From assembly GCF_000261365.1 (NCBI RefSeq), contig NZ_AJVC01000002.1, positions 248,001 to 312,000 on the forward strand: DNA of 64,000 nt, in the 5' to 3' direction. The stretch comes from Herbaspirillum sp. GW103. GTDB taxonomy: Bacteria; Pseudomonadota; Gammaproteobacteria; Burkholderiales; Burkholderiaceae_D. Made by a program: the position numbers and the translations under genes. Positions 1 to 64,000 of the stretch are shown one piece after another. Every line of letters starts with the position of its first letter. Positions within the stretch are counted from its first letter, which is position 1. The notes under the pieces were generated by a model. The model saw only the letters and a program-made list of their open reading frames with translations. It did no database searches and was not told where the DNA came from.

Positions 1-1642
1 TGGCGTCGGCATCACCGGCCTTGACCATCAAGGCCGCCAGCAGGCTGGCGCTGGCGCGCACGTCGGCTTCGCTGCCATCCTTGTATTGGGCGGCGTACTG
101 CGCCACGCGGGCATCGCTGGCCGGGTCGATCACTTGCACGTTCTGGCCGATCTTGATGCGCAGGCCGGCCTTCTTGATGCCGGCTTCGATGGCGGCGGGC
201 TGGCCTACCAGGATCGGTGCGGCCAGGCCTTCGTCGGCCACGAACTGCACGGCGCGCAGTACGCGCTCATCCTGGCCTTCGGCGTAGACCACGCGTTGCG
301 GCGCGACCTTGGCGGTATTGAAGACAGGCTGCATGAACATGCCGGTCTGGTAGATGAAGCGGGTCAGTTCTGCACGGTAGGCGTCGTAGTCCTGGATGGG
401 GCGGGTGGCCACACCCGACTCGGCGGCGGCCTTGGCCACGGCGGGGGCGATCTTGAGGATCAGGCGCGAATCGAACGGGGTCGGGATCAAGTAGTCAGGG
501 CCGAACACCAGTTCCTTGCCCGGATAGGCGGCGCTGACTTCGGCGCTGGTCTCGGCCTTGGCCAGGTCGGCGATCTGGCGCACGCAGGCCAGCTTCATGG
601 CTTCGGTGATCTTGGTGGCGCCGCAGTCCAGCGCACCACGGAAGATGTAGGGGAAGCACAGCACGTTGTTGACCTGGTTCGGATAGTCCGAACGGCCGGT
701 GGCGATGATGCAATCGGGACGGACCGACTTGGCCAGTTCGGGACGGATTTCCGGTTCCGGATTGGCCAGCGCCAGGATGATGGGCTTGTCGGCCATGGTC
801 TTGACCATCTCGGCAGTCAGCACGCCCGGGGCGGAGCAGCCCAGGAAGACGTCGGCACCATTGACCACATCGGCCAGGGTGCGTGCTTCGGTCTTGATGG
901 CGTAACGCTGCTTGGAAGCGTCCAGGCCACCGGGGCGGCCTTCATAGATGACGCCCTTGCTGTCGACCATGTAGACGTTCTCGCGCTTCACACCCAGTCC
1001 GATCATCACTTCCACGCAAGCGATGGCGGCCGCGCCCGCACCGGAGACGGCGATCTTGACCGCGCCTATGTCCTTGCCGACCAGTTCCAGGCCGTTGAGC
1101 AGTGCCGCCGAAGAGATGATGGCGGTGCCGTGCTGGTCATCGTGGAAGACCGGGATGTTCATGCGGGCCGAGAGTTTCTGCTCGATGTAGAAGCATTCCG
1201 GGGCCTTGATGTCTTCCAGGTTGATGCCTCCCAGGGTCGGTTCCAGTGCGGCGATGATCTCGACCAGCTTGTCGGGGTCGTTCTCGGCCAGTTCGATGTC
1301 GAACACGTCCACGCCGGCGAACTTCTTGAACAGGCAGCCCTTGCCTTCCATCACGGGCTTGGAGGCCAGCGGACCGATGTTGCCCAGGCCCAGCACGGCG
1401 GTGCCGTTGCTGATGACGGCCACCAGGTTGCCGCGCGAGGTGTAGTCGAAGGCCTTCAGCGGATCGGCTTCGATGTCCAGGCAGGGATAGGCCACGCCCG
1501 GCGAATAGGCCAGCGACAGGTCGCGCTGGTTCGACAGGGGCTTGGTGGCGCGCACTTCGATCTTGCCGCGGGTCGGGGTACGGTGGTATTCGCGGGCGGC
1601 GTCACGCAGGAGTTGCTCGGCGGCGGAAATTTGTTGGGTCAT
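1..1642 (-). CDS. maeB: NADP-dependent malic enzyme, MaeB type (3' end outside the window)
   Basis: Oxidative decarboxylation of malate to pyruvate in the cytosol. The reverse strand reads open from an ATG at 1642 to the window edge (547 codons), beginning [20 protein letters not shown]. The malic signature [12 protein letters not shown] and the catalytic and metal-site stretch FHDDQHGTA are present, followed by the NAD(P)-binding segment SGAGAAA. From about residue 430 the protein continues into the phosphotransacetylase-like domain ([16 protein letters not shown]) typical of the roughly 760-residue MaeB form. This domain is often degenerate and is thought to bind allosteric effectors. The C-terminal part lies outside. 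A long open frame on the opposite strand is only its shadow. Confidence 0.95.
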
Positions 1643-2156
1643 GGTCTTCTTGAGGGGTTAAACGGTCCTGGACAAGCGGTCTGTGCAACGACGGGCGTCG
1701 GCGGCCGGCTTGCGCTGTTCTTGTTTCCTGGTCTTGAATGCGGCGGGCCGATCGGGAAGGATGGTGGATTCTCGTCGGTCCGGAGTGGGGTGCGGGAACC
1801 GCTGGCCAGTTCTGCCTGCCGGTGGTCCGCGCCTGCCTCCGCCCGCTCCGGGCTTGTGGCCGCTGGAACGGGTGCGGGGAGGGGGATATTACCTAAAAAT
1901 TCACACTTCGGGTTTTTTGCGGCCATGCCGTTTGATATCAGGGGCCGCGTGCGGCTGTTACAAGCTGTTTCCAAGTTGACGATTGTTGACACAAATCTTC
2001 GGCTTCCGCGCGCGCATAATCATTCATACCGCGAAGATGAGGGCGCTTCAGGTCATCCACGTCAGCTGTTTCCATCGTTGTGTCTACAGTCTTCGTTTCA
2101 AACGCGATGCACGCGTTTTTCTTGGATTTTTCATTTTTCGTTGGGAGCCAGGCATC
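1643..2156. other. Divergent intergenic region of 514 bp
   Basis: This gap separates the divergent maeB and DUF2076 genes. The maeB-proximal part is GC-rich without a convincing coding frame. The DUF2076-proximal part is AT-richer, with a TTGACA at 1986-1991 and CATAAT at 2015-2020, but the 23-bp spacing is too long for a standard promoter. I see nothing firm here. Confidence 0.4.
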
Positions 2157-2903
2157 ATGAGTCCGCAAGAAACACAAGCACTCCAGGATTTTCTCCAGCA
2201 ATTGACGCAGGTGCAGGGCATCAGCAAGGATGCCCAGGCCGACGCCATGATCCAGGCGGCGGTGGCGCGCCAGCCGGATGCGGCTTACCTGCTCGTGCAA
2301 CGGGCCTTGCTGATGGAGCAGGCCCTCAACGCCACCAAGGCGCAAGTGGCTGCGCTGCAAAGCCAGGTGCAGTCCTTGCAGGCCGGTGCTGCGGGCGGTG
2401 GGCGCGAGCAGGGCTTTCTGGATGGCAACGCCTGGGGGCATGCCCCGGCAGCTGCATCCGCCCGCCCGCAGGCTGCTGCGCCGGCTTATATGCCACCCCC
2501 GGCGCAAGCTTATGCTTCGCCTCAGCAGGCTGTGCCCGCTTATCAGGCCGCACCGGCTGCGGCGCCTTCCTCCGGATTCTTCGGCGGTGGCATGGGCAGC
2601 ATGCTCGGCACCGTGGCGGCAACTGCTGCGGGGGTGGCCGGTGGTGCCTTCCTGTATCAGGGCATCGAACACCTGTTCAATGGCAGCGGCGGATCGGGGT
2701 TTGCGCACCAGAATGGCTTGAGTACGCCGGTGGAGAATATCGAGAACACTACCGTCAACAACTATTACGGGAGTGATGGGGATCGCCAGTCCGCTTTCGC
2801 CAGCAATGACAATGGTAGCGATTCCGGTAGCAGCAGCGACCTTGCCGATCTGAGCAATTTCGATCTGGATGACAGCGGAGGGTATGACGATTCGCTGGTG
2901 TGA
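2157..2903 (+). CDS. DUF2076 family protein
   Basis: A 248-residue protein of the DUF2076 family, whose role is unknown. It starts MSPQETQALQDFLQQL. The N-terminal 85 residues are helical and carry a coiled-coil-like Q/L/A pattern. A low-complexity Ala/Pro/Tyr linker follows (about 95-140). Then comes a glycine-rich hydrophobic segment beginning FFGGGMGSMLGTVAATAAG, of the glycine-zipper kind, and an acidic Asn/Ser/Asp-rich tail. The ATG at 2157 was chosen because the upstream in-frame extension shows no family similarity. A hairpin terminator follows, so it is probably monocistronic. The hydrophobic segment suggests membrane association. Confidence 0.8.
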   Translation: MSPQETQALQDFLQQLTQVQGISKDAQADAMIQAAVARQPDAAYLLVQRALLMEQALNATKAQVAALQSQVQSLQAGAAGGGREQGFLDGNAWGHAPAAASARPQAAAPAYMPPPAQAYASPQQAVPAYQAAPAAAPSSGFFGGGMGSMLGTVAATAAGVAGGAFLYQGIEHLFNGSGGSGFAHQNGLSTPVENIENTTVNNYYGSDGDRQSAFASNDNGSDSGSSSDLADLSNFDLDDSGGYDDSLV

Positions 2904-2921
2904 GCCATGGCCAGTATCGTT

Positions 2922-2948
2922 AAAGCCTGCGTGAGCGGGCTTTTTTTT
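2922..2948 (+). terminator. Intrinsic terminator after the DUF2076 gene
   Basis: AAGCCTGC and GCGGGCTT arms around a short loop are followed by eight T residues, 18 bp after the DUF2076 stop. Confidence 0.75.
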
Positions 2949-3036
2949 CGTTCTTCGGTTTTTCTTTCGTCCTTTCTCAGTGGGTGTCCGAACGTTTTCG
3001 CGCTTGACTTCCCGCGACACCCTTCATATCATGCGC

Positions 3037-3050
3037 ATACATCGATGTAT
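3037..3050. promoter_or_regulatory. Palindrome, probable MarR operator
   Basis: ATACATCGATGTAT is a perfect 14-bp palindrome about 55 bp before the MarR gene, with a further ATACAT following at 3051-3056. Position and symmetry fit an autoregulatory MarR operator. This is inferred and has not been tested. Confidence 0.5.
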
Positions 3051-3103
3051 ATACATACTTAACGCATCACCTGCTCTGCAGGTCAGCTTCCACCGGACAT
3101 TCC

Positions 3104-3541
3104 ATGAGCAAGGACATTTGCACCTGCGCCCCTCTGCGCCGTCTCACGCGCCGGATCACCGTGATCTACGACCATCATCTGCACGACAGCGAACTGAGCA
3201 TCACCCAGTATTCGTTGTTGAGCCGCATCGGCCGCAAGGGCCCGATCGCCAACATCGTGCTGGCGCAGGACATGGGCATGGATCGCAGCACTCTGAGTCG
3301 TGCACTCAAGCCACTGATGGTCGCCGGCTGGATCGAGACCGTGGACCTGCCCGAGGAGGCCCTGCTGGACAAGCGCTCCTTCGCGCTGCAGCTGTCGCGC
3401 TCAGGTCGCGCCAAGCTGGAAGAGGCCCGCCCGCGCTGGCGTCGCGCCCAGGACGAGATCGATCGCCGCCTCGGCCCCCAGCTTGCGCGTGAATTCAATG
3501 ACCTCATCGAGGATGCCTACACCCGCCTGCAGGACGCCTGA
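3104..3541 (+). CDS. MarR family transcriptional regulator
   Basis: A 145-residue winged-helix regulator, the usual MarR size. The core LSITQYSLLSRI, then LAQDMGMDRSTLSRALKPL (recognition helix, about residues 55-75) and the wing region with LDKRSFALQLSRSGR match the family. Family members bind palindromes as dimers and are usually released by small aromatic ligands. It precedes an MFS transporter on the same strand by about 100 bp, which suggests control of export or uptake of an unknown substrate. The perfect palindrome at 3037-3050 is the likely operator. Confidence 0.88.
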   Translation: MSKDICTCAPLRRLTRRITVIYDHHLHDSELSITQYSLLSRIGRKGPIANIVLAQDMGMDRSTLSRALKPLMVAGWIETVDLPEEALLDKRSFALQLSRSGRAKLEEARPRWRRAQDEIDRRLGPQLAREFNDLIEDAYTRLQDA

Positions 3542-3644
3542 CGCGTCCGCTTGCCCGGTTTGAGCACCCTATGAAGATTGCTTCAGCCAACGATTTCCTC
3601 ACACCCATCCCACAAGCTCGTACCGCCCTCCCGACTGGATCGCC

Positions 3645-4940
3645 ATGAACAAACTGACCCAAACGCTGGCCAACGCCGTCACGCCCCGCTTCCACTATGC
3701 CTGGGTGGTGGTGGGCGTGATCTTCCTCGTGCTGCTGTGTTCGGCCGGCATCCGCGCCACGCCCTCGGTGATGATCCTGCCGCTGGAGCAGGAATTCGGC
3801 TGGAATCGCTCCACCATCTCGGTGGTGATCTCGGTCAACATCGCGCTCTACGGTCTCATCGGTCCGTTCTCGGCAGCGGCGATGCAGCGCTTCGGCATCC
3901 GCCGTGTGGTGCTGGGGGCGCTGGTCCTGCTGGCCAGCGGGACCGCCTTGTCCACCCTCATGCACATGCCCTGGCACATGCTGCTGTCCTGGGGCTTGCT
4001 GGTCGGTGCCGGTACCGGCGTGGCCGCCAATACCCTGGGCGCCACCATCGTCAGTCGCTGGTTCGAAACCAGGCGCGGCCTGGCCATGGGCTTGCTGACC
4101 GCCAGTGCCGCCACCGGGCAGATGGTGTTCCTGCCGCTGATGGCCTCCATGGTGGGCAGCTATGGCTGGCGCTCGGTGGCTTTCCTGGTCTCGGCGGTGG
4201 CACTGCTGGCCATTCCGCTGGTGTGGTTGCTGCTGCCGGAAAACCCGGCTGCCATCGGCCAGAAAATGGTCGGCCAGACCAGCGACACTGCGGACGATGG
4301 CCGTTCCATGCGCAATCCCCTGGCCATCGCCCTGGATGCACTGCGCAGTTCGGTGCGCATGCCCGATTTCTGGCTGCTGTTCATGAGCTTCTTCGTCTGC
4401 GGGCTCTCTACCAATGGCTACATCGGCACCCAGTTCATCGCCATGTGCAATGACTACGGCATCAATGAAGTCAGGGGCGCCTCCATCCTGGCCGCCATGG
4501 GCATGCTGGACCTGGTCGGCACCACGCTCTCGGGCTGGCTCTCGGATCGCTACAACCCGCGCGTGCTGCTGTTCTGGTACTACGGCCTGCGCGGCCTGGC
4601 GCTGATCTTCCTGCCGTACGCCTTCGGCCTGCAGTATTACGGGCTGACCATCTTCGCCATCTTCTACGGCCTGGACTGGATCGCCACGGTGCCGCCCACG
4701 GTGCGCCTGGCCAATGATGTCTTCGGTCGCCTGGCCGCGCCCATCGTGTTCGGCTGGATCGTGGCCGGGCACCAACTGGGGGCCGCCACCGCCACTACCA
4801 TCGCCGGCTATCTGCGCGCTACGCTGGGCAACTACACGTTGTCGTCGATCATGATGGGCGTGGCCTGCCTCATCGGGGCAGTGCTGGTTTTGCGCATCAA
4901 GGGCCATCAGGGGTCGCAGCCGCAAACGGCCAGCGCGTAA
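3645..4940 (+). CDS. MFS transporter
   Basis: A 431-residue inner-membrane transporter with about 12 hydrophobic segments. The N-terminal half starts with FHYAWVVVGVIFLVLL, typical of the oxalate/formate-antiporter-like and monocarboxylate-like MFS groups. The loop LSGWLSDRYNPRVLLFWYY matches the conserved MFS loop motif of the second half. A cytoplasmic linker around residues 205-225 separates the halves. It follows the MarR gene and is probably controlled by it. The substrate cannot be told from sequence; monocarboxylates are a reasonable guess. A terminator sits 25 bp downstream. Confidence 0.88.
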   Translation: MNKLTQTLANAVTPRFHYAWVVVGVIFLVLLCSAGIRATPSVMILPLEQEFGWNRSTISVVISVNIALYGLIGPFSAAAMQRFGIRRVVLGALVLLASGTALSTLMHMPWHMLLSWGLLVGAGTGVAANTLGATIVSRWFETRRGLAMGLLTASAATGQMVFLPLMASMVGSYGWRSVAFLVSAVALLAIPLVWLLLPENPAAIGQKMVGQTSDTADDGRSMRNPLAIALDALRSSVRMPDFWLLFMSFFVCGLSTNGYIGTQFIAMCNDYGINEVRGASILAAMGMLDLVGTTLSGWLSDRYNPRVLLFWYYGLRGLALIFLPYAFGLQYYGLTIFAIFYGLDWIATVPPTVRLANDVFGRLAAPIVFGWIVAGHQLGAATATTIAGYLRATLGNYTLSSIMMGVACLIGAVLVLRIKGHQGSQPQTASA

Positions 4941-4965
4941 ATTATTTCACCTGCCTCTTTTGGAG

Positions 4966-5001
4966 AAGGTCATCTTTCTTGTGGGAGATGACCTTTTTTT
5001 T
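4966..5001 (+). terminator. Intrinsic terminator after the MFS gene
   Basis: Perfect 10-bp arms AAGGTCATCT (4966-4975) and AGATGACCTT (4985-4994) are followed by a run of T residues. It overlaps an in-frame upstream extension of the protease gene, which argues against a start there. Confidence 0.85.
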
Positions 5002-5101
5002 CACATATCGGGCATTTGGTGCAATCGCGGAGACATCCGGGGGCATGCGAGAATCGCTCATCGGCCAGCAGCGGTGCTGGCCTCCTATTGCTCGCTCGAT
5101 G

Positions 5102-6529
5102 ATGAACAAGACATTCCGGCAATCCCGGCAGCTCCCTTGCGCCATGCTGCCCGTCAAGCTTGCGCTGCTGGCCTGCGCGTTCGGCGTGGTGCCAGGCGCG
5201 CAAGCCACCCAGGCGCTCATGCCCGCCGTGGACAACAAGACTCCGCTGCTGCTGCCTGCGCAAGCCAGTGCGCGCCCGGCCTTTTTGGCGCGCGCCCAGC
5301 GTCGTTTCGATCAGGGCAGTCAGGGCCGCGAGGTCATCGGTGAGCTGCAGGGCGGCTTGTTCTGTAGCCGCAAGAACGAGATCGTCTGGAACCAGGGCAG
5401 TGCCGATGTCATGTTGCCGGCCAATGCGCTGTTCCAGCGCTTTCGCAACGAGTTGCAGCAGCATGGCTATCCGGTGCCGACGGCACCGGTCGAACCGCTG
5501 TTCGAGGAAAAAGGCGACGATGCCGCCGGCGAGCGTGCGCGCCCGGCTGATTTCAACCTGCAGGTGGGCGTGATCATCACGCAATTGCAGACCAATCTCT
5601 GCGCCAAGGGCGGCGACAGCTGGACTGGCGAAGCCTATATCCGGCTGGAATGGCAGGTGTTCGCACCCGAGCAGCGCAAGGTGATCTATCGCGCCACCAC
5701 CGAAGGAGTGTTCCGCTCACGCGAGCGCAGCCTCGATGGCACCGCGCCGCCGATTCCGATGGAAGCCTTTGGCGTGGCGGTGCGCAACCTGCTGGCCGAT
5801 CCCCGCTTCGCCCTGGCCTTGCAGTCCCCCTATGACAGCGTGGCCGCCGCCGCCAACGGCCGCGCCAGTGGTGAGGCCACGCGTGCCCCCGTCGCCTTGC
5901 CGCCGGGCAGTGCGCTGCCGATCGACAACCAGCCGACCGAACCCGGCGGGACCGAGATCGCCAGGCTGATGCCCGATCTGCGTTCGGCCGTGGTGACGGT
6001 GTTTGCTGAGCGGGGTTCCGGAACCGGCTTCTACATCGGCAGTTCCGGCTGGTTGCTGACCAACCAGCACGTGATCGGCCAGGCGCGCGCCGTGCGGGTA
6101 CGCCTGCCGAGCGGACGCGAACTGCTGGCCGAGGTCGTGCGGGTGGATGCAGCGCGTGACATCGCGCTGCTCAAGACCGAAGCGCCGGGGGTACGACCGA
6201 TGCCGCTGCGCACCGGCGAGCCGGGCATCGGCGAAGACGTCTATGCGCTGGGTTCGCCGCTGGGAGATGCGTTCAATGCCACGCTCACGCGCGGCATCCT
6301 CAGTGGTGTGCGCAAGGTGCGCGACCTGGAGTTCCTGCAGAGCGACGTGGCGATCCTGCCAGGCAGCAGTGGCGGGCCCCTGCTGGACAAGTCGGGCCAG
6401 GTGATCGGCATTACCGTGGCCGGGCTCGGCGCCAAGGGAATGGCCGGGATGAATTTCTTCATCCCGGTGGGCAGCGCCATCGAGCGCCTGCAACTGCAAT
6501 TGCGGAACCCGGAGCCGCGCAAGCCTTGA
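5102..6529 (+). CDS. Exported trypsin-like serine protease
   Basis: A 475-residue protein starting MNKTFRQSRQ, with a signal peptide ending near GVVPGAQA. An alternative ATG lies one codon upstream. Residues 40-285 form a domain I do not recognise. The C-terminal 190 residues are an S1/HtrA-like protease core. It shows the catalytic triad H323 (TNQHVIG), D353 (AARDIALLK) and S423 (LPGSSGGPLL). No PDZ domain follows, so it is not a classical DegP. It lies alone between the MFS terminator and the convergent gtr cluster. A periplasmic or surface role is likely; the substrate is unknown. The start was chosen for its signal peptide and because upstream codons overlap the terminator. Confidence 0.85.
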   Translation: MNKTFRQSRQLPCAMLPVKLALLACAFGVVPGAQATQALMPAVDNKTPLLLPAQASARPAFLARAQRRFDQGSQGREVIGELQGGLFCSRKNEIVWNQGSADVMLPANALFQRFRNELQQHGYPVPTAPVEPLFEEKGDDAAGERARPADFNLQVGVIITQLQTNLCAKGGDSWTGEAYIRLEWQVFAPEQRKVIYRATTEGVFRSRERSLDGTAPPIPMEAFGVAVRNLLADPRFALALQSPYDSVAAAANGRASGEATRAPVALPPGSALPIDNQPTEPGGTEIARLMPDLRSAVVTVFAERGSGTGFYIGSSGWLLTNQHVIGQARAVRVRLPSGRELLAEVVRVDAARDIALLKTEAPGVRPMPLRTGEPGIGEDVYALGSPLGDAFNATLTRGILSGVRKVRDLEFLQSDVAILPGSSGGPLLDKSGQVIGITVAGLGAKGMAGMNFFIPVGSAIERLQLQLRNPEPRKP

Positions 6530-6621
6530 TCCGGGGTGCAGTTCGTCAAGGCATTGCCTCGAAAACGCATTGTTGAATCAAAGTTAACAATGTACCGGAG
6601 CCGTTGACGACGGGCACTTCG

Positions 6622-7041
6622 CTACTGCGGTGCTGCAAATGCCCAGAGGGCACTGAGGACATAGTTCAGCAGCAGGACGATGAGAGTGACGAGCAGTTGC
6701 GCGATGCGATAGTCCCATCCCGTCAAACGCAGGACGAGCTGCAGTAGCAGTGCATTGAGTGCCAGACTCAATGCGGCAACGAGCATGAAGCGCATGATCG
6801 TGCGGCGGTATTTCTCTTTGCTGGCAAAGGTCAGCCGATGGTTGAGAAAGAAGTTCACCAGCGCGCCCACCAGCGCACCGCAGGCCGTGGCCATCACTGC
6901 GGGCTGCCGGAAGCATTCCACCAGCGTGAGCAGTACCGCGTAGTGCGCCAGCGTACCGACAGCGCCGACGAGAGCGAACATCAGGAATTGAAGCGGTCGC
7001 AGACGTGTCGGCCGCAGCTCTCCCGCTACGCGCTTATTCAT
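6622..7041 (-). CDS. gtrA: GtrA family membrane protein (putative lipid-linked sugar flippase)
   Basis: A 139-residue protein with four predicted membrane helices, the usual GtrA size. GtrA-family proteins are thought to flip polyprenyl-phosphate-linked sugar across the inner membrane for O-antigen or wall modification. Characteristic segments are FLMFALVGAVGTLAHYAVL, GALVNFFLNHRLTF and LLNYVLSALWAFA. The start MNKRVAGELR overlaps the 3' end of the upstream glycosyltransferase by 8 bp, indicating translational coupling. A start 11 codons earlier is possible. It is the last gene of a three-gene reverse-strand cluster. Confidence 0.88.
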   Translation of the reverse strand: MNKRVAGELRPTRLRPLQFLMFALVGAVGTLAHYAVLLTLVECFRQPAVMATACGALVGALVNFFLNHRLTFASKEKYRRTIMRFMLVAALSLALNALLLQLVLRLTGWDYRIAQLLVTLIVLLLNYVLSALWAFAAPQ

Positions 7042-8020
7042 GACCTGTTGCTGGCACGGTATCCGCGTCTGCATCCTTTGCCTGGGCCCGGTGACGATGG
7101 CGGATCACATAGATGGGACGCTGTTTGCTTTCCATGTAGATACGTCCGACATACTCGCCGAGGATGCCCATGCCGATGAGTTGGAGACTGCCGGTGAACA
7201 GGATGGCCACCAGAAGAGAGGCATAGCCTGGGACATCGACGCCGTGCAGCAAGGTGCGAACGACGATGTAGAGAGCGTAGAGCGAGGTAATCAGGGTGCC
7301 GATGATGCCCAGGTAGGTCATCACTCGCAGCGGGGCGGTACTGAAGCTGGTGATACCTTCCAGCGCGAAATTCCAGAGTTTCCAGCCGGAGAACTTGGTC
7401 TGCCCGACTTCCCGCGCCTGGCGACTGTAGTCCAGCGTCACCGTCTTGAATCCGACCCAGGCGAACAGGCCTTTCATGAAGCGCTGGCGTTCCGGAAGCT
7501 GTCGAAGCGCCTCGATCACGACACGGTCCATCAACCGGAAATCACCCACGTTTTCCGGGATTTTGATGCCTGACAGTGCGTTATGGAAACGATAGAACAG
7601 TGAGGCAGTCTGGCGCTTGAGGTAGGAGTCACTGCTGCGATCACTCCGTTTTGCCAGCACCACTTCCGCGCCCTGTTCCCAGAGTGCGATCATCTGCGCG
7701 ATCAGCTCGGGCGGGTCCTGCAGGTCTGCATCGATGGGAATGACCGCGTCCCCGAGTGCCGCGTCGATACCGGCCGTCATGGCCGCTTCCTTACCGAAAT
7801 TGCGAGAGAGCTCGAGTACCGTGAAACGGGGATCGCGCTGATGCAGCATCAGCAGTTCATGGAGCGTACTGTCGCGGCTGCCGTCATCAATGCAGATGAT
7901 TTCGAAGCGGTAAGCCGCAAGGTCCGCAAGGATCGCCGAGATGGATCGGGCAAAGCTGTCTACGCCGCCCCCTTCGTTGTAGAAGGGGACGACCAGCGAA
8001 ATGGTCTTGGGGGCGGTCAT
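7034..8020 (-). CDS. gtrB: Family 2 glycosyltransferase, GtrB / polyprenyl-phosphate sugar synthase type
   Basis: A 328-residue DPM1/GtrB-like enzyme, expected to move a sugar from a nucleotide sugar onto undecaprenyl phosphate on the cytosolic side. The GT-A fold shows SLVVPFYNEGGGV, IICIDDGSRDST and the metal-binding IDADLQDPPE (DAD motif). Two C-terminal membrane helices (about residues 230-290) are followed by GEYVGRIYMESKQRP, a signature of this group. It sits between the flippase gene and a large membrane protein gene, with 8-bp overlap and 10-bp spacing, so the three form one operon. Confidence 0.92.
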   Translation of the reverse strand: MTAPKTISLVVPFYNEGGGVDSFARSISAILADLAAYRFEIICIDDGSRDSTLHELLMLHQRDPRFTVLELSRNFGKEAAMTAGIDAALGDAVIPIDADLQDPPELIAQMIALWEQGAEVVLAKRSDRSSDSYLKRQTASLFYRFHNALSGIKIPENVGDFRLMDRVVIEALRQLPERQRFMKGLFAWVGFKTVTLDYSRQAREVGQTKFSGWKLWNFALEGITSFSTAPLRVMTYLGIIGTLITSLYALYIVVRTLLHGVDVPGYASLLVAILFTGSLQLIGMGILGEYVGRIYMESKQRPIYVIRHRHRAQAKDADADTVPATGHE

Positions 8021-8030
8021 GTTGGGATTC

Positions 8031-9431
8031 TCACCGGGCGGAGACTTCTTTCAGATGGAAATAATCGGCAAAGCAGACATTTTCCCATTGGCGGGGATCG
8101 GCCAAGACGTCATTGAAATACGTGATCGGCTTGGGCTCGTGAGTATAGGCTTTGACGACCAGTGATTGATGATCAGACTGTTGTACCGAGACGAATCGCT
8201 CTTCCATCAGCCGGCGCAGCGCGGCGCTTTCCTGCATTTCGTTCAACAAGGGCAGAATCGTAGCCTTGGGCATCAGGATGGCACTGCCCAATGCAGCCAG
8301 CAATACGAGCCCGAGCAAGCCGGCCACCACCGGACGGGCTATATCGTCGCGCGCCGAGCGCTTGCCATTGAGCCAGAGCGCTACCACCATGGCCATCACG
8401 TTGACCAGCAGGAAGTCGATGGTCCGGGAGCGCTCCGGTCCCAGTTCGTTGAGCGCATAAGCGCGCGGGAAGATCGCCGCCCACAATGCCAGCAACAGCA
8501 CACCGATCAGCACGGCTGGGCGCAAGCCCTGCGGCCTGGTACCCGGCGTCACGCGGCACGCCCACAGGAGGACGAAAAAGATCAGGGAGTGCAGGACGAC
8601 CGTCGCTGCGTATTTCCTGACCAGCAAGCTCAGGGACATCAGCAGTGCCGACACCAGGCTTGTGTCATGCGCTTTGCTCGCGGCACGTGCGAAGTTGCCG
8701 GGCGCCAGGCCAGCCACCAGCGTTCCTGCAAGGGCGGCGAGCGCGGCCAGCAGATAAAGTGTGGCACGGCGTTGCCGCAGCAGTAGCGAGCCGCTCAGCA
8801 GGACCACCAGCGTCAGATGCACGAGCGAAGCAACCTCGTTGAAACCGGCCAGCAAGAAACCACCGAGTGCCAGCCACAGAATACGGATCCCCTGCGCCTC
8901 GACGGCGCCCGCATAGATCTTCCACTCCTGCGCCATCAAGACCAGCAGCAAGGCGCATGCAGTGCCGTAGGTGGCGCCGCCGGAGAGCCAGAACAACGAT
9001 TCCCGCATCCGGAAGGTCGTCATCAGCATCATGCAGAACAGTACATAGAATGCCAACGAGCGCAGCCCGACCGCGCCCAGGAAATACCAGGCGGCCAGCA
9101 GATTGAGCAGCAGGATCGTCAGCGGTACCACGTAATAATGATCCAGCAGCAGCGATTGCGCGCCGGCAAAGGCCGAGATGAGGATGGTCGCGGCAAACCG
9201 CCCGCCCCAGTTGAAATATTCGAAGACAACGTTAGACCAAAGGCCACGCTGTTGTGCCCCGTGTCCGTAGCAGAAATCGTCGACCGCAGGAATGGCATGC
9301 CAGGCATTCCAGGCGATCCAGGCAAAAAGGCAAAATGCACCGGTCAGCAAGAGTACGCGCACGATAGCGGCCAGTCTTGCATCGGAAAAGCGGAGGTCGG
9401 CGCGGGGCGCGGTCGGGAAGGTGCTTGCCAT
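8031..9431 (-). CDS. DUF6056-like polytopic membrane protein, possible GtrC-type glycosyltransferase
   Basis: A 466-residue protein with about ten hydrophobic helices, starting MASTFPTAPRADLRF. After the first helix it has AVDDFCYGHGAQQRG, an acidic motif in a periplasmic loop like that of GT-C fold and GtrII/DUF6056 proteins. Sugar transferases of this layout take the lipid-linked sugar made by the GtrB partner and add it to surface glycans. The functional assignment rests mainly on gene order (membrane protein, GtrB, GtrA). Upstream in-frame ATGs exist, but 9431 leaves room for a promoter in the gap shared with the divergent LacI-type gene. Confidence 0.7.
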   Translation of the reverse strand: MASTFPTAPRADLRFSDARLAAIVRVLLLTGAFCLFAWIAWNAWHAIPAVDDFCYGHGAQQRGLWSNVVFEYFNWGGRFAATILISAFAGAQSLLLDHYYVVPLTILLLNLLAAWYFLGAVGLRSLAFYVLFCMMLMTTFRMRESLFWLSGGATYGTACALLLVLMAQEWKIYAGAVEAQGIRILWLALGGFLLAGFNEVASLVHLTLVVLLSGSLLLRQRRATLYLLAALAALAGTLVAGLAPGNFARAASKAHDTSLVSALLMSLSLLVRKYAATVVLHSLIFFVLLWACRVTPGTRPQGLRPAVLIGVLLLALWAAIFPRAYALNELGPERSRTIDFLLVNVMAMVVALWLNGKRSARDDIARPVVAGLLGLVLLAALGSAILMPKATILPLLNEMQESAALRRLMEERFVSVQQSDHQSLVVKAYTHEPKPITYFNDVLADPRQWENVCFADYFHLKEVSAR

Positions 9432-9506
9432 GGTGGAGCAATTCAGTCGGTTTTTGACCGGCGACATTGTACATAAGGGCAGGCCCATCCGGTGAGAAGT
9501 CCGGTT

Positions 9507-9520
9507 TGGTATCGCTACCA
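9507..9520. promoter_or_regulatory. Operator of the LacI-type regulator (single copy)
   Basis: TGGTATCGCTACCA, with inverted TGGTA/TACCA arms spaced by 4 bp, lies in the gap in front of the LacI-type gene. Two nearly identical sites lie before the glucarate dehydratase gene, so it is very probably an autoregulatory operator. Confidence 0.75.
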
Positions 9521-9534
9521 GCGGCGATGCTAAA

Positions 9535-10650
9535 ATGTCGCCCATGCCCGAACATAGTACCTTCCCCCCCGATTCCTCCATGGATGCGAACCGCAGCGCG
9601 CGCGACGACGACAGCACCGAACCGCGCCGTCGTGGTCCGCGCAAGAGTGCCGGCGGCATCACCCTGCGCGACGTGGCGCAGCTGGCCGGGGTGGCACCGA
9701 TCACCGCCTCGCGGGCGTTGAACACACCGGCGGCGGTCTCGCCCAAGGTCTTGCAGAAGGTGCGCGAGGCGGTCGAGAAGACCGGCTACGTCCCCAACCT
9801 GCTGGCCGGTGGACTGGCCTCCAACAAGAGCCGCCTGGTGGCGGTGGTAGTGCCCACCGTCATCGGACCGGTGTTCCAGGAAATCGTCCACACCCTCACC
9901 GAAACCCTGGCGGCGGCCGGTTACCAGGTCATGCTGGGCCAGAGCGGTTACGAAAACTCGCGCGAAGATGCACTGCTCGAAGCCATCATCGGTCGTCGTC
10001 CCGATGGCGTGGTGCTCACCGGCATCATGCGTTCGGCCGAGGCGCGCAAACGTCTGCTGGCCAGCGGCATTCCGGTGGTGGAGACCTGGGACCTGACCCC
10101 CACGCCCATCGACATGCTGGTGGGCTTCTCGCACGAGGCCATCGGCCGGGAGGTGTCGCGCTACCTGCATGCGCGTGGTCGCCACAAGGTGGCCGTGGTG
10201 GGCGGACGCGATGAACGCAGCCAGCGGCGCATGAATGCCTTTGCCGACGAATGCGCGGCGCTGGGCATGCAGCAGGGCAGGGCCTGCGTGCCGATGTATC
10301 ACGTCACTGCGCCCACCACACTGGGCCAGGGACGCCAGGGCCTGGCCGAACTGCTGCAGGCACGGCCCGACCTGGATGCCATCTTCTGCAGTTCCGACCT
10401 GCTGGCCCTGGGGGTGATGATCGAGGCGCAGAGCCGCGCGATTTCCATCCCCGGACAACTGGCCGTGGTCGGGTTCGGCGATCTCGAATTCTCCCGCGAC
10501 CTGCAGCCGCGCCTGACCACCGTGCGCATCGATGGCACCGGCATCGGCCAGCGGGCAGCACGCTTCATCATCGACCGCGCCTCGGGCATCGAGGTCAATG
10601 AACGCATCGTCGATGTCGGCTTCTCCATCATTGCGCGCGACAGCGCCTGA
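9535..10650 (+). CDS. LacI family transcriptional regulator of glucarate genes
   Basis: A regulator of up to 371 residues with an unusually long charged N-terminal extension before the DNA-binding domain. The helix-turn-helix and hinge read ITLRDVAQLAGVAPITASRA and VREAVEKTGYVPNLLAGGLA (about residues 40-90). A periplasmic-binding-protein-like effector domain follows (SRLVAVVVPTVIGPVF through FGDLEFSRDL). It resembles gluconate-type GntR regulators of the LacI family. The start is uncertain: a TAAAAT -10-like element overlaps the ATG at 9535, and ATGs at 9544 and 9580 are alternatives. Identical operators here and before gudD make it the local regulator, probably relieved by glucarate or a related sugar acid. 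Confidence 0.9.
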   Translation: MSPMPEHSTFPPDSSMDANRSARDDDSTEPRRRGPRKSAGGITLRDVAQLAGVAPITASRALNTPAAVSPKVLQKVREAVEKTGYVPNLLAGGLASNKSRLVAVVVPTVIGPVFQEIVHTLTETLAAAGYQVMLGQSGYENSREDALLEAIIGRRPDGVVLTGIMRSAEARKRLLASGIPVVETWDLTPTPIDMLVGFSHEAIGREVSRYLHARGRHKVAVVGGRDERSQRRMNAFADECAALGMQQGRACVPMYHVTAPTTLGQGRQGLAELLQARPDLDAIFCSSDLLALGVMIEAQSRAISIPGQLAVVGFGDLEFSRDLQPRLTTVRIDGTGIGQRAARFIIDRASGIEVNERIVDVGFSIIARDSA

Positions 10651-10722
10651 GTTTCCCCCTCTGCCTTTCATCCTCGCCCTGCCGAGATTTTAATGATGCC
10701 TTGAGGCAACAGGAAATCGCCA

Positions 10723-10780
10723 TTGACATCTCGATTTGGTACCGCTACCATTCTTTCATTCGAATTTGGTACCGCTACCA
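10723..10780 (+). promoter_or_regulatory. gudD promoter with two tandem operators
   Basis: TTGACA (10723-10728) and TACCAT (10746-10751) are spaced by 17 bp. The operator TGGTACCGCTACCA at 10737-10750 covers the spacer and -10 element, and a second copy lies at 10767-10780, 30 bp downstream. A bound LacI-type repressor would block this promoter directly. Confidence 0.75.
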
Positions 10781-10819
10781 AATCACGTCCTATCTTTTCC
10801 GCAAGGGAGAACGCTTCTC

Positions 10820-12199
10820 ATGACCCAGACTTCTGCTTCCGTAACGTCCTCGATGTCTTCGCCGGACCTGCACAAGGGGGCGCCGCGCGTGACCGCCATG
10901 CGCGTCATCCCGGTGGCCGGGCATGACAGCATGCTGTTGAACCTGTCCGGGGCGCACGGTCCGTATTTCACGCGCAACATCGTCATCCTCACCGATAGTG
11001 CGGGCAACACTGGCGTGGGCGAAGTGCCGGGCGGGGAGGGCATCCGCCAGACACTGGAGGATGCACGCGCACTGGTGGTGGGCCAGTCCATCGGTAACGT
11101 ACAGGGCATCCTCAACCGTGCACGTACTGCATTTGCGGACCGCGATGTGGGCGGGCGCGGCCTGCAGACCTTTGACCTGCGCATCGCCATCCACGCGGTG
11201 ACCGCGCTGGAGGCCGCCTTGCTGGATCTGCTGGGCAAGTTCCTTGACGTACCGGTGGCGGCCCTGCTGGGCGAAGGCCAGCAGCGTGACGAGGTGGAGA
11301 TGCTGGGCTATCTCTTCTACGTGGCCGACCGCAACAAGACCGATCTGCCGTACCTGGCTGCGCCCGAGGCCGACGACGACTGGCTGCGTCTGCGCCATGA
11401 AGCCGCACTCACGCCGCAGGCCGTGGTGCGCCTGGCCGAGGCAGCCTATGCCCGCTATGGTTTCAATGACTTCAAGCTCAAGGGCGGCGTCATGCGCGGC
11501 GAGGACGAGATCGCTGCCGTCACGGCCCTGGCCGAGCGCTTCCCCAAGGCGCGCATCACACTGGACCCCAACGGTGGCTGGCTGCTCAAGGATGCGATCC
11601 GCCTGTGTCGGGATCAGCACGATGTGCTGGCCTACGCGGAAGATCCCTGCGGCGCCGAGGACGGTTATTCGGGCCGCGAAGTGATGGCTGAATTCCGCCG
11701 TGCCACCGGCTTGCAGACCGCGACCAACATGGTGGCGACCGACTGGCGCCAGATGGGTCATGCGATCTCGCTGCAATCGGTGGACATCCCGCTGGCCGAT
11801 CCGCATTTCTGGACCCTGCAGGGCTCGGTGCGCGTGGCACAGATGTGCCATGAGTGGGGCCTGACCTGGGGTTCGCATTCGAACAATCACTTCGACATTT
11901 CGCTGGCCATGTTTACGCACGTCGCGGCCGCGGCGCCCGGCAAGATCACGGCCATCGATACTCACTGGATCTGGCAGGACGGCCAGCACCTCACGCGTGA
12001 ACCGCTGAAGATCATCGGGGGCAAGGTGCAGGTGCCGTGCAAGCCGGGCCTGGGCGTGGAGCTGGACATGGCGCAGGTGGAAGCGGCGCACCAGACCTAT
12101 CGCAACATGGGGCTGGGCGCGCGCGATGACGCGGTGGCCATGCAGTACCTCATCCCGGGCTGGAAGTTCGATCCCAAGAAACCTTGCCTGGTGCGTTGA
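10820..12199 (+). CDS. gudD: Glucarate dehydratase
   Basis: Enolase-superfamily enzyme of 459 residues that dehydrates D-glucarate to 5-keto-4-deoxyglucarate. The catalytic lysine region reads [15 protein letters not shown] and a metal-binding region reads [11 protein letters not shown]. Further ligands lie in [17 protein letters not shown] and [11 protein letters not shown], and the catalytic histidine region is [15 protein letters not shown]. These match GudD closely, including length. The ATG at 10820 follows AAGGGAGA. An operator-controlled promoter precedes it and an MFS transporter follows after 113 bp. Downstream aldolase and kinase genes of the pathway are not in the window. Confidence 0.95.
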
Positions 12200-12312
12200 G
12201 CACGAACCTTCCTGTTTTTCAGCAGGGCCGCGACAAGAGCGCGCTGCAAGCGCCGGCGGCCTGAATTTTCTTTCATCCACCGTCAGTACGGGCTCAACAG
12301 AGGAGACAACCC

Positions 12313-13668
12313 GTGAATCCATCCCAGTCATCCCCCGCCGGCAACCTGGCGCTCACCTCGGCGGTGAGCAAGATCAAGTGGCGCATCCTGCCGCTGTTCG
12401 TGGCCATGTTCATCATCAACTACATCGACCGCGTCAACATTGGTTTCGTGCGCAGTCATCTCTCCACCGACCTGGGGATCGGTGCCGCCGCCTTCGGGCT
12501 GGGGGCAGGCTTGTTCTTCGTCGGCTATGCGATCTTTGAAGTCCCTTCCAACATGCTGCTGCAACGCTATGGCGCCCGCGCCTGGTTGACGCGCATCATG
12601 TTCACCTGGGGCCTGGTGGCGGCCTGCATGGCCTTCGTGCAGAGCGAGACCAGTTTCTATGTCATGCGCTTCCTGCTGGGAGTGGCCGAGGCCGGATTCT
12701 TCCCGGGCGTGGTGTATTACTTCACGCAATGGCTGCCCAACCATGAGCGCGGCCGGGCGATGGCCATCTTCCTGTCGGGGTCGGCGATTGCCTCCATCCT
12801 CTCCGGCCCGATCACCGGCGCGCTGTTGCTCATCGAGGGCGGCGGACTGCATGGCTGGCAGTGGATGTTCATCATTGAAGGTGCGGCATCGATGGTGTTC
12901 TGCGTGGTGGTGTGGCTGGTGCTGGACTCGAGTCCGCGCGATGCGAAGTGGCTCTCTGCGGAGCAACGCGAGGCACTGGCTACGGTCATCGCGGCCGAGC
13001 AGGAGCAACGCGCGGCCAATCGTCCGGCGCATGTGTCGGCGCTGACACTGCTGCGCGATCCGCAGATCGTGTTGTTCTGCCTGATCTATTTCGCCATCCA
13101 GCTGACCATTTACGGTGCGACCTTCTGGTTGCCGACCATCATCAAGAAGATGGGGCACTTCAATGATTTCCAGGTGGGCCTGTTCAACACGATCCCATGG
13201 ATCGTGGCCATTGGAGCGATGTATCTCTTCGCGGTGCTGGCGGCGCGGCACAAGAAGCCGCAGATGTGGGTGGCCACGGCATTGGTGATTTCGGCCGTCG
13301 GCATGGCCATCTCGGCCTCGACCGGTCCGGTGATCGGCTTCGCGGCAGTGTGTTTCGCCGCCCTCGGGTTCAAGGCAGCCTCGTCGCTGTTCTGGCCGAT
13401 TCCGCAAGCCTACCTGGATGCCCGCATCGCAGCAGCGGTGCTGGCACTGGTCAATTCGCTGGGCAACCTGGGCGGCTTCTTCGCGCCGGCGACCTTCGGC
13501 TATCTGGAGCAGAAGACCGGTTCCATCGAGGGCGGTCTGTATGCCTTGTCGGCAGCCTCGCTGGTGGCGGCGGTGCTGGTGTTCCTGGCCCGTACGCGGC
13601 CTTCGGCGCAGGATGGCGGTGATGCGGTTCAGGCACAGGGCGAGGCGGTGGCCAAGCGCGCGGCCTGA
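12313..13668 (+). CDS. MFS transporter, anion:cation symporter type (probable sugar-acid uptake)
   Basis: A 451-residue transporter with about 12 membrane helices. FIINYIDRVNIGFVRSHL near the N-terminus and the segment GVAEAGFFPGVVYYFTQWLP are characteristic of the ACS family (GudP, GarP and related carriers). It begins with GTG at 12313 behind AGGAGA. Its position 113 bp after gudD makes glucarate or galactarate the most likely substrate, though tartrate-like acids are handled by close relatives. A strong hairpin lies 40 bp after the stop. Probable role: proton-coupled uptake of the sugar acid that the dehydratase then consumes. Confidence 0.88.
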   Translation: MNPSQSSPAGNLALTSAVSKIKWRILPLFVAMFIINYIDRVNIGFVRSHLSTDLGIGAAAFGLGAGLFFVGYAIFEVPSNMLLQRYGARAWLTRIMFTWGLVAACMAFVQSETSFYVMRFLLGVAEAGFFPGVVYYFTQWLPNHERGRAMAIFLSGSAIASILSGPITGALLLIEGGGLHGWQWMFIIEGAASMVFCVVVWLVLDSSPRDAKWLSAEQREALATVIAAEQEQRAANRPAHVSALTLLRDPQIVLFCLIYFAIQLTIYGATFWLPTIIKKMGHFNDFQVGLFNTIPWIVAIGAMYLFAVLAARHKKPQMWVATALVISAVGMAISASTGPVIGFAAVCFAALGFKAASSLFWPIPQAYLDARIAAAVLALVNSLGNLGGFFAPATFGYLEQKTGSIEGGLYALSAASLVAAVLVFLARTRPSAQDGGDAVQAQGEAVAKRAA

Positions 13669-13708
13669 GCGCTTCACAGTATTGGTTTCTCCGAGGTCTT
13701 TCCTCGTT

Positions 13709-13745
13709 TGCCCCGTGTCTCTGGTGGTAGCCAGAGGCCGGGGCA
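13709..13745 (+). terminator. Hairpin at the end of the glucarate module
   Basis: A long stem is formed by TGCCCCG...CTCTGG and CCAGAG...CGGGGCA around a 6-nt loop. The T-run after it is weak (TCTTTG), so its efficiency as a terminator is uncertain. Confidence 0.55.
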
Positions 13746-13949
13746 TCTTTGTATATAAAGATCAGAACCGGTCCAGGAGGTCGTGTTCTGCATTTTGCGG
13801 CGGGAATTCTCCATAAATTACGATGAACAATTGGTCTGCTTCGGTCTGCGGCGAGCATACCGGACCCGGCAAAACTATAATGGCACCCTGCAATCCGCCA
13901 TCACGGCGGAACAGTCGCCGCCTCCCCGGTGGCGGGACATCAAGGCAGC

Positions 13950-14879
13950 ATGGCCATGGACACCCTCTATCACCTGATCGAGCAATACGGTCTGATCCTC
14001 GTTTTCGTCAACGTGCTGGTCGAGCAGTTGGGCGCGCCGGTGCCGGCATACCCCACGCTGATCATCACCGGCGCGCTCTCGGCCACTGGCCGCTATTCGC
14101 CGGCGCTGTTGCTGCTGCTGGCGGTGAGCGCGGCACTGATTGCCGACTACTGCTGGTATCTGGCCGGGCGCCGTTATGGCCGCCGGATCATGACGCGGCT
14201 GTGCCGTATTTCGCTCTCGCCGGATTCCTGCGTGCGTCAGACCGAATCGATCTACCTGCGCTGGGGCGCGCGTTCGTTGCTGCTGGCCAAGTTCATTCCG
14301 GGATTCGCCTCGATCGCCAGCGCGCTCTCCGGCACCATGGGTACGCGCCGCCTCAGCTTCGTATTGTGGGATGCGGCAGGGAGTACCCTGTGGGCAGGAC
14401 TGGGGATTTTTCTCGGGTCGCTGTTCAGCTCGGCGGTGGATGATCTGCTCAACGTGCTGGCCGAGTTGGGCCACTACGGCATGCTCATGATTGCCGTGGC
14501 GCTGGCTGCCTTCGTGGCCAACCGTTGGTGGCAGCGTCGGCGTTTTCGCAAGTCGCTGGAGATGGCGCGCATCTCGGTCGATGAGTTGAACACCATGCTC
14601 GAAGAGGGCAATGCGCCCACCATCATCGATGTGCGCTCGCCGATGTCGCAGCAGGATGGTCGCATTCCGGGGGCGCTGACGATCTCCAACCAGGAGATCC
14701 AGACCTTCGTCTTCGATGGCCCTGTCGAGGGCGAGGTGGTGGTCTATTGCGCCTGTCCCAATGAAGCCTCGGCGGCCATGGTGGCGCGCCAGCTGATGCG
14801 GCGCGGCTATACGCGGGTGCGTCCGCTGACCGGCGGCATCGATGCCTGGCGCGCGGCGGGCTACGCCATCGACGTCTGA
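13950..14879 (+). CDS. DedA family membrane protein fused to a rhodanese domain
   Basis: A 309-residue fusion. Residues 1-195 form a DedA (SNARE-associated/VTT) domain with LVEQLGAPVPAYP near the start and LLLAKFIPGFASIASALSG, the conserved arginine/proline-rich re-entrant region. DedA proteins are membrane transporters, some moving undecaprenyl phosphate or lipids. Residues 205-309 form a cytosolic rhodanese domain (TIIDVRSPMSQQDGRIPGA) with a possible catalytic cysteine in VVYCACPNEAS. The ATG at 13950 was preferred over one seven codons upstream. The 3' end overlaps the convergent osmC-like gene by 19 bp. Confidence 0.9.
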   Translation: MAMDTLYHLIEQYGLILVFVNVLVEQLGAPVPAYPTLIITGALSATGRYSPALLLLLAVSAALIADYCWYLAGRRYGRRIMTRLCRISLSPDSCVRQTESIYLRWGARSLLLAKFIPGFASIASALSGTMGTRRLSFVLWDAAGSTLWAGLGIFLGSLFSSAVDDLLNVLAELGHYGMLMIAVALAAFVANRWWQRRRFRKSLEMARISVDELNTMLEEGNAPTIIDVRSPMSQQDGRIPGALTISNQEIQTFVFDGPVEGEVVVYCACPNEASAAMVARQLMRRGYTRVRPLTGGIDAWRAAGYAIDV

Positions 14880-15247
14880 ATCGCGGTGCCCTGGCGGATG
14901 GTCTTGGTGACCGGGGTCTTTTCGCAGATCTCGGCCAGGCGGGTCAACTGCTCTTGAGTGAGCGTATTGCCGAAGCTGATCTTGCGGGTGATGGTTTCCA
15001 ATCCGCTGTCGTCTCGCCCGAAGTGGGCATCCACCGAAATGCTGCCCAGGTCCCAGCCCTTGCGGTCGGCATACATGCGTAGCGTCAGCGAGGTGCAGGA
15101 GGCCAGTGCGGCCAGCAGCAATTCATACGGGGCCGGGCCGGTGTCCTTGCCGCCATTGCTTTCGGGTTCATCGGACTTGAGCTGGTGGATGCGCGCCTTG
15201 ATGTCCTGGGCGTAGCCGGCGGCATTGTGCAGGGTGACGTGGGCCAT
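14861..15247 (-). CDS. OsmC/Ohr family protein
   Basis: A 128-residue protein starting MAHVTLHNAAGYAQDI. Both redox cysteines of the OsmC/Ohr family are present, in LAALASCTSLTLR and LAEICEKTPV, and GPAPYELLLAAL is a family signature. Such proteins detoxify organic hydroperoxides in the cytosol using lipoyl or thiol reductants. A start four codons earlier (METL) is possible. It overlaps the end of the DedA-rhodanese gene tail to tail. A short gap separates it from the IclR gene on the same strand. Confidence 0.88.
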   Translation of the reverse strand: MAHVTLHNAAGYAQDIKARIHQLKSDEPESNGGKDTGPAPYELLLAALASCTSLTLRMYADRKGWDLGSISVDAHFGRDDSGLETITRKISFGNTLTQEQLTRLAEICEKTPVTKTIRQGTAIQTSMA

Positions 15248-15301
15248 GAGGGTCTCCATTGGGGGAAGTGATCAATGTGACCGGTGATTGTGTCACAAGC
15301 C

Positions 15302-16093
15302 TCACACCAGCGTGCGCACCGAATTGGAAATCGACCGCGCGCATTCCAGCACCAGCGGGCCCAGCTTCTTCTCGGCATCCTCCACGCTCCAGCGGCTGGT
15401 CGGCGCCACCACGTGGACCGACGCCACCGGCCTGCGCTCGCTGTTGAACACCGGCGAGGCGATGGTCATATCCCCCAGGAACAATTCCTCCCGGTTGCTG
15501 GCAAAGCCGCGTTCGCGGGTGGTGTCCAGGAGCTGCAGGATGTCTGCCACGTCGGTGCGGGTGTGCGGGGTGTGCACCGTGCGTTCGCTGGACTCCAGGA
15601 TGGCCTGCGCCTCGGCCGGGTCAAGCCCGCTCAGGTAGGCGCGGCCCGAGGCCGTGCAATACATCGGGATGCGGCTGCCGATGGGCATGTGGATGGGGAT
15701 GAACTTGCTGGCCACGAAGCGCGCGACGTAGACCATTTCGCAGTCGTAGGGCTCGGTGAGATTGACGGTCTCGCCGGTGATGTTGGCCAGTTCCGACAGA
15801 AAGGGATTGGCCACGTCCACCAGGATGTCGGCGGCCAGATAGTTGTAGCCCACCTCCATGACCTTGGGGGTGAGCTGGTAGCGCCGCGTCTTGGGGTGCT
15901 TGCAGACATAACCCAGCATTTCCAGCGTATGCACCATGCGTTGCGCCGAACTCTTGGAGATGCCCGTGGCGCTGGCGACGTCGCCCAGCGTCATGGTGCG
16001 GTGCTGGGCGTCGAAGGCGCGCAGCACGGCCAGGCCCTTTTCCAGCGATTGATTGAACAGCAGGTCCGATGCGGTCTCGTCGGGCTCGTTCAT
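15302..16093 (-). CDS. IclR family transcriptional regulator
   Basis: A 263-residue regulator starting MNEPDETASDLLFNQ. The winged helix-turn-helix covers about residues 15-75 (SLEKGLAVLRAFD, ASATGISKSSAQRMVHTL). The effector domain has MPIGSRIPMYCTASGRAYLS, the typical IclR ligand-pocket segment. It is transcribed away from the ABC transporter operon at 16426, and a perfect inverted repeat lies in the shared gap. It is therefore the likely regulator of that operon. The effector is unknown; an amino-acid-like or opine-like compound is plausible from the neighbours. Confidence 0.9.
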   Translation of the reverse strand: MNEPDETASDLLFNQSLEKGLAVLRAFDAQHRTMTLGDVASATGISKSSAQRMVHTLEMLGYVCKHPKTRRYQLTPKVMEVGYNYLAADILVDVANPFLSELANITGETVNLTEPYDCEMVYVARFVASKFIPIHMPIGSRIPMYCTASGRAYLSGLDPAEAQAILESSERTVHTPHTRTDVADILQLLDTTRERGFASNREELFLGDMTIASPVFNSERRPVASVHVVAPTSRWSVEDAEKKLGPLVLECARSISNSVRTLV

Positions 16094-16148
16094 GCGCGCT
16101 CCTGGGAGAGTGAGTAAGGCCTCGATTCTACGATAATTCACATCATAC

Positions 16149-16165
16149 GTATCGAATATCGATAC
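16149..16165. promoter_or_regulatory. Inverted repeat, probable IclR operator
   Basis: GTATCGA and TCGATAC are perfect 7-bp arms spaced by ATA. The site sits between the divergent IclR gene and the promoter of the ABC transporter operon, the usual place for an IclR operator. Confidence 0.6.
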
Positions 16166-16176
16166 ATAAATATCTA

Positions 16177-16204
16177 TTGACGATTCAAGTAAATTAAATA
16201 TACT
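16177..16204 (+). promoter_or_regulatory. Predicted promoter of the ABC transporter operon
   Basis: TTGACG (16177-16182) and TATACT (16199-16204) are spaced by 16 bp in an AT-rich stretch, just downstream of the probable IclR operator. The leader to the first gene is about 215 nt and holds no recognised gene. Confidence 0.55.
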
Positions 16205-16425
16205 TATTTCAACGCGTCATATTGATATTCAAGCCCTGCATCGAGGCCATACCGGGCAGTCCGATGCAAGGCCGCTTCCAGTGTTGCAGCATCCGGTTCC
16301 GTGAGGGGCCGCCGCAGTCCTTGCATGTCCACGCACCGCCGAGGGTTCTCCAGCACCGTCGCGCGGACTTCCAGCTGTCCATTCTGATCGCGCCTGGTCG
16401 CGGTCTCGCGTCAAAGGGGAGTCGT

Positions 16426-17193
16426 ATGAAGCCGTTCCATTGCCTTTTCAAACACCTGGTGGGCGGCATCGCCCTGGTCGCCACGCTGGGCATCGCGCCC
16501 GCCGTGGCGCAGTCCAGCTACAACGTGGGGGCCACATCCACGGGGGTGCCGTTCACCTTCCTCGATATCAAGACCAACAAGCTGCAGGGCATGATGGTCG
16601 ATACCGTCACTGCCGTGGGCAACAAGGCCGGATTCACGGTCAACATCCAGCAGACGCCCTTTGCCGCGCTGATCCCGTCGCTGACCGGGAACAAGATCGA
16701 CATCATCGCCGCCGCCATGCTGAAGACTGAGGCACGTGCCCAGATCGTGGACTTCAGCGATCCGGTGTATTCCTATGGCGAGGGCCTGTTCGTCAATGCC
16801 CAGGATAACAAGAGCTACAAGACCCTCGATGATCTCAAGGGCGAGATCGTCGGCGCCCAGGTCGGTACCGTGTTCGTGGATGCCTTGAACAAGAAGGGTG
16901 GTTTCAAGGAAGTGAAGACCTATGATTCGGTGGCCGACATGATGCGCGACGTCGGCCTGGGCCGCATCAAGGCAGGCTTCGCTGATCGTCCCATCGTGGC
17001 CTACCAGTTGTCGCAAGGCGCCAATGCGCAGGTGCGCCTGGTCAAGGAGTACCAGTCCACGCTCATGGGTGATGTCTGCCTGGTCATCCGCAAGGGCGAC
17101 CCCAAGCTCATGGAGCGCTTGAACAAGGCCATCGCCGAACTCAAGGCCGATGGCACGCTGGCGCGCATCGTGGAGCAGTGGAAGCTGAACTGA
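16426..17193 (+). CDS. ABC transporter substrate-binding protein, amino-acid type
   Basis: A 255-residue periplasmic binding protein starting MKPFHCLFKH with a signal peptide cut after PAVAQ. It belongs to the family 3 (bacterial extracellular solute-binding) proteins: GVPFTFLDIKTNKLQGMMVD, IDIIAAAMLKTEARAQIVDFS and the C-terminal GTLARIVEQWKLN are typical. An AAAGGGGAG ribosome-binding site precedes the ATG. It heads an operon with one permease, one ATPase and an FAD amine oxidase. Substrate is not certain; polar amino acids or amines fit the oxidase downstream. Confidence 0.9.
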   Translation: MKPFHCLFKHLVGGIALVATLGIAPAVAQSSYNVGATSTGVPFTFLDIKTNKLQGMMVDTVTAVGNKAGFTVNIQQTPFAALIPSLTGNKIDIIAAAMLKTEARAQIVDFSDPVYSYGEGLFVNAQDNKSYKTLDDLKGEIVGAQVGTVFVDALNKKGGFKEVKTYDSVADMMRDVGLGRIKAGFADRPIVAYQLSQGANAQVRLVKEYQSTLMGDVCLVIRKGDPKLMERLNKAIAELKADGTLARIVEQWKLN

Positions 17194-17281
17194 TCCCGCC
17201 GATCACCGTCGTCAGCAGCGGTGGTGCCGCTCCACCGGCGCCCCGCTTGCTTCCTCCCATCCTCACTGCCCGTCTGCGCCC

Positions 17282-17938
17282 ATGCTCCTGCACACCGTGC
17301 TGGACTTCCTGCCCATCCTCCTCCAGGGAGCGCTGGTCACCGTGGAAGTCACGATCTGTTCATTCCTGCTCAGTTCACTGATCGGACTGCTGCTGGCCCT
17401 GTTGAAGGTCTCGCGCCTGAAACCGATAGCGCTGGCCGGCGCCACCATCATCAACATCATCCGCGGGCTGCCCATCATCGTGCAGCTGTTCTACATCTAC
17501 TTCGTGCTGCCGGAGATCGGTATCCAGTTCTCGGCCTTCCAGGCGGGCGTGATCGGTTTGGGAATCGCTTATTCGGCCTATCAGGCCGAGAATTTCCGCG
17601 CCGGTATCGAGGCGGTGGATGTGGGGCAGATCGAGGCAGCGCAATCGATCGGCATGCGCGGCCCGCTGATCATGCGCCGCGTGATCCTGCCGCAGGCCTT
17701 TCGCATTGCCTTGCCGCCCTATGGCAATACGCTGGTGATGATGCTCAAGGATTCCTCGCTGGTGTCGACCATCACGGTGCTGGAGATGACCCGGGCCGGC
17801 CAGATGATTGCCTCCAGTACCTTCCAGAACATGACGGTCTATACCACCGTGGCGGTCCTGTACCTGATGCTGTCGCTGCCGCTGGTGTTCCTGATCCGGC
17901 GTCTGGAGATTCGTTATGGCAAGGGGAGGGCGCGATGA
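17282..17938 (+). CDS. ABC transporter permease, amino-acid type
   Basis: A 218-residue inner-membrane permease of the His/Glu/Gln type. The N-terminal part ILLQGALVTVEVTICSFLLS and the EAA loop IEAAQSIGMRGPLIMRRVILP are characteristic. About five membrane helices are predicted. No second permease gene is present, so the protein probably works as a homodimer. Its stop overlaps the ATG of the ATPase gene (ATGA), showing translational coupling. Confidence 0.92.
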   Translation: MLLHTVLDFLPILLQGALVTVEVTICSFLLSSLIGLLLALLKVSRLKPIALAGATIINIIRGLPIIVQLFYIYFVLPEIGIQFSAFQAGVIGLGIAYSAYQAENFRAGIEAVDVGQIEAAQSIGMRGPLIMRRVILPQAFRIALPPYGNTLVMMLKDSSLVSTITVLEMTRAGQMIASSTFQNMTVYTTVAVLYLMLSLPLVFLIRRLEIRYGKGRAR

Positions 17939-18663
17939 TCGAGGTCAAGCGTATTTCGAAGTGCTTCGGCCAGCACGAAGTGCTCAAGGATGTGTCGCTC
18001 TCGGTGGCCGAGGGCGAGGTGGTTTGCCTGATCGGCCCGTCCGGCTCGGGCAAGTCGACCGTGCTGCGTTGTATCAACGGGCTGGAGTCCTACGAGCGCG
18101 GCGATATCCTGATCGACGGCCAGCGTGTCGATCGCAACGGCGCGGACATCCACCGTTTGCGCACCCGCGTGGGGATGGTGTTCCAGCGTTTCAACCTGTT
18201 CCCGCATCGCACCGTGCTGGAGAACGTCACCGAGGGACCCATATTCGTCAACCGCGTGCCGCGCGAACAGGCGCGGGCGCAGGCCATGGCGTTGCTGGAC
18301 AAGGTCGGGCTGGCGTCGCGCTGTGATGCCTATCCGTCCCAGCTTTCCGGTGGCCAGCAGCAGCGTGTGGCCATTGCCCGCTCACTGGCCATGCAGCCTG
18401 AAGCGATCCTGTTCGACGAGCCCACCTCGGCGCTGGATCCTGAACTGGTGGGCGAGGTGCTTGCAGTGATGCGCACGCTGGCCGCCGATGGCATGACCAT
18501 GATCGTGGTCACGCACGAGATGGGGTTTGCCCGCGAGGTGGCCGACCGCGTGTGCTTCCTGCACAGCGGCAGCATCGTCGAGTCCGGCGCGGCAGCGCAG
18601 GTGCTGTCTGAACCACAGCATGCGCGCACGCAGGATTTCCTGCGGCGCGTGATCGGCAAGTGA
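17935..18663 (+). CDS. ABC transporter ATP-binding protein, amino-acid type
   Basis: A 242-residue ATPase with Walker A GPSGSGKST (about residue 32), Q-loop in MVFQRFNLFPHRT, signature LSGGQQQRVAIARSL, Walker B ILFDEPTSALDPE and switch histidine in VVTHEMGFARE. The pattern is that of GlnQ/HisP-type ATPases for polar amino acids. It starts with an ATG overlapping the permease stop. The FAD oxidase gene follows after 16 bp in the same operon. Confidence 0.95.
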   Translation: MIEVKRISKCFGQHEVLKDVSLSVAEGEVVCLIGPSGSGKSTVLRCINGLESYERGDILIDGQRVDRNGADIHRLRTRVGMVFQRFNLFPHRTVLENVTEGPIFVNRVPREQARAQAMALLDKVGLASRCDAYPSQLSGGQQQRVAIARSLAMQPEAILFDEPTSALDPELVGEVLAVMRTLAADGMTMIVVTHEMGFAREVADRVCFLHSGSIVESGAAAQVLSEPQHARTQDFLRRVIGK

Positions 18664-18679
18664 GAGTGAGGCCTGGTCC

Positions 18680-19972
18680 ATGACACAGCAATTCAACGCG
18701 GCTTTTCCACCTTCGTTATGGGAAGCCACCGGCGGTGACCCGCTCAAGACTCCGCCGCTGCAGGCCAGCGCACGCTATGACGTGGCCATCGTCGGCGCCG
18801 GCTACACGGGGCTATCCACCGCCCTGCATTTGGCCGAGGCGGGGGTGTCGGTGTGCGTGCTGGATGCCCATGCCCCGGGCTGGGGCGCATCCGGCCGCAA
18901 CGGCGGGCAGGTCATCCCCGGCCTCAAGTACGACCCCGACCAGTTGCGGGTGATGTTTGGCAGTGCGGTTGCCGATCCCCTGATTGCGGCGATTGGCTCG
19001 GCAGCCGATACGGTGTTTGACCTGATCGGGCGTCATGGTATCGATTGCGAAGCCCAACGTGGCGGCTGGATCCAGCCCACGCATTCTTCCAAGGTGATGC
19101 GCGCGCTGGAGTCACGTGCGCGTCAGTGGATGGCCGAGGGCGCGCCGGTCCGGCTGATGGATGGCGCCGAAGTGACACGCCGCATCGGTACCGGTGCCTA
19201 TGTCGGAGGATGGAAGGATGAGCGCGCCGGCAGCCTGCATCCCTTGAAATATTGCCGGGGACTGGCGCAGGCGGCGCAGCGGCTGGGGGTGATCATCCAC
19301 GGTGATACGCCGGTGGCGAGCCTGGAACGCCGTGAGGGCGGCTGGCGCTTGCATGCCGCGCAGGGCCCGCATATCGATGCCGACCGCGTGGTTCTGGCCA
19401 CGAATGGCTATACCGATGACTTGTGGCCGCACCTGCGCCAGTCGGTGATCGCCGCCAACAGTTTCATCGTCGCCACCCGGCCGCTGCCGCCCGAGCTGGG
19501 GGCCAGCATCTTGCCTGGCGGCGAAGTGACCTCGGATTCGCGCCGCTTGCTGCTGTATTACCGGCGCGATGCGCAGGGCCGCCTGCTCATGGGCGGACGC
19601 GGCCCCTTCCGTGAACCGTGCGGGCCGGCGGACTTCGCCCACCTGGAGCGCTCGGTGGCCCTGCTGTTTCCGCAACTGGCCGGGGTGGAGTTTGAATACC
19701 GCTGGTCGGGGCGGGTGGCCATCACGCGCGACTTCCTGCCGCATGTGCATGAGCCGGCTGCCGGCTTGAGCATCGCGCTGGGTTACAACGGCCGTGGCAT
19801 CGCCATGGCCAGTACCATGGGGCGCTGCCTGGCACAGCGCCTGACCGGGCAGGCGGGGACGTTGTTTCCCTTCCCCGTCAGTACCATCCAGCCGATTCCC
19901 CTGCATGGCTTGCAGCGGTTCTATATCGCCGCCGGTGTGGCCTGGTACAGCGTGCTGGATCGCTTCTCCTGA
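18680..19972 (+). CDS. FAD-dependent oxidoreductase (PuuB/DadA-like amine or amino acid oxidase)
   Basis: A 430-residue flavoprotein of the DAO family. The N-terminal FAD-binding motif is VAIVGAGYTGLSTALHLAEA, followed by GWGASGRNGGQV. That segment is typical of gamma-glutamylputrescine oxidase and related amine oxidases. The C-terminal segment GYNGRGIAMASTMGRCLA closes the FAD site. It is the last gene of the ABC operon, so it probably oxidises the imported substrate or a derivative. The exact substrate cannot be read from sequence. A bidirectional terminator separates it from sodB. Confidence 0.88.
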   Translation: MTQQFNAAFPPSLWEATGGDPLKTPPLQASARYDVAIVGAGYTGLSTALHLAEAGVSVCVLDAHAPGWGASGRNGGQVIPGLKYDPDQLRVMFGSAVADPLIAAIGSAADTVFDLIGRHGIDCEAQRGGWIQPTHSSKVMRALESRARQWMAEGAPVRLMDGAEVTRRIGTGAYVGGWKDERAGSLHPLKYCRGLAQAAQRLGVIIHGDTPVASLERREGGWRLHAAQGPHIDADRVVLATNGYTDDLWPHLRQSVIAANSFIVATRPLPPELGASILPGGEVTSDSRRLLLYYRRDAQGRLLMGGRGPFREPCGPADFAHLERSVALLFPQLAGVEFEYRWSGRVAITRDFLPHVHEPAAGLSIALGYNGRGIAMASTMGRCLAQRLTGQAGTLFPFPVSTIQPIPLHGLQRFYIAAGVAWYSVLDRFS

Positions 19973-19997
19973 ACCTTGCGGCAAGTGGCGCAGGCGA

Positions 19998-20027
19998 AAA
20001 AAAACCACGCTTGCGCGTGGTTTTTTC
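19998..20027. terminator. Bidirectional terminator between the oxidase and sodB
   Basis: AAAACCACGC and GCGTGGTTTT arms around a TTGC loop carry an A-run on the left and a T-run on the right. It can therefore stop transcription of both convergent genes. Confidence 0.85.
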
Positions 20028-20046
20028 TTGCCCGGAAGCCTGTGGA

Positions 20047-20625
20047 TCAAGCGAAGTTCTTGGCCACGAAGTCCCAGTTGATGATGCCCCAGTAGTTTTC
20101 GACGTACTTGGCGCGTGCATTGCGGTAGTCGATGTAGTAGGCGTGTTCCCACACGTCCACGGTCAGCAGCGGCTTGCTGTCGGTGGTCAGCGGGGTGCCG
20201 GCGCCGGTGGTGTTGACGATGTCCAGGGTGCCGTCAGCCTTCTTGACCAGCCAGGTCCAGCCGGAACCGAAGTTGCCCAGGCCCTGCTTGGTGAACTCGG
20301 CCTTGAAGGCGTCGAAAGAACCCCACTTGGCGTTGATGGCGTCAGCCAGCGCGCCGCTCGGAGCGCCTTGGCCCTTCGGGGTCAGGCCGTTCCAGTAGAA
20401 GGTGTGGTTCCACACTTGGGCGGCGTTGTTGAAGATGCCGCCGGAAGATTTCTTGATGATCTCTTCCAGGGACAGGTGTTCGAATTCGGTACCCGGGATC
20501 AGGTTGTTCAGGTTGGTCACATAGGTCTGATGGTGCTTGCCATAGTGATATTCCAGGGTTTCCTTGGAAATCGTGGGCGCCAGCGCGTCCAGATCGTAAG
20601 GCAGTGCCGGAAGGGTATGTGCCAT
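20047..20625 (-). CDS. sodB: Superoxide dismutase, Fe type
   Basis: A 192-residue cytosolic superoxide dismutase starting [15 protein letters not shown]. Metal ligands lie in [24 protein letters not shown] and [13 protein letters not shown]. The segments [11 protein letters not shown] and FGSGWTWLV match iron-type SodB more than the manganese form. It is followed on the same strand by a bidirectional terminator and is probably a single-gene unit. A GAAAGGA ribosome-binding site precedes the start. Confidence 0.96.
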
Positions 20626-20962
20626 GATGAATCCTTTCAGTCTTGTTGGTTTGCTACGAAGGGGTCTTTTCCGAACCTGAGATTCTAAAGCGGAAGACAA
20701 TTCTTTGCACTCGGTCAAATCTTGCGCGCGTCAGGCGGGCATCGGCCTCCAGTGCGGCAATGCGAATGATTCCCAATGGCAGGAGCCGGTCGCCGGTGCA
20801 AGGAACTTCATAGATGCCAGTCCCCGCAAGACGTTCCAGCTCATCTGCACATCCGCATCCGACCGCAACGGGCGTAATACGGCAGTCTGGCCGGTATTTC
20901 ACCGGAAAATGCTTATGCCAAAAAAGTCTGCCACAGCTGTCAAGCAGGGCAACCGGATCACC
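20626..20962. other. Gap of 337 bp between xseA and sodB
   Basis: Both flanking genes read on the minus strand. Possible frames of about 80 codons exist but lack start signals and family features. The region presumably carries the sodB promoter; a TAGAAT element near the sodB end lacks a convincing -35 partner. Confidence 0.4.
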
Positions 20963-22369
20963 TCAATCCAGCCGCGGCTGCACGCTGGCAATGCCGACCT
21001 CGGCGCTGCCTTCAGCCAGGCGGATGGTGACTTCGCTGCGTGCGGCCAGCTCGGCCGGGGCGTGCAAGACACGTCCGTGGCGATCGCTGACGATGGCGTA
21101 GCCTCGTTCCAGCGTGCGTTGCGGATTCAGTAGTTCGAGTTGCGTGGTCAGGCCCGCCAGCGCCTGCCGCTGGCGCAACTGCCGGGCGGCCTGGGCCCCT
21201 TGCAGGCGTCGCGTCAGGTCCAGCAGGTCGCGGCGGGCGTGGGCGGTGTCGGGCATCTGGTGCGACAGATGGGTAGCCAGTTGCTGCAGGCGATGGCGCA
21301 TGCGGGTCAGCGGCACGCGCGTAGCGTGGGCGAGCCGGGTTTGCAGCGCGGCCAGCTTGACGCGTTCGTGCTGTATATACGCACCCGGGTTGACCAGGCG
21401 GCGTGAGAGCCAATCCACGGTCTGCGTTTTTTCGGTCAGGCTTCGGCGCAGCGCCCGGGTCAGGTCGTTGGCATGGCCGCGCAGCTCGGCCAACCAGTCC
21501 TCGCGGGCGGTGGCGGCCAGCTCGGCGGCGGCGGTGGGAGTGGGTGCGCGCAGGTCGGCGGCGAAGTCGGCAATGGTGAAATCGGTTTCGTGCCCCACGC
21601 CGGAAATCACCGGCATGCGCGCCGCCACGATGGCCCGCGCCACTACCTCTTCATTGAAGGACCACAGGTCCTCGATGCTGCCCCCGCCCCGGCAGACCAG
21701 CAGGACTTCGCATTCGCCACGCTCGGAGGCGCTCTGGATGGCGTTGGCGATGCGTTGGGCCGCGCCTTCGCCCTGCACGGGCGTGGGGTAGAGCACCACT
21801 TCCACATGCGGCGCGCGGCGGCGCAGGGTGGTCAGTACGTCGCGCAGGGCCGCCGCCTGGGGGCTGGTGACGATGCCGATGCGACGCGGGAAGCCCGGCA
21901 GGGCGCGTTTGCGCTCACGGTCGAAGAGCCCCTCGCGTTCCAGCCTTTCCTTGAGCTGTACGAAGGCGGCGTAAAGATCGCCGACCCCCGAGCGACGGAT
22001 GGCTTCCACGTTGAGCTGGTAATCGCCGCGCGGGGCGTACAGCGTCACCAGCGTGCGCACCTCGACCTTGTCGCCCTCGCGCGGCATGAAGCCGGCGTAT
22101 TGCGCGCGTCCTTTGAACATCACCGCGCGCACCTGGGCGCCGTCGTCCTTGAGGTTGAAATACCAGTGGCCGGAGGCGGCGCGGGTGAAATTGGAAATCT
22201 CGCCCTTGACCCAGATCAGCGGGAAATTGCGCTCCAGCATGCGTGCCACCGCCTGGTTCAGGGCCGAGACGGTGAGCATGGGCGGGCCGCCCTCGGTGAC
22301 GCCGGTCGCCGGCAAGGTGTCGGAACGGGGGCGGGCGGTGGGGAAGGGCGGGAACTTGTCGGCAGGCAT
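20963..22369 (-). CDS. xseA: Exodeoxyribonuclease VII large subunit
   Basis: A 468-residue nuclease subunit starting [13 protein letters not shown]. With XseB it degrades single-stranded DNA into acid-soluble oligonucleotides. The N-terminal OB fold reads [20 protein letters not shown], and the catalytic core shows [32 protein letters not shown] and [18 protein letters not shown]. The C-terminal part is a long coiled coil ending in [15 protein letters not shown]. Length fits the family. It is divergent from exbB, with about 170 bp between starts. xseB is not next to it. Confidence 0.96.
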
Positions 22370-22542
22370 GGGACGCAGAGACTCCAGGGGCGATACAATG
22401 CCGCATTGTAAAGCCAAGCCGGCTGCGCTTGCCGAGCCGCACACAACCGGCTACATTCTGCACCGCAGAAACGGCTGTGTCGCGACAGCGTCGCCGCCTG
22501 CCCCGGATTCACCGCTCATCCGCATTTCATTAGGAGTACGTT

Positions 22543-23148
22543 TTGCTCGCCATCATCCTCGCCGCCGGCTGGCCGATCTGGCCCTTGCTGATCGCTTCCA
22601 TCATCGGCCTGGCGCTGGTCATCGAAAGACTGGTCTACCTGCGCCGCACCCGCATCCTGCCGCCGGACCTGCTGGGCGAAGTGGTCCGGGTCTACCAGAG
22701 CGGGCGGGTCAATGAGGACGTGATCGACAAGCTGGAACAGAATTCCCCGCTGGGCCAGGTACTGGCTGCGGGCCTGCGCAATGTCGATGCCCCGCGCGAA
22801 GTGATGAAGGAAGCCATCGAGGAAGCCGGCCAGGCCGCCGCGCATCGGCTGGAACGCTTCCTCACCACACTGGGCACGATCGCCTCGCTGGCGCCGTTGA
22901 TGGGCCTGTTCGGCACGGTGGTCGGGATGATCGAGATCTTCGCCTCGCAGAACGCCGTCGGGACCAATCCGGCGCAGCTGGCGCATGGCATTTCCATTGC
23001 GCTCTACAACACCGGGTTCGGGCTGGCCATTGCCATGCCGGCGCTGGTGTTCTATCGCCATTTCCGCGCGCAGGTCGACGGCTTCGTGGTGGACATGGAG
23101 CAGCAGGCGGTCAAGTTCGTGGACATCGTCCACGACGTGCGCCGCTGA
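22543..23148 (+). CDS. exbB: MotA/TolQ/ExbB proton channel family protein
   Basis: A 201-residue inner-membrane protein, probably the channel partner of the ExbD-like protein that follows and the energy source for TonB-dependent uptake. The first helix is PLLIASIIGLALVIERLVYL. The conserved core reads TIASLAPLMGLFGTVVGMIE and GISIALYNTGFGLAIAMPAL. It begins with the rare start codon TTG at 22543, supported by TAGGAG eight bases upstream. No other good start exists. exbD follows after 21 bp. Confidence 0.93.
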   Translation: MLAIILAAGWPIWPLLIASIIGLALVIERLVYLRRTRILPPDLLGEVVRVYQSGRVNEDVIDKLEQNSPLGQVLAAGLRNVDAPREVMKEAIEEAGQAAAHRLERFLTTLGTIASLAPLMGLFGTVVGMIEIFASQNAVGTNPAQLAHGISIALYNTGFGLAIAMPALVFYRHFRAQVDGFVVDMEQQAVKFVDIVHDVRR

Positions 23149-23169
23149 TTGCGCAGGCTGGAGAACCGC

Positions 23170-23598
23170 ATGAACTTCCGCAAGGGACGTCCCCGCGAAG
23201 ACCTGGAGATCAATCTGATCCCCTTCATCGATGTGCTGCTGGTGATCGTGATCTTCCTGATGGTCACCACCACCTACAGCAAGTTCACCGCGCTGCAGAT
23301 CACGCTGCCTACAGCCGATGCACAGAAGGCGCTGGAACAGCCCTTCGAGATCAACATCGCAGTCGACGCCAATGGCCGCTATGCGGTCAACAACAAGCGC
23401 ATCGCCGCGCGCGATGCACAGGGCCTGTCGGAGGAGATGCAGGCGGCGGTCAAGGGCAGTGGCAGCAAGGTCGATCCGGTCATCATCATCAATGCCGATG
23501 CACTGGCGACGCACCAGACCGTGATCAACGTGCTGGAGGCCGCGCGCATGGCGGGGTATCCCAAGGTGACCTTCGCGGCGCAGTCGAGCAGCAAGTAG
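23170..23598 (+). CDS. exbD: ExbD/TolR family biopolymer transport protein
   Basis: A 142-residue protein with a single N-terminal membrane helix (LIPFIDVLLVIVIFLMVTT) carrying the proton-conducting aspartate, then a periplasmic domain ending near AGYPKVTFA. It partners the ExbB-like protein encoded just upstream. The start MNFRKGRPREDLEI has the expected short cytoplasmic tail. A strong terminator follows at 23663, so exbBD is a two-gene operon. Confidence 0.94.
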   Translation: MNFRKGRPREDLEINLIPFIDVLLVIVIFLMVTTTYSKFTALQITLPTADAQKALEQPFEINIAVDANGRYAVNNKRIAARDAQGLSEEMQAAVKGSGSKVDPVIIINADALATHQTVINVLEAARMAGYPKVTFAAQSSSK

Positions 23599-23662
23599 TG
23601 CGCAGCAGGTCTTGCTGAAAATTTACAAATGGCTTCACGTCATCCAAAAGCGATGGCGCCCC

Positions 23663-23693
23663 GGCCAGGCCCCGCCTGGCCCTCGTTTTTTTT
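23663..23693 (+). terminator. Intrinsic terminator after exbBD
   Basis: GGCCAGGC-CCC-GCCTGGCC is a perfect 8-bp stem followed by CTCG and eight T residues. Confidence 0.8.
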
Positions 23694-23711
23694 ATTCACT
23701 GGAACAAGAAA

Positions 23712-24740
23712 ATGGCCGAATCCAGGCCCTCCGCCGAAGCCATCCTGACCCGTGCCTGGCAAGGTCGCGGTCTGCTGGCCTGCCTGCTGTGGCCGCTGTC
23801 GCTGCTCTTCGGCACGCTGGCGGCGCTGCGCCGTGCGCTCTTTGCGCTCGGCATCAAGCGCGCAGAGCGGCTGCCGGTGCCGGTGATCGTGGTAGGCAAC
23901 GTGTTCGTCGGTGGCACTGGCAAGACCCCGTTTGCGATCTGGCTCATCGAAGCCTTGCGTGCTGCCGGTCGCAATCCTGGTGTGATTTCACGTGGCTATG
24001 GCGGCGGTGCCGAACAGGTGCAGGAGGTCATGGCCGATGCGGCGGCGGCCGAGGTGGGTGATGAGCCTTTGCTGATGGTTCAGCGCACGGCCGTGCCGCT
24101 GGTGGTGGGACGGCGTCGCGTCCAGGCCGGGCGAGCCTTGCTGGCGCGGCATCCGGAAGTTGATGTGATCATTTCCGATGATGGCCTGCAGCACTACGCC
24201 CTGGCGCGCGACATCGAGATCGTGCTCTCGGACGCGCGCGGCGTGGGCAATGGCTGGCTGCTGCCGGCCGGGCCGTTGCGCGAGCCGGCCTCGCGCCGAC
24301 GCGATTTTTCGGTGCTCAACGTGGGTGTGCAGGGGGTGGCGCCCGCGGGCTTGTACGCCATGCGGCTGCAGGCGGACCAGGCCGTGCAGCTGGCGCCCCC
24401 CGGTGCGCACAGGCCGCTGGCCCGGATGGGCGAGGGTGGTCTGCGGCTGGCGGCGGTGGCGGGAATCGGCAATCCGGAGCGTTTTTTCGCTACCCTGCAG
24501 GGCGCGGGTTTGTCCTTTGCGCGCCATCCCTTGCCTGACCATTTTGACTTTGCCAGCAATCCCTTTGCCGGCCTTGCGGCCGATGTCATCCTGATCACGG
24601 AAAAGGATGCAGTAAAATGCAGGGCTATTGAGGCCATCCGAAACGACCCGCGCATCTGGGTCGTGCCTGTCTCGGCGCGCATCGACGGCGCGCTGGCTGA
24701 ACACATAGTGGAGAAACTCCGTGAATGCCCGACTGCTTGA
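23712..24740 (+). CDS. lpxK: Tetraacyldisaccharide 4'-kinase
   Basis: A 342-residue inner-membrane kinase that phosphorylates the lipid A disaccharide precursor at the 4' position to give lipid IVA. The N-terminal membrane segment [20 protein letters not shown] precedes a P-loop in [46 protein letters not shown] and DHFDF are also typical. Its 3' end overlaps the Trm112 gene by 20 bp and kdsB follows, the same order as lpxK-ycaR-kdsB in other proteobacteria. Confidence 0.96.
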
Positions 24741-24900
24741 TATCCTGGTTTGCCCCCTCTGCAAGGGCCCGTTGGACTATGACAAGAAAGCCCAGGAACT
24801 GATCTGCAAGGCAGACAAGCTGGCTTACCCCATCCGTGATGGCATCCCCATCATGTGGGCCGACGAAGCGCGTGAACTGGCGGCTGCCCCGGCAGCCTGA
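24721..24900 (+). CDS. Trm112 family protein (YcaR-like)
   Basis: A 59-residue protein missed by length cut-offs. It starts with GTG at 24721, 20 bp inside lpxK in another frame, with GGAG about 8 bases upstream. The sequence begins [20 protein letters not shown] and ends with [17 protein letters not shown], the Trm112/UPF0434 pattern. Only one CxxC is kept, with one further cysteine near residue 35. In bacteria its function is poorly defined. It always sits between lpxK and kdsB, as here, and 55 bp separate it from kdsB. Confidence 0.93.
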
Positions 24901-24955
24901 GTCCGGCGCCTGTCTCTTGATTCCCGATTTCTGCCTTCCTGCTGCGGTTGATTCC

Positions 24956-25771
24956 ATGACCTTCACCGTCATCATCCCGGCGCGCCTGGCTTCCACGCGC
25001 CTGCCCAACAAGCCCCTGGCCGACCTCGGCGGCAAGCCCATGATCGTGCGCGTGGCCGAGCGGGCCGCGCTCTCGGGGGCGGCCCGCATCATCGTGGCCA
25101 CCGACCATCACGACATCCACGCCGCCTGCGAGCAGCATGGCATCGCCGTGGCCATGACCCGCGCCGATCACCCTTCCGGCACCGACCGCATCGCCGAAGT
25201 GGCCGCCGCGCTGGGCCTGGGTGAGGATGAAGTGGTGGTCAATGTGCAGGGCGACGAGCCGCTGATCGATCCCGGCCTGATCGCCGCCACCGCCGCCCAC
25301 ATCAAGGCTGGCGTGCCCATGGCCACGGCCGCGCACGCCATCGAGACCGCCGAGGATGCCTTCAATCCCAACGTGGTCAAGGTGGTGTTGAACAAGGAAG
25401 GCTGCGCCATGTATTTCTCGCGGGCCACCATTCCCTGGCATCGCGACGCCTTCGCCAAGTCACGTGACACGCTGCCCGACGCCAGCGGCCCCGATCACGC
25501 CAATGAATACGTGCCGCTGCGCCATATCGGCCTGTATGCCTACAGCAACCGCTTCCTGCAGCTCTACCCGACGCTGGCCCCGGCCCCGCTGGAACGCATC
25601 GAGGCGCTGGAACAGTTGCGCGTGCTCTGGCACGGCCATGCCATCGCGGTCCACGTGACCTCGCTGGTGCCGGAAGCCGGCGTCGATACGCCCGAGGATC
25701 TGTTGCGCGTGCGCAAGCATTTCGAGCTGCCGCCCGACAGTGCGCTGGTGCAGACCATCTCCGCCCTGTGA
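24956..25771 (+). CDS. kdsB: 3-deoxy-manno-octulosonate cytidylyltransferase
   Basis: A 271-residue cytosolic enzyme making CMP-Kdo for lipopolysaccharide inner-core assembly. It starts [20 protein letters not shown], with the nucleotide-binding motif directly after. Further signatures are [30 protein letters not shown] and [15 protein letters not shown]. It completes the lpxK-Trm112-kdsB lipopolysaccharide gene set. The length is slightly above the usual 250 residues. Confidence 0.96.
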
Positions 25772-25979
25772 TGTTGGCGCGGCAGGCATGATCCGGCGCA
25801 AGGCCGGGCGGATCGGCCTGCTGTAAGTTCCGTGTCAAGCTGACACGACACAATCAGAGCCCGGAGACTGCTTAAAAATCAGGCGTTTGTCATGGTTCGG
25901 TAAGATTTTGTGGTAAGTTTCGTCCCGGAGCTGATGCAAAACGGCGCGCAAACAAGCTGCATAACCGTCCAGATGGTAG

Positions 25980-26708
<729 letters not shown>

Positions 26709-26712
26709 AGTG

Positions 26713-26737
26713 AAGCGGACTTCGGTCCGCTTTTTTT
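26713..26737 (+). terminator. Intrinsic terminator after adk
   Basis: AAGCGGAC-TTCG-GTCCGCTT is a perfect 8-bp stem with a UUCG tetraloop, followed by T residues. Confidence 0.9.
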
Positions 26738-26979
26738 ATGCTGTTGCTGTTGATGCAGTCAGCACGGCAGTACGCAAAAACTAAGTAAACCGATCACCGG
26801 TAGTGACGCCCGCCCGAGGACGTTGCACCGGCGGCCCGGCAAGACAGAACAAGTCCAATAAAAAGGGCGACGCAATTTGCAGGCGCAGTATCGGCCGTGA
26901 CGAACCGGAACAGCAGAACCCGGACGGCGCAGCCGATGTTCGTGATTGTTGATGAGTCGTGATAACAAAGGAGACGAAG

Positions 26980-29019
<2,040 letters not shown>

Positions 29020-29063
29020 TTCAATCTGGCGCAATCTGACGCAATCTGACGCCTCCCATGATT

Positions 29064-29095
29064 GTCGCCGCACGGATAGTCTCCCGTGCGGCGAC
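29064..29095 (+). terminator. Strong hairpin after hppA
   Basis: GTCGCCGCACGG and CCGTGCGGCGAC form a perfect 12-bp stem with an 8-nt loop. No T-run follows. Just before it, CGCAATCTGA occurs twice in tandem (29034-29053). Confidence 0.5.
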
Positions 29096-29245
29096 CTGCG
29101 CATAATCCCGGCACCACGAAGCGATGATCTGCATTGCCAGGTCGGCCGATTCGTCAAATAATGCCCCCTGATGTATCCCATCATCATTGGCTCGTCAGCC
29201 CGGCCATCCGCCTGGCTGTGCGCAGAGAAAAAAACAGGAGACTCC

Positions 29246-30004
29246 ATGCGTATCGAAGGAAATGTTTTCATTGTCACTGGCGCCGCGTCCGGCCTGGGCG
29301 CGGCCACCGCCCGCATGATTGCGGCAGCCGGTGGCAAGCCGGTGCTGGCCGATCTCAACGAGCAGGCCGGCAGCGCGCTGGCCGCGGAACTGGGTGGCGT
29401 CTTCGTGCGCTGCGATGTCAGTTCTGAAGACGATGCGCAGGCTGTGGTGCGGGCCGCGCAGGAACTGGGGACGGTACGCGGACTGGTCAATTGCGCCGGT
29501 ATCGCGCCGGCCGAGAAGCTGGTCGGCAAGAGCGGGCCGCACAGCATGGCGCTGTTCATGAAGACGCTCAACATCAACCTGGTCGGCAGCTTCAACATGG
29601 CGCGCTGGGCCGCCGATGCGATGGCCAAAACGGAGCCGCAGGAAGAGGGCGAGCGCGGCATCATCATTCATACCGCGTCAGTGGCCGCCTACGACGGGCA
29701 GATCGGGCAGACCGCCTATTCGGCTTCCAAAGGGGCCATCGTCGCCATGACCCTGCCGATGGCGCGCGATCTTTCACGCAGCGGCATTCGCGTCATGACC
29801 ATCGCCCCCGGCATCTTCGAGACCCCCATGATGCTGGCCATGCCGCAGGAAGTGCGCGATTCGCTGGGCCAGGCCGTACCCTTCCCGCCGCGCCTGGGCC
29901 GGGCCAGCGAGTACGCGCAGCTGGCCAGGACCATCATCGAGAACGTGATGTTGAACGGCGAGACCATCCGTCTGGATGGCGCCATCCGCATGCAGCCCAA
30001 ATAG
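29246..30004 (+). CDS. Short-chain dehydrogenase, 3-hydroxyacyl-CoA dehydrogenase type 2-like
   Basis: A 252-residue SDR enzyme with the cofactor motif VTGAASGLGAATARM, the NCAG motif in LVNCAGIAPAEK, and the catalytic YSASKGA with serine in HTASVAAYDG. ADL after the second strand suggests NAD rather than NADP. The insertion after MAKTEP and the segment PGIFETPMMLAMPQEVRDSL match HSD17B10-type enzymes that act in fatty acid or branched-chain acyl-CoA oxidation. The ATG at 29246 follows CAGGAG. The patatin gene follows after 60 bp. Confidence 0.88.
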   Translation: MRIEGNVFIVTGAASGLGAATARMIAAAGGKPVLADLNEQAGSALAAELGGVFVRCDVSSEDDAQAVVRAAQELGTVRGLVNCAGIAPAEKLVGKSGPHSMALFMKTLNINLVGSFNMARWAADAMAKTEPQEEGERGIIIHTASVAAYDGQIGQTAYSASKGAIVAMTLPMARDLSRSGIRVMTIAPGIFETPMMLAMPQEVRDSLGQAVPFPPRLGRASEYAQLARTIIENVMLNGETIRLDGAIRMQPK

Positions 30005-30064
30005 ACGGCATTTGCCTGCTAATTCTCTTGTCCACGATGAGGGGCCTGCTGATAAGCTCCCCTC

Positions 30065-31270
30065 ATGGAGACCATGGAACACAAAACAGGCTTGATCCTG
30101 ACCGGCGGCGGCGCGCGGGCAGCTTACCAGGTGGGTGTACTCAACGCCCTCTCGATGATCCTGCTCGAAGCCGGCTGGCCGGTGCACAGTAATCCCTTTC
30201 CCATCATCTGCGGTACCTCGGCCGGCGCCATCAACGGCACCGCACTGGCCTGCCGGGCTGACGATTTCGGCGAAGCCGTGCGCGAGCTGATGGCGGTATG
30301 GAGCAATTTTCAGGTGGAGCAGGTGTACCGCGCCGATTCGCTGGGCGTGATCCGCTCGGGCGCGCGCTGGCTGTCCCTGTTCTCCTTCGGGTGGCTGCTG
30401 CGCAAATGGCGCGCCAACCCGCCCAATTCCCTGCTGGACAATACCCCGCTGGTGAGCATGCTGCACCGTCTGCTGGACCTGCCGCGACTCGATGCCGCGC
30501 TGGCCGAAGGCCAGCTGCATGCGCTGGCAGTGACCGCCTCGTCCTACACCAGCGGCCAGCACATCACCTTCTATCAATGTGCGCAAGAGATCGAACCCTG
30601 GCGCCGCACCCAGCGCCTGGCCATGCGCGACCAGATCGGTATCGATCATCTGCTGGCCTCTTCAGCCATTCCCTTCATCTTTCCGGCCATTCCGGTGTAC
30701 ATCGACGGGCGTTGCGAGTATTGCGGCGATGGTTCGATGCGCCAGATCGCGCCGATTTCCCCGGCCATCCACCTGGGCGCCACCAAGGTCCTCATCATCG
30801 GGGCCGGACGCATGGGCGAGAAGGGCGAACAGGCGCCCACCCATACCCCGCACTACCCCAGCCTGGCGCAGGTGGCGGGGCACGCGATGTCGGGCATCTT
30901 CCTCGATGGCCTCTCCGCCGACATCGAACGTATCAACCGGGTCAACCAGACCTTGTCGGTTCTGAACGATGAGCAGCGCCGCCATACGCCCTTGAAACCC
31001 ATCCGCACCCTGGTGATCTCGCCCTCGCAGCGCATCGACAGCATCGCCAGCCGCCATGTCGGCAGCCTGCCGCGCCCGATCCGCACCATGCTGGGTGGCA
31101 TCGGTGCCACCGAGGTCCGCGGCTCGGCGCTGGCCTCCTACCTGCTGTTTGAACAAAGCTTCACGCGCGAGCTGATCGCCCTGGGCCAAAGCGATACCTA
31201 CGCCAAGCGTGAGGAGGTATTGGCCTTTTTTGAACCGGATACCGCTCAACTGCTCCAAGCCTCTGCCTGA
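30065..31270 (+). CDS. Patatin-like phospholipase family protein
   Basis: A 401-residue serine lipid hydrolase. The oxyanion motif TGGGARAAYQVGVL is near the N-terminus, the nucleophile motif GTSAGAING follows around residue 55, and the dyad aspartate is in GDGSMRQ near residue 225. No signal peptide is seen, so it is probably cytosolic or peripheral to the membrane. An ATG at 30074 is an alternative start. The substrate class (phospholipid or acyl ester) is inferred from the family only. Confidence 0.88.
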   Translation: METMEHKTGLILTGGGARAAYQVGVLNALSMILLEAGWPVHSNPFPIICGTSAGAINGTALACRADDFGEAVRELMAVWSNFQVEQVYRADSLGVIRSGARWLSLFSFGWLLRKWRANPPNSLLDNTPLVSMLHRLLDLPRLDAALAEGQLHALAVTASSYTSGQHITFYQCAQEIEPWRRTQRLAMRDQIGIDHLLASSAIPFIFPAIPVYIDGRCEYCGDGSMRQIAPISPAIHLGATKVLIIGAGRMGEKGEQAPTHTPHYPSLAQVAGHAMSGIFLDGLSADIERINRVNQTLSVLNDEQRRHTPLKPIRTLVISPSQRIDSIASRHVGSLPRPIRTMLGGIGATEVRGSALASYLLFEQSFTRELIALGQSDTYAKREEVLAFFEPDTAQLLQASA

Positions 31271-31380
31271 TTTGCTGCCGGTCAAGTTCCTCGCCTGCCG
31301 TGGTTGCCTAGCCGAAAGCAACGGGTTAATCTACCGAGTGCTGTTGCCATTAATTGACAAAATTGCAATTAACAGAATAA

Positions 31381-31791
31381 ATGCAGACGATGCAAATGCG
31401 AGCCCGCTTCATTTCTTCCTTCTTCGCCCGCTACTGGCTGGTTCTTCTGACGGCGCTGATGCTGGCAGCGCCGGTCCATGCCAAGGGGCCGGTACCGGGC
31501 AATTTGCCCGAGGTCAACCTCGACCAGCTGCCGCGCGAAGCCCAGCAGACCATGGCCCTGATCCGTCAGGGCGGCCCTTTCCCGTATGAAAAGGATGGCG
31601 CGGTCTTCGGCAACTATGAAGGGGTTTTGCCCAGGCAAAAGCGCGGGTATTATCGCGAATACACGGTCAAGACGCCGCGCGCCCGCAATCGCGGCGCCCG
31701 TCGCATCGTCAGCGGGGGAGAACCGGCCACTTCGGGCGAATACTATTACACCAGTGACCATTACAAGACCTTCCGCCGCATACGCGATTGA
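31381..31791 (+). CDS. Secreted guanyl-specific ribonuclease (RNase N1/T1/Sa family)
   Basis: A 136-residue exported ribonuclease. A signal peptide ends at PVHAK. The catalytic domain shows VFGNYEGVLPRQKRGYYREY, TVKTPRARNRGARRIVSGG and YYYTSDHYKTFRRI. These match Streptomyces RNase Sa closely, including the catalytic Glu (YREYTVKTP), Arg (GARRIV) and His (SDHYKTF). It would cleave RNA 3' of guanosine outside the cytosol. A TTGACA (31354) with an AATAAA 16 bp further overlaps the first ATG, so translation may begin at the ATG at 31390 or 31396. A barstar-type inhibitor gene follows 141 bp downstream. Confidence 0.9.
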   Translation: MQTMQMRARFISSFFARYWLVLLTALMLAAPVHAKGPVPGNLPEVNLDQLPREAQQTMALIRQGGPFPYEKDGAVFGNYEGVLPRQKRGYYREYTVKTPRARNRGARRIVSGGEPATSGEYYYTSDHYKTFRRIRD

Positions 31792-31932
31792 TCTTGTGCG
31801 GGAGCAGGGCAGGGCTCGCAGGTCCTGCTGCAACCAGCGTCACGGCAGTTCCGCCAGGTCAGCCATCACCCTCCAGACAATTACGACAACTACGATAGCC
31901 ACACTGCCCCGCTTATGGATACTGAAGGGAAA

Positions 31933-32331
31933 ATGAGTTTGTTCAAAACGGTGCCGCCCAACATCGTGCAGTCGATTCGCGCCTTCCGCGTGACCGACCT
32001 GCAGCAGGAGGCCGCCGACCTGCAGCAGCATTTTCTCTATGCCTATTGCGCCGAGGCCGTGACCAAGCAGCAGGTGCTGACCACCATCGCCACCGCCTTC
32101 CAGTTTCCCCGGCACTTCGGCAAGAACTTCGATGCCCTGCATGACTGTCTGACCGACCTCACCCACAAGGCCGGCAAGCAGATCGGGTTCGTCGTGGTGC
32201 TGGAGCAACTGCCCAACACCCAGAAATTCGACAAGGAAGCGCGCGAGACCTTGCTCGATGTCTTCCGCGATGCGGCCGATTACTGGGCCGAAAAGAAGGT
32301 GCCGTTCCGCGTGTTCTATTCCTTCCAGTAA
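31933..32331 (+). CDS. Barstar family ribonuclease inhibitor
   Basis: A 132-residue protein, larger than Bacillus barstar (about 90) because of an N-terminal extension. It contains the barstar core TIATAFQFPRHFGKNFDALHD with the conserved FGKNFDAL, then LTDLTHK and FVVVLEQLP. The acidic inhibitory helix would dock into the RNase active site. No signal peptide is present, so it protects the cytosol from the RNase encoded just upstream. The ATG at 31933 follows AAGGGAAA; an in-frame ATG at 31915 has no ribosome-binding site. Confidence 0.9.
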   Translation: MSLFKTVPPNIVQSIRAFRVTDLQQEAADLQQHFLYAYCAEAVTKQQVLTTIATAFQFPRHFGKNFDALHDCLTDLTHKAGKQIGFVVVLEQLPNTQKFDKEARETLLDVFRDAADYWAEKKVPFRVFYSFQ

Positions 32332-32431
32332 ATTTTCTTCACATTTTGATAAACCTTTTACGCCACGCCGGACCTTTCACATCGTGAAAACCGGCGGCGG
32401 AGAGGCCGCCAGCAGGTACAATGCGCACACC

Positions 32432-33043
32432 ATGAGAAGCATTGTCATCCTGATTTCCGGACGAGGCAGCAATATGGAAGCCATCGTCCGTGCTGCACAG
32501 GCCGAGCGGTGGCCTGCCAGAATCGCCGCTGTCATCAGCAACCGCGCCGACGCCAGCGGGCTTGAATTTGCCGCCCGCCACGGCATTGCGACCGCCGTCG
32601 TGGCCAACCGCGACTATTCCACGCGCGACCAGTTCGATGCCGCCCTGCGCGAGCAGATCGATGCGTTCGCGCCGGACCTGGTGGTGCTGGCCGGCTTCAT
32701 GCGGATCCTGACGGCACCGTTCGTCAACCATTACCAGGGCCGCATGCTCAATATCCACCCGTCACTGTTGCCCAGTTTCCCGGGCCTGGCGACGCACCGC
32801 CAGGCGCTGGCCGCCGGGGTGAAGCTGCATGGGGCTACCGTGCACTTCGTCACGCCCGACCTCGACCACGGTCCCATCGTGGCCCAGGCCGCTGTGCCGG
32901 TGCTGGAAGAGGACAGTGAGGAGACCCTGGCCGAGCGTGTCCTGGAACAGGAACATGTGATCTATCCGCGCGCCGTGCGCTGGTTCGTGCAAGGCCGCCT
33001 GGCGCTGGACGGCGCCCGCGTGCGGCTGGCCGCCGACGCCTGA
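32432..33043 (+). CDS. purN: Phosphoribosylglycinamide formyltransferase 1
   Basis: A 203-residue enzyme of purine synthesis that formylates GAR using 10-formyl-tetrahydrofolate. It starts MRSIVILISGRGSNMEAIV with the phosphate-binding GRGSN. The folate and catalytic motif is MLNIHPSLLPSFPGL (catalytic His in NIHPSLLP, after LAGFMRIL), and the active-site aspartate is in HFVTPDLDHGPIV. It stands alone between the barstar gene and the methyltransferase gene, with about 60 bp to the latter. Confidence 0.95.
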   Translation: MRSIVILISGRGSNMEAIVRAAQAERWPARIAAVISNRADASGLEFAARHGIATAVVANRDYSTRDQFDAALREQIDAFAPDLVVLAGFMRILTAPFVNHYQGRMLNIHPSLLPSFPGLATHRQALAAGVKLHGATVHFVTPDLDHGPIVAQAAVPVLEEDSEETLAERVLEQEHVIYPRAVRWFVQGRLALDGARVRLAADA

Positions 33044-33106
33044 AGCGCAAACGAGCCAACGCCGCCGCGCACCCTCTTATCTTGAATTGAACATGAAGGA
33101 CCTAGC

Positions 33107-34369
33107 ATGAGATTGCCTCCCGCGATCATCCCCCATACCGAAGAACTGCTGCGTGAAGTGCTGCGCTTTACCGGCCCGGCCGACGTCACCTTGTCGCGCT
33201 ACTTCCGTGACAATCCGCGCCTGGGCAGCCGCGAGCGCGGCGTGATCGCCGAAGCGGTCTACGGCCTGCTGCGCAACAAGACGGTGCTGACCAACTTCGC
33301 CGAATCCGGCAGCGGCCCCATGATGCGCCGCCTGGCCCTGCTGGGCCTGGCCGATGCAGTCGGCGCCGAATCCATTGCCGGTTTGCAGGAAGGCGAAGCC
33401 GAGTGGCTTGAGCGCGTCGCCCAGATCGACCGCACCCAGCTGGCGCCCCAGATGCGCAGCAACCTGCCGCCCTGGCTGTGGGAAAAGCTGGTCGCCCGCA
33501 TGGGCGAGGAAGCCACCCTGCAACTGGCCGATGCCATGAACCGTCCGGCACCGCTGGACCTGCGCGTCAACGCCCTCAAGGCCGACCGTGACACGGTCAT
33601 GGCCGAACTGGCCAAGGCCCCGGTGGCCTGCGAGCCGACCCCGTATTCCCCGCTGGGCCTGCGCGTATTCAAGAAGCCTGCCCTGCAGAACCTGCCGCTG
33701 TTCAAGGATGGCGCCATCGAAGTGCAGGATGAAGGCAGCCAGTTGCTGGCCCAGATCGTCGGTGCCAAGCGCGGCGAGATGGTGGTCGATTTCTGCGCCG
33801 GCGCCGGTGGCAAGACCCTGGCACTGGGCGCACTGATGCGCAATACCGGCCGCCTGTATGCCTTCGACGTGTCCGAAAAGCGCCTGGCCAAGCTCAAACC
33901 GCGCCTGGCGCGCAGTGGCCTGTCCAACGTGCATCCGGTGGTGATCGCCCACGAGAACGACGCCAAGGTCAAGCGCCTGGCCGGCAAGCTCGATCGCGTG
34001 CTGGTCGATGCGCCCTGCAGCGGCCTGGGCACCCTGCGCCGCAATCCCGACATGAAGTGGCGCCAGAGCGTGGAGACGCTCACCGAAATGCGTGCCAAGC
34101 AAGGCTCGATCCTGGCCAGCGCCGCGCGCCTGGTGCGTCCGGGCGGACGCCTGGTGTACGGCACCTGCAGCTTCCTGGAAGAGGAAAACGATGAAGTCAT
34201 CGCCGACTTCCTGGCTTCGCATCCCGACTTTACGCTGCGTCCGATGAGCGAAGTGCTGGCCGAGCAGAAGATTGCGCTGGATACCGGCGACTTCCTGAAG
34301 CTGCTGCCGCATCAGCATCAGACGGACGGTTTCTTCGCTGCCGTCCTGGAGCGCCGCGCCGCATCATGA
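33107..34369 (+). CDS. RsmB/NOP2 family RNA 5-methylcytosine methyltransferase
   Basis: A 420-residue SAM-dependent methyltransferase. An N-terminal NusB-like helical region (about 1-140) precedes the Rossmann domain. SAM-binding VVDFCAGAGGKTLALGALM is followed by motif IV DAPCSGLGTLRRNPD and motif VI GTCSFLEEEND, which supply the two cysteines of m5C methyltransferases. The target is probably 16S rRNA, by analogy with RsmB (C967), but it is shorter than E. coli RsmB and paralogues exist. The stop overlaps the start of the next gene (ATGA). Confidence 0.9.
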   Translation: MRLPPAIIPHTEELLREVLRFTGPADVTLSRYFRDNPRLGSRERGVIAEAVYGLLRNKTVLTNFAESGSGPMMRRLALLGLADAVGAESIAGLQEGEAEWLERVAQIDRTQLAPQMRSNLPPWLWEKLVARMGEEATLQLADAMNRPAPLDLRVNALKADRDTVMAELAKAPVACEPTPYSPLGLRVFKKPALQNLPLFKDGAIEVQDEGSQLLAQIVGAKRGEMVVDFCAGAGGKTLALGALMRNTGRLYAFDVSEKRLAKLKPRLARSGLSNVHPVVIAHENDAKVKRLAGKLDRVLVDAPCSGLGTLRRNPDMKWRQSVETLTEMRAKQGSILASAARLVRPGGRLVYGTCSFLEEENDEVIADFLASHPDFTLRPMSEVLAEQKIALDTGDFLKLLPHQHQTDGFFAAVLERRAAS

Positions 34370-34941
34370 TGCGCCGGGTCTGGATGCCTTGTCTGGCCGT
34401 CGGCCTGCTGGCGGTAGCTGCCGTGCCCGGCCTGCAGGCCAGGGAAGCGCTGCCGCCGCCAGCGGTCATGGCGGCACAGGGGACGATCCAGTCCGCCTTT
34501 GCGCCCTGGGATGATATCGAAGCTCTGATCGTCGGCCAGCTTCAAGCCGCACATCGCCAGATTCTGATGCAGGCCTATCTGCTGACCAGTCGTCCCATCA
34601 CCGATGCCCTGGTCGCTGCCCGCAAGCGCGGTGTTGATGTGCGCGTGCTGATGGATGCCGGCCAGCTCGACAAGAACTCCGAGGACCGCCTGCGCCAGTT
34701 GCGCTCAGCCGGGATTCCGGTGTGGCTGGAAACCGCTTACCGCAACGCCCACAACAAGGTCATCATCATCGATGCCGCCTTGCCGACCGCCACCGTGATC
34801 ACGGGCAGCTACAACTTTACCTGGTCAGCCCAGCACAAGAACGCCGAGAATGTCCTCATCCTCGGCAAGAACCCGCCGCTGGCCGCCCGCTACGCCAGCA
34901 ACTGGCAGCGTCATCGCCAGGATGCCCAGGCCGCGCCCTGA
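34366..34941 (+). CDS. Exported phospholipase D-like nuclease
   Basis: A 191-residue protein with a signal peptide (CLAVGLLAVAAVPGLQA) and one HKD motif: HNKVIIIDAALPTATVITGS, completed by NFTWSAQHKNAEN. One-HKD PLD proteins such as Nuc and plasmid endonucleases act as dimers that cut DNA or RNA without a metal. The sequence QAYLLTSRPITDALVAARKR is typical of that group. It is translationally coupled to the methyltransferase gene upstream. A mechanosensitive channel gene follows after 39 bp. Confidence 0.88.
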   Translation: MMRRVWMPCLAVGLLAVAAVPGLQAREALPPPAVMAAQGTIQSAFAPWDDIEALIVGQLQAAHRQILMQAYLLTSRPITDALVAARKRGVDVRVLMDAGQLDKNSEDRLRQLRSAGIPVWLETAYRNAHNKVIIIDAALPTATVITGSYNFTWSAQHKNAENVLILGKNPPLAARYASNWQRHRQDAQAAP

Positions 34942-34980
34942 TCCGGCCCGCTTCGACTCGATCTGCCCACCCGGCCAGCC

Positions 34981-36339
34981 ATGACCGATCATTTCTTTTC
35001 CCTCTTCACCGATATCAGTACCGTCGACCTGCTGCGCCAGCTGGTCGTGATCGCGCTCTCGCTGCTGGGTGGCATTGGTCTGTCGCGCTGGCTGCGTGCG
35101 CGCTTCGTGCTGCCGGCCGATGGCCAGGAGCAGTCGCTGGTGATGCAGATCGGCGTCAAGAGTTTTGCCCGCGTGCTCTCGCCGCTGCTGGCCCTGGGCC
35201 TGCTGGCGGCGGCGTATGCCATCTTGAAGCGCGGCCACCATGCCGTCACGCTGTGGGAAATCATGTTCCCCCTGACCATCGCCCAGGTGGCGATGCGTTT
35301 CGTGTTCTACGTGTTGCGTGGCATTTTCGTCAAGGATGCGACCATCGGTGCCTTGTTGCACCTGTCGGAAAAAGTCATCGCGCTGCTGGTCTGGCTGTGC
35401 GTGGTGCTCTGGATTACCGGCCTGTGGCCCGATTTCGTCGATTACCTGGACAGCACGACCTTGCCGCTGGGGCGTCACAAGGTCTCACTGTTGACGATGT
35501 TGCAAGGCGCCGCGTCGGTGCTGGTCACACTCATCATTGCCCTGTGGATAGGGACGGTGGTGGAAAACCGCCTCATGAAGTTCAGCGGCATGCACTCCTC
35601 GCTGCGCACGGTGGTGGCGCGCATGATGCGGGCCTTGCTGATCCTGGTGGCCTTCCTGGTCAGCCTGTCGCTGGTGGGGATCGACCTGACGGTGCTGTCG
35701 GTCTTCGGCGGCGCGCTGGGCGTCGGTATCGGTCTGGGCCTGCAGAAGATTGCCAGCAGCTATGTTTCCGGTTTCGTCATCCTGCTGGAGCGCAGCATGG
35801 TCATCGGCGACATGGTTGCCGTGGATAAATATTTCGGCAAGGTCACCCAGATCAATACCCGCTATACCATCCTGGAAGGGCTGGACGGGATCGAATCGGT
35901 GTTGCCCAATGAACTCTTTGTCTCCAATCCGGTACAAAACTATTCATTGACCCATCGCATTGTACGTTTGGCTACACAGCTTACAATTCTGTACCAGGAC
36001 GATGTGGAAACGGTCTTGTCCATCATGGAACAGGCCGCACTTGGCGTGCAGCGGGTGTCCCAGCAGACCGCCCCGCAAGCCTTGCTGGTCAAGATCGGTG
36101 CTGACGGGCTGGAGCTGGAGCTGGGATTCTGGATCACCGACCCGGAAAATGGCCGGCTCAATGTGATCTCCGACGTCAACCGGGCCATCTGGGCTGCTTT
36201 CAAGCAACACGGCATCCAGGTGGCGCATCCCAAGCGCGATATTCGCATCATGGATGAGCGCAGCTTCCGCCAAAGTACGCGCCAGGAAATTCCTGATGGC
36301 CCAGGGCCGCAGAATTCGCGTACAATGCCCGGCAATTAA
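34981..36339 (+). CDS. Mechanosensitive ion channel, MscS family
   Basis: A 452-residue inner-membrane channel with four to five N-terminal helices followed by the MscS core. The pore helix and gate read VFGGALGVGIGLGLQKIASS, then the upper vestibule GDMVAVDKYFGKVTQINTRY and PNELFVSNPVQNYS. The Gly/Ala-rich pore helix followed by the LQKIASSYVSGF kink matches MscS/YnaI-like proteins. The C-terminal cytoplasmic cage domain ends with a short polar tail. It should release solutes under hypo-osmotic stress. Confidence 0.93.
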   Translation: MTDHFFSLFTDISTVDLLRQLVVIALSLLGGIGLSRWLRARFVLPADGQEQSLVMQIGVKSFARVLSPLLALGLLAAAYAILKRGHHAVTLWEIMFPLTIAQVAMRFVFYVLRGIFVKDATIGALLHLSEKVIALLVWLCVVLWITGLWPDFVDYLDSTTLPLGRHKVSLLTMLQGAASVLVTLIIALWIGTVVENRLMKFSGMHSSLRTVVARMMRALLILVAFLVSLSLVGIDLTVLSVFGGALGVGIGLGLQKIASSYVSGFVILLERSMVIGDMVAVDKYFGKVTQINTRYTILEGLDGIESVLPNELFVSNPVQNYSLTHRIVRLATQLTILYQDDVETVLSIMEQAALGVQRVSQQTAPQALLVKIGADGLELELGFWITDPENGRLNVISDVNRAIWAAFKQHGIQVAHPKRDIRIMDERSFRQSTRQEIPDGPGPQNSRTMPGN

Positions 36340-36421
36340 AAGAAAATAAAACCATTTTCACGGAACAAGTAATAATCCTGTTTTGTAGTCCGATAGTTGT
36401 TTTCTATTTGGAGTTGTACTG

Positions 36422-37618
36422 ATGACCCTTGATGCGATCCTCGACTTTGTTGCCAACGGCCTGCTGCACGCGACCGGTTGGCAGATTGTCATATACACCC
36501 TGGTGATGACGCACATCACCATCGTGGGCGTGACTCTCTACCTGCATCGTTGCCAGGCGCATCGCGCGCTCGAACTGCACGCGATCCCCAGCCACTTCTT
36601 CCGTCTGTGGCTGTGGATGACCACCGGCATGGTGACCAAGGAATGGGCCGCCATCCACCGCAAGCACCACGCCAAGTGCGAGACCGAAGAAGACCCGCAC
36701 AGCCCGCAGACGCGCGGCATCAACAAGGTGATGTGGCAGGGTGCCGAGCTGTACCGCAGTGAATCCAAGAATGCCGAGACCATGGAGAAGTTCGGTCACG
36801 GCACCCCGGACGACTGGCTGGAACACAACATCTACAGCAAGTACGGCTGGCAGGGTGTGGGCATCATGCTGATCATCGACGTGCTGCTCTTTGGCGCCAT
36901 CGGCCTGACCGTGTGGGCCGTGCAGATGGCCTGGATCCCGTTCTGGGCGGCCGGCGTGGTCAATGGCCTGGGTCACTTCTGGGGCTATCGCAACTACGAT
37001 TGCAATGACGCGGCCACCAACCTGTTCCCGATCGGCATCATCATCGGCGGCGAGGAAATGCACAATAATCACCACACCTTCGGCACCTCGGCCAAGTTCT
37101 CGGCCAAGTGGTATGAATTCGACATCGGCTGGATGTATATCCGCATCCTGGAGACCGTCGGCCTGGCCAAGGTCAAGAAGGTGGCTCCCGTCCCCAAGTT
37201 CGACAGCCAGAAGTCGGTGATCGACTTCGATACCCTGCAGTCCGTGATCGCCAACCGCTATGACGTGACCGCCAAGTATGCGCGTTCGCTCAAGACTGCC
37301 TGGAAGGACGAGCTCGATCACCTGATCGAGAAGGCCAAGCTGGAATCGCGCTTCCTGAAATCTTCCAAGAAGCTGCTGCAACGTGAACCTGCCCGTCTGG
37401 AAGACGGCCAGAAGCAGCAATTGTCGGAACTGTTCGCCCACAGCAAGGCTCTGCAGACCATGCACGAGATGCGCATCGAGCTCAGCGCCATCTGGGAACG
37501 TTCGCACTCCACGCGCGAACAACTGCTGCAGCAACTGCAGGACTGGTGCACCCGCGCCGAGGCATCCGGTGTGAAGGCCTTGCGTGACTTCGCCCTGCGC
37601 CTGCGCAGCTACGCCTGA
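36422..37618 (+). CDS. Acyl-CoA/fatty acid desaturase (delta-9 type)
   Basis: A 398-residue membrane di-iron desaturase. The three histidine boxes are HRCQAH, HRKHH and HNNHH, the pattern of stearoyl-CoA or delta-9 desaturases. Four membrane helices flank them. After the third box comes WYEFDIGWMYIRILETVGLAK, as in bacterial DesA-type enzymes. The C-terminal 120 residues form a helical, charged extension rich in Lys/Glu/Gln that is not part of the catalytic domain. Probably introduces double bonds into phospholipid acyl chains. A terminator follows. Confidence 0.93.
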   Translation: MTLDAILDFVANGLLHATGWQIVIYTLVMTHITIVGVTLYLHRCQAHRALELHAIPSHFFRLWLWMTTGMVTKEWAAIHRKHHAKCETEEDPHSPQTRGINKVMWQGAELYRSESKNAETMEKFGHGTPDDWLEHNIYSKYGWQGVGIMLIIDVLLFGAIGLTVWAVQMAWIPFWAAGVVNGLGHFWGYRNYDCNDAATNLFPIGIIIGGEEMHNNHHTFGTSAKFSAKWYEFDIGWMYIRILETVGLAKVKKVAPVPKFDSQKSVIDFDTLQSVIANRYDVTAKYARSLKTAWKDELDHLIEKAKLESRFLKSSKKLLQREPARLEDGQKQQLSELFAHSKALQTMHEMRIELSAIWERSHSTREQLLQQLQDWCTRAEASGVKALRDFALRLRSYA

Positions 37619-37676
37619 TCCGCCAAGGCTGGACAATTCCTCCGGGGTAAAAGCCGGATATGAAGGAAAAGACCAG

Positions 37677-37710
37677 GAAAACCCCGCAGAGCAATCTGCG
37701 GGGTTTTTTT
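37677..37710 (+). terminator. Intrinsic terminator after the desaturase gene
   Basis: ACCCCGCAGA and TCTGCGGGGT arms around a short loop are followed by a T-run, with an A-run on the other side. It lies 60 bp past the stop. Confidence 0.9.
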
Positions 37711-37855
37711 TGACTGCTGTCTGTGCGGAGGTGAAGGTTCGTGTCAAAAACCGCGAGAGGGGAGCAAAGCCGTCAGCCCCGTCGACAGGGCGCTCCTGGC
37801 GCTGAGCTGCTGTGGCCAGGTCCCGCGGATCGATGGCGACGGCGCGGCGGGCAAT

Positions 37856-37887
37856 AAAAAACCCGCAGAGAACTCTGCGGGTTTTTT
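37856..37887. terminator. Terminator of the rpmB-rpmG unit
   Basis: ACCCGCAGAG and CTCTGCGGGT form a 10-bp stem with A and T runs on both sides. It lies 20 bp after rpmG on the minus strand. The stem resembles the desaturase terminator 180 bp away. Confidence 0.88.
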
Positions 37888-37907
37888 GACAGTGAAACCG
37901 GGATCAA

Positions 37908-38075
37908 TTACTTGATCTTGGTTTCCTTGTATTCGACGTGCTTGCGCGCCTTGGGATCGAACTTCATGATGCTGATCTTTTCGGGCGTAGTACGCTTGTT
38001 CTTGGTGGTGGTGTAGAAGTGACCAGTACCTGCGGTCGACTCCAGTTTGATTTTGTCGCGGCCGGATTTCGCCAT
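37908..38075 (-). CDS. rpmG: 50S ribosomal protein L33
   Basis: A 55-residue ribosomal protein, below common length cut-offs. It begins [20 protein letters not shown] and ends [16 protein letters not shown]. It lacks the zinc-binding cysteine pairs, so it is the cysteine-free form of L33. It follows rpmB by 24 bp on the same strand, the standard rpmBG pair. Confidence 0.97.
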
Positions 38076-38099
38076 GATAGATTTCCTTTACTCTGCTAA

Positions 38100-38336
38100 T
38101 TAGACTTTTTCGCCACGAGCACGCAGATCGGCCAGAACGGCATCGATGCCGATCTTGTCGATCACGCGCAGGCCGGCGTTGGACAAACGCAGCGAAACCC
38201 AGCGGTTCTCGGATTCGACGAAAATGCGGCGGTTCTGCAGGTTGGGCAGAAAACGACGCTTGGTCTTGTTGTTTGCATGGGAAACGTTGTTGCCGACCAT
38301 CGGCCCCTTCCCGGTGACTTGGCAGACACGTGCCAT
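38100..38336 (-). CDS. rpmB: 50S ribosomal protein L28
   Basis: A 78-residue ribosomal protein starting [20 protein letters not shown], with [19 protein letters not shown] in the middle, exactly the L28 pattern and length. An AAGGAG ribosome-binding site precedes the start and a well-formed promoter lies 40-70 bp upstream. rpmG follows. Confidence 0.97.
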
Positions 38337-38376
38337 GTGAGACTCCTTAAAAATTTCCGAATTTGGGAAAAACGAG

Positions 38377-38405
38377 AGTATATGGAAAAAACTCTGCTTT
38401 TTCAA
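38377..38405 (-). promoter_or_regulatory. Promoter of rpmBG
   Basis: On the minus strand, TTGAAA (38405-38400) and TATACT (38382-38377) are spaced by exactly 17 bp in an AT-rich stretch just upstream of rpmB. Confidence 0.7.
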
Positions 38406-38542
38406 TGACTTGCGAAAAACAATTGTGTCTTGATGCGTCAAGTGGATTTAACAATTTAAGAAACATTGTCTTTCCAGTCTTCCCGTCAGTGACGCAATTC
38501 CAGTACAGGCAAGGGTTTGCGGCCGATTTCCCGGTTCCGGAT

Positions 38543-39223
38543 TCACACCTTGCCGTGATCGGCGAAGGAGTACAGGCGTGTCCCGGCCACCACGATATGG
38601 TCCAGCAACTCGACGTCGATGACCTCCAGGGCTTTCTTGAGGGTCCTGGTCAGGCTCAGGTCGGCGTCACTGGGGCGGGGGTCGCCCGACGGGTGATTGT
38701 GGGCCACGATGACCGAAGCGGCGTTGTAACGCAGCGCCATCTTGATCACTTCGCGGGGATAGACGGTCGTATGGTTCAGCGTCCCTCTGAACAGTTCTTC
38801 CGTGCCCAGCAGGTGGTTGCGCATGTTCAGGAAGAGCGCGACGAAACATTCATGTTCCTTGCCGAAGAAGGTCAGTTTCAGGTATTCGCCTACGACGCGG
38901 GTTGAATTGAGGGCCGAAGCCTGCTTGAGGTCGCCGTGGATGGCGCGCTTGGCCAACTCCAGGGAAGCCGACAACTGGGCGCATTTGGCTGGGCCGAGGC
39001 CGCTGCCCAGACTGGGCTCGCGCTGAACTGCGCTGCATAGTTTCTCCAGCGAGCCGAAACGTTGCAACAGTTCCATGGCCAGCTGCATGACGCTCTTGCC
39101 GGGCGTTCCCACGCGCAGGAAGATCGCCAGCAGTTCCGCATCCGACAGGGCGGCCGGGCCCAGCTCCAGCAGGCGTTCACGGGGCCGCTGCTGCTTGGGC
39201 CAATCGATGAGGGACATGGTCAT
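38543..39223 (-). CDS. radC: RadC family JAB domain protein
   Basis: A 226-residue protein with an N-terminal helix-hairpin-helix region (DWPKQQRPRERLLELGPAAL) and a C-terminal JAB/MPN domain. The metal site is present as the HNHPSG motif in VAHNHPSGDPRPSDADL. The historical link to DNA repair is disputed and the true function of RadC is unknown. The ATG at 39223 follows GAAAGGAGA; an ATG two codons later is possible. It diverges from slpA. Confidence 0.93.
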   Translation of the reverse strand: MTMSLIDWPKQQRPRERLLELGPAALSDAELLAIFLRVGTPGKSVMQLAMELLQRFGSLEKLCSAVQREPSLGSGLGPAKCAQLSASLELAKRAIHGDLKQASALNSTRVVGEYLKLTFFGKEHECFVALFLNMRNHLLGTEELFRGTLNHTTVYPREVIKMALRYNAASVIVAHNHPSGDPRPSDADLSLTRTLKKALEVIDVELLDHIVVAGTRLYSFADHGKV

Positions 39224-39463
39224 GAGGTGAATCTCCTTTCATTCAGATTGCACGTGAGAGGGAAGAACGCGGCAGCCCCTGCAGTCAGCGCCCACAGCAA
39301 ACGCCGCATAGCAGCATTGCAGCATTGCCGCAGTCGGCTTGCGCCGCCGCAAGGAAGTCCCGGATGCAGCAACTGGCAGCGCACCCGGATGAAGCTGCCA
39401 GCGGCGTATCGGCTCAACGTGGCTTACAATAGCGGGTTCCTGTGCACCTTCCCGATTCCCGTC

Positions 39464-39919
39464 ATGTCCAGCTCAACCGTCCCCGTCGTCACCGAAAACG
39501 CCTACCTCACCCTGCATTACCGCCTGGCTTCGCTGGACGGTGAAGACATCGTCAGCACCTTCAACGAGAACCCGGCGACCCTGCAGTTCGGTCAGGGCCA
39601 GCTGGCGCCCTTCCTCGAAGCCTGCCTGCTGGGCTTGCCCGAAGGTACGCACCAGACCTTTGAACTGACACCGGCCCAGGCTTTTGGCGAGCGCAGTGAA
39701 GAGCTGATCCAGCGCATCTCGCGCGCCACCCTGGAAGAAAACTCGTCGATGGATGAGGACTATCGCGTCGGTGACCTGGTCGACTTCGCCGCCCCCGGTG
39801 GCGGCCGCTTCGCTGGCATCCTGCGAGCGATCGATGATGATGGCGCAATTTTCGACTTCAATCATCCGCTGGCTGGGCAAACGCTGAAGTTCGAAGTAAA
39901 AATCATAGGAATCCTGTAA
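39464..39919 (+). CDS. slpA: FKBP-type peptidyl-prolyl isomerase, SlpA type
   Basis: A 151-residue cytosolic isomerase of the SlyD/SlpA group. It starts MSSSTVPVVTENAYLTLHYR. The FKBP fold with an inserted IF chaperone domain is visible: TLQFGQGQLAPFLEACLLGL, LTPAQAFGERSEELIQ and DFNHPLAGQTLKFEVKI. Catalyses proline isomerisation during folding. It sits 59 bp before ispH, the common slpA-ispH arrangement. Confidence 0.93.
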   Translation: MSSSTVPVVTENAYLTLHYRLASLDGEDIVSTFNENPATLQFGQGQLAPFLEACLLGLPEGTHQTFELTPAQAFGERSEELIQRISRATLEENSSMDEDYRVGDLVDFAAPGGGRFAGILRAIDDDGAIFDFNHPLAGQTLKFEVKIIGIL

Positions 39920-39978
39920 TCGCCTCGTCATTTGGCGATGCGGTCCTCGCAATATTTTGAAGAATCAAGGGAATCACC

Positions 39979-40947
39979 ATGACCATGGAACAAGCCGACG
40001 CTGAAATCCTGCTGGCCCAGCCCCGGGGTTTCTGTGCGGGCGTGGATCGCGCCATCGAGATCGTCGAACGTGCGCTGGCGCAGTTCGGCGCGCCCATCTA
40101 CGTGCGCCATGAAATCGTGCACAACGCCTACGTGGTCAATGATCTGCGGGCCAAGGGTGCGGTCTTCATCGAGGAGCTGGCCGATGTGCCGGCCGGCAAC
40201 ACCGTCATCTTCTCGGCCCATGGCGTGTCCAAGGCGATCCTGGCGGAGGCGGCCGAGCGTGGCCTGACGGTATTCGATGCCACCTGCCCGCTGGTCACCA
40301 AGGTACATATGGAAGTGGCCAAGATGCGCCGCGAAGGGCGCGAGATCATCATGATCGGCCACGCCGGTCACCCCGAGGTCGAAGGCACCATGGGCCAGAC
40401 CGAGGCCGGCATGCACCTGGTGGAAACGGTGGAAGACGTACAGCGCCTGCAGGTCGCTGATCCCGAACTGCTGGCCTATGTCTCCCAGACCACGCTGTCG
40501 GTGGATGATACCGCCGACATCATTGCGGCCCTGCGCGCGCGCTTCCCGGCCATCGCCGAGCCCAAGAAGGGCGACATCTGCTATGCCACCACCAATCGCC
40601 AGGAAGCCGTCAAGTTCATGGCGCCGCAGGTGGAGGTGGTGATCGTGGTGGGCAGCCCCAACAGCTCCAACTCCAACCGTCTGCGCGAGCTGGCCGAGAA
40701 GAAGGGCGTCCCGGCCTTCATGGTCGACAATGCCGCCCTGATCGACCCGCAATGGGTGGTTGGCCGCCAGCGCATCGGCGTGACCGCAGGCGCCTCTGCC
40801 CCTGAGGTGCTGGTGCAGGCCGTGATCGACCGTATCAAGGAAATCGGTGCGCGCAGTGTGCGGGTCCTGGACGGTATTGAAGAAAACGTCACCTTCCCCC
40901 TGCCCAAGGGCCTGGGGGCCCGCACACCGTCTGCCGAATCCGCATGA
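39979..40947 (+). CDS. ispH: 4-hydroxy-3-methylbut-2-enyl diphosphate reductase
   Basis: A 322-residue iron-sulfur enzyme of the last step of the MEP isoprenoid pathway, forming IPP and DMAPP. The three cluster cysteines are in [26 protein letters not shown] and [21 protein letters not shown] and GHAGHPEV supply substrate-binding histidines. The start follows AAGGGAATCACC. A terminator-like hairpin lies about 70 bp past the stop. Confidence 0.97.
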
Positions 40948-41012
40948 GCCCCTCGGGAGTATGTGAGGACATGTGAAGGTTCGGACAAAAAACCGACCAG
41001 CCGTTTGCGCAA

Positions 41013-41038
41013 AGAGGCCTGCTGATGCAGGCCTTCTT
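41013..41038 (+). terminator. Hairpin terminator after ispH
   Basis: AGGCCTGC-TGAT-GCAGGCCT is an 8-bp stem followed by a T-rich TCTTCATTT tail. Confidence 0.65.
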
Positions 41039-41143
41039 CATTTCCGCGACAGGTGTTGTGAAGTCACCGACGATTCATTGGTCTTACCGCACTTTCTTCT
41101 GTAACAGGCGATTGTTTGTGCTCGATTGTTGGAATCTTCTGCG

Positions 41144-41258
41144 TATAATTCCGCACCATTATCGACGGACCGCCCAAAAGGCGGCCGAGCGCTAGCCCTC
41201 ACCAAAGAGGGCAGGGCGCCGCGAACGCGGCGTCAACCAGAGACGGGAGACATTCATA
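41144..41258 (+). promoter_or_regulatory. -10 element and structured leader of livHMGF
   Basis: A consensus TATAAT lies at 41144-41149 without a clear -35. The next 110 nt can form three short hairpins in a row: CCGCC/GGCGG (about 41167-41182), GCCCTC/GAGGGC (41193-41212) and CGCCGCG/CGCGGCG (41215-41232). They are followed by a ribosome-binding site and a 38-codon upstream ORF. The whole leader to livH is about 400 nt, long enough for attenuation. No known riboswitch was recognised. Confidence 0.5.
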
Positions 41259-41374
41259 TGCAGCAGCATCTGCCCACCGGCACCCTCCGGTGCTTCCGGC
41301 GAAGACCTCCCGGGCGTCCGCCCAGTCGGCGCCCCGCTTTCTGCTCCCGCCGCTGCGGCGGCAACAGCAGCTGA
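41259..41374 (+). CDS. Possible 38-residue leader peptide rich in Arg and Pro
   Basis: An ORF with GGGAG eight bases before its ATG encodes a peptide beginning MQQHLPTGTLRCFRRRPPGR and ending CSRRCGGNSS. It has nine or more arginines, several prolines including PP pairs, and three cysteines. It lies inside the livHMGF leader between hairpins and the first structural gene. It could be a regulatory upstream ORF whose translation affects the operon. The run of GC-rich codons could also be chance, so confidence is modest. Confidence 0.4.
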
Positions 41375-41561
41375 TTTCCTGATCCCGGACCCTGCCAGCA
41401 AGCCTGCTTGCGTGGAACGCATTTGCCCTTTTTATGAAGAGTGATAACGCGATCCCGAGTGCCGGGAACGGATTTTGCTAATCGACATGCTTTCGCGCGG
41501 CGTCCGCTTTGGTGCAGACCCACGTGTTTTTCTTGTTTCCATTTAGATCGAAGAGTTATTC
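41375..41561 (+). other. Distal part of the livH leader
   Basis: This stretch holds GCAAGC-CT-GCTTGC (about 41397-41410) and later a CCCTTTTTATG stretch (41428-41438). No complete terminator is evident. No coding sequence is seen between the possible leader peptide and livH. Confidence 0.4.
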
Positions 41562-42491
41562 ATGGACATTTTCCTCCAGCAGATCATCAACGGATTGGTG
41601 CTAGGCAGCATGTACGCACTGATCGCCCTGGGCTACACCATGGTGTACGGGGTGCTGAACCTGATCAACTTTGCCCACGGCGACATCCTGATGGTGGGTG
41701 CCATGGTCGGCCTGTCGATCCTCAAATTGGTGCAGCAGGTGGCCCCTGACCTGCCGGGCATCGTCAAGCTGATCATCGCCATCGTCGGTGCCATTCCGGT
41801 GTGCGTGATCGTGAGCCTCTTGATCGAACGCATCGCTTACCGTCCGCTGCGCAATGCGCCGCGTCTGGCGCCGCTGATCACCGCCATCGGCGTATCGATC
41901 CTGCTGCAGACCTTCGCCATGATGATCTGGGGCCGCAGCCCGCTGCCGTTCCCGCAGATCATGCCCTCGACCCCGGTCAACATCGCCGGTGCCCTGATTT
42001 CGCCCACGCAGATCATGCTGCTGATCCTGGCCCTGGCCGCCATGATCGGTCTGGTACTCATCGTTGAAAAGACCAAGATGGGCCGCGCCATGCGCGCCAC
42101 CGCCGAGAACCCGCGCATCGCCGGTTTGATGGGCGTGGACGCCAACCGCGTCATCATCGTCACCTTCGCCATCGGCGCCGCCCTGGCCGCCATCGCCGGC
42201 GTGATGTGGGCCGCCAACTACTCCACCGCGCAATTCGCGATGGGCTTCGTGCCGGGCCTGAAAGCCTTCTCGGCAGCGGTTCTGGGCGGTATCGGCAACA
42301 TCTACGGCGCCATGCTGGGCGGCATCCTGCTGGGCCTGATCGAAAGCCTGGGCGCGGGTTACATCGGCGACCTGACCGGCAACTTCCTGGGCAGCAACTA
42401 CCAGGACATCTTCGCCTTCATCGTGCTGATCATCGTGCTGACCCTGCGCCCGTCCGGGATCATGGGTGAGCGTGTGGCGGATCGGGCTTAA
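41562..42491 (+). CDS. livH: Branched-chain amino acid ABC transporter permease LivH
   Basis: A 309-residue inner-membrane permease with about eight helices. The start MDIFLQQIINGLVLGSMYAL, the segment GVLNLINFAHGDILMVGA and the EAA-like loop GRAMRATAENPRIAGLMGVD are diagnostic for LivH. It heads livHMGF, the membrane and ATPase parts of a leucine/isoleucine/valine importer. The periplasmic binding protein gene is not in the window. A long leader precedes it. Confidence 0.95.
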   Translation: MDIFLQQIINGLVLGSMYALIALGYTMVYGVLNLINFAHGDILMVGAMVGLSILKLVQQVAPDLPGIVKLIIAIVGAIPVCVIVSLLIERIAYRPLRNAPRLAPLITAIGVSILLQTFAMMIWGRSPLPFPQIMPSTPVNIAGALISPTQIMLLILALAAMIGLVLIVEKTKMGRAMRATAENPRIAGLMGVDANRVIIVTFAIGAALAAIAGVMWAANYSTAQFAMGFVPGLKAFSAAVLGGIGNIYGAMLGGILLGLIESLGAGYIGDLTGNFLGSNYQDIFAFIVLIIVLTLRPSGIMGERVADRA

Positions 42492-42534
42492 GTTTTTTTA
42501 AGTTTAAAAACCTTAAAAACTTAAAGTCAGAAAC
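42490..42534. repeat. AT-rich imperfect inverted repeat between livH and livM
   Basis: TTAAGTTTTTTTAAG and CTTAAAAACTTAA can pair across the livH-livM gap, in a stretch composed almost only of A and T within a GC-rich region. It could be a processing or attenuation hairpin that tunes livM expression. Confidence 0.5.
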
Positions 42535-42573
42535 TTGGAAATTAAAGAACTCAAGAAATCGGAAGAGAACACT

Positions 42574-43788
42574 ATGGCTCTCATGACCTTCGACATGAAG
42601 CGCAACCCTGGACAGGCTCGCATCAGCCTGCTGGTGCTGTTGGCGCTGATGATCATCTTCCCCGTCTTCGCCCAGCAGTTTGGCAATTCGTGGGTGCGCA
42701 TCATGGATATGGCGCTGCTCTACATCATGCTGGCCCTGGGCCTGAACGTGGTGGTGGGTTTTGCCGGTCTGCTGGACCTGGGCTACATCGCCTTCTACGC
42801 CATTGGTGCCTATACGGCGGGCCTGCTGGCCTCGCCGCAGTTTGCGGCGGTGATCGAATCCTTCGTCAACACCTATCCGTCGGTCGGCAATTTCCTGGTC
42901 TGGCTGTGCGGTCCGCAGATCGTGCAGAACGGCATCCACCTGTCGCTGTGGCTGATCGTACCGATCTCGGGCGTGCTGGCGGCGATCTTCGGTGCACTCT
43001 TGGGCGCGCCGACCCTGAAGCTGCGTGGTGACTACCTGGCCATCGTGACGCTGGGCTTCGGCGAGATCATCCGCATCTTCATGAACAACCTGAATGCCCC
43101 GGTGAACATCACCAATGGTCCGCAGGGCATCAACCTGATCGATCCGATCCGCGTGTTCGGCGTCTCGCTGGCCGGTGAACCGGGTTCCGGTTCGATGGTG
43201 AAGGTATTCGGCATGAGCCTGCCGTCGGTGAACGCGTATTACTACCTGTTCCTGGTGCTGTGCATCTTCGTGATCTTCTTCTCGAGCCGCCTGCAGGATT
43301 CGCGCCTGGGCCGTGCCTGGGTGGCGATCCGTGAAGACGAGATCGCCGCCAAGGCGATGGGCATCAACACCCGCAACGTCAAGCTGCTGGCCTTTGCCAT
43401 GGGCGCTTCGTTTGGTGGCGTGGCCGGCGCCATGTTCGGCGCCTTCCAGGGCTTCGTCTCGCCGGAATCCTTCTCGCTGACCGAGTCCATCGCCGTGCTG
43501 GCCATGGTGGTGCTGGGCGGTATCGGCCACATCCCTGGCGTGGTGCTGGGTGGCGTGATCCTGGCGGCGCTGCCGGAAGTGCTGCGTCACGTGGTGGAAC
43601 CGCTGCAGATGGCCATTTTCGGCAAGGTGTGGATCGATGCCGAAGTGCTGCGCCAACTGCTCTACGGCCTGGCCATGGTGGTCATCATGCTGACCCGCCC
43701 GGCCGGTCTGTGGCCCTCGCCGCGCCATGAAGATCGTCCCGAAGCGGACCATACCAAAGTCGGTACCGCCGGCGAAGTCAAAGCCTAA
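42574..43788 (+). CDS. livM: Branched-chain amino acid ABC transporter permease LivM
   Basis: A 404-residue permease, partner of LivH. It starts MALMTFDMKRNPGQARI. The LivM signatures LNVVVGFAGLLDLGYIAFYA, LKLRGDYLAIVTLGFGEIIR and GRAWVAIREDEIAAKAMGIN (EAA loop) are present. A GGAAGAG ribosome-binding site supports the ATG at 42574. The C-terminus is a short polar tail. livG follows after 21 bp. Confidence 0.95.
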   Translation: MALMTFDMKRNPGQARISLLVLLALMIIFPVFAQQFGNSWVRIMDMALLYIMLALGLNVVVGFAGLLDLGYIAFYAIGAYTAGLLASPQFAAVIESFVNTYPSVGNFLVWLCGPQIVQNGIHLSLWLIVPISGVLAAIFGALLGAPTLKLRGDYLAIVTLGFGEIIRIFMNNLNAPVNITNGPQGINLIDPIRVFGVSLAGEPGSGSMVKVFGMSLPSVNAYYYLFLVLCIFVIFFSSRLQDSRLGRAWVAIREDEIAAKAMGINTRNVKLLAFAMGASFGGVAGAMFGAFQGFVSPESFSLTESIAVLAMVVLGGIGHIPGVVLGGVILAALPEVLRHVVEPLQMAIFGKVWIDAEVLRQLLYGLAMVVIMLTRPAGLWPSPRHEDRPEADHTKVGTAGEVKA

Positions 43789-43809
43789 GCCTTATCAGGA
43801 GCACAGAAC

Positions 43810-44577
43810 ATGACACAAACACTGCTCAAGATCCGTGACGTCAGCAAGCGTTTCGGCGGCCTGCAAGCCTTGAACGGCGTGGGCATCACCATCGAACGCG
43901 GCCAGATCTACGGCCTGATCGGCCCCAACGGTGCTGGCAAGACTACCTTCTTCAACGTCATCACGGGCCTGTATCAACCCGATACCGGCACCTTCGAACT
44001 GGATGGCAAACCGTATTCGCCGAGCGCCCCGCACGAAGTGGCCAAGGCCGGCATCGCCCGTACCTTCCAGAACATTCGCCTCTTCGGTGAAATGACCGTG
44101 CTGGAAAACGTGATGGTGGGTTGCCACGTGCGCACCAAACAAAATGTTTTCGGAGCGGTGTTCCGCCACAAGGCGGCACGCGATGAAGAAGCGGCGATCC
44201 GCGAGAAGTCGCAGCAGCTGCTGGACTTCGTGGGCATCGGCCAGTTCGCCCGTCGCACGGCGCGTCACCTGTCGTATGGTGACCAGCGTCGCCTGGAGAT
44301 CGCCCGCGCACTGGCGACCGATCCGCAACTGCTGGCGCTGGACGAGCCGGCGGCCGGCATGAACGCCACCGAGAAGCTGGGCCTGCGCGAGCTGCTGGTC
44401 AAGATCCAGGCCGAAGGCAAGACCATCCTGCTGATCGAACACGATGTGAAGCTGATGATGGGCCTGTGCAATCGCATCACGGTGCTGGACTATGGCAAGC
44501 CGATTGCCGAAGGCGTACCGGCAGACGTGCAGAAGAACCCGGCGGTGATCGAGGCCTACCTCGGTGCAGGACATTAA
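43810..44577 (+). CDS. livG: Branched-chain amino acid ABC transporter ATPase LivG
   Basis: A 255-residue ATPase with Walker A GPNGAGKTTFFNVITGL, the LivG-type NIRLFGEMTVLENV segment, signature LSYGDQRRLEIARAL and Walker B LLALDEPAAGMN. The short histidine switch is IEHDVKLMM. It is the first of two ATPases of the importer and follows livM in the operon. Confidence 0.95.
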   Translation: MTQTLLKIRDVSKRFGGLQALNGVGITIERGQIYGLIGPNGAGKTTFFNVITGLYQPDTGTFELDGKPYSPSAPHEVAKAGIARTFQNIRLFGEMTVLENVMVGCHVRTKQNVFGAVFRHKAARDEEAAIREKSQQLLDFVGIGQFARRTARHLSYGDQRRLEIARALATDPQLLALDEPAAGMNATEKLGLRELLVKIQAEGKTILLIEHDVKLMMGLCNRITVLDYGKPIAEGVPADVQKNPAVIEAYLGAGH

Positions 44578-44592
44578 GCGAGACCACAGAAC

Positions 44593-45318
44593 ATGACAAC
44601 GAACATCCTCAAAGTCGAACAACTGAGCGTGGCCTATGGCGGCATCCAGGCCGTCAAGGGCATCAGCCTGGAGGTCAACGATGGTGAACTGGTGACCCTG
44701 ATCGGTGCCAATGGCGCGGGCAAGACCACGACCTTGAAAGCCATCACCGGCACGCTGCCCAGCAGCAAGGTAGATGGCCATGTGTATTACATGGGCAATC
44801 CGTTGAAGGGCAAGAAGTCCTTCGAGCTGGTCAAGGACAAGCTGGCGATGGTGCCGGAAGGGCGTGGCGTGTTTACGCGCATGAGCATCCAGGAAAACCT
44901 GTTGATGGGGGCCTACACCAGCAATGACAAGGGCCAGATCCAGGCCGACATCGATCGCTGGTTCGAGGTCTTCCCGCGCCTGAAGGAACGTGCGGCGCAG
45001 ATGGCCGGTACCCTGTCGGGTGGCGAGCAGCAGATGCTGGCGATGGCGCGTGCGCTGATGAGCCATCCCAAGCTGCTGTTGCTGGATGAGCCTTCGATGG
45101 GTCTGTCGCCGATCATGGTGGAGAAGATCTTTGAAGTGATCCGCAATGTGTCGGCGCAGGGCATCACCATCCTGCTGGTGGAACAGAACGCCAAGCTGGC
45201 GCTGGAAGCGGCGCATCGCGGTTACGTGATGGAGTCGGGCCTGATTACCATGGAAGGGCAGGCGCAGCAGATGCTGGATGATCCGCGGGTGAAGGCGGCT
45301 TATCTCGGTGAGGGATGA
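44593..45318 (+). CDS. livF: Branched-chain amino acid ABC transporter ATPase LivF
   Basis: A 241-residue ATPase with Walker A GANGAGKTTTLKAITG, the LivF-type MVPEGRGVFTRMSIQENL, signature LSGGEQQMLAMARAL, Walker B LLLLDEPSMGLSP and VEQNAKLALEAAHRGYVME near the end. It is the last gene of livHMGF and is followed by a strong terminator at 45386. Confidence 0.95.
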   Translation: MTTNILKVEQLSVAYGGIQAVKGISLEVNDGELVTLIGANGAGKTTTLKAITGTLPSSKVDGHVYYMGNPLKGKKSFELVKDKLAMVPEGRGVFTRMSIQENLLMGAYTSNDKGQIQADIDRWFEVFPRLKERAAQMAGTLSGGEQQMLAMARALMSHPKLLLLDEPSMGLSPIMVEKIFEVIRNVSAQGITILLVEQNAKLALEAAHRGYVMESGLITMEGQAQQMLDDPRVKAAYLGEG

Positions 45319-45385
45319 TGGGTGGTTTCAGTGCGTGGTGAAGAAACGGGTAAATGATATAAATCATTTGCAGTGAAATCCCATG

Positions 45386-45417
45386 AAAAAGCGCAGCTCT
45401 CGGGCTGCGCTTTTTTT
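45386..45417 (+). terminator. Terminator of livHMGF
   Basis: AAAAAGCGCAGC and GCTGCGCTTTTT arms around TCTCGG, with a T-run, lie about 70 bp after livF. Confidence 0.9.
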
Positions 45418-45550
45418 GTTTGAAGGCTAAGTACTGAGTCTGAATGAATTTTGATGTCGGGCGACATGGTTGGTTTCTTCTTATCGGCGGCGATATTGTC
45501 GCCTCTCCGGCGTCGATCTCCCCCCAACGCCCCGAGCCTGAAAATGAAAA

Positions 45551-45572
45551 CCCCGTGTTCGAGAACACGGGG
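45551..45572 (-). terminator. Terminator of the DUF2383 gene
   Basis: CCCCGTGTTC-GA-GAACACGGGG is a perfect 10-bp-arm repeat. On the minus strand it is followed by TTTTCATTTTC, so it can terminate the gene at 45646. The 327-bp gap between livF and this gene holds this site, the livHMGF terminator and no gene. Confidence 0.75.
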
Positions 45573-45645
45573 CCCGGGATCAAGCCTGATGTACAGCCGG
45601 CGCAGGACTTCTGACTTCTTCGGAACAGAGAGGTGTCTGGTCCGA

Positions 45646-46110
45646 TCAGGCCGCCTTGCGCGCCCGCACCTCATTGCGCAGGCTGCGCACCTTGTCATGG
45701 TTGGCCAGGACACCCTGGTACTGACGCTCGATGATCAGTCGGATATCGGTGGGAAGCTCTTCGCTCAACGCCTTGCGATAGGCGTTGACGGCGGCATCCT
45801 CTCCGCGTTCGCATTCGTCCAGGATGCTCTCGTCGTCACGCCCCGTGATGGCGCTCTTCACGTTCACCCACTGTCGATGCAGCGCCCCGCCCAGCGTACT
45901 GTGGCTGGCCGGCTCGCCGCCGAGGCGATGTACCAGAGCCTGCAGATCCAGAGCTGCCTGGCCGCAGGCAGTGGCCCGCTGCAGGAAGGTTTCCTTGTAG
46001 GGAATGTAGCGCTCCTGGGCATCCTCGGCACAGGCCCGGAAACCCTTTTCGCCATCGATGGAAATCTGGATCAGATCGTTGAGGGTGGAAATGAGGTGGT
46101 CGTTGGTCAT
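45646..46110 (-). CDS. PA2169 family four-helix-bundle protein (DUF2383)
   Basis: A 154-residue, mostly helical protein starting MTNDHLISTLNDLIQISIDG. The segments EKGFRACAEDAQ, GREDD-like TGRDDESILDECERGEDAAV and the C-terminal IERQYQGVLANHDKVRSLR are typical of DUF2383/PA2169 proteins. These are ferritin-like in fold and often induced under stress; function unproven. It reads away from the rest of the stress island and shares a 70-bp gap with a micro-membrane protein gene on the same strand. AGGAGAAAGGAAACAAC precedes the start. Confidence 0.85.
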   Translation of the reverse strand: MTNDHLISTLNDLIQISIDGEKGFRACAEDAQERYIPYKETFLQRATACGQAALDLQALVHRLGGEPASHSTLGGALHRQWVNVKSAITGRDDESILDECERGEDAAVNAYRKALSEELPTDIRLIIERQYQGVLANHDKVRSLRNEVRARKAA

Positions 46111-46182
46111 GTTGTTTCCTTTCTCCTGGAAAGCCGCTCCCGCCATCATTCAGCGAGCGGGACGGCGTGAACAGGCATCAGC

Positions 46183-46260
46183 TCAGTGGACGAAGAAATA
46201 GATCAGAACCAGCAACAACGCCGGTACGCCACACAGCCATGCGAGGAAGTACTTGCCCAT
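46183..46260 (-). CDS. Micro-membrane protein of 25 residues
   Basis: A very short ORF with a strong AAGGAGAACATC ribosome-binding site before its ATG at 46260. It encodes MGKYFLAWLCGVPALLLVLI followed by YFFVH, a single hydrophobic helix. A 24-residue paralogue with the same W-L-x-G-V-P core is encoded at 47280. Two paralogous copies, each with a good ribosome-binding site, argue that it is translated. Function unknown; small helices of this kind often bind larger membrane proteins or respond to stress. It is probably cotranscribed with the DUF2383 gene downstream. Confidence 0.72.
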   Translation of the reverse strand: MGKYFLAWLCGVPALLLVLIYFFVH

Positions 46261-46679
46261 GATGTTCTCCTTGTCGTCAGCGGGTCAATGGTCAGCGCTC
46301 GGATTGGCACCGGCGAGAAGCAAGCCCGTCCGTCGCTGCACGTTTTCATCCTAGGAGCCAGCCGTGTGCAATTCCATCGGACTGGGCCGCAAGCCGATGT
46401 AGGAAACGGCCGTGCTTGAGCGCCCGACGGCGCCGCGACGAAACCGCCAGTCCGGCCGAAACCCCAATGCTGACAAGGCTTTCCGCTTTGTCCTACAAGA
46501 CAATCGGCCGCCGTCCTATAGAGCGGGACAGTGACCGCTCGCTATGATTTTTCTCATGGTCTCCAGGCGCGCTGAACGCGTCGCAGCCGCAGCCATCGCG
46601 GTGCAGGACCGCAGTGCCGCAGGTGCCCGGATTAGCTTTGGGCATTCATGTTGAACCCTTGAGCAGGAGCAAGCACACC
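46261..46679. other. Divergent regulatory gap of the stress island
   Basis: This 419-bp gap separates minus-strand and plus-strand stress genes. It contains TGTAGGAAA at 46398-46406 and the palindromic TTGTC-CTACAA-GACAA at 46488-46503, two members of the recurring island motif. No gene is seen. Confidence 0.5.
46488..46503. promoter_or_regulatory. TTGTCCTACAAGACAA palindrome
   Basis: A 16-bp sequence with inverted TTGTC/GACAA arms. A closely similar 44-bp stretch occurs at 47126 before the second micro-membrane gene (TTGTCCTACACGGCAATCGG and onwards). Shared placement suggests a common regulator. Confidence 0.5.
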
Positions 46680-46877
46680 ATGAACAAGAAGACGATCACC
46701 GGTCAGTTCAACTTTGCCCTGGGCAAGCTCCAGGAAAGTGTGGCCTCCGTGCTGGGCAATGTGAGCCTGCAGCGCGCCGCCCAGCGCCGGCAGATGGATG
46801 GCCGCATCACCCATGCGGTCGGCCAGGCACAGGATCTGATCAAGCGCTCGCTGCGCCAGCGCGCCGGTTCGCTGTAA
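46680..46877 (+). CDS. CsbD-like small protein
   Basis: A 65-residue protein beginning MNKKTITGQFNFALGKLQES. It aligns with the CsbD protein encoded at 53715: both start MNK, share I-x-G, GK-x-Q, a GN and the later Q..G..G.A spacing. It is a divergent CsbD-family stress protein by this comparison. GAGCAGGAGC lies upstream of the ATG. A small basic protein gene follows after 38 bp. Confidence 0.65.
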   Translation: MNKKTITGQFNFALGKLQESVASVLGNVSLQRAAQRRQMDGRITHAVGQAQDLIKRSLRQRAGSL

Positions 46878-46915
46878 GGCGGCACCGTTTCGACGCCAAC
46901 GCAAGGAGAGAACTG

Positions 46916-47098
46916 ATGCGTTTTGGAAAGACATTCCTGTGGGCTGCCGGCATGGCCGGCTTGGCTGTCGGTGCCAGCCTGCGCATGCTGGCGCGCCAGG
47001 CGCAGCGCCGTGAACAACGCCAGCAGGAAGTGGCACTGCAGCGCTGGGAAGACGAGGGTGGCAGTGCCCGCATCGTGGCACGGCGCCGTATCCGATGA
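46916..47098 (+). CDS. Small membrane-anchored hypothetical protein
   Basis: A 60-residue protein with an N-terminal hydrophobic helix (TFLWAAGMAGLAVGASLRML) and a basic, Gln/Arg-rich tail. AAGGAGAGAACTG precedes the ATG. I do not recognise the family. It sits between the CsbD-like gene and the second micro-membrane gene, so a stress-linked role is inferred from context. Confidence 0.6.
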   Translation: MRFGKTFLWAAGMAGLAVGASLRMLARQAQRREQRQQEVALQRWEDEGGSARIVARRRIR

Positions 47099-47125
47099 GC
47101 GCAGGCGAGCAGGCTAGATGGGCCG

Positions 47126-47141
47126 TTGTCCTACACGGCAA
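47126..47141. promoter_or_regulatory. Second copy of the TTGTCCTACA motif
   Basis: TTGTCCTACACGGCAA lies about 140 bp before the micro-membrane gene at 47280. Together with the following 28 bp it matches the 46488 region closely. Confidence 0.5.
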
Positions 47142-47279
47142 TCGGGCTGGCGCCGATACAAAGCGCGACAAGCCATCGGTATCGTGCAACTGACTGACTG
47201 ACTGACTGGCTGAGGCAGGCAAGGATGACGCCGTGCCAGGACGCAAGCGCCCGGCATCAAAAAAACAAGGGAGGAGATC

Positions 47280-47354
47280 ATGGACAAGCTCGTACTCGGA
47301 TGGCTGCTGGGAGTGCCGGTGCTGGTGCTCATCGTGCTGCAGTACCTGCTGTGA
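47280..47354 (+). CDS. Micro-membrane protein of 24 residues
   Basis: A short ORF preceded by AAGGGAGGAGATC, a near-perfect ribosome-binding site. It encodes MDKLVLGWLLGVPVLVLIVL followed by QYLL. It is a paralogue of the 25-residue protein at 46183: M-x-K start, W-L at residues 8-9, G-V-P at 11-13 and a hydrophobic run to the end. A single membrane helix fills nearly the whole peptide. Function unknown. Confidence 0.72.
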   Translation: MDKLVLGWLLGVPVLVLIVLQYLL

Positions 47355-47440
47355 TCAGCGCCCTGCACACACCCCACACCGGATGGCCGGGCCAGCCCCG
47401 CCGTCCTGATCAAACCGCAACGAATTCAAGGAGGGCAAGC

Positions 47441-47755
47441 ATGCAAGCCAACAAGTTCAAGACCGTTCGTACCGATGTGCAATCGCTGTTGCAGCAGGCG
47501 CAGGACATGTTCGCCGAAGCGGCCAATACAACCGGCAAGAAGGCCGATGATTTGCGCGCGGGTGCCCAGGACTTGCTGGAGCAGGCGCTCAATACCGCCC
47601 AGGATGCCCAGGCTGCCATGGTCGAGACGGGGCGCCAGATCGTTACCAGTACTGACGACTACGTGCAGTCCAACCCCTGGCGTGCCATTGCCATCGGCAC
47701 CGGTATCGGCCTGCTGGTCGGTCTGGCCGTGGGCCGCAGCGCGGACCGCTACTGA
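47441..47755 (+). CDS. DUF883 family protein (ElaB/YqjD-like)
   Basis: A 104-residue protein starting MQANKFKTVRTDVQSLLQQA. A long amphipathic helical region is followed by the diagnostic C-terminal NPWRAIAIGTGIGLLVGLAV membrane anchor and a short GRSADRY tail. E. coli relatives (ElaB, YqjD, YgaM) are tail-anchored proteins of stationary phase that bind ribosomes. AAGGAGGGCAAGC precedes the ATG. Confidence 0.92.
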   Translation: MQANKFKTVRTDVQSLLQQAQDMFAEAANTTGKKADDLRAGAQDLLEQALNTAQDAQAAMVETGRQIVTSTDDYVQSNPWRAIAIGTGIGLLVGLAVGRSADRY

Positions 47756-47874
47756 GCAGATCCGTCAACGTATTTTCCCGGAACCCGGCAGCCCGCGCGG
47801 CAGGCCGGATCCAGCCAGGCGCCAGGGTCCTTTCGACGACCGCAGCGCATTAGTCAAGAAACCGGAGAGAAGGA

Positions 47875-48438
47875 ATGACCATGACCAAGAATCCACCGAA
47901 GACCGACGTCAAGAACAAGCAAGACTTCCACCTCGACAAGGATGCCATCCGCGCCGCCGCCAGGAAGATCGATGACGGTGCCGTCACCGAAGGCTATCGC
48001 GGCAATCGCGAGGAAGTCATCGCCATGTTGAATGACGCCCTGGCCACCGAACTGCTGTGCGTGATGCGCTACAAGCGCCATTACTACACGGCCAAGGGCC
48101 TCAATGTCGAAGCCATCAAGGGCGAGTTTCTGCAGCACGCACAGGAAGAACAGAGCCACGCCGATCAGATTGCCGAACGTATCGTGCAACTCAATGGCGA
48201 ACCCGACTTCAATCCCAAGACCATCGCCGAGCGCAGTCATGCGCAATACGATGAGTCCGACAACATCAAGGACATGGTCCGCGCCAATCTGGTGGAAGAG
48301 CGTGTGGCCATCGAAGCTTATCGCCAGATGATCGAACGCATCGGCGACGATGATCCGACCACCAGGCACATGCTCATCCAGATCATGGCGCAGGAAGAAG
48401 AACACGCCGATGACATGAGCGATCTGCTGGGCCTGTAA
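47875..48438 (+). CDS. Ferritin-like / bacterioferritin-type protein
   Basis: A 187-residue four-helix-bundle protein. The di-iron ligands are laid out as in bacterioferritins: LATELLCVMRYKRHYY, HAQEEQSHADQIAER (E-x-x-H), LVEERVAIEAYRQM and MAQEEEHADDM (E-x-x-H). An N-terminal extension of about 35 residues is lysine-rich. Likely role: iron storage or peroxide detoxification in the cytosol. An ATG two codons downstream is better spaced from GAGAGAAGGA and may be the true start. Confidence 0.88.
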   Translation: MTMTKNPPKTDVKNKQDFHLDKDAIRAAARKIDDGAVTEGYRGNREEVIAMLNDALATELLCVMRYKRHYYTAKGLNVEAIKGEFLQHAQEEQSHADQIAERIVQLNGEPDFNPKTIAERSHAQYDESDNIKDMVRANLVEERVAIEAYRQMIERIGDDDPTTRHMLIQIMAQEEEHADDMSDLLGL

Positions 48439-48511
48439 GCCCACCGCAGTGCCTACTGGAGCAGAAGGATATTTCGGGAATCCATTCCCCCAACTTTGCA
48501 AGGAGACCGAC

Positions 48512-48724
48512 ATGAACTGGGACATCGTTGAAGGCAACTGGAAGCAATTCAAGGGCAAGGCCAAGGAGCAATGGGGCAAGCTGACCGACGATGACCTCGA
48601 CGTCATCGCCGGCAAGCGCGATCAGTTGGCCGGCCGTGTGCAGGAAGCCTACGGCATGAGCAAGGACGAGGCTGAAAAGCAGATCCGCGACTGGGAAGAC
48701 CGCAACAAGGACTGGCGTCAATAA
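48512..48724 (+). CDS. CsbD family stress protein
   Basis: A 70-residue protein starting MNWDIVEGNWKQFKGKAKEQ, the textbook CsbD sequence, then WGKLTDDDLDVIAGKRDQLA and QEAYGMSKDEAEKQI. CsbD proteins are small, charged and strongly induced in general stress, with unknown function. AAGGAGACCGAC precedes the ATG. Confidence 0.95.
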   Translation: MNWDIVEGNWKQFKGKAKEQWGKLTDDDLDVIAGKRDQLAGRVQEAYGMSKDEAEKQIRDWEDRNKDWRQ

Positions 48725-48900
48725 GCCGACCATGCGTGGCGCAGCACCCTAGCCAGGCGCAGGCCCGACGAGGCTGCCGCAAGGTGCTGGTGTATGAGCG
48801 TCAGTGAGTGAAAGTGCAGGACGCAGGCCGGTCCCCATGCCGGCCTGCATAAGAATACGGCCCCAGGCCGCAACCCAAGCAAACCATGAGGAAGGACACA

Positions 48901-49278
48901 ATGAAAAAAATCATCGCAACCATGATCTTCGGCGCAGCCGCTATCGGCCTGCACGGTGCCGCCTTTGCCGCCGATCCGGCAGCGGCCCAGTACAAGGCAG
49001 ACAAGGCCAAGGCTGACGCTGACTACAAGACGGCCAAGAAGAAGTGCGGTCCTCTGAAGGGTAACGACAAGGACGTCTGCGAGAAGCAAGCCAAGGCTGA
49101 TCACGAATCCACCATCGCCGACGCCAAGGCCAAGCGCAAGGGTGCAGAGGCCGACAAGGACGCCATGAAGGACAAGAACGACGCCAACTATGACGTCGCC
49201 AAGGAAAAGTGCGATGCCATGAGCGGCGATGCCAAGGACAAGTGCGTGGCCAACGCCAAGGCCAAGTACGGCAAGTAA
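48901..49278 (+). CDS. Periplasmic Lys/Ala/Asp-rich protein with two CX10C motifs
   Basis: A 125-residue exported protein with signal peptide MKKIIATMIFGAAAIGLHGA ending at AFAA. The mature part is helical and repeats a unit: YKTAKKKCGPLKG...C (C49/C60) and YDVAKEKCDAMSG...C (C104/C115). Both have exactly ten residues between cysteines and the pattern YxxAKxxCxx[LM]xG. The same unit occurs once in the protein encoded at 54853. No known domain was recognised. GAGGAAGGACACA precedes the ATG. Confidence 0.8.
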   Translation: MKKIIATMIFGAAAIGLHGAAFAADPAAAQYKADKAKADADYKTAKKKCGPLKGNDKDVCEKQAKADHESTIADAKAKRKGAEADKDAMKDKNDANYDVAKEKCDAMSGDAKDKCVANAKAKYGK

Positions 49279-49350
49279 TTTCGCTGGCAAGAACCCATTG
49301 CCTTCCTGACGCAATCACCTGATTGCGCAACAACTCAAAGGAGTTTCATC

Positions 49351-49680
49351 ATGTCGCTGACCAAAATGTCCCTCACCAAGCGTTTCCTCGGTTTCTTCCT
49401 GGCCCTGTTCATGGTTTCCCTGGTGGGCTGCGCCTCCAGCCCCGGCAAGGAAGGCACCGGCGAGTACGTCGATGATGCCGTCATCACCACCAAGGTGAAG
49501 GCCGCCATCTTCAATGAACCGAACCTGAAGTCCGCGGAAATCAATGTCGAAACCTACAAGGGCGTGGTCCAGCTCTCCGGCTTCGTCTCCAGCTCGACCT
49601 CCGCTGCCCGCGCCACCGAACTGGCTCGTGGCGTCAAGGGTGTGGTCTCGGTACGTAATGACCTGCGCCTGAAGCAATAA
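49351..49680 (+). CDS. BON domain lipoprotein
   Basis: A 109-residue lipoprotein. The signal sequence ends in the lipobox LVGCAS, then a BON domain follows: YVDDAVITTKVKAAIFNEPN, VETYKGVVQLSGFVSS and VKGVVSVRNDL. It resembles OsmY/Kbp-type osmotic-stress proteins, anchored here by lipid. AAAGGAGTTTCATC precedes the ATG. Confidence 0.92.
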   Translation: MSLTKMSLTKRFLGFFLALFMVSLVGCASSPGKEGTGEYVDDAVITTKVKAAIFNEPNLKSAEINVETYKGVVQLSGFVSSSTSAARATELARGVKGVVSVRNDLRLKQ

Positions 49681-50021
49681 GCCGGGGAACTTGCAAGCGC
49701 GTGACCGGTCTCTTGACCGGTCCGCGCTTTGTCAGTTCGTGGACTGCCGCTTGCCAAGCGCATCGCAACGATCCGGTGCGTTTCGCAAGAAGACAGGTCA
49801 GGACCTGTCAGGTATAGTTGGAACACGTTGCTGCCACGCAGGGGCAGGCCACCGGCCTGTCAGGACAGGGAGGCAGCGACGAAGAAGGCCGCAGACCGTG
49901 CATCGATCATGTTGCCGTACGCAATCATGTGCAGGGTCCGGTACGGAATCGAGTACAAACATAAAACAGGTCCCATCAGCGCCCAGGGCGCTGAAGTTTC
50001 AATTCACCGCTCAAAAATGCT
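49681..50021. other. Regulatory gap of 341 bp before the LuxR-type response regulator
   Basis: Contains two related inverted repeats (49792-49809 and 49857-49870) and a TATAGT -10-like element at 49813-49818. No gene is seen. Confidence 0.5.
49792..49870. promoter_or_regulatory. Paired inverted repeats before the response regulator gene
   Basis: GACAGGTC-AG-GACCTGTC (49792-49809) is a perfect repeat with 8-bp arms, immediately followed by AGGTATAGT. A second site, CCTGTC-AG-GACAGG (49857-49870), shares the CCTGTCAGG core with it. Centres are about 63 bp apart, six helical turns. Confidence 0.6.
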
Positions 50022-50651
50022 ATGACAAAAATACTTGTAGTCGATGACCACGCGGTCGTACGGGCAGGTGTGCACCACTTCATTTCGGAAATTCCGTCGA
50101 TGGAAATCGGCGGCGAGGCCAGCACGGCGGAAGAAGCCATCCGCCTGGTGCGTACCCAGGACTGGGATATCGTGTTGCTCGATATCGCCATGCCCGACAA
50201 GAGTGGCGTGGAAGTCTTGAAGCAGATCAAGCGTGAAAAGCCGGAGCTGCCGGTGCTGATGCTGTCGATGCACCCCGAGAGCCGCTATGCGGTGCAGGTG
50301 CTGCGCAGCGGCGCCTCCGGCTACGTGCAGAAGGAAGCGCTGGCCACCGAGCTGGTCAACGCCATCAACACCATCCTGCGCGGGCACAAGTACATCAGCT
50401 ACGGCGTGGCCGAGCTGCTCACCAGCGAGCCGGTGGATTCCGAGAAGCCGCTGCACGAGACGCTCTCGCAGCGCGAGTACGAGATCTTCTACAAGCTTGG
50501 CCAGGGCCAGGGCGTGACGCAGATCGCCGACGAGCTGTGCCTGTCGGTCAAGACGGTCAGTACCTACCGTTCGCGGGTGCTGCAGAAGATGAGCATGACC
50601 AATAACGCGGACATCATTTATTACGCGATCAAGAACAACCTGATCGACTGA
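50022..50651 (+). CDS. LuxR/NarL family response regulator
   Basis: A 209-residue regulator. Receiver domain: VVDDHAVVRAGVHHFI with the acidic pocket, phosphoacceptor D54 in LLDIAMPDKSG, and the conserved lysine in YVQKEALATE. DNA-binding domain: LSQREYEIFYKLGQGQGVTQ then CLSVKTVSTYRSRVL, the LuxR helix-turn-helix. It forms a two-component unit with the receiver-only gene and the histidine kinase that follow. No strong ribosome-binding site is visible. Paired inverted repeats lie at its promoter. Confidence 0.94.
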   Translation: MTKILVVDDHAVVRAGVHHFISEIPSMEIGGEASTAEEAIRLVRTQDWDIVLLDIAMPDKSGVEVLKQIKREKPELPVLMLSMHPESRYAVQVLRSGASGYVQKEALATELVNAINTILRGHKYISYGVAELLTSEPVDSEKPLHETLSQREYEIFYKLGQGQGVTQIADELCLSVKTVSTYRSRVLQKMSMTNNADIIYYAIKNNLID

Positions 50652-50717
50652 GCCCTGACACCCCGGGCGGATATGTTGCCGTGACGGCCGATCTGGCCGC
50701 GCGGCAGGCAAGGAAAA

Positions 50718-51230
50718 GTGGTACGGCGCATCATGGATGACATTCTCAACAGCAGGCTCCAGCGCGACAGCGACGGGACGTCCTTGCGGATCTTCCTGGT
50801 GGAGGATTCGGAGGACGTACGGGACCTGATCGTGGAGAGCCTGGCCGAGATCGCCGGTGTACGCCTGGTGGGGTACGCCGAGAGCGAGCTGGAGGCGTTG
50901 CGCCATCTGCGTGAGAACAGCTATGACGTCCTGATCCTGGATATCCAGTTGAAGCAGGGCAATGGCATGAGCCTGCTGCAGGCGCTGGCCCGCTCCAATA
51001 CGCGGCGCCAGAGTGAGCTCAAGGTGGTGTTCAGCAATCATGTGAGTCCGACGTATCGGCGCGTGGGAGTGCAATGCGGGGTGCAGCACTTCTTCGACAA
51101 GTCTTCGGAACTGCCGCTGCTGTGCGATCTGCTGGAGGAACTGGCCAGACAGAGAGCAGGGCGAACCGGGCGGAGTTCGTCGAGCAACAATACGCCACCG
51201 CAGGGGCCGGCCCAGACGGGCGGGATGTAA
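50718..51230 (+). CDS. Receiver-only response regulator
   Basis: A protein of 170 residues from GTG at 50718 (165 from ATG at 50733). It has one receiver domain and no output domain: IFLVEDSEDVRDLI, phosphoacceptor aspartate in LILDIQLKQGNG (D75 from the GTG) and the lysine in FFDKSSELPL. The C-terminal 25 residues are polar and probably disordered. It may act as a phosphate sink or connector for the kinase encoded at 51391. It lies 66 bp after the LuxR-type regulator. Confidence 0.87.
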   Translation: MVRRIMDDILNSRLQRDSDGTSLRIFLVEDSEDVRDLIVESLAEIAGVRLVGYAESELEALRHLRENSYDVLILDIQLKQGNGMSLLQALARSNTRRQSELKVVFSNHVSPTYRRVGVQCGVQHFFDKSSELPLLCDLLEELARQRAGRTGRSSSSNNTPPQGPAQTGGM

Positions 51231-51390
51231 GTTTTTTTGCTGCATCAATTTGCGCAGCCAGCCAGCATGTCGCCAGGGCAGTTCGGCGCGACCTTGATGG
51301 ACCAGACAATCAGAACCGATCATGGCAGGCACGCCGCCACAATAGGCGCGCATGTGGCACGGGTCGCACTAGAGCAAGGGATTTTCGACG

Positions 51391-53424
51391 ATGCAGAAGA
51401 ACAATGACGGCCTTCGTCCGTCCTCCGCCGATCTCCAGAACAGCGCATCGGTAGAGTATTTTGCCGCGTCCCACGCGCATGACAGCAGCATGGTGACGCT
51501 GTCCATGGGCCTGTCCATGGCAGTGATCCTGCTGGGTGTGGTGGTGCTGGTGACGGGCTTGCTGGGCGAGGAATACCGGCGTTTGCTCTCGGGCCTGCTG
51601 GAGGTACGGGAGGTGACGGCAGCGGGCTTCATTCTGGGCGCTTCGGCGCTCTATCTGCGCTGCATGAATTCGAGTGCCCGCCGACCCTCCCTGCGCCAGC
51701 TGGGCACTGCGCTGGCCGCACTGCTGCTGGTGCTGGGCCTGGCCACACTGGTGCATGGGGGCATCGTTTTTCTGGGATGGCTGCCGCTGGATGGCACCCA
51801 TCCGATCTCGCCGCTGGCCATTTCCCCCTTGCTGTCGGTGGGCTTCGTGCTGATGGCCCTGGCCCTGCTGCTGCAGGACTGGCGCCTGCTGGGCGGTTAT
51901 TATCCGGCTGAATACCTGTCCTTCACGCTGGTGGGCTTGTCGGCCATTCCGCTGGTGGGCTATCTGTATGACGTGCCCCAGTTCATCTATCTCGATTTTC
52001 CGCTGCCGGTATCGCTGCTCTCGGCGCTGGTGTTCGCTCTGCTGGGGGCGGCGCTGCTGATGGCGCGTCCCTCCCATGCGCTCATGGCCGTGATCCTGCG
52101 CATCGCGCCGGGCGGCCAGATGCTGCGCCACCTGCTGCCGCAGACCTTGTTCCTGCTGCTGGCCTTCAGTCTGTTGCTCAACTGGGGCATGACGCATGGC
52201 TGGATCCTGCCGGAACTGGTGCTGCCGACGCTGACGCTGATCAACGGCGTGATCGTGCTCTTCATCTTCTGGGGCTCGGCCAGCCGGCTCGACAGCGAAT
52301 ATGGCGAGCGTACGCGCAATGCGCAGAAGCTGGCCGAAACCAGTGCTCTGCTCAATGCCGTCAGTGAAAGCACCAGCGATCCGATCTTCGTCAAGAACCG
52401 ACAGGGCCTGATGATCTTTGCCAACCCGGCGACCTTGCACAAGCTGGGCAAGACCTGGGAAGAGACCATGTACCGTTCCAGTCGCGAGCTCTTCATGGTG
52501 CAGGAAGAGGCCGATGTCGTGGATCGCGATGACCGCCGCGTCATGGCCTCGGGCAAGCCCGAGAAGCTGGAGCAGACGTTGCACTTGCCCGAAGGCGTGG
52601 TGACCTTCCAGACCGCCAAGGTGCCCTGGTTCGGCAAGGATGGCAGCGTACAGGGCGTCATCGGCATCAGCACCGATATCACCGAGCGCAAGCAGGCCGA
52701 GGATGAATTGCGCCAGCGCGAAAGCCAGCTGGAGAAGACCGTGATCCAGCGTACCGCGCTGCTGCGCGAACTGACCAATCACCTGGAGACGGTGCGCGAG
52801 GAAGAAAAACGCGCCATCGCGCGCGAGCTGCACGACAACATGGGGGCGTCGCTGACGGCCTTGTCGATGCACCTGGAGGGGGTTTACCAGATCCTGCCGC
52901 CGGATGAAAAATGGGCCGACCGCAAGACCCGCATGCAGGGCCTGATGAAATCGCTGGTCGCCACCACGCGGCGCATCCAGACCGAGCTGCGGCCCAATAC
53001 GCTGGACCTGTTCGGCCTGAAGGCAGCGATCTCCGAACAGCTCGACGAACTGCATGAGCGCACCGGCATTGCCTGCCACGCCAGCCTGCCCGATGAAGAC
53101 GTGGACGTGGGGCATGAGATGGAAATCGCCATCTACCGCATGTTGCAGGAAATGCTCAACAACGTGACCAAGCACGCCAAGGCCAGCAAGGTCGACGTGA
53201 TCCTCGACGTCGACGAGGATCACGTGGCGCTGACCGTGCGTGACGATGGCGTGGGTATTCCCGAAGAGCGGCGCGACAACCACAAGACCTACGGTCTGCG
53301 CGGTCTGCGCGAACGGGCCACGTTCTTTGGCGGAGAGGTCGATATCCGCTCCACGCCGGGCAAGGGGGCGCTCATCAGCATCAGCCTGCCGATCCGTCCC
53401 GAGCTGGTCTCCAGCGAGACCTGA
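51391..53424 (+). CDS. Membrane histidine kinase, NarX/DegS-like (HisKA_3)
   Basis: A 677-residue sensor kinase. About eight membrane helices fill residues 30-305. A PAS domain follows (LLNAVSESTSDPIFVKNRQG to GVIGISTDITERKQ, about 325-445), then a coiled coil. The HisKA_3 dimerisation region carries the phosphorylated H481 in RAIARELHDNMGASLTAL. The ATPase domain has MLQEMLNNVTKHAKAS (N box), VRDDGVGI (G1) and YGLRGLRERATFFGG. This class pairs with LuxR-type regulators, here the one at 50022. The multi-helix input domain suggests sensing within the membrane; the signal is unknown. Confidence 0.93.
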   Translation: MQKNNDGLRPSSADLQNSASVEYFAASHAHDSSMVTLSMGLSMAVILLGVVVLVTGLLGEEYRRLLSGLLEVREVTAAGFILGASALYLRCMNSSARRPSLRQLGTALAALLLVLGLATLVHGGIVFLGWLPLDGTHPISPLAISPLLSVGFVLMALALLLQDWRLLGGYYPAEYLSFTLVGLSAIPLVGYLYDVPQFIYLDFPLPVSLLSALVFALLGAALLMARPSHALMAVILRIAPGGQMLRHLLPQTLFLLLAFSLLLNWGMTHGWILPELVLPTLTLINGVIVLFIFWGSASRLDSEYGERTRNAQKLAETSALLNAVSESTSDPIFVKNRQGLMIFANPATLHKLGKTWEETMYRSSRELFMVQEEADVVDRDDRRVMASGKPEKLEQTLHLPEGVVTFQTAKVPWFGKDGSVQGVIGISTDITERKQAEDELRQRESQLEKTVIQRTALLRELTNHLETVREEEKRAIARELHDNMGASLTALSMHLEGVYQILPPDEKWADRKTRMQGLMKSLVATTRRIQTELRPNTLDLFGLKAAISEQLDELHERTGIACHASLPDEDVDVGHEMEIAIYRMLQEMLNNVTKHAKASKVDVILDVDEDHVALTVRDDGVGIPEERRDNHKTYGLRGLRERATFFGGEVDIRSTPGKGALISISLPIRPELVSSET

Positions 53425-53467
53425 AGGGCCTGCGCAGCACTGCCTTCACGATCCAGTCATCCCCTCT

Positions 53468-53492
53468 GAAAGCCGCCCCCAGGGCGGCTTTC
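53468..53492 (+). terminator. Hairpin after the kinase gene
   Basis: GAAAGCCGCCC-CCA-GGGCGGCTTTC is a perfect 11-bp stem followed by TGCGTTTT, 44 bp past the stop. Confidence 0.7.
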
Positions 53493-53714
53493 TGCGTTTT
53501 GGTGAGTTTTTCTGTGCGGTCCGTTTTTCCGTCACGGGTTTTCGTTTTTTCCTACGCGCGAAAGGGCGACTCTCTTATGTCGCCGCCAAAGGCTCATCGT
53601 TACCATGGATTCATCGTCACACACCGCCCGACGGGCCGCAAGACGTGACGGAGCCGGCAGTGCGCCCAGTGCGACGCCGGATGACCATCAGGCAAACAAT
53701 CCAAAGGAGCCATC

Positions 53715-53885
53715 ATGAACAAGGACCAGATCAAAGGCAGCTTGAAGGAAGCGGCAGGCAAGGTGCAGCAGAAGACCGGTGAGCTGACCGGCAATACCAG
53801 CCAACAGGTCAAGGGCGCCGCCAAGCAGGTCGAGGGCAATGTCCAGAAGACCTATGGTGATGCCAAGGAAGCGGCCAAGGACTGA
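53715..53885 (+). CDS. CsbD family stress protein (short form)
   Basis: A 56-residue protein starting MNKDQIKGSLKEAAGKVQQK and continuing TGELTGNTSQQVKGAAKQVE, the short CsbD form (compare E. coli YjbJ). AAAGGAGCCATC precedes the ATG. A TTTTTTCCTACG at 53545-53556 in its promoter gap resembles the island motif. It is the third CsbD-like gene of the island. Confidence 0.94.
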   Translation: MNKDQIKGSLKEAAGKVQQKTGELTGNTSQQVKGAAKQVEGNVQKTYGDAKEAAKD

Positions 53886-53946
53886 GTCTCCTGACCCGGA
53901 TGTTCCGGCAGGGCGTGCGGGTCGGGAAGAGGATGCCGGAAGCGCT

Positions 53947-53964
53947 TGTAGGAAAACGCCTACA
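53947..53964. promoter_or_regulatory. TGTAGG-N6-CCTACA inverted repeat
   Basis: Perfect 6-bp arms with the spacer AAAACG, 150 bp before the gene at 54115. It is the most symmetrical member of the recurring island motif. Confidence 0.5.
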
Positions 53965-54114
53965 CCAATATCGGAAACGGCTGATTTTGTGATGCAGCAA
54001 TTTCCGCGACCATGTGGTCATGGTGCTGGTAGAGCCGTGAATTGCCAAAGAGTTCACGGTTTGCCGCATGAAATTTTTGCTCACCGCCAGAAGGGATCCC
54101 TGAAAGGGCAGACC

Positions 54115-54480
54115 ATGAAAAAAACAGTCGGTATTTGCATGCTGGCAGCCGCTTCGGCTTTCGCCTCTCACGCCTTCGCTGAAACTCCCCAAACCGTTGA
54201 CGGCGCTGCGCGCTGGTCGGCTTCCACGATGGACCGTCACATGCCGGTCGATGCGGCGCGTCTGCATACGCTGGGGCAGAAAAAATTCCGTTACATGGAC
54301 ATGGCCGAGACCCGGCGCTCCAAATCCCTGCTGAATGCCGTCTTGCTCTATGGCACCCGTGCCGAAGGCAAGGCAGGGGATGGGCAACGCGGCAACGCCA
54401 AGGCCGCACCCAGCATACCGGTTTATCGTGATCATGCGCAGCCTCGGCGGCCGCGCGTGATCATGCGCCCGTCGACCTGA
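54115..54480 (+). CDS. Exported hypothetical protein
   Basis: A 121-residue protein with a signal peptide (VGICMLAAASAFASHAFA). The mature part has no domain I recognise; it contains DGAARWSASTMDRHMPVDAA and a basic Pro/Arg-rich C-terminus. GGGCAG before the ATG at 54115 is a weak ribosome-binding site. It lies inside the stress island, behind the TGTAGG-type repeat. Confidence 0.65.
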   Translation: MKKTVGICMLAAASAFASHAFAETPQTVDGAARWSASTMDRHMPVDAARLHTLGQKKFRYMDMAETRRSKSLLNAVLLYGTRAEGKAGDGQRGNAKAAPSIPVYRDHAQPRRPRVIMRPST

Positions 54481-54524
54481 GCGGCGGCCGCATTCTCTCA
54501 TTGGATAAAGAGGAAGGAGTCATC

Positions 54525-54740
54525 ATGAAGACCATGCAGAAACTGGCAGTGACCTCGGTCGCCATCTGTGCCTTTGCCGCCCTGACCGGTTGCAGCGGCA
54601 TGACCCAGCAGGACAAGAACACCGCCATCGGTGCCGGTGCCGGTGCCGTGGGTGGCGCCGTACTCACCGGTGGCAGCGCCATCGGGACCGTCGGCGGTGC
54701 CGCCGTGGGCGGTGTGATCGGCAATCAGGTCGGCAAATAA
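54525..54740 (+). CDS. Glycine-zipper lipoprotein (OsmB-like)
   Basis: A 71-residue lipoprotein starting MKTMQKLAVTSVAICAFAAL with lipobox LTGCSG. The mature part is a glycine zipper: NTAIGAGAGAVGGAVLTGGS and GTVGGAAVGGVIGNQVGK. This is the layout of OsmB and related osmotically induced outer-membrane lipoproteins. AGGAAGGAGTCATC precedes the ATG. Confidence 0.9.
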   Translation: MKTMQKLAVTSVAICAFAALTGCSGMTQQDKNTAIGAGAGAVGGAVLTGGSAIGTVGGAAVGGVIGNQVGK

Positions 54741-54779
54741 TCCGCTGGCGCTGCCCTGACAACAGGGGCAGCCACATCA

Positions 54780-54813
54780 ACAACGCCGCCACGGGGTGAC
54801 CCGTGGCGGCGTT
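54780..54813. terminator. Long hairpin after the glycine-zipper gene
   Basis: CAACGCCGCCACGGG and CCCGTGGCGGCGTTG form a perfect 15-bp stem around GTGA between convergent genes. There is no T-run on the plus side, so it may act as an mRNA end-stabiliser or a weak terminator for both. Confidence 0.55.
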
Positions 54814-54852
54814 GTCGCATCTGCTGCATGGGCATGGGCCGGCTTATCGGGC

Positions 54853-55233
54853 TTATCGGGCAGCGCGCTTGCGTGAGTGGGAGTGTGCTGCCGGTTTGGT
54901 CGGGGTAGTCTCGGGCTGGGCCGCCTTGTAATCATTGAAGATGCGCAGGGCGCGCGCCGTGTCCTGCTTCCTGGCCTCGGCGGCCTGCTGGCGGCAGGCT
55001 GCGGCCTCCTTCCCCTTGAGCTTGAGGCACTCCTTCTTCGCTTGCGCATAGGCGGCAGCGGTTTCCTTGTTGAGGTTGTCCAGGCGCTGTTGCGGGCTGT
55101 TGTCCTCCTGATACCAGCGTGGCGGATCGGATTGGCTGACATCTTCTTCAGCGGCGTGCGTGGTACCGGCGCAGAGCATGGTCAGGGCCGCCAGGAAAGC
55201 GGGCAGGGTGGAAGCGAGCAATTTATTGTTCAT
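54853..55233 (-). CDS. Exported hypothetical protein with one CX10C motif
   Basis: A 126-residue protein with a signal peptide ending CAGTTHAA. The helical middle contains YAQAKKECLKLKG...C (C69/C80). This is the same YxxAKxxCxxLxG-plus-cysteine unit found twice in the protein at 48901, with identical ten-residue spacing. The C-terminus is basic with His/Ser/Arg. No known family recognised. It reads towards the glycine-zipper gene, with a long shared hairpin between them. Confidence 0.68.
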   Translation of the reverse strand: MNNKLLASTLPAFLAALTMLCAGTTHAAEEDVSQSDPPRWYQEDNSPQQRLDNLNKETAAAYAQAKKECLKLKGKEAAACRQQAAEARKQDTARALRIFNDYKAAQPETTPTKPAAHSHSRKRAAR

Positions 55234-55320
55234 CTGGTGTCAGCCTCATCACGTTACGGGACAGGGGGCCGATCGCGTGAGCTGGCCTCGGCACAATGCG
55301 AGGCGACGCGCACAAGCAAA

Positions 55321-55353
55321 CGGCGCGGTCGGTGACAGGCACCGACCGCGCCG
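55321..55353. terminator. Strong hairpin between the CX10C gene and the DUF3309 gene
   Basis: CGGCGCGGTCGGTG and CACCGACCGCGCCG are perfect 14-bp arms around ACAGG, followed by TTTT on the plus side. It lies between two minus-strand genes and could end the DUF3309 transcript. Confidence 0.6.
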
Positions 55354-55443
55354 TTTTCCCGTCCGCCACCGGATGGTATCAGGCTTGCGGGAGGGGAGGG
55401 TAGGGGCGCAGGACAGTCGGACAGGCCCAACTGTCGCCCCGCC

Positions 55444-55602
55444 TTATATCTTGCCCAGCAGTAGCAGGATCAGCAGGATGATGACGATGGTGCCAGCAAT
55501 ACCGCTGGGACCATAGCCCCAGCCGCGACTGTGCGGCCAGGCCGGAATCACGCCCAGCAGGATCAGGATCAGGACGATGAGCAGGATGGTACCGAGGGTC
55601 AT
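55444..55602 (-). CDS. DUF3309 family small membrane protein
   Basis: A 52-residue protein made of two hydrophobic helices: MTLGTILLIVLILILLGVIP and GIAGTIVIILLILLLLGKI, joined by AWPHSRGWGYGPS. This is the DUF3309 pattern. AAAGGAGAACCTCC precedes the ATG. Function unknown; genes of this family are common in stress-linked small-gene clusters. Confidence 0.9.
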   Translation of the reverse strand: MTLGTILLIVLILILLGVIPAWPHSRGWGYGPSGIAGTIVIILLILLLLGKI

Positions 55603-55922
55603 GGAGGTTCTCCTTTCTTATTGAGTTCGTTCTTGCCCGCCAGGGTGCAAGCGCCGGGTCAATCGTGAAGCTGGACCCATCTTAGGGGGAGCGCGGCCGC
55701 GGCACGATCAGCGCGCCACGCAATGTGCTGTAGGAAAACCCGGCAAGCGCGGGTAGGTAACCGCGCCCCAGCGAGCGCTGCCAACTTGGTGCAAAGCACA
55801 ATGGAAGTGCGGCCCGCGCCCGATTTGATCGCGCCGGACAGCTGCTGCCGGCCGCCCTGGCACGCCTGGAGGCTGCCCGCAATCGCAGTGCCGGCAAGGC
55901 TTTACGGTCGGTGATCCGGTTC
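55603..55922. other. Divergent gap before the nitrate promoter
   Basis: TGTAGGAAAAC at 55729-55739, another copy of the island motif, lies upstream of the DUF3309 gene. The rest is GC-rich without a supportable gene. Binding sites for a sigma-54 activator would be expected in this stretch, but no clear palindrome was found by eye. Confidence 0.4.
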
Positions 55923-55938
55923 TGGCACGCTCTTTGCT
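55923..55938 (+). promoter_or_regulatory. Sigma-54 promoter of the nitrate transport operon
   Basis: TGGCACG-CTCT-TTGCT matches the -24/-12 sigma-54 consensus at every conserved position, with correct GG-to-GC spacing. Nitrogen-regulated transcription through NtrC is the obvious inference. Confidence 0.85.
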
Positions 55939-55952
55939 GAACTCCGGACAAA

Positions 55953-56059
55953 GCGCAGCAATGCGCAAGCAATGTGAGGGTGCGGCCAATGGCGGTCCTG
56001 CCCTCCAGGACAAAGGCGTCTTCCGATATGGCTCATCCATGTCGGGACACGCCTTTTTT
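55953..56059 (+). promoter_or_regulatory. Leader with two hairpins and an intrinsic terminator (attenuator)
   Basis: Hairpin 1 is GCGC-AGCAAT-GCGC (55953-55966). Hairpin 2 spans 55976-56005 with arms GAGGGTGCGGCC and GGTCCTGCCCTC and the hexaloop AATGGC. The terminator spans 56012-56059: AAAGGCGT/ACGCCTTT outer stem, CCGATATGG/CCATGTCGG inner stem, then T residues. The order is that of ANTAR-controlled leaders such as nasF, where the protein binds two hexaloop hairpins (A at loop position 1, G at 4) and prevents termination. Hairpin 2 fits both loop positions; hairpin 1 has A at position 4. Confidence 0.65.
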
Positions 56060-56101
56060 GTTTGGGCTTTCATCAAACCGCAACGCAAGGGGAAAGGTGC
56101 T

Positions 56102-57421
56102 ATGGAATCCAGGAGTCAGGTGGACAAGGCAGGCGCGCCGCTGTCGGGCAAGCAAGGCGCACAAGGCCAGACGATCACGGCAGCCGCCGGAGTCAACGGC
56201 AAGCGCCGCACGCTTGTGCAGGGTGCCGCAGTGGCCGCCGGTGGCGGCATGCTGGGCCTGGCGCCGGGCGGTGCCTGGGCGGCCGGTTCGGACAAGCCCG
56301 AAAAGGAAGAAGTCAAAATCGGCTTCATCCCCTTGACCGATTGCGCCTCGGTGGTGATGGCCTCGGTGCTGGGTTTCGACAAGAAGTACGGCATCAAGAT
56401 CGTCCCCAGCAAGGAAGCCTCCTGGGCCGGCGTGCGCGACAAGCTCACCAACGGCGAACTGGACGCGGCCCACGTGCTGTATGGCCTGATCTACGGTGTG
56501 CAGCTGGGTATCGGCGGACAGAAGAAGGACATGGCCGTGTTGATGGGGCTGAACCACAATGGCCAGGCCATCACCTTGTCCAAAAAGCTGGCCGAGAAGG
56601 GGGCCGTCGATGGCGCCTCGCTCTACAAGCTCATGCAGACCGAGAAGCGCGAATACACCTTTGCCCAGACCTTCCCCACCGGCACCCACGCCATGTGGCT
56701 GTATTACTGGCTGGCCGCCAATGGCATCAATCCGATGAAGGACGCCAAGGTCATCACCGTGCCGCCGCCGCAGATGGTGGCCAATATGCGGGTGGGCAAC
56801 ATGGATGGCTTCTGCGTGGGCGAACCCTGGGGGCATCGCGCCATTGTCGATGGCGTGGGCATCACCGCCATCACTTCCCAGGACATCTGGAAGGACCATC
56901 CGGAGAAGGTGCTGGGCACTTCGCGCGAATTCGTACAGAAATACCCCAACACCTGCCGCGCGATGATGGCTGCCATCCTGGAGGCCAGCAAGTGGATCGA
57001 TGCTTCACTGGTCAACAAGAACAAGATGGCCGAAGTGATCGCCGACAAGTCCTATGTGAACACCAGCAAGGACGTGATCGACCAGCGCATCCTCGGCCGC
57101 TACCAGAACGGCCTGGGCAAGACCTGGGACGATCCCAACTACATGAAGTTCTATGAAGAAGGCCAGGTCAACTTCCCCTTCCTCTCCGACGGCATGTGGT
57201 TCATGACCCAGCATCGCCGCTGGGGCCTGTTGAAGAGCGATCCGGATTACCTGGCCGTGGCCAAATCGGTGAACCAGATCGATCTCTACAAGGATGCCGC
57301 CGCCATGACCAAGACACCGCTGCCCAAGGAGGTGATGCGCAGTTCGAAACTGGTGGATGGCATCGTGTGGGACGGCAAGAATCCGGCGGCCTACGCGCAG
57401 TCCTTCAAGATCAAGGTGTAA
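56102..57421 (+). CDS. nasF: Nitrate-type ABC transporter substrate-binding protein (NrtA/NasF/CmpA family)
   Basis: A 439-residue protein with a twin-arginine-type signal (KRRTLVQGAAVAAGGG, cut near GGAWA), so it is probably exported folded. The binding domain starts VKIGFIPLTDCASVVMASVL and contains DKLTNGELDAAHVLYGLIYG, PTGTHAMWLYYWLAANGINP and VGEPWGHRAIVDG, characteristic of NrtA/CmpA. Nitrate is the likely ligand; bicarbonate or nitrite relatives exist. AAGGGGAAAGG precedes the ATG. It heads a four-gene operon behind a sigma-54 promoter and an attenuator-like leader. Confidence 0.9.
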   Translation: MESRSQVDKAGAPLSGKQGAQGQTITAAAGVNGKRRTLVQGAAVAAGGGMLGLAPGGAWAAGSDKPEKEEVKIGFIPLTDCASVVMASVLGFDKKYGIKIVPSKEASWAGVRDKLTNGELDAAHVLYGLIYGVQLGIGGQKKDMAVLMGLNHNGQAITLSKKLAEKGAVDGASLYKLMQTEKREYTFAQTFPTGTHAMWLYYWLAANGINPMKDAKVITVPPPQMVANMRVGNMDGFCVGEPWGHRAIVDGVGITAITSQDIWKDHPEKVLGTSREFVQKYPNTCRAMMAAILEASKWIDASLVNKNKMAEVIADKSYVNTSKDVIDQRILGRYQNGLGKTWDDPNYMKFYEEGQVNFPFLSDGMWFMTQHRRWGLLKSDPDYLAVAKSVNQIDLYKDAAAMTKTPLPKEVMRSSKLVDGIVWDGKNPAAYAQSFKIKV

Positions 57422-57480
57422 GCAGCTGTGGCCGCAGGCCGGAGCCATTACGGTGAAGTGTATCGAGCAAGGGGAAAACG

Positions 57481-58428
57481 ATGAGTGCAGTCGCAGAAAG
57501 CATCATGGGTGACAACGCCAAGCCCGCCGGCAACAGCCATGGCGGATCTGTTGTCGCCATCGAGCCGGCGCGCACGGCGCCCGGCAACCAGGCGCTGACA
57601 GCGCCCGCCGCCGTCCCTGCCAGGACGCGCAGCCTGCGCAGGAAGCTTGCCGCTGGCGGTCTGTTCATGCGCGTGGTGCCACCGCTTCTGGGTATGGCGC
57701 TGCTGGTGCTGGTATGGCAGATCATCGCCTTGAAGACCGCCAGTTTCCCCACGCCATGGGTGACCCTGAAGGAGGCGGGCGTGATGTTCTCCGATCCCTT
57801 CTACCGCAACAGTCCCAATGACCAGGGCATAGGCTGGAACGTGCTGGCCTCGCTGCAGCGGGTTGGCATGGGCTTCGGGCTGGCGGCGCTGGTGGGCATT
57901 CCGCTGGGCTTTGCGATCGGCCGGGTGGAATTCCTCTCGCGCATGTTCGGCCCCATCATCAGTCTGCTGCGTCCGGTCTCGCCGCTGGCCTGGCTGCCCA
58001 TTGGCCTGCTGGTCTTCAAGTCGGCCAATCCGGCGGCGATCTGGTCGATCTTCATCTGTTCGATCTGGCCGATGATCATCAACACCGCCGTCGGTGTGCA
58101 GCGCGTGCCGCAGGATTACATGAACGTGGCGCGGGTCTTGAATCTCTCCGAATGGAAGGTGCTGACCAAGATTCTCTTTCCCTCGGTATTGCCCTACATG
58201 CTGACCGGCGTACGTCTTTCCATCGGTACCGCCTGGCTGGTGATCGTGGCCGCCGAGATGCTGACCGGGGGCGTGGGCATCGGCTTCTGGGTCTGGGATG
58301 AATGGAACAACCTGAACGTGCCGCACATCATCATCGCCATCGTTATCATCGGGGTGGTGGGGCTGGTGCTGGAACAGTTGCTGGTGGCGCTGGCCAAGGC
58401 ATTTACCTACGAGCAGGTCAACAACTAA
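57481..58428 (+). CDS. nasE: Nitrate-type ABC transporter permease (NrtB/NasE family)
   Basis: A 315-residue inner-membrane permease with a long N-terminal cytoplasmic part, then about six helices. LGMALLVLVWQIIALK opens the membrane domain. VFKSANPAAIWSIFICSIWP and the EAA loop NVARVLNLSEWKVLTKILFP are typical of NrtB. It forms the channel for the binding protein encoded upstream. The ATPase gene follows after 12 bp. Confidence 0.92.
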   Translation: MSAVAESIMGDNAKPAGNSHGGSVVAIEPARTAPGNQALTAPAAVPARTRSLRRKLAAGGLFMRVVPPLLGMALLVLVWQIIALKTASFPTPWVTLKEAGVMFSDPFYRNSPNDQGIGWNVLASLQRVGMGFGLAALVGIPLGFAIGRVEFLSRMFGPIISLLRPVSPLAWLPIGLLVFKSANPAAIWSIFICSIWPMIINTAVGVQRVPQDYMNVARVLNLSEWKVLTKILFPSVLPYMLTGVRLSIGTAWLVIVAAEMLTGGVGIGFWVWDEWNNLNVPHIIIAIVIIGVVGLVLEQLLVALAKAFTYEQVNN

Positions 58429-58440
58429 GGGACGCGGATC

Positions 58441-59253
58441 ATGGACAACCTCAACGGCAAATTCATCGACATCCACGGTGTGGAGATGGTGTTCCACACC
58501 AGGAAGGGCGTCTTCCATGCCCTGCGTGAGATCAACCTGACGGTGGCCAAGGGCGAGTTCGTCACCCTGATCGGCCACTCCGGTTGCGGCAAGTCGACCT
58601 TGCTGAACCTGATTGCGGGTCTGCTCCAGCCCAGCGAGGGCGTGCTGCTCTGTGCCAACCGCGAGATCGGCGGCCCGGCGCCGGAACGTGCGGTGGTGTT
58701 CCAGAACCATTCGCTGCTGCCCTGGCTGACCTGCTACGAAAACATCTATCTCGGTGTGGAGCGTGTCTTCGGGGCGACCGAAAATCGCACCCAGTTACGC
58801 GACCGTACCCGTGCCGCGCTGGCGCTGGTGGGCCTGACCGCCGCCGAGAGCAAGCGCCCCAATGAAATCTCCGGCGGCATGAAGCAGCGCGTGGGCATTG
58901 CCCGTGCGCTGGCCATGGAGCCCAAGGTCTTGCTGATGGATGAACCCTTCGGCGCGCTGGATGCCCTCACGCGCGCCCATCTGCAGGATGAGTTGTTGAA
59001 GATCGTCGCCAAGACCGACTCCACGGTGGTGATGGTGACCCACGATGTGGATGAAGCGGTGTTGCTGTCGGACCGCATCGTGATGATGACCAACGGTCCC
59101 GCCGCAACCATCGGTGAGATCGTGGAGGTGAAGCTGCCGCGTCCGCGTGACCGCGTCACCCTGGCGCAGGATGTGCAATATGGTGCCTATCGCACGGCGG
59201 TGCTGGAATTCCTGTATCGCAAGCAGGCGCATCCGGCGCGCGAGGCCGCTTGA
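58441..59253 (+). CDS. nasD: Nitrate-type ABC transporter ATPase (NrtD/NasD family)
   Basis: A 270-residue ATPase with Walker [19 protein letters not shown]-loop in [20 protein letters not shown], signature [15 protein letters not shown], Walker [15 protein letters not shown] and [18 protein letters not shown]. The NHSLLPWLT segment is typical for nitrate/sulfonate/taurine importers, and [13 protein letters not shown] near the end matches NrtD. No C-terminal regulatory domain is present. Confidence 0.94.
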
Positions 59254-59286
59254 GCCGGCGATCAATTGCATGGGAAGGAGATGTTC

Positions 59287-59976
59287 ATGAGCAGCCTGGC
59301 TGTCATCGAGGAGAGCCCCGCCGCAGGGGCTGAACCGCCCGAATCCACACCGCTGTCCGGCGAGGTGTTCGGGGCCTTGATCAATCTCTCGGGCCGCCGC
59401 CGTTTCACCTCGCAGCGGCTGGTGCTCTACGCTGTGTTGGCCGCTCAGGGCCAGCTGGAGGCGTGCGCCACAGCGCGCGAAGCGCTGGCGCTGTTTCGCA
59501 GCGCGCACACGGCCCTGATCCGGCGCTCGGCCGGCTTGCCCGGCGTATTCTGTCCGGAACTGGAAGAGGTGTATTTCGGCCGCAGCCGGGGCGATGCCCG
59601 CATCACCGCCTTCGCCGAACTGGCCCAGCGCGCGCTCAATGCCATCGAAGACAAACTGAAGACCGCACCGGCCCTGCTGGAACAACTGGTGCAGGAAACC
59701 ACGCCCTTGCTGGCCGTGTTGAACGAGATCACGGCGATCTACGAAGCACAATCGAAGAAGCACGCACGGCTCATGCGCGAGCAACTGCGCGGCATCATGA
59801 CCGACATCGAAACCATCGCGCGCCAAGCCAAGATGGTGGCCTTCAACGCCCGCATCGTGGCGGCCCGTTCGGGCCAGGCCGGCAAGGAATTCTCGGTGGT
59901 GGCCGGGGTGCTCTCCAACATCACCGGCGAAATCGATGAACTGGTCAAGGAAGCCTTGAGCGGTGCCGCGGCCTGA
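59287..59976 (+). CDS. Soluble P-box / chemoreceptor-tip protein of the nitrate operon
   Basis: A 229-residue protein without signal peptide or membrane helix. Residues 31-45 (LINLSGRRRFTSQRL) resemble the nitrate-binding P-box of NarX/NarQ and the PilJ N-terminal family. The middle is helical. Residues 174-215 (IETIARQAKMVAFNARIVAA, RSGQAGKEFSVVAGVLSNIT) resemble the chemoreceptor signalling hairpin tip, but several conserved residues are changed. It could be a cytosolic nitrate or nitrite sensor. GAAGGAG with 6-base spacing supports the ATG at 59287. It is the last gene of the operon. Confidence 0.75.
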   Translation: MSSLAVIEESPAAGAEPPESTPLSGEVFGALINLSGRRRFTSQRLVLYAVLAAQGQLEACATAREALALFRSAHTALIRRSAGLPGVFCPELEEVYFGRSRGDARITAFAELAQRALNAIEDKLKTAPALLEQLVQETTPLLAVLNEITAIYEAQSKKHARLMREQLRGIMTDIETIARQAKMVAFNARIVAARSGQAGKEFSVVAGVLSNITGEIDELVKEALSGAAA

Positions 59977-60009
59977 GCGGCTGCCTTTGCGCACCATTAA
60001 CGGCGGTTT

Positions 60010-60030
60010 AATGCTCCTGGATTGAGCATT
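60010..60030 (+). terminator. Hairpin after the nitrate operon
   Basis: AATGCTC and GAGCATT arms around CTGGATT lie 34 bp after the last gene. It lacks a strong T-run, so it is only a candidate terminator. Confidence 0.4.
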
Positions 60031-60071
60031 CAATCTGGCTTAATGCCTGTTGATGGCAGTCTGCGTACAGC

Positions 60072-60446
60072 TTACCGGTTCTTCAGTGCTGCCCACGCCA
60101 CCAGCAGCCAGGCGGCCAGGAAGGCCACGCCCCCCAGGGGAGTGATCGCCCCGAGGATGCGAGTGCCGGTCAGGGCCAGCAGGTAGAGGCTGCCGCTGAA
60201 GATGACGATGCCAGCCAGCATCAGCCTGCCGGCCCAGGTCAGCGCGGTACCGGCCATGCGCGGCATCAGCAGGGCGACGGCGATCATGCCCAGGGCGTGC
60301 ATGACCTGGTAGGTCACGGCGGTATGCCAGACGGCCAGCATCTCTGCGGAAATCATTTTCTTCAGGCCATGTGCGCCAAAGGCGCCACAGCCGACGGCCA
60401 CGAACATGTTCAGCGCGCCGGCGGCGATCAGGGTACGTTCTTTCAT
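60072..60446 (-). CDS. DUF423 family membrane protein
   Basis: A 124-residue protein with four membrane helices, the usual DUF423 (YgdD) size. It begins MKERTLIAAGALNMFVAVGC, followed by GAFGAHGLKKMISAEMLAVW and YQVMHALGMIAVALL. ITPLGGVAFLAAWLLVAWAA closes it. Function unknown. A 33-bp gap separates it from the upstream hypothetical gene on the same strand. Confidence 0.93.
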   Translation of the reverse strand: MKERTLIAAGALNMFVAVGCGAFGAHGLKKMISAEMLAVWHTAVTYQVMHALGMIAVALLMPRMAGTALTWAGRLMLAGIVIFSGSLYLLALTGTRILGAITPLGGVAFLAAWLLVAWAALKNR

Positions 60447-60479
60447 CGTGCTTGCTTTCGCTCAGGTGGGGGGTGCGCT

Positions 60480-60941
60480 TCAGTAGTTGGGCCGCAAGCC
60501 CTTGCCCAGCCGATACTCATGTCGAAGGACGAACTGCGAGGTGGCAATCAGCCCCGACAGGCCCAGGATCAGCTGCGTGAGCGTATCCGGCGGCAGCACC
60601 CAGACACTGCCGGCCGGTGCGGCCACGTTGGCGGCGGCGCTGATGACCGGGGCGGCCCAGGAAGCCTCTTCGCTCACGTCCAGCAGGATCTGGCCTTCGG
60701 GCGTGGTGTGCAGGTAGATCTCGCCGCCCAGCTCCAGCGTGAAGCAGATGCCCTGGCCGGCGTTGACGGTATTGATCTTGTGACGGAAGACCACGGCCTG
60801 CAGTTCGCGGTTGTAGGTGTCGATCCAGGTGTCGACTTCCTGCACGTTCTGCAGCACGATCCACGCACGCGGGGCAGGGATGGTGTCGGCACCGGCAACG
60901 GCGTCATCGGGGAAGATCGGTTCGGGGGCTTGCTCGGACAT
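60480..60941 (-). CDS. Conserved-looking hypothetical protein
   Basis: A 153-residue protein starting MSEQAPEPIFPDDAVAGADT. No membrane segment or signal peptide, apart from a mildly hydrophobic patch near LTQLILGLSGLIATSQFVL. The central part EVDTWIDTYNRELQAVVFRH and FTLELGGEIYLHTTPEG looks like an alpha/beta fold. I do not recognise the family. It is upstream of the DUF423 gene on the same strand, possibly cotranscribed. Confidence 0.7.
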   Translation of the reverse strand: MSEQAPEPIFPDDAVAGADTIPAPRAWIVLQNVQEVDTWIDTYNRELQAVVFRHKINTVNAGQGICFTLELGGEIYLHTTPEGQILLDVSEEASWAAPVISAAANVAAPAGSVWVLPPDTLTQLILGLSGLIATSQFVLRHEYRLGKGLRPNY

Positions 60942-60978
60942 GGTCGCTGCGGGAGTCGGGGAAGGCTGCAGTATATAG

Positions 60979-61125
60979 GATCGCCGTCACGCCGATCCGC
61001 GCCTCTTGCCGCCCTTCACCCGGAACGGGCACACGCTCTTTGCGCGCGGACCGGAAATCCGGGAGCCCATCGTCGGCGAATTCCTCGACAAGCTCGGCCT
61101 GCCTGCGCCGCGCCAGTCTCAGTAG
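60979..61125 (+). pseudogene. Possible 3' fragment of a broken gene
   Basis: An open stretch without a start codon encodes LLPPFTRNGHTLFARGPEIR, then EPIVGEFLDKLGLPAPRQSQ before a TAG. Its composition is protein-like and resembles the end of an enzyme, but a stop codon lies just before it and nothing upstream continues it. It may be the remnant of a deleted gene or chance. The parent family was not identified. Confidence 0.35.
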
Positions 61126-61310
61126 GCCAGGCGCTACGCCTCGTTGGTGAGCACGTCCATGGCCGCATGGGTCAAATGAAGGATTCGGCAGGCATCGGCG
61201 TACCTGCTGCCGTTGCGCCCCGGTCTCCCGAAAAAAGATGAAGGTTTGCGCTATTTTTCGCGAGGCGGGAAATTGCGCCGGGGGACTGCCTGCGCACCAT
61301 GGCGTGCATG

Positions 61311-61325
61311 AGTGGTCGGACCACT
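61311..61325. promoter_or_regulatory. LldR operator, distal
   Basis: AGTGGTC-G-GACCACT is a perfect palindrome. TGGTCNGACCA is the kind of site bound by FadR-group GntR regulators. Confidence 0.75.
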
Positions 61326-61397
61326 TTGCAAACGCTTTGTGCATTCTGTCTGGGTGCCTCTACAATCGGGCTCAAGTTCTCCTCACGTCCTCCGCAA

Positions 61398-61410
61398 GTG
61401 GTCCGACCAC
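61398..61410. promoter_or_regulatory. LldR operator, proximal
   Basis: GTGGTC-C-GACCAC is a perfect palindrome 18 bp before the lldR start. Its centre is 86 bp from the distal site, about eight helical turns, which would allow a repression loop. Confidence 0.75.
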
Positions 61411-61428
61411 CAAGAAAGCGAGCCGCCC

Positions 61429-62187
61429 ATGACAGCCTCTCCCCTGGTTGACCGCCTGGCCAGCCTGATCGCCCGGCGGGCGCTGGCGCCGGGCCAGAAG
61501 CTACCGTCTGAACGGGCGCTGGCCGCGGAATTCGGCGTCTCGCGCTCATCCCTGCGCGAGGCCATCGGCGTGCTCACCAGCCGGGGCGTGCTGGTAGCAC
61601 GTCATGGCGGTGGCACCTTCCTCGCTGCAGATGAGCACGCGGCACTGACCGATCCGATTGCCGAGGCCCTGCAACCGCTGGCGCCGCTGGCGCGCAGCGA
61701 TGCCGGTTACTGGAAGGACGTGGCCGAGATCCGGTTTTCGCTGGAAGGCGATGCTGCCTATTTCGCTGCCCTGCGCGCCAGCGAGGAAGACAAGCGGCGG
61801 CTGCAGCAGGCCTACCTGGCCGTCTCCACCGCACCGCTCGATGACCTGGCCGCCCAGGCTCGCACCGATGCGGCCTTTCATCTTGCCATTGCCCAGGCTT
61901 CGCGCAATGTGGTGCTGCGGCAGGTGATGTCGGGTCTCTTGCGGCTGCTGGAAATCAGCATTGCCGACACCTTGCGGCAACTGTACCGGCTGCCCGACAT
62001 CGTGGCCCAGCTGGATTTGCAGCATCGTCAGATCCTCGATGCCATCCTCGCCGGCCGCGCCGAGGAAGCCCGTCAGCATGCCAATGCCCATCTCGAGTTC
62101 GTGCAGCAGCGCCTGCTGGACATCGAGGAAGCCCCCGCCCGCGCGCGTCGTGCCGCGGCAGTCCGGAACGCATTTCCTTCACCTTGA
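61429..62187 (+). CDS. lldR: GntR/FadR family regulator of L-lactate use
   Basis: A 252-residue regulator starting [20 protein letters not shown]. The winged helix reads [20 protein letters not shown] then [20 protein letters not shown], and the C-terminal FCD domain carries the metal-site histidines ([28 protein letters not shown]). It is adjacent to and cotranscribed with lldD, as in E. coli lldPRD, where lactate relieves repression. lldP is not in the window. The two operators upstream are its expected targets. Confidence 0.92.
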
Positions 62188-62198
62188 CAAGGACCGTC

Positions 62199-63350
62199 AT
62201 GATCATCTCGTCCACTCACGATTACCGCGAAGCCGCCCGGCGGCGCTTGCCGCGCTTCCTGTTCGATTACATCGACGGCGGCGCCTACGATGAACACACG
62301 CTGGCGCGCAATTCGCTGGACCTGCGCCAGCTGGCCTTGCGTCAGCGCGTGTTGAAGGAAGTGGGCGAGGTTGATCTCTCCACCACCTTGCTTGGCCAGT
62401 CGCTGGCCATGCCGCTGGCGCTCTCGCCTGTGGGCCTGACCGGGATGTATGCGCGGCGCGGCGAAGTACAGGCGGCGCGGGCGGCGGAGAAGGCGGGCAT
62501 CCCCTTCACCTTGTCGACGGTGTCGGTGTGCCCCATCGAAGAGGTGCAGCAGGCGGTGACGCAGCCGATCTGGTTCCAGTTGTATGTGTTGAAGGATCGC
62601 GGCTTCATGAAAAATGTGCTGGACCGCGCCTGGGCAGCGGGGGTGCGTACGCTGGTGTTTACGGTGGACATGCCGGTGCCGGGGGCGCGTTATCGTGACC
62701 GGCACTCGGGCATGTCAGGGCCGAATGCGGCGCTGCGCCGGTATCTGCAGGCCATCACGCATCCGCGCTGGGCGTGGGATGTGGGTGTGCTGGGGCGTCC
62801 GCATGATCTGGGCAATGTCTCCGCCTATCTCAACAAGAAGACCGGGCTGGAGGATTATGTGGGCTGGCTGGGGGCCAATTTCGATCCGGGCATTGGCTGG
62901 CATGACCTGCAATGGATACGTGACTCGTGGCAGGGAAAGATGCTGCTCAAGGGCATTCTCGATCCCGAGGATGCGCGCCAGGCGGTCAGTTTCGGTGCTG
63001 ACGGGATTGTGGTTTCCAACCATGGCGGACGCCAGCTCGACGGCGTACTCTCGACCGCACGCGCCTTGCCGGAGATTGCCAGCGCGGTCAAGGGCGAGCT
63101 CGCCATCCTGGTGGATTCAGGCGTGCGCTCGGGGTTGGACGTAGTGCGCCTGTTGGCCTTGGGGGCTGATACGGTGATGCTGGGGCGTGCCTTCATTTAT
63201 GCGCTGGCGGCGCAGGGGCAGGCCGGGGTGGAGAATGTGCTGGGACTCTTTGCCAAGGAGATGCAGGTGGCCATGACCTTGACGGGGGCGCGCAGGATTG
63301 CGGAGATCGGTGCGGAGAGTCTGGTGAGGGCTGGGGCGGAAGGGCTGTAA
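62199..63350 (+). CDS. lldD: L-lactate dehydrogenase (FMN-dependent, quinone-linked)
   Basis: A 383-residue FMN enzyme oxidising L-lactate to pyruvate at the inner membrane. The start [20 protein letters not shown] aligns with E. coli Lld[33 protein letters not shown], the catalytic histidine in [15 protein letters not shown] and [20 protein letters not shown] are conserved. AAGGACCGTC precedes the ATG at 62199, 11 bp after lldR. The C-terminal tail is shorter than in E. coli. Confidence 0.96.
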
Positions 63351-63656
63351 GGCGAAAGGGCCAGCCGGATTGGCCAATATAGAGCGGGCTCGTCGACGAG
63401 TGACCGACGAAAATGCCGGGTTTTTTCTTGAAGGGCTTATTGGACGTTGGTGAAGCGCACTGGAAATGGACCCCAAGCGGCAATCTGGCGACCAGATCAA
63501 TCCCAGCGGCACGCTTGCTGCGCGGCGCTGCATCTCGGTTGCCTTCCTCCGCTGCATGCAGAACTGATCGGGGGCTTTCTGCCAACGGAGCGTCTTCGAT
63601 GAAATGTCTTGTGGACATTTCTCATAGTGGTATCACACCAGCGCCGTTAGCGCGGT
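63351..63656. other. Gap of 306 bp after lldD
   Basis: Minus-strand frames of 100-140 codons cross this stretch but run into lldD in the antisense sense and lack ribosome-binding sites. A GGCCA/TGGCC inverted repeat near 63358-63376 and a T-run around 63420 are the only features noted. Confidence 0.4.
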
Positions 63657-64000
63657 TCAGGACTGAAAATTCGGACGACGTATTGGGTCGATCAGGGGGG
63701 CGAGCCACGCGCGGTTTTCTTCCACGAAGGCGGGCCTGCCCGCTCCATTGCGCCGGAAATGCGCGGGATGATCAAGGTCGTAGTCTGCCACCGCCACCGC
63801 GATCTCCTTGATTTTCGCTTCCTGGCTGGCATCGTAGGGTAGGACGAATTCGGCATAGGGAACGTCGACCAACAACTCGGGATTAGTGTATTCGGCAAAC
63901 ATGAAGGTGTTTGCATAATGCCGCTGATTGATGACGAAATCGGCGTTGACGTCGTTCATGGGGGCCACTACCGTGATATTGCCTACTTGGCCGCCGAGCA
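63657..64000 (-). CDS. Hypothetical protein, C-terminal part (5' end outside the window)
   Basis: The minus strand is open from the window edge to a stop at 63657 (about 114 codons). The readable part begins LGGQVGNITVVAPMNDVNAD and includes HYANTFMFAEYTNPELLVDV and AVADYDLDHPAHFRRNGAGR. GTG and ATG codons at 63968 and 63959 could be starts, but the frame stays open above them, so a longer gene is more likely. No family recognised. Reads towards lldD. Confidence 0.55.
   Translation of the reverse strand, partial: LGGQVGNITVVAPMNDVNADFVINQRHYANTFMFAEYTNPELLVDVPYAEFVLPYDASQEAKIKEIAVAVADYDLDHPAHFRRNGAGRPAFVEENRAWLAPLIDPIRRPNFQS

Follow-up and report, generated by a model that had tools for sequence, protein, structure and literature searches.

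The nrtABC locus and its promoter

The window, that is, the whole stretch of 64,000 nucleotides that was analyzed, belongs to a Herbaspirillum genome and carries a nitrate ABC transporter operon preceded by a sigma-54 promoter and a structured leader (Table 1). The permease and ATPase genes were identified as nrtB and nrtC by curated models, and because these are its neighbors, nitrate was assigned as the substrate of the nrtA-like binding protein, in which we read a twin-arginine-like signal. The next gene, probably the fourth of the operon, encodes a protein with a PilJ-like segment and a partial MCP signaling domain, and no membrane segment was seen by eye. One stretch of this protein resembles the nitrate-binding P-box of NarX. 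A close homologue (E < 1e-90) is present in 24 of the 34 genus genomes. The gene was considered as the missing sensor of NasT and rejected, because it accompanies both of the regulator types described below, and some genomes with either type lack it. The same genome encodes another NrtA-like ABC transporter (37% identical; locus L142, approximately 8028–13355) beside a PAS histidine kinase, and a generic scan of this locus gave no ANTAR dual hairpin with a terminator.

The -24/-12 element of the original prediction is borne out by comparison with the genus orthologues: 29 of 30 match TGGCAY-N4/5-TTGC strictly, and the remaining one has AGGCAC. The transcript is predicted to start near 55949. 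All 30 orthologues have a GCAC-N7-GTGC dyad, which we take to be the NtrC-type consensus, no more than 250 bp upstream of the promoter. Approximately 2.5 kb upstream of the leader, a LuxR-type response regulator and a PAS histidine kinase are encoded at 50022–53424; their NarL- and NarQ-like scores were far below the curated cut-offs.

Table 1. Positions of the genes and sequence elements of the nrtABC locus in the window
Feature	Position	Strand	Basis or detail
NtrC-like site, GGTGC-AAA-GCAC-AATGGAA-GTGC	55788–55810	+	dyad conserved upstream of the promoter
Sigma-54 promoter, TGGCACGCTCTTTGC (-24 GG, -12 GC)	55923–55937	+	strict pattern among genus orthologues
P0, 5' hairpin GCGCA-GCAA-TGCGC	55953–55966	+	also readable as 4 bp around AGCAAT
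P1, ANTAR hairpin 1, loop AATGGC at 55988–55993	55978–56003	+	pairing and covariation in the genus alignment
P2, ANTAR hairpin 2, AGGAC-AAAGGC-GTCTT, 5 bp, loop at 56012–56017	56007–56022	+	pairing and loop conservation
Intrinsic terminator, mutually exclusive with P2	56012–56056, U tract to 56059	+	fold energy and covariation
nrtA-like nitrate ABC transporter binding protein (NMT1_2)	56102–57421	+	PF13379, E 1.7e-103
nrtB, nitrate ABC permease	57481–58428	+	TIGR01183, 253.6 bits (cut-off 209.05)
nrtC, nitrate ABC ATPase	58441–59253	+	TIGR01184, 329.2 bits (cut-off 291.8)
PilJ-like/MCP-signaling protein	59266–59976	+	PF13675 and PF00015 above cut-off

Two ANTAR-type hairpins and a terminator

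Known ANTAR elements consist of two hexaloop hairpins whose first loop base is A and whose fourth is G (A1/G4), and the second hairpin overlaps a terminator (available text of PMC3369931 and PMC7496416). In the window, P1 has 10-nt arms around its loop with one C·C mismatch, located where the other genus rows form a pair, and the predicted fold extends it to 13 pairs with one mismatch and one bulge. The loops of P1 and P2 are both A1/G4 and are both closed by a C:G pair. The 5' arm of the terminator uses the whole P2 loop and four stem bases of the P2 3' arm (56018, 56019, 56021, and 56022), and the terminator ends 42 nt upstream of the ATG at 56102. The terminator by itself has a fold energy of about -27.5 to -28.0 kcal/mol and P2 by itself -3.5 kcal/mol; the weakness of P2 counts against an ANTAR switch unless a protein holds the hairpin. 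The stretch 55930–56110 is more stable than its shuffles (z = -3.24; one of 200 shuffles as good).

The original prediction had placed an ANTAR-type leader here, with an upstream hairpin (loop AGCAAT) as a variant first member and the AATGGC hairpin as the second. Antitermination of the ANTAR type combined with an NtrC/sigma-54-type promoter is supported, and the strong intrinsic terminator before the first gene (-27.5 kcal/mol) stands, but the hairpin pair was mis-assigned. The AATGGC hairpin does follow the A1/G4 rule and is P1. Its rule-following partner is P2, inside the 5' arm of the terminator, which is the hairpin that was missed; a role of the AGCAAT hairpin (P0) as the first member of the pair is not supported.

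Comparison within the genus supports this assignment. Both loops are A1/G4 in 30 of 30 orthologues, and they lie 23–25 nt apart. In an alignment of 29 distinct rows (alignment A1), 97.7% of the cells of P1 and 97.9% of those of P2 are paired, and four pairs of P1 have changed on both sides, so that the compensatory changes called for by the original prediction were found. For the two hairpins taken jointly, 97.8% of the cells are paired and both sides have changed in 22 cells (8.4 in shuffles; none of 500 as high); slid versions of the same pairing pair in 37–56% of cells; the number of pairs with both-side changes is five, equaled by 29 of 500 shuffles. In the terminator, 94.3% of the cells are paired and 9 of the 19 pairs show both-side changes, a number that none of 500 shuffles reached. 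The row without five T's (L006) was left out of one script-made alignment and kept in alignments A1 and A2.

On both strands of the 64-kb window, this leader is the one A1/G4 dual hairpin with an overlapping terminator; the chance expectation on the plus strand is a mean of 0.01 (100 first-order resamples). At E 0.1, a leader model (R1) searched across the whole genome matched only the leader and its own antisense. A whole-genome search with the ANTAR-leader pattern gave nine matches, one of which is this leader, against six in the reversed control. The sequence features of an ANTAR target are present: two hexaloop hairpins of at least 3 bp, A1/G4 in both, overlap of the second with a terminator, and an ANTAR protein encoded in the genome.

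An unlinked NIT-ANTAR protein

A single ANTAR gene was found in the genome (E 2.2e-21), as the original prediction would demand. It is located on another contig (L002, 11101–12360) and encodes a NasR-like NIT-ANTAR protein of 419 amino acids with a PF08376 domain (170.2 bits) and a C-terminal PF03861 domain (74.7 bits). The protein matches NasR of Klebsiella oxytoca (4akk) over both domains (E 6.8e-44). With positions numbered by hand on the 4akk alignment, Glu175, Arg176, Arg340, Lys341, and Lys347 of NasR are kept, and Lys345 is replaced by Arg. In the available text of PMC7496416, Glu175 and Arg176 belong to the predicted nitrate pocket, RNA-binding roles are given to Arg340, Lys341, Lys345, and Lys347, and the K345R variant of NasR is reported as similar to the wild type. 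No NasT-type gene was found in the window's genome, where the NIT-ANTAR protein was the sole ANTAR match.

We read the neighbors of the NIT-ANTAR gene as urea carboxylase and allophanate hydrolase, perhaps a guanidine-use cluster. Because the gene is unlinked to nrtA and stands beside urea genes, another target is possible; a generic scan of this neighborhood (L002) gave no ANTAR hairpin pair with a terminator. Another genus genome, G021 (locus L048), encodes a NIT-ANTAR protein and has no close nrtA, and its best R1 match is weak (G021:C1:24357-24437, 23.6 bits, E 0.0019), so its NIT-ANTAR protein may also have another target.

Probable regulators of the leader in related bacteria

A close nrtA orthologue was detected in 30 of the 34 genus genomes searched and an ANTAR gene in 33, the remaining genome being 63% complete; all 30 genomes with this leader have an ANTAR gene. 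A NIT-ANTAR frame occurs in 12 of the 34, namely 11 with this nrtA and G021, and two members of the NIT-ANTAR clade (G007 and G011) also have a second ANTAR frame of 216 amino acids. The other 19 genomes with this nrtA have a NasT-type ANTAR frame a few hundred bases upstream of the gene. One such NasT-type protein (L040) has, besides its ANTAR domain, a receiver-like stretch that falls below the Pfam cut-off. At E 1e-40, a NIT-ANTAR protein was found in 14 of the 392 genomes sampled from the family, and 12 of these belong to this genus; at E 1e-60, it was found in 18 of 399 sampled from the order, in some of which its gene stands directly upstream of nrtA and the leader.

A tree of NrtA with 108 rows was built by a quick method. 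In it, the 11 rows whose NIT-ANTAR gene is unlinked, including that of the window, form one clade (SH-aLRT 84), which is nested in a group with a support of 100 whose other seven rows have NasT beside the leader. Excluded from the tree were L062–L071 (regarded as duplicating genus genomes), L210–L309 (fragments with no nrtA), and L197–L203, L206, L208, and L209 (no NrtA match or below 36% identity). The nested position suggests that the regulator changed while the RNA stayed. The lineage of the window has probably exchanged NasT for a NasR-type protein while keeping the RNA target, as judged from this tree and the gene distribution. The support of the clade is moderate, and the gain of NIT-ANTAR may have preceded the loss of NasT. 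With this locus, a change of regulator on a single RNA element, from NasT to a NasR type, becomes testable within one genus.

In two relatives (L084 and L087), nrtA is preceded by a sigma-54-like promoter, with neither a leader match there nor an ANTAR match in the genome. In others, for example L091, L099, and L101, the leader is absent at nrtA and ANTAR genes are kept, so the co-occurrence of leader and ANTAR gene is one-sided. A tblastn search with NrtA (E 1e-5) over the flanking sequence of 80 named loci, which was short in some cases, found no second NrtA/NasS-like gene, and the NasT-type genes beside nrtA in the L063–L140 flanks stand without such a neighbor.

Further matches to R1 were found in two genus genomes (G029:C303:25814-25893, E 9.4e-8, and G032:C2:2423340-2423417, E 5.3e-7), possibly second ANTAR leaders before other genes. 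Weak second matches (E 0.004–0.09) occur in L074 (8255–8336), L076 (8863–8945), L073 (9595–9677), L105 (8119–8211), and L120 (9055–9147). The gene that follows is of MFS type in the first four, an assignment made by Pfam for L074 alone, and NirB-like in L120. Three Duganella-type loci have such a weaker leader ahead of an MFS-type gene. These matches point to a putative small regulon.

The additional 5' hairpin

P0 was found in 29 of the 30 genus orthologues and is missing from L032. In Herbaspirillum, its stem GCGCA/TGCGC is nearly invariant and its loop drifts, reading as 6–7 nt on a 4-bp stem. In the window, the loop has no G at position 4. Among the Herbaspirillum species having P0, 17 of the 18 that are NasT-linked keep this G, versus 1 of 11 in the NIT clade, the exception being the first-branching row (L012).

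Nearly all of 90 distinct Oxalobacteraceae leaders from outside Herbaspirillum (set A4, distinct leaders with P2 called; L243 was dropped for a mis-called promoter) have a hexaloop as the first hairpin of the transcript. Of the 59 rows in one register, 56 have A at position 1 and 57 have G at position 4; all 31 rows in the other register have both. On alignment A5 (58 of the 59 rows; the fragment of L251 ended within an arm), 96.6% of the cells of P0 are paired, compared with 20–56% for slid versions, although the register was picked by the base before the loop and may tilt slightly toward pairing. On this alignment, 24 cells changed on both sides versus 6.8 in shuffles (none of 500 as high), and the pairs with such changes number three, no more than in shuffles (251 of 500). 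A stem that varies with pairing kept and an A1/G4 loop elsewhere in the family suggest an ANTAR hairpin as the ancestor. P0 apparently is a decayed form of a third A1/G4 ANTAR-type hairpin that is well conserved in other Oxalobacteraceae, and the leader seems to descend from a three-hairpin form.

Alternatively, P0 might now serve at the start site to stabilize the RNA or as an operator in the DNA, and not act as an ANTAR site. The nearly invariant stem with a drifting loop and the location of P0 at about +5 of the predicted transcript would suit such a role, while the variable stem and A1/G4 loop seen elsewhere in the family speak against it; overall, we regard it as somewhat unlikely.

The distribution of P0 was followed over 220 loci with a promoter called, in 191 of which P2 was recognized by pattern (165 distinct leaders). 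The 29 loci without P2, among which nine are NasT-linked and two NIT-linked, are in part true losses and in part failures of the pattern. Outside Herbaspirillum, canonical P0 is present in 80 of 97 distinct NasT-linked leaders, 2 of 18 NIT-linked, and 18 of 21 unlinked; one of the two NIT-linked calls (L130) was judged spurious, as was the single canonical call among 29 distinct Herbaspirillum leaders (L016). On the tree, labels were set by hand for these two (degenerate) and for L120, L195, and L204 (absent). A general association of P0 with NasT is without statistical support on the NrtA tree, because the tree offers only three independent pairs. P0 has decayed in NasT-linked lines as well, including several NasT-linked Comamonadaceae with a decayed hairpin or none, and it is absent from several NIT-linked leaders that keep P1 and P2. 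The Duganella leaders ahead of the MFS gene read as two-hairpin. The loss of G4 in the NIT clade fits decay after the swap of regulator, though as a single event.

Proposed mechanism

Here, we propose that nrtABC is controlled from a promoter of the sigma-54/NtrC type and through an antitermination leader of the ANTAR type. From the sequence comparisons above, we consider this with high confidence the best full explanation of the locus. Under nitrogen limitation, NtrC and sigma-54 would start transcription. By default, the nascent RNA would fold the terminator and transcription would stop before nrtA. When nitrate is present, the NIT-ANTAR protein encoded elsewhere would, by homology, bind P1 and P2 via their A1/G4 hexaloops; with P2 held, the 5' arm of the terminator could not pair, and nrtABC would be transcribed. 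The switch is of a known kind, and very probably it passes transcription only when the nitrate-sensing ANTAR protein binds.

A terminator that merely attenuates constitutively, or one that responds to a non-ANTAR factor, is improbable. The unlinked position of the NIT-ANTAR gene would be in keeping with this reading, but it is opposed by the A1/G4 loops conserved in all 30 orthologues, the geometry of the overlap between P2 and the terminator, the covariation, and the presence of an ANTAR gene in all genus genomes that have the leader. The least probable reading, and one very hard to sustain, makes P0 and P1 the ANTAR pair and treats the P0 loop as a variant: P0 is widespread in the genus and A1/G4-type in other Oxalobacteraceae, but it lacks G4 in the window and nearly throughout the NIT-ANTAR clade, is missing from L032 and several NIT-linked leaders in which P1 and P2 stay, and would not, together with P1, itself overlap the terminator.

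Relationship to known ANTAR systems

Among the known systems closest to the proposed antitermination switch is the nasF/NasR system of K. oxytoca. The nasF operon is NtrC/sigma-54 driven, and nasR adjoins nasF. The two systems share a NIT-ANTAR regulator homologous in both domains and a nitrate assimilation operon as the target. The nasF leader also has two A1/G4 hexaloop hairpins with the second overlapping a terminator (available portions of PMC3369931 and PMC7496416). The locus described here differs in its unlinked regulator, in nrtABC as the target, and in the extra P0; moreover, most relatives have a NasT-type gene at this leader. In the NasS–NasT systems of Paracoccus and Bradyrhizobium, nitrate-related leaders are bound by NasT, an ANTAR protein (accessible text of PMC3795266 and PMC6759348). 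A NasT-type gene likewise adjoins this leader in most sampled relatives, whereas none was found in the window's genome.

Purified Paracoccus NasT is reported to be oligomeric, in a state that broadly fits a hexamer (available text of PMC3795266), and this report leads to a bolder reading in which NasT can use more than two hairpins. The ancestral Burkholderiales leader may have been a P0–P1–P2 ANTAR element on which a NasT oligomer chose between overlapping pairs; after the swap to a dimeric NIT-ANTAR protein, P0 would have lost its recognition loop and P1–P2 would have been kept. We put this forward tentatively, as a scenario that is possible but has the odds somewhat against it. A survey describes the ANTAR RNA element as always a dual stem-loop, and the available main text has no wording for third, triple, or tandem stems (PMC8164766). 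If the three-hairpin ancestry is true, the locus would represent a naturally occurring exchange of RNA-binding regulators on a single RNA target, a case that comes with a third ANTAR-type hairpin kept or lost, and the narK RNA and P11 discussed below would both be parts of this sigma-54/ANTAR element.

Similarity to the narK RNA and P11 families

No Rfam family matched the window at the gathering score. In a search of 221 bases, the leader matched RF03032 (narK RNA) with 30.2 bits (E 3e-4; gathering 43.2). As we read the RF03032 consensus, it comprises a sigma-54 GGCaC-N5-UUGC followed by C-AACGGC-G, corresponding to P1, and CGAC-AAAGAC-GUCG, corresponding to P2; the family annotates only P1 as paired. 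The window differs in having P0 and a longer distance between promoter and P1, so that the promoter part of RF03032 aligns to P0. A NIT-linked two-hairpin leader (L193) reached 37.8 bits with the promoter in register. The other permissive match on the 221 bases, Ms_IGR-7 (21.2 bits, E 0.027, gathering 45), was taken as chance.

The consensus of RF00625 (P11, a Pseudomonas sRNA) is similarly arranged, with UUGGCACA..UGC, a C-AACGau-G hairpin, and then GGACAAAGGCGUCC leading into a terminator. L289 matched P11 with 34.9 bits, below the gathering score of 70, and the window had no match to it at E 1. In a search of 20 loci, only L193 with RF03032 and L289 with RF00625 reached E 0.01, and the locus of the window's leader (L177) did not; another 11 loci all scored below gathering for both families. 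From these consensus structures, we infer that RF03032 and RF00625 both describe putative sigma-54 promoters with ANTAR leaders, a function suggested here for both RNAs. In titles and abstracts, mostly from outside subscription journals, there was no such statement on narK RNA or P11, and judged by title and abstract, none of the papers considered appears to treat the present leader. Among the relatives, L072 also carries at 11144–11206 a match to RF02278, the Betaproteobacteria toxic small RNA, above the gathering score (56.1 bits).
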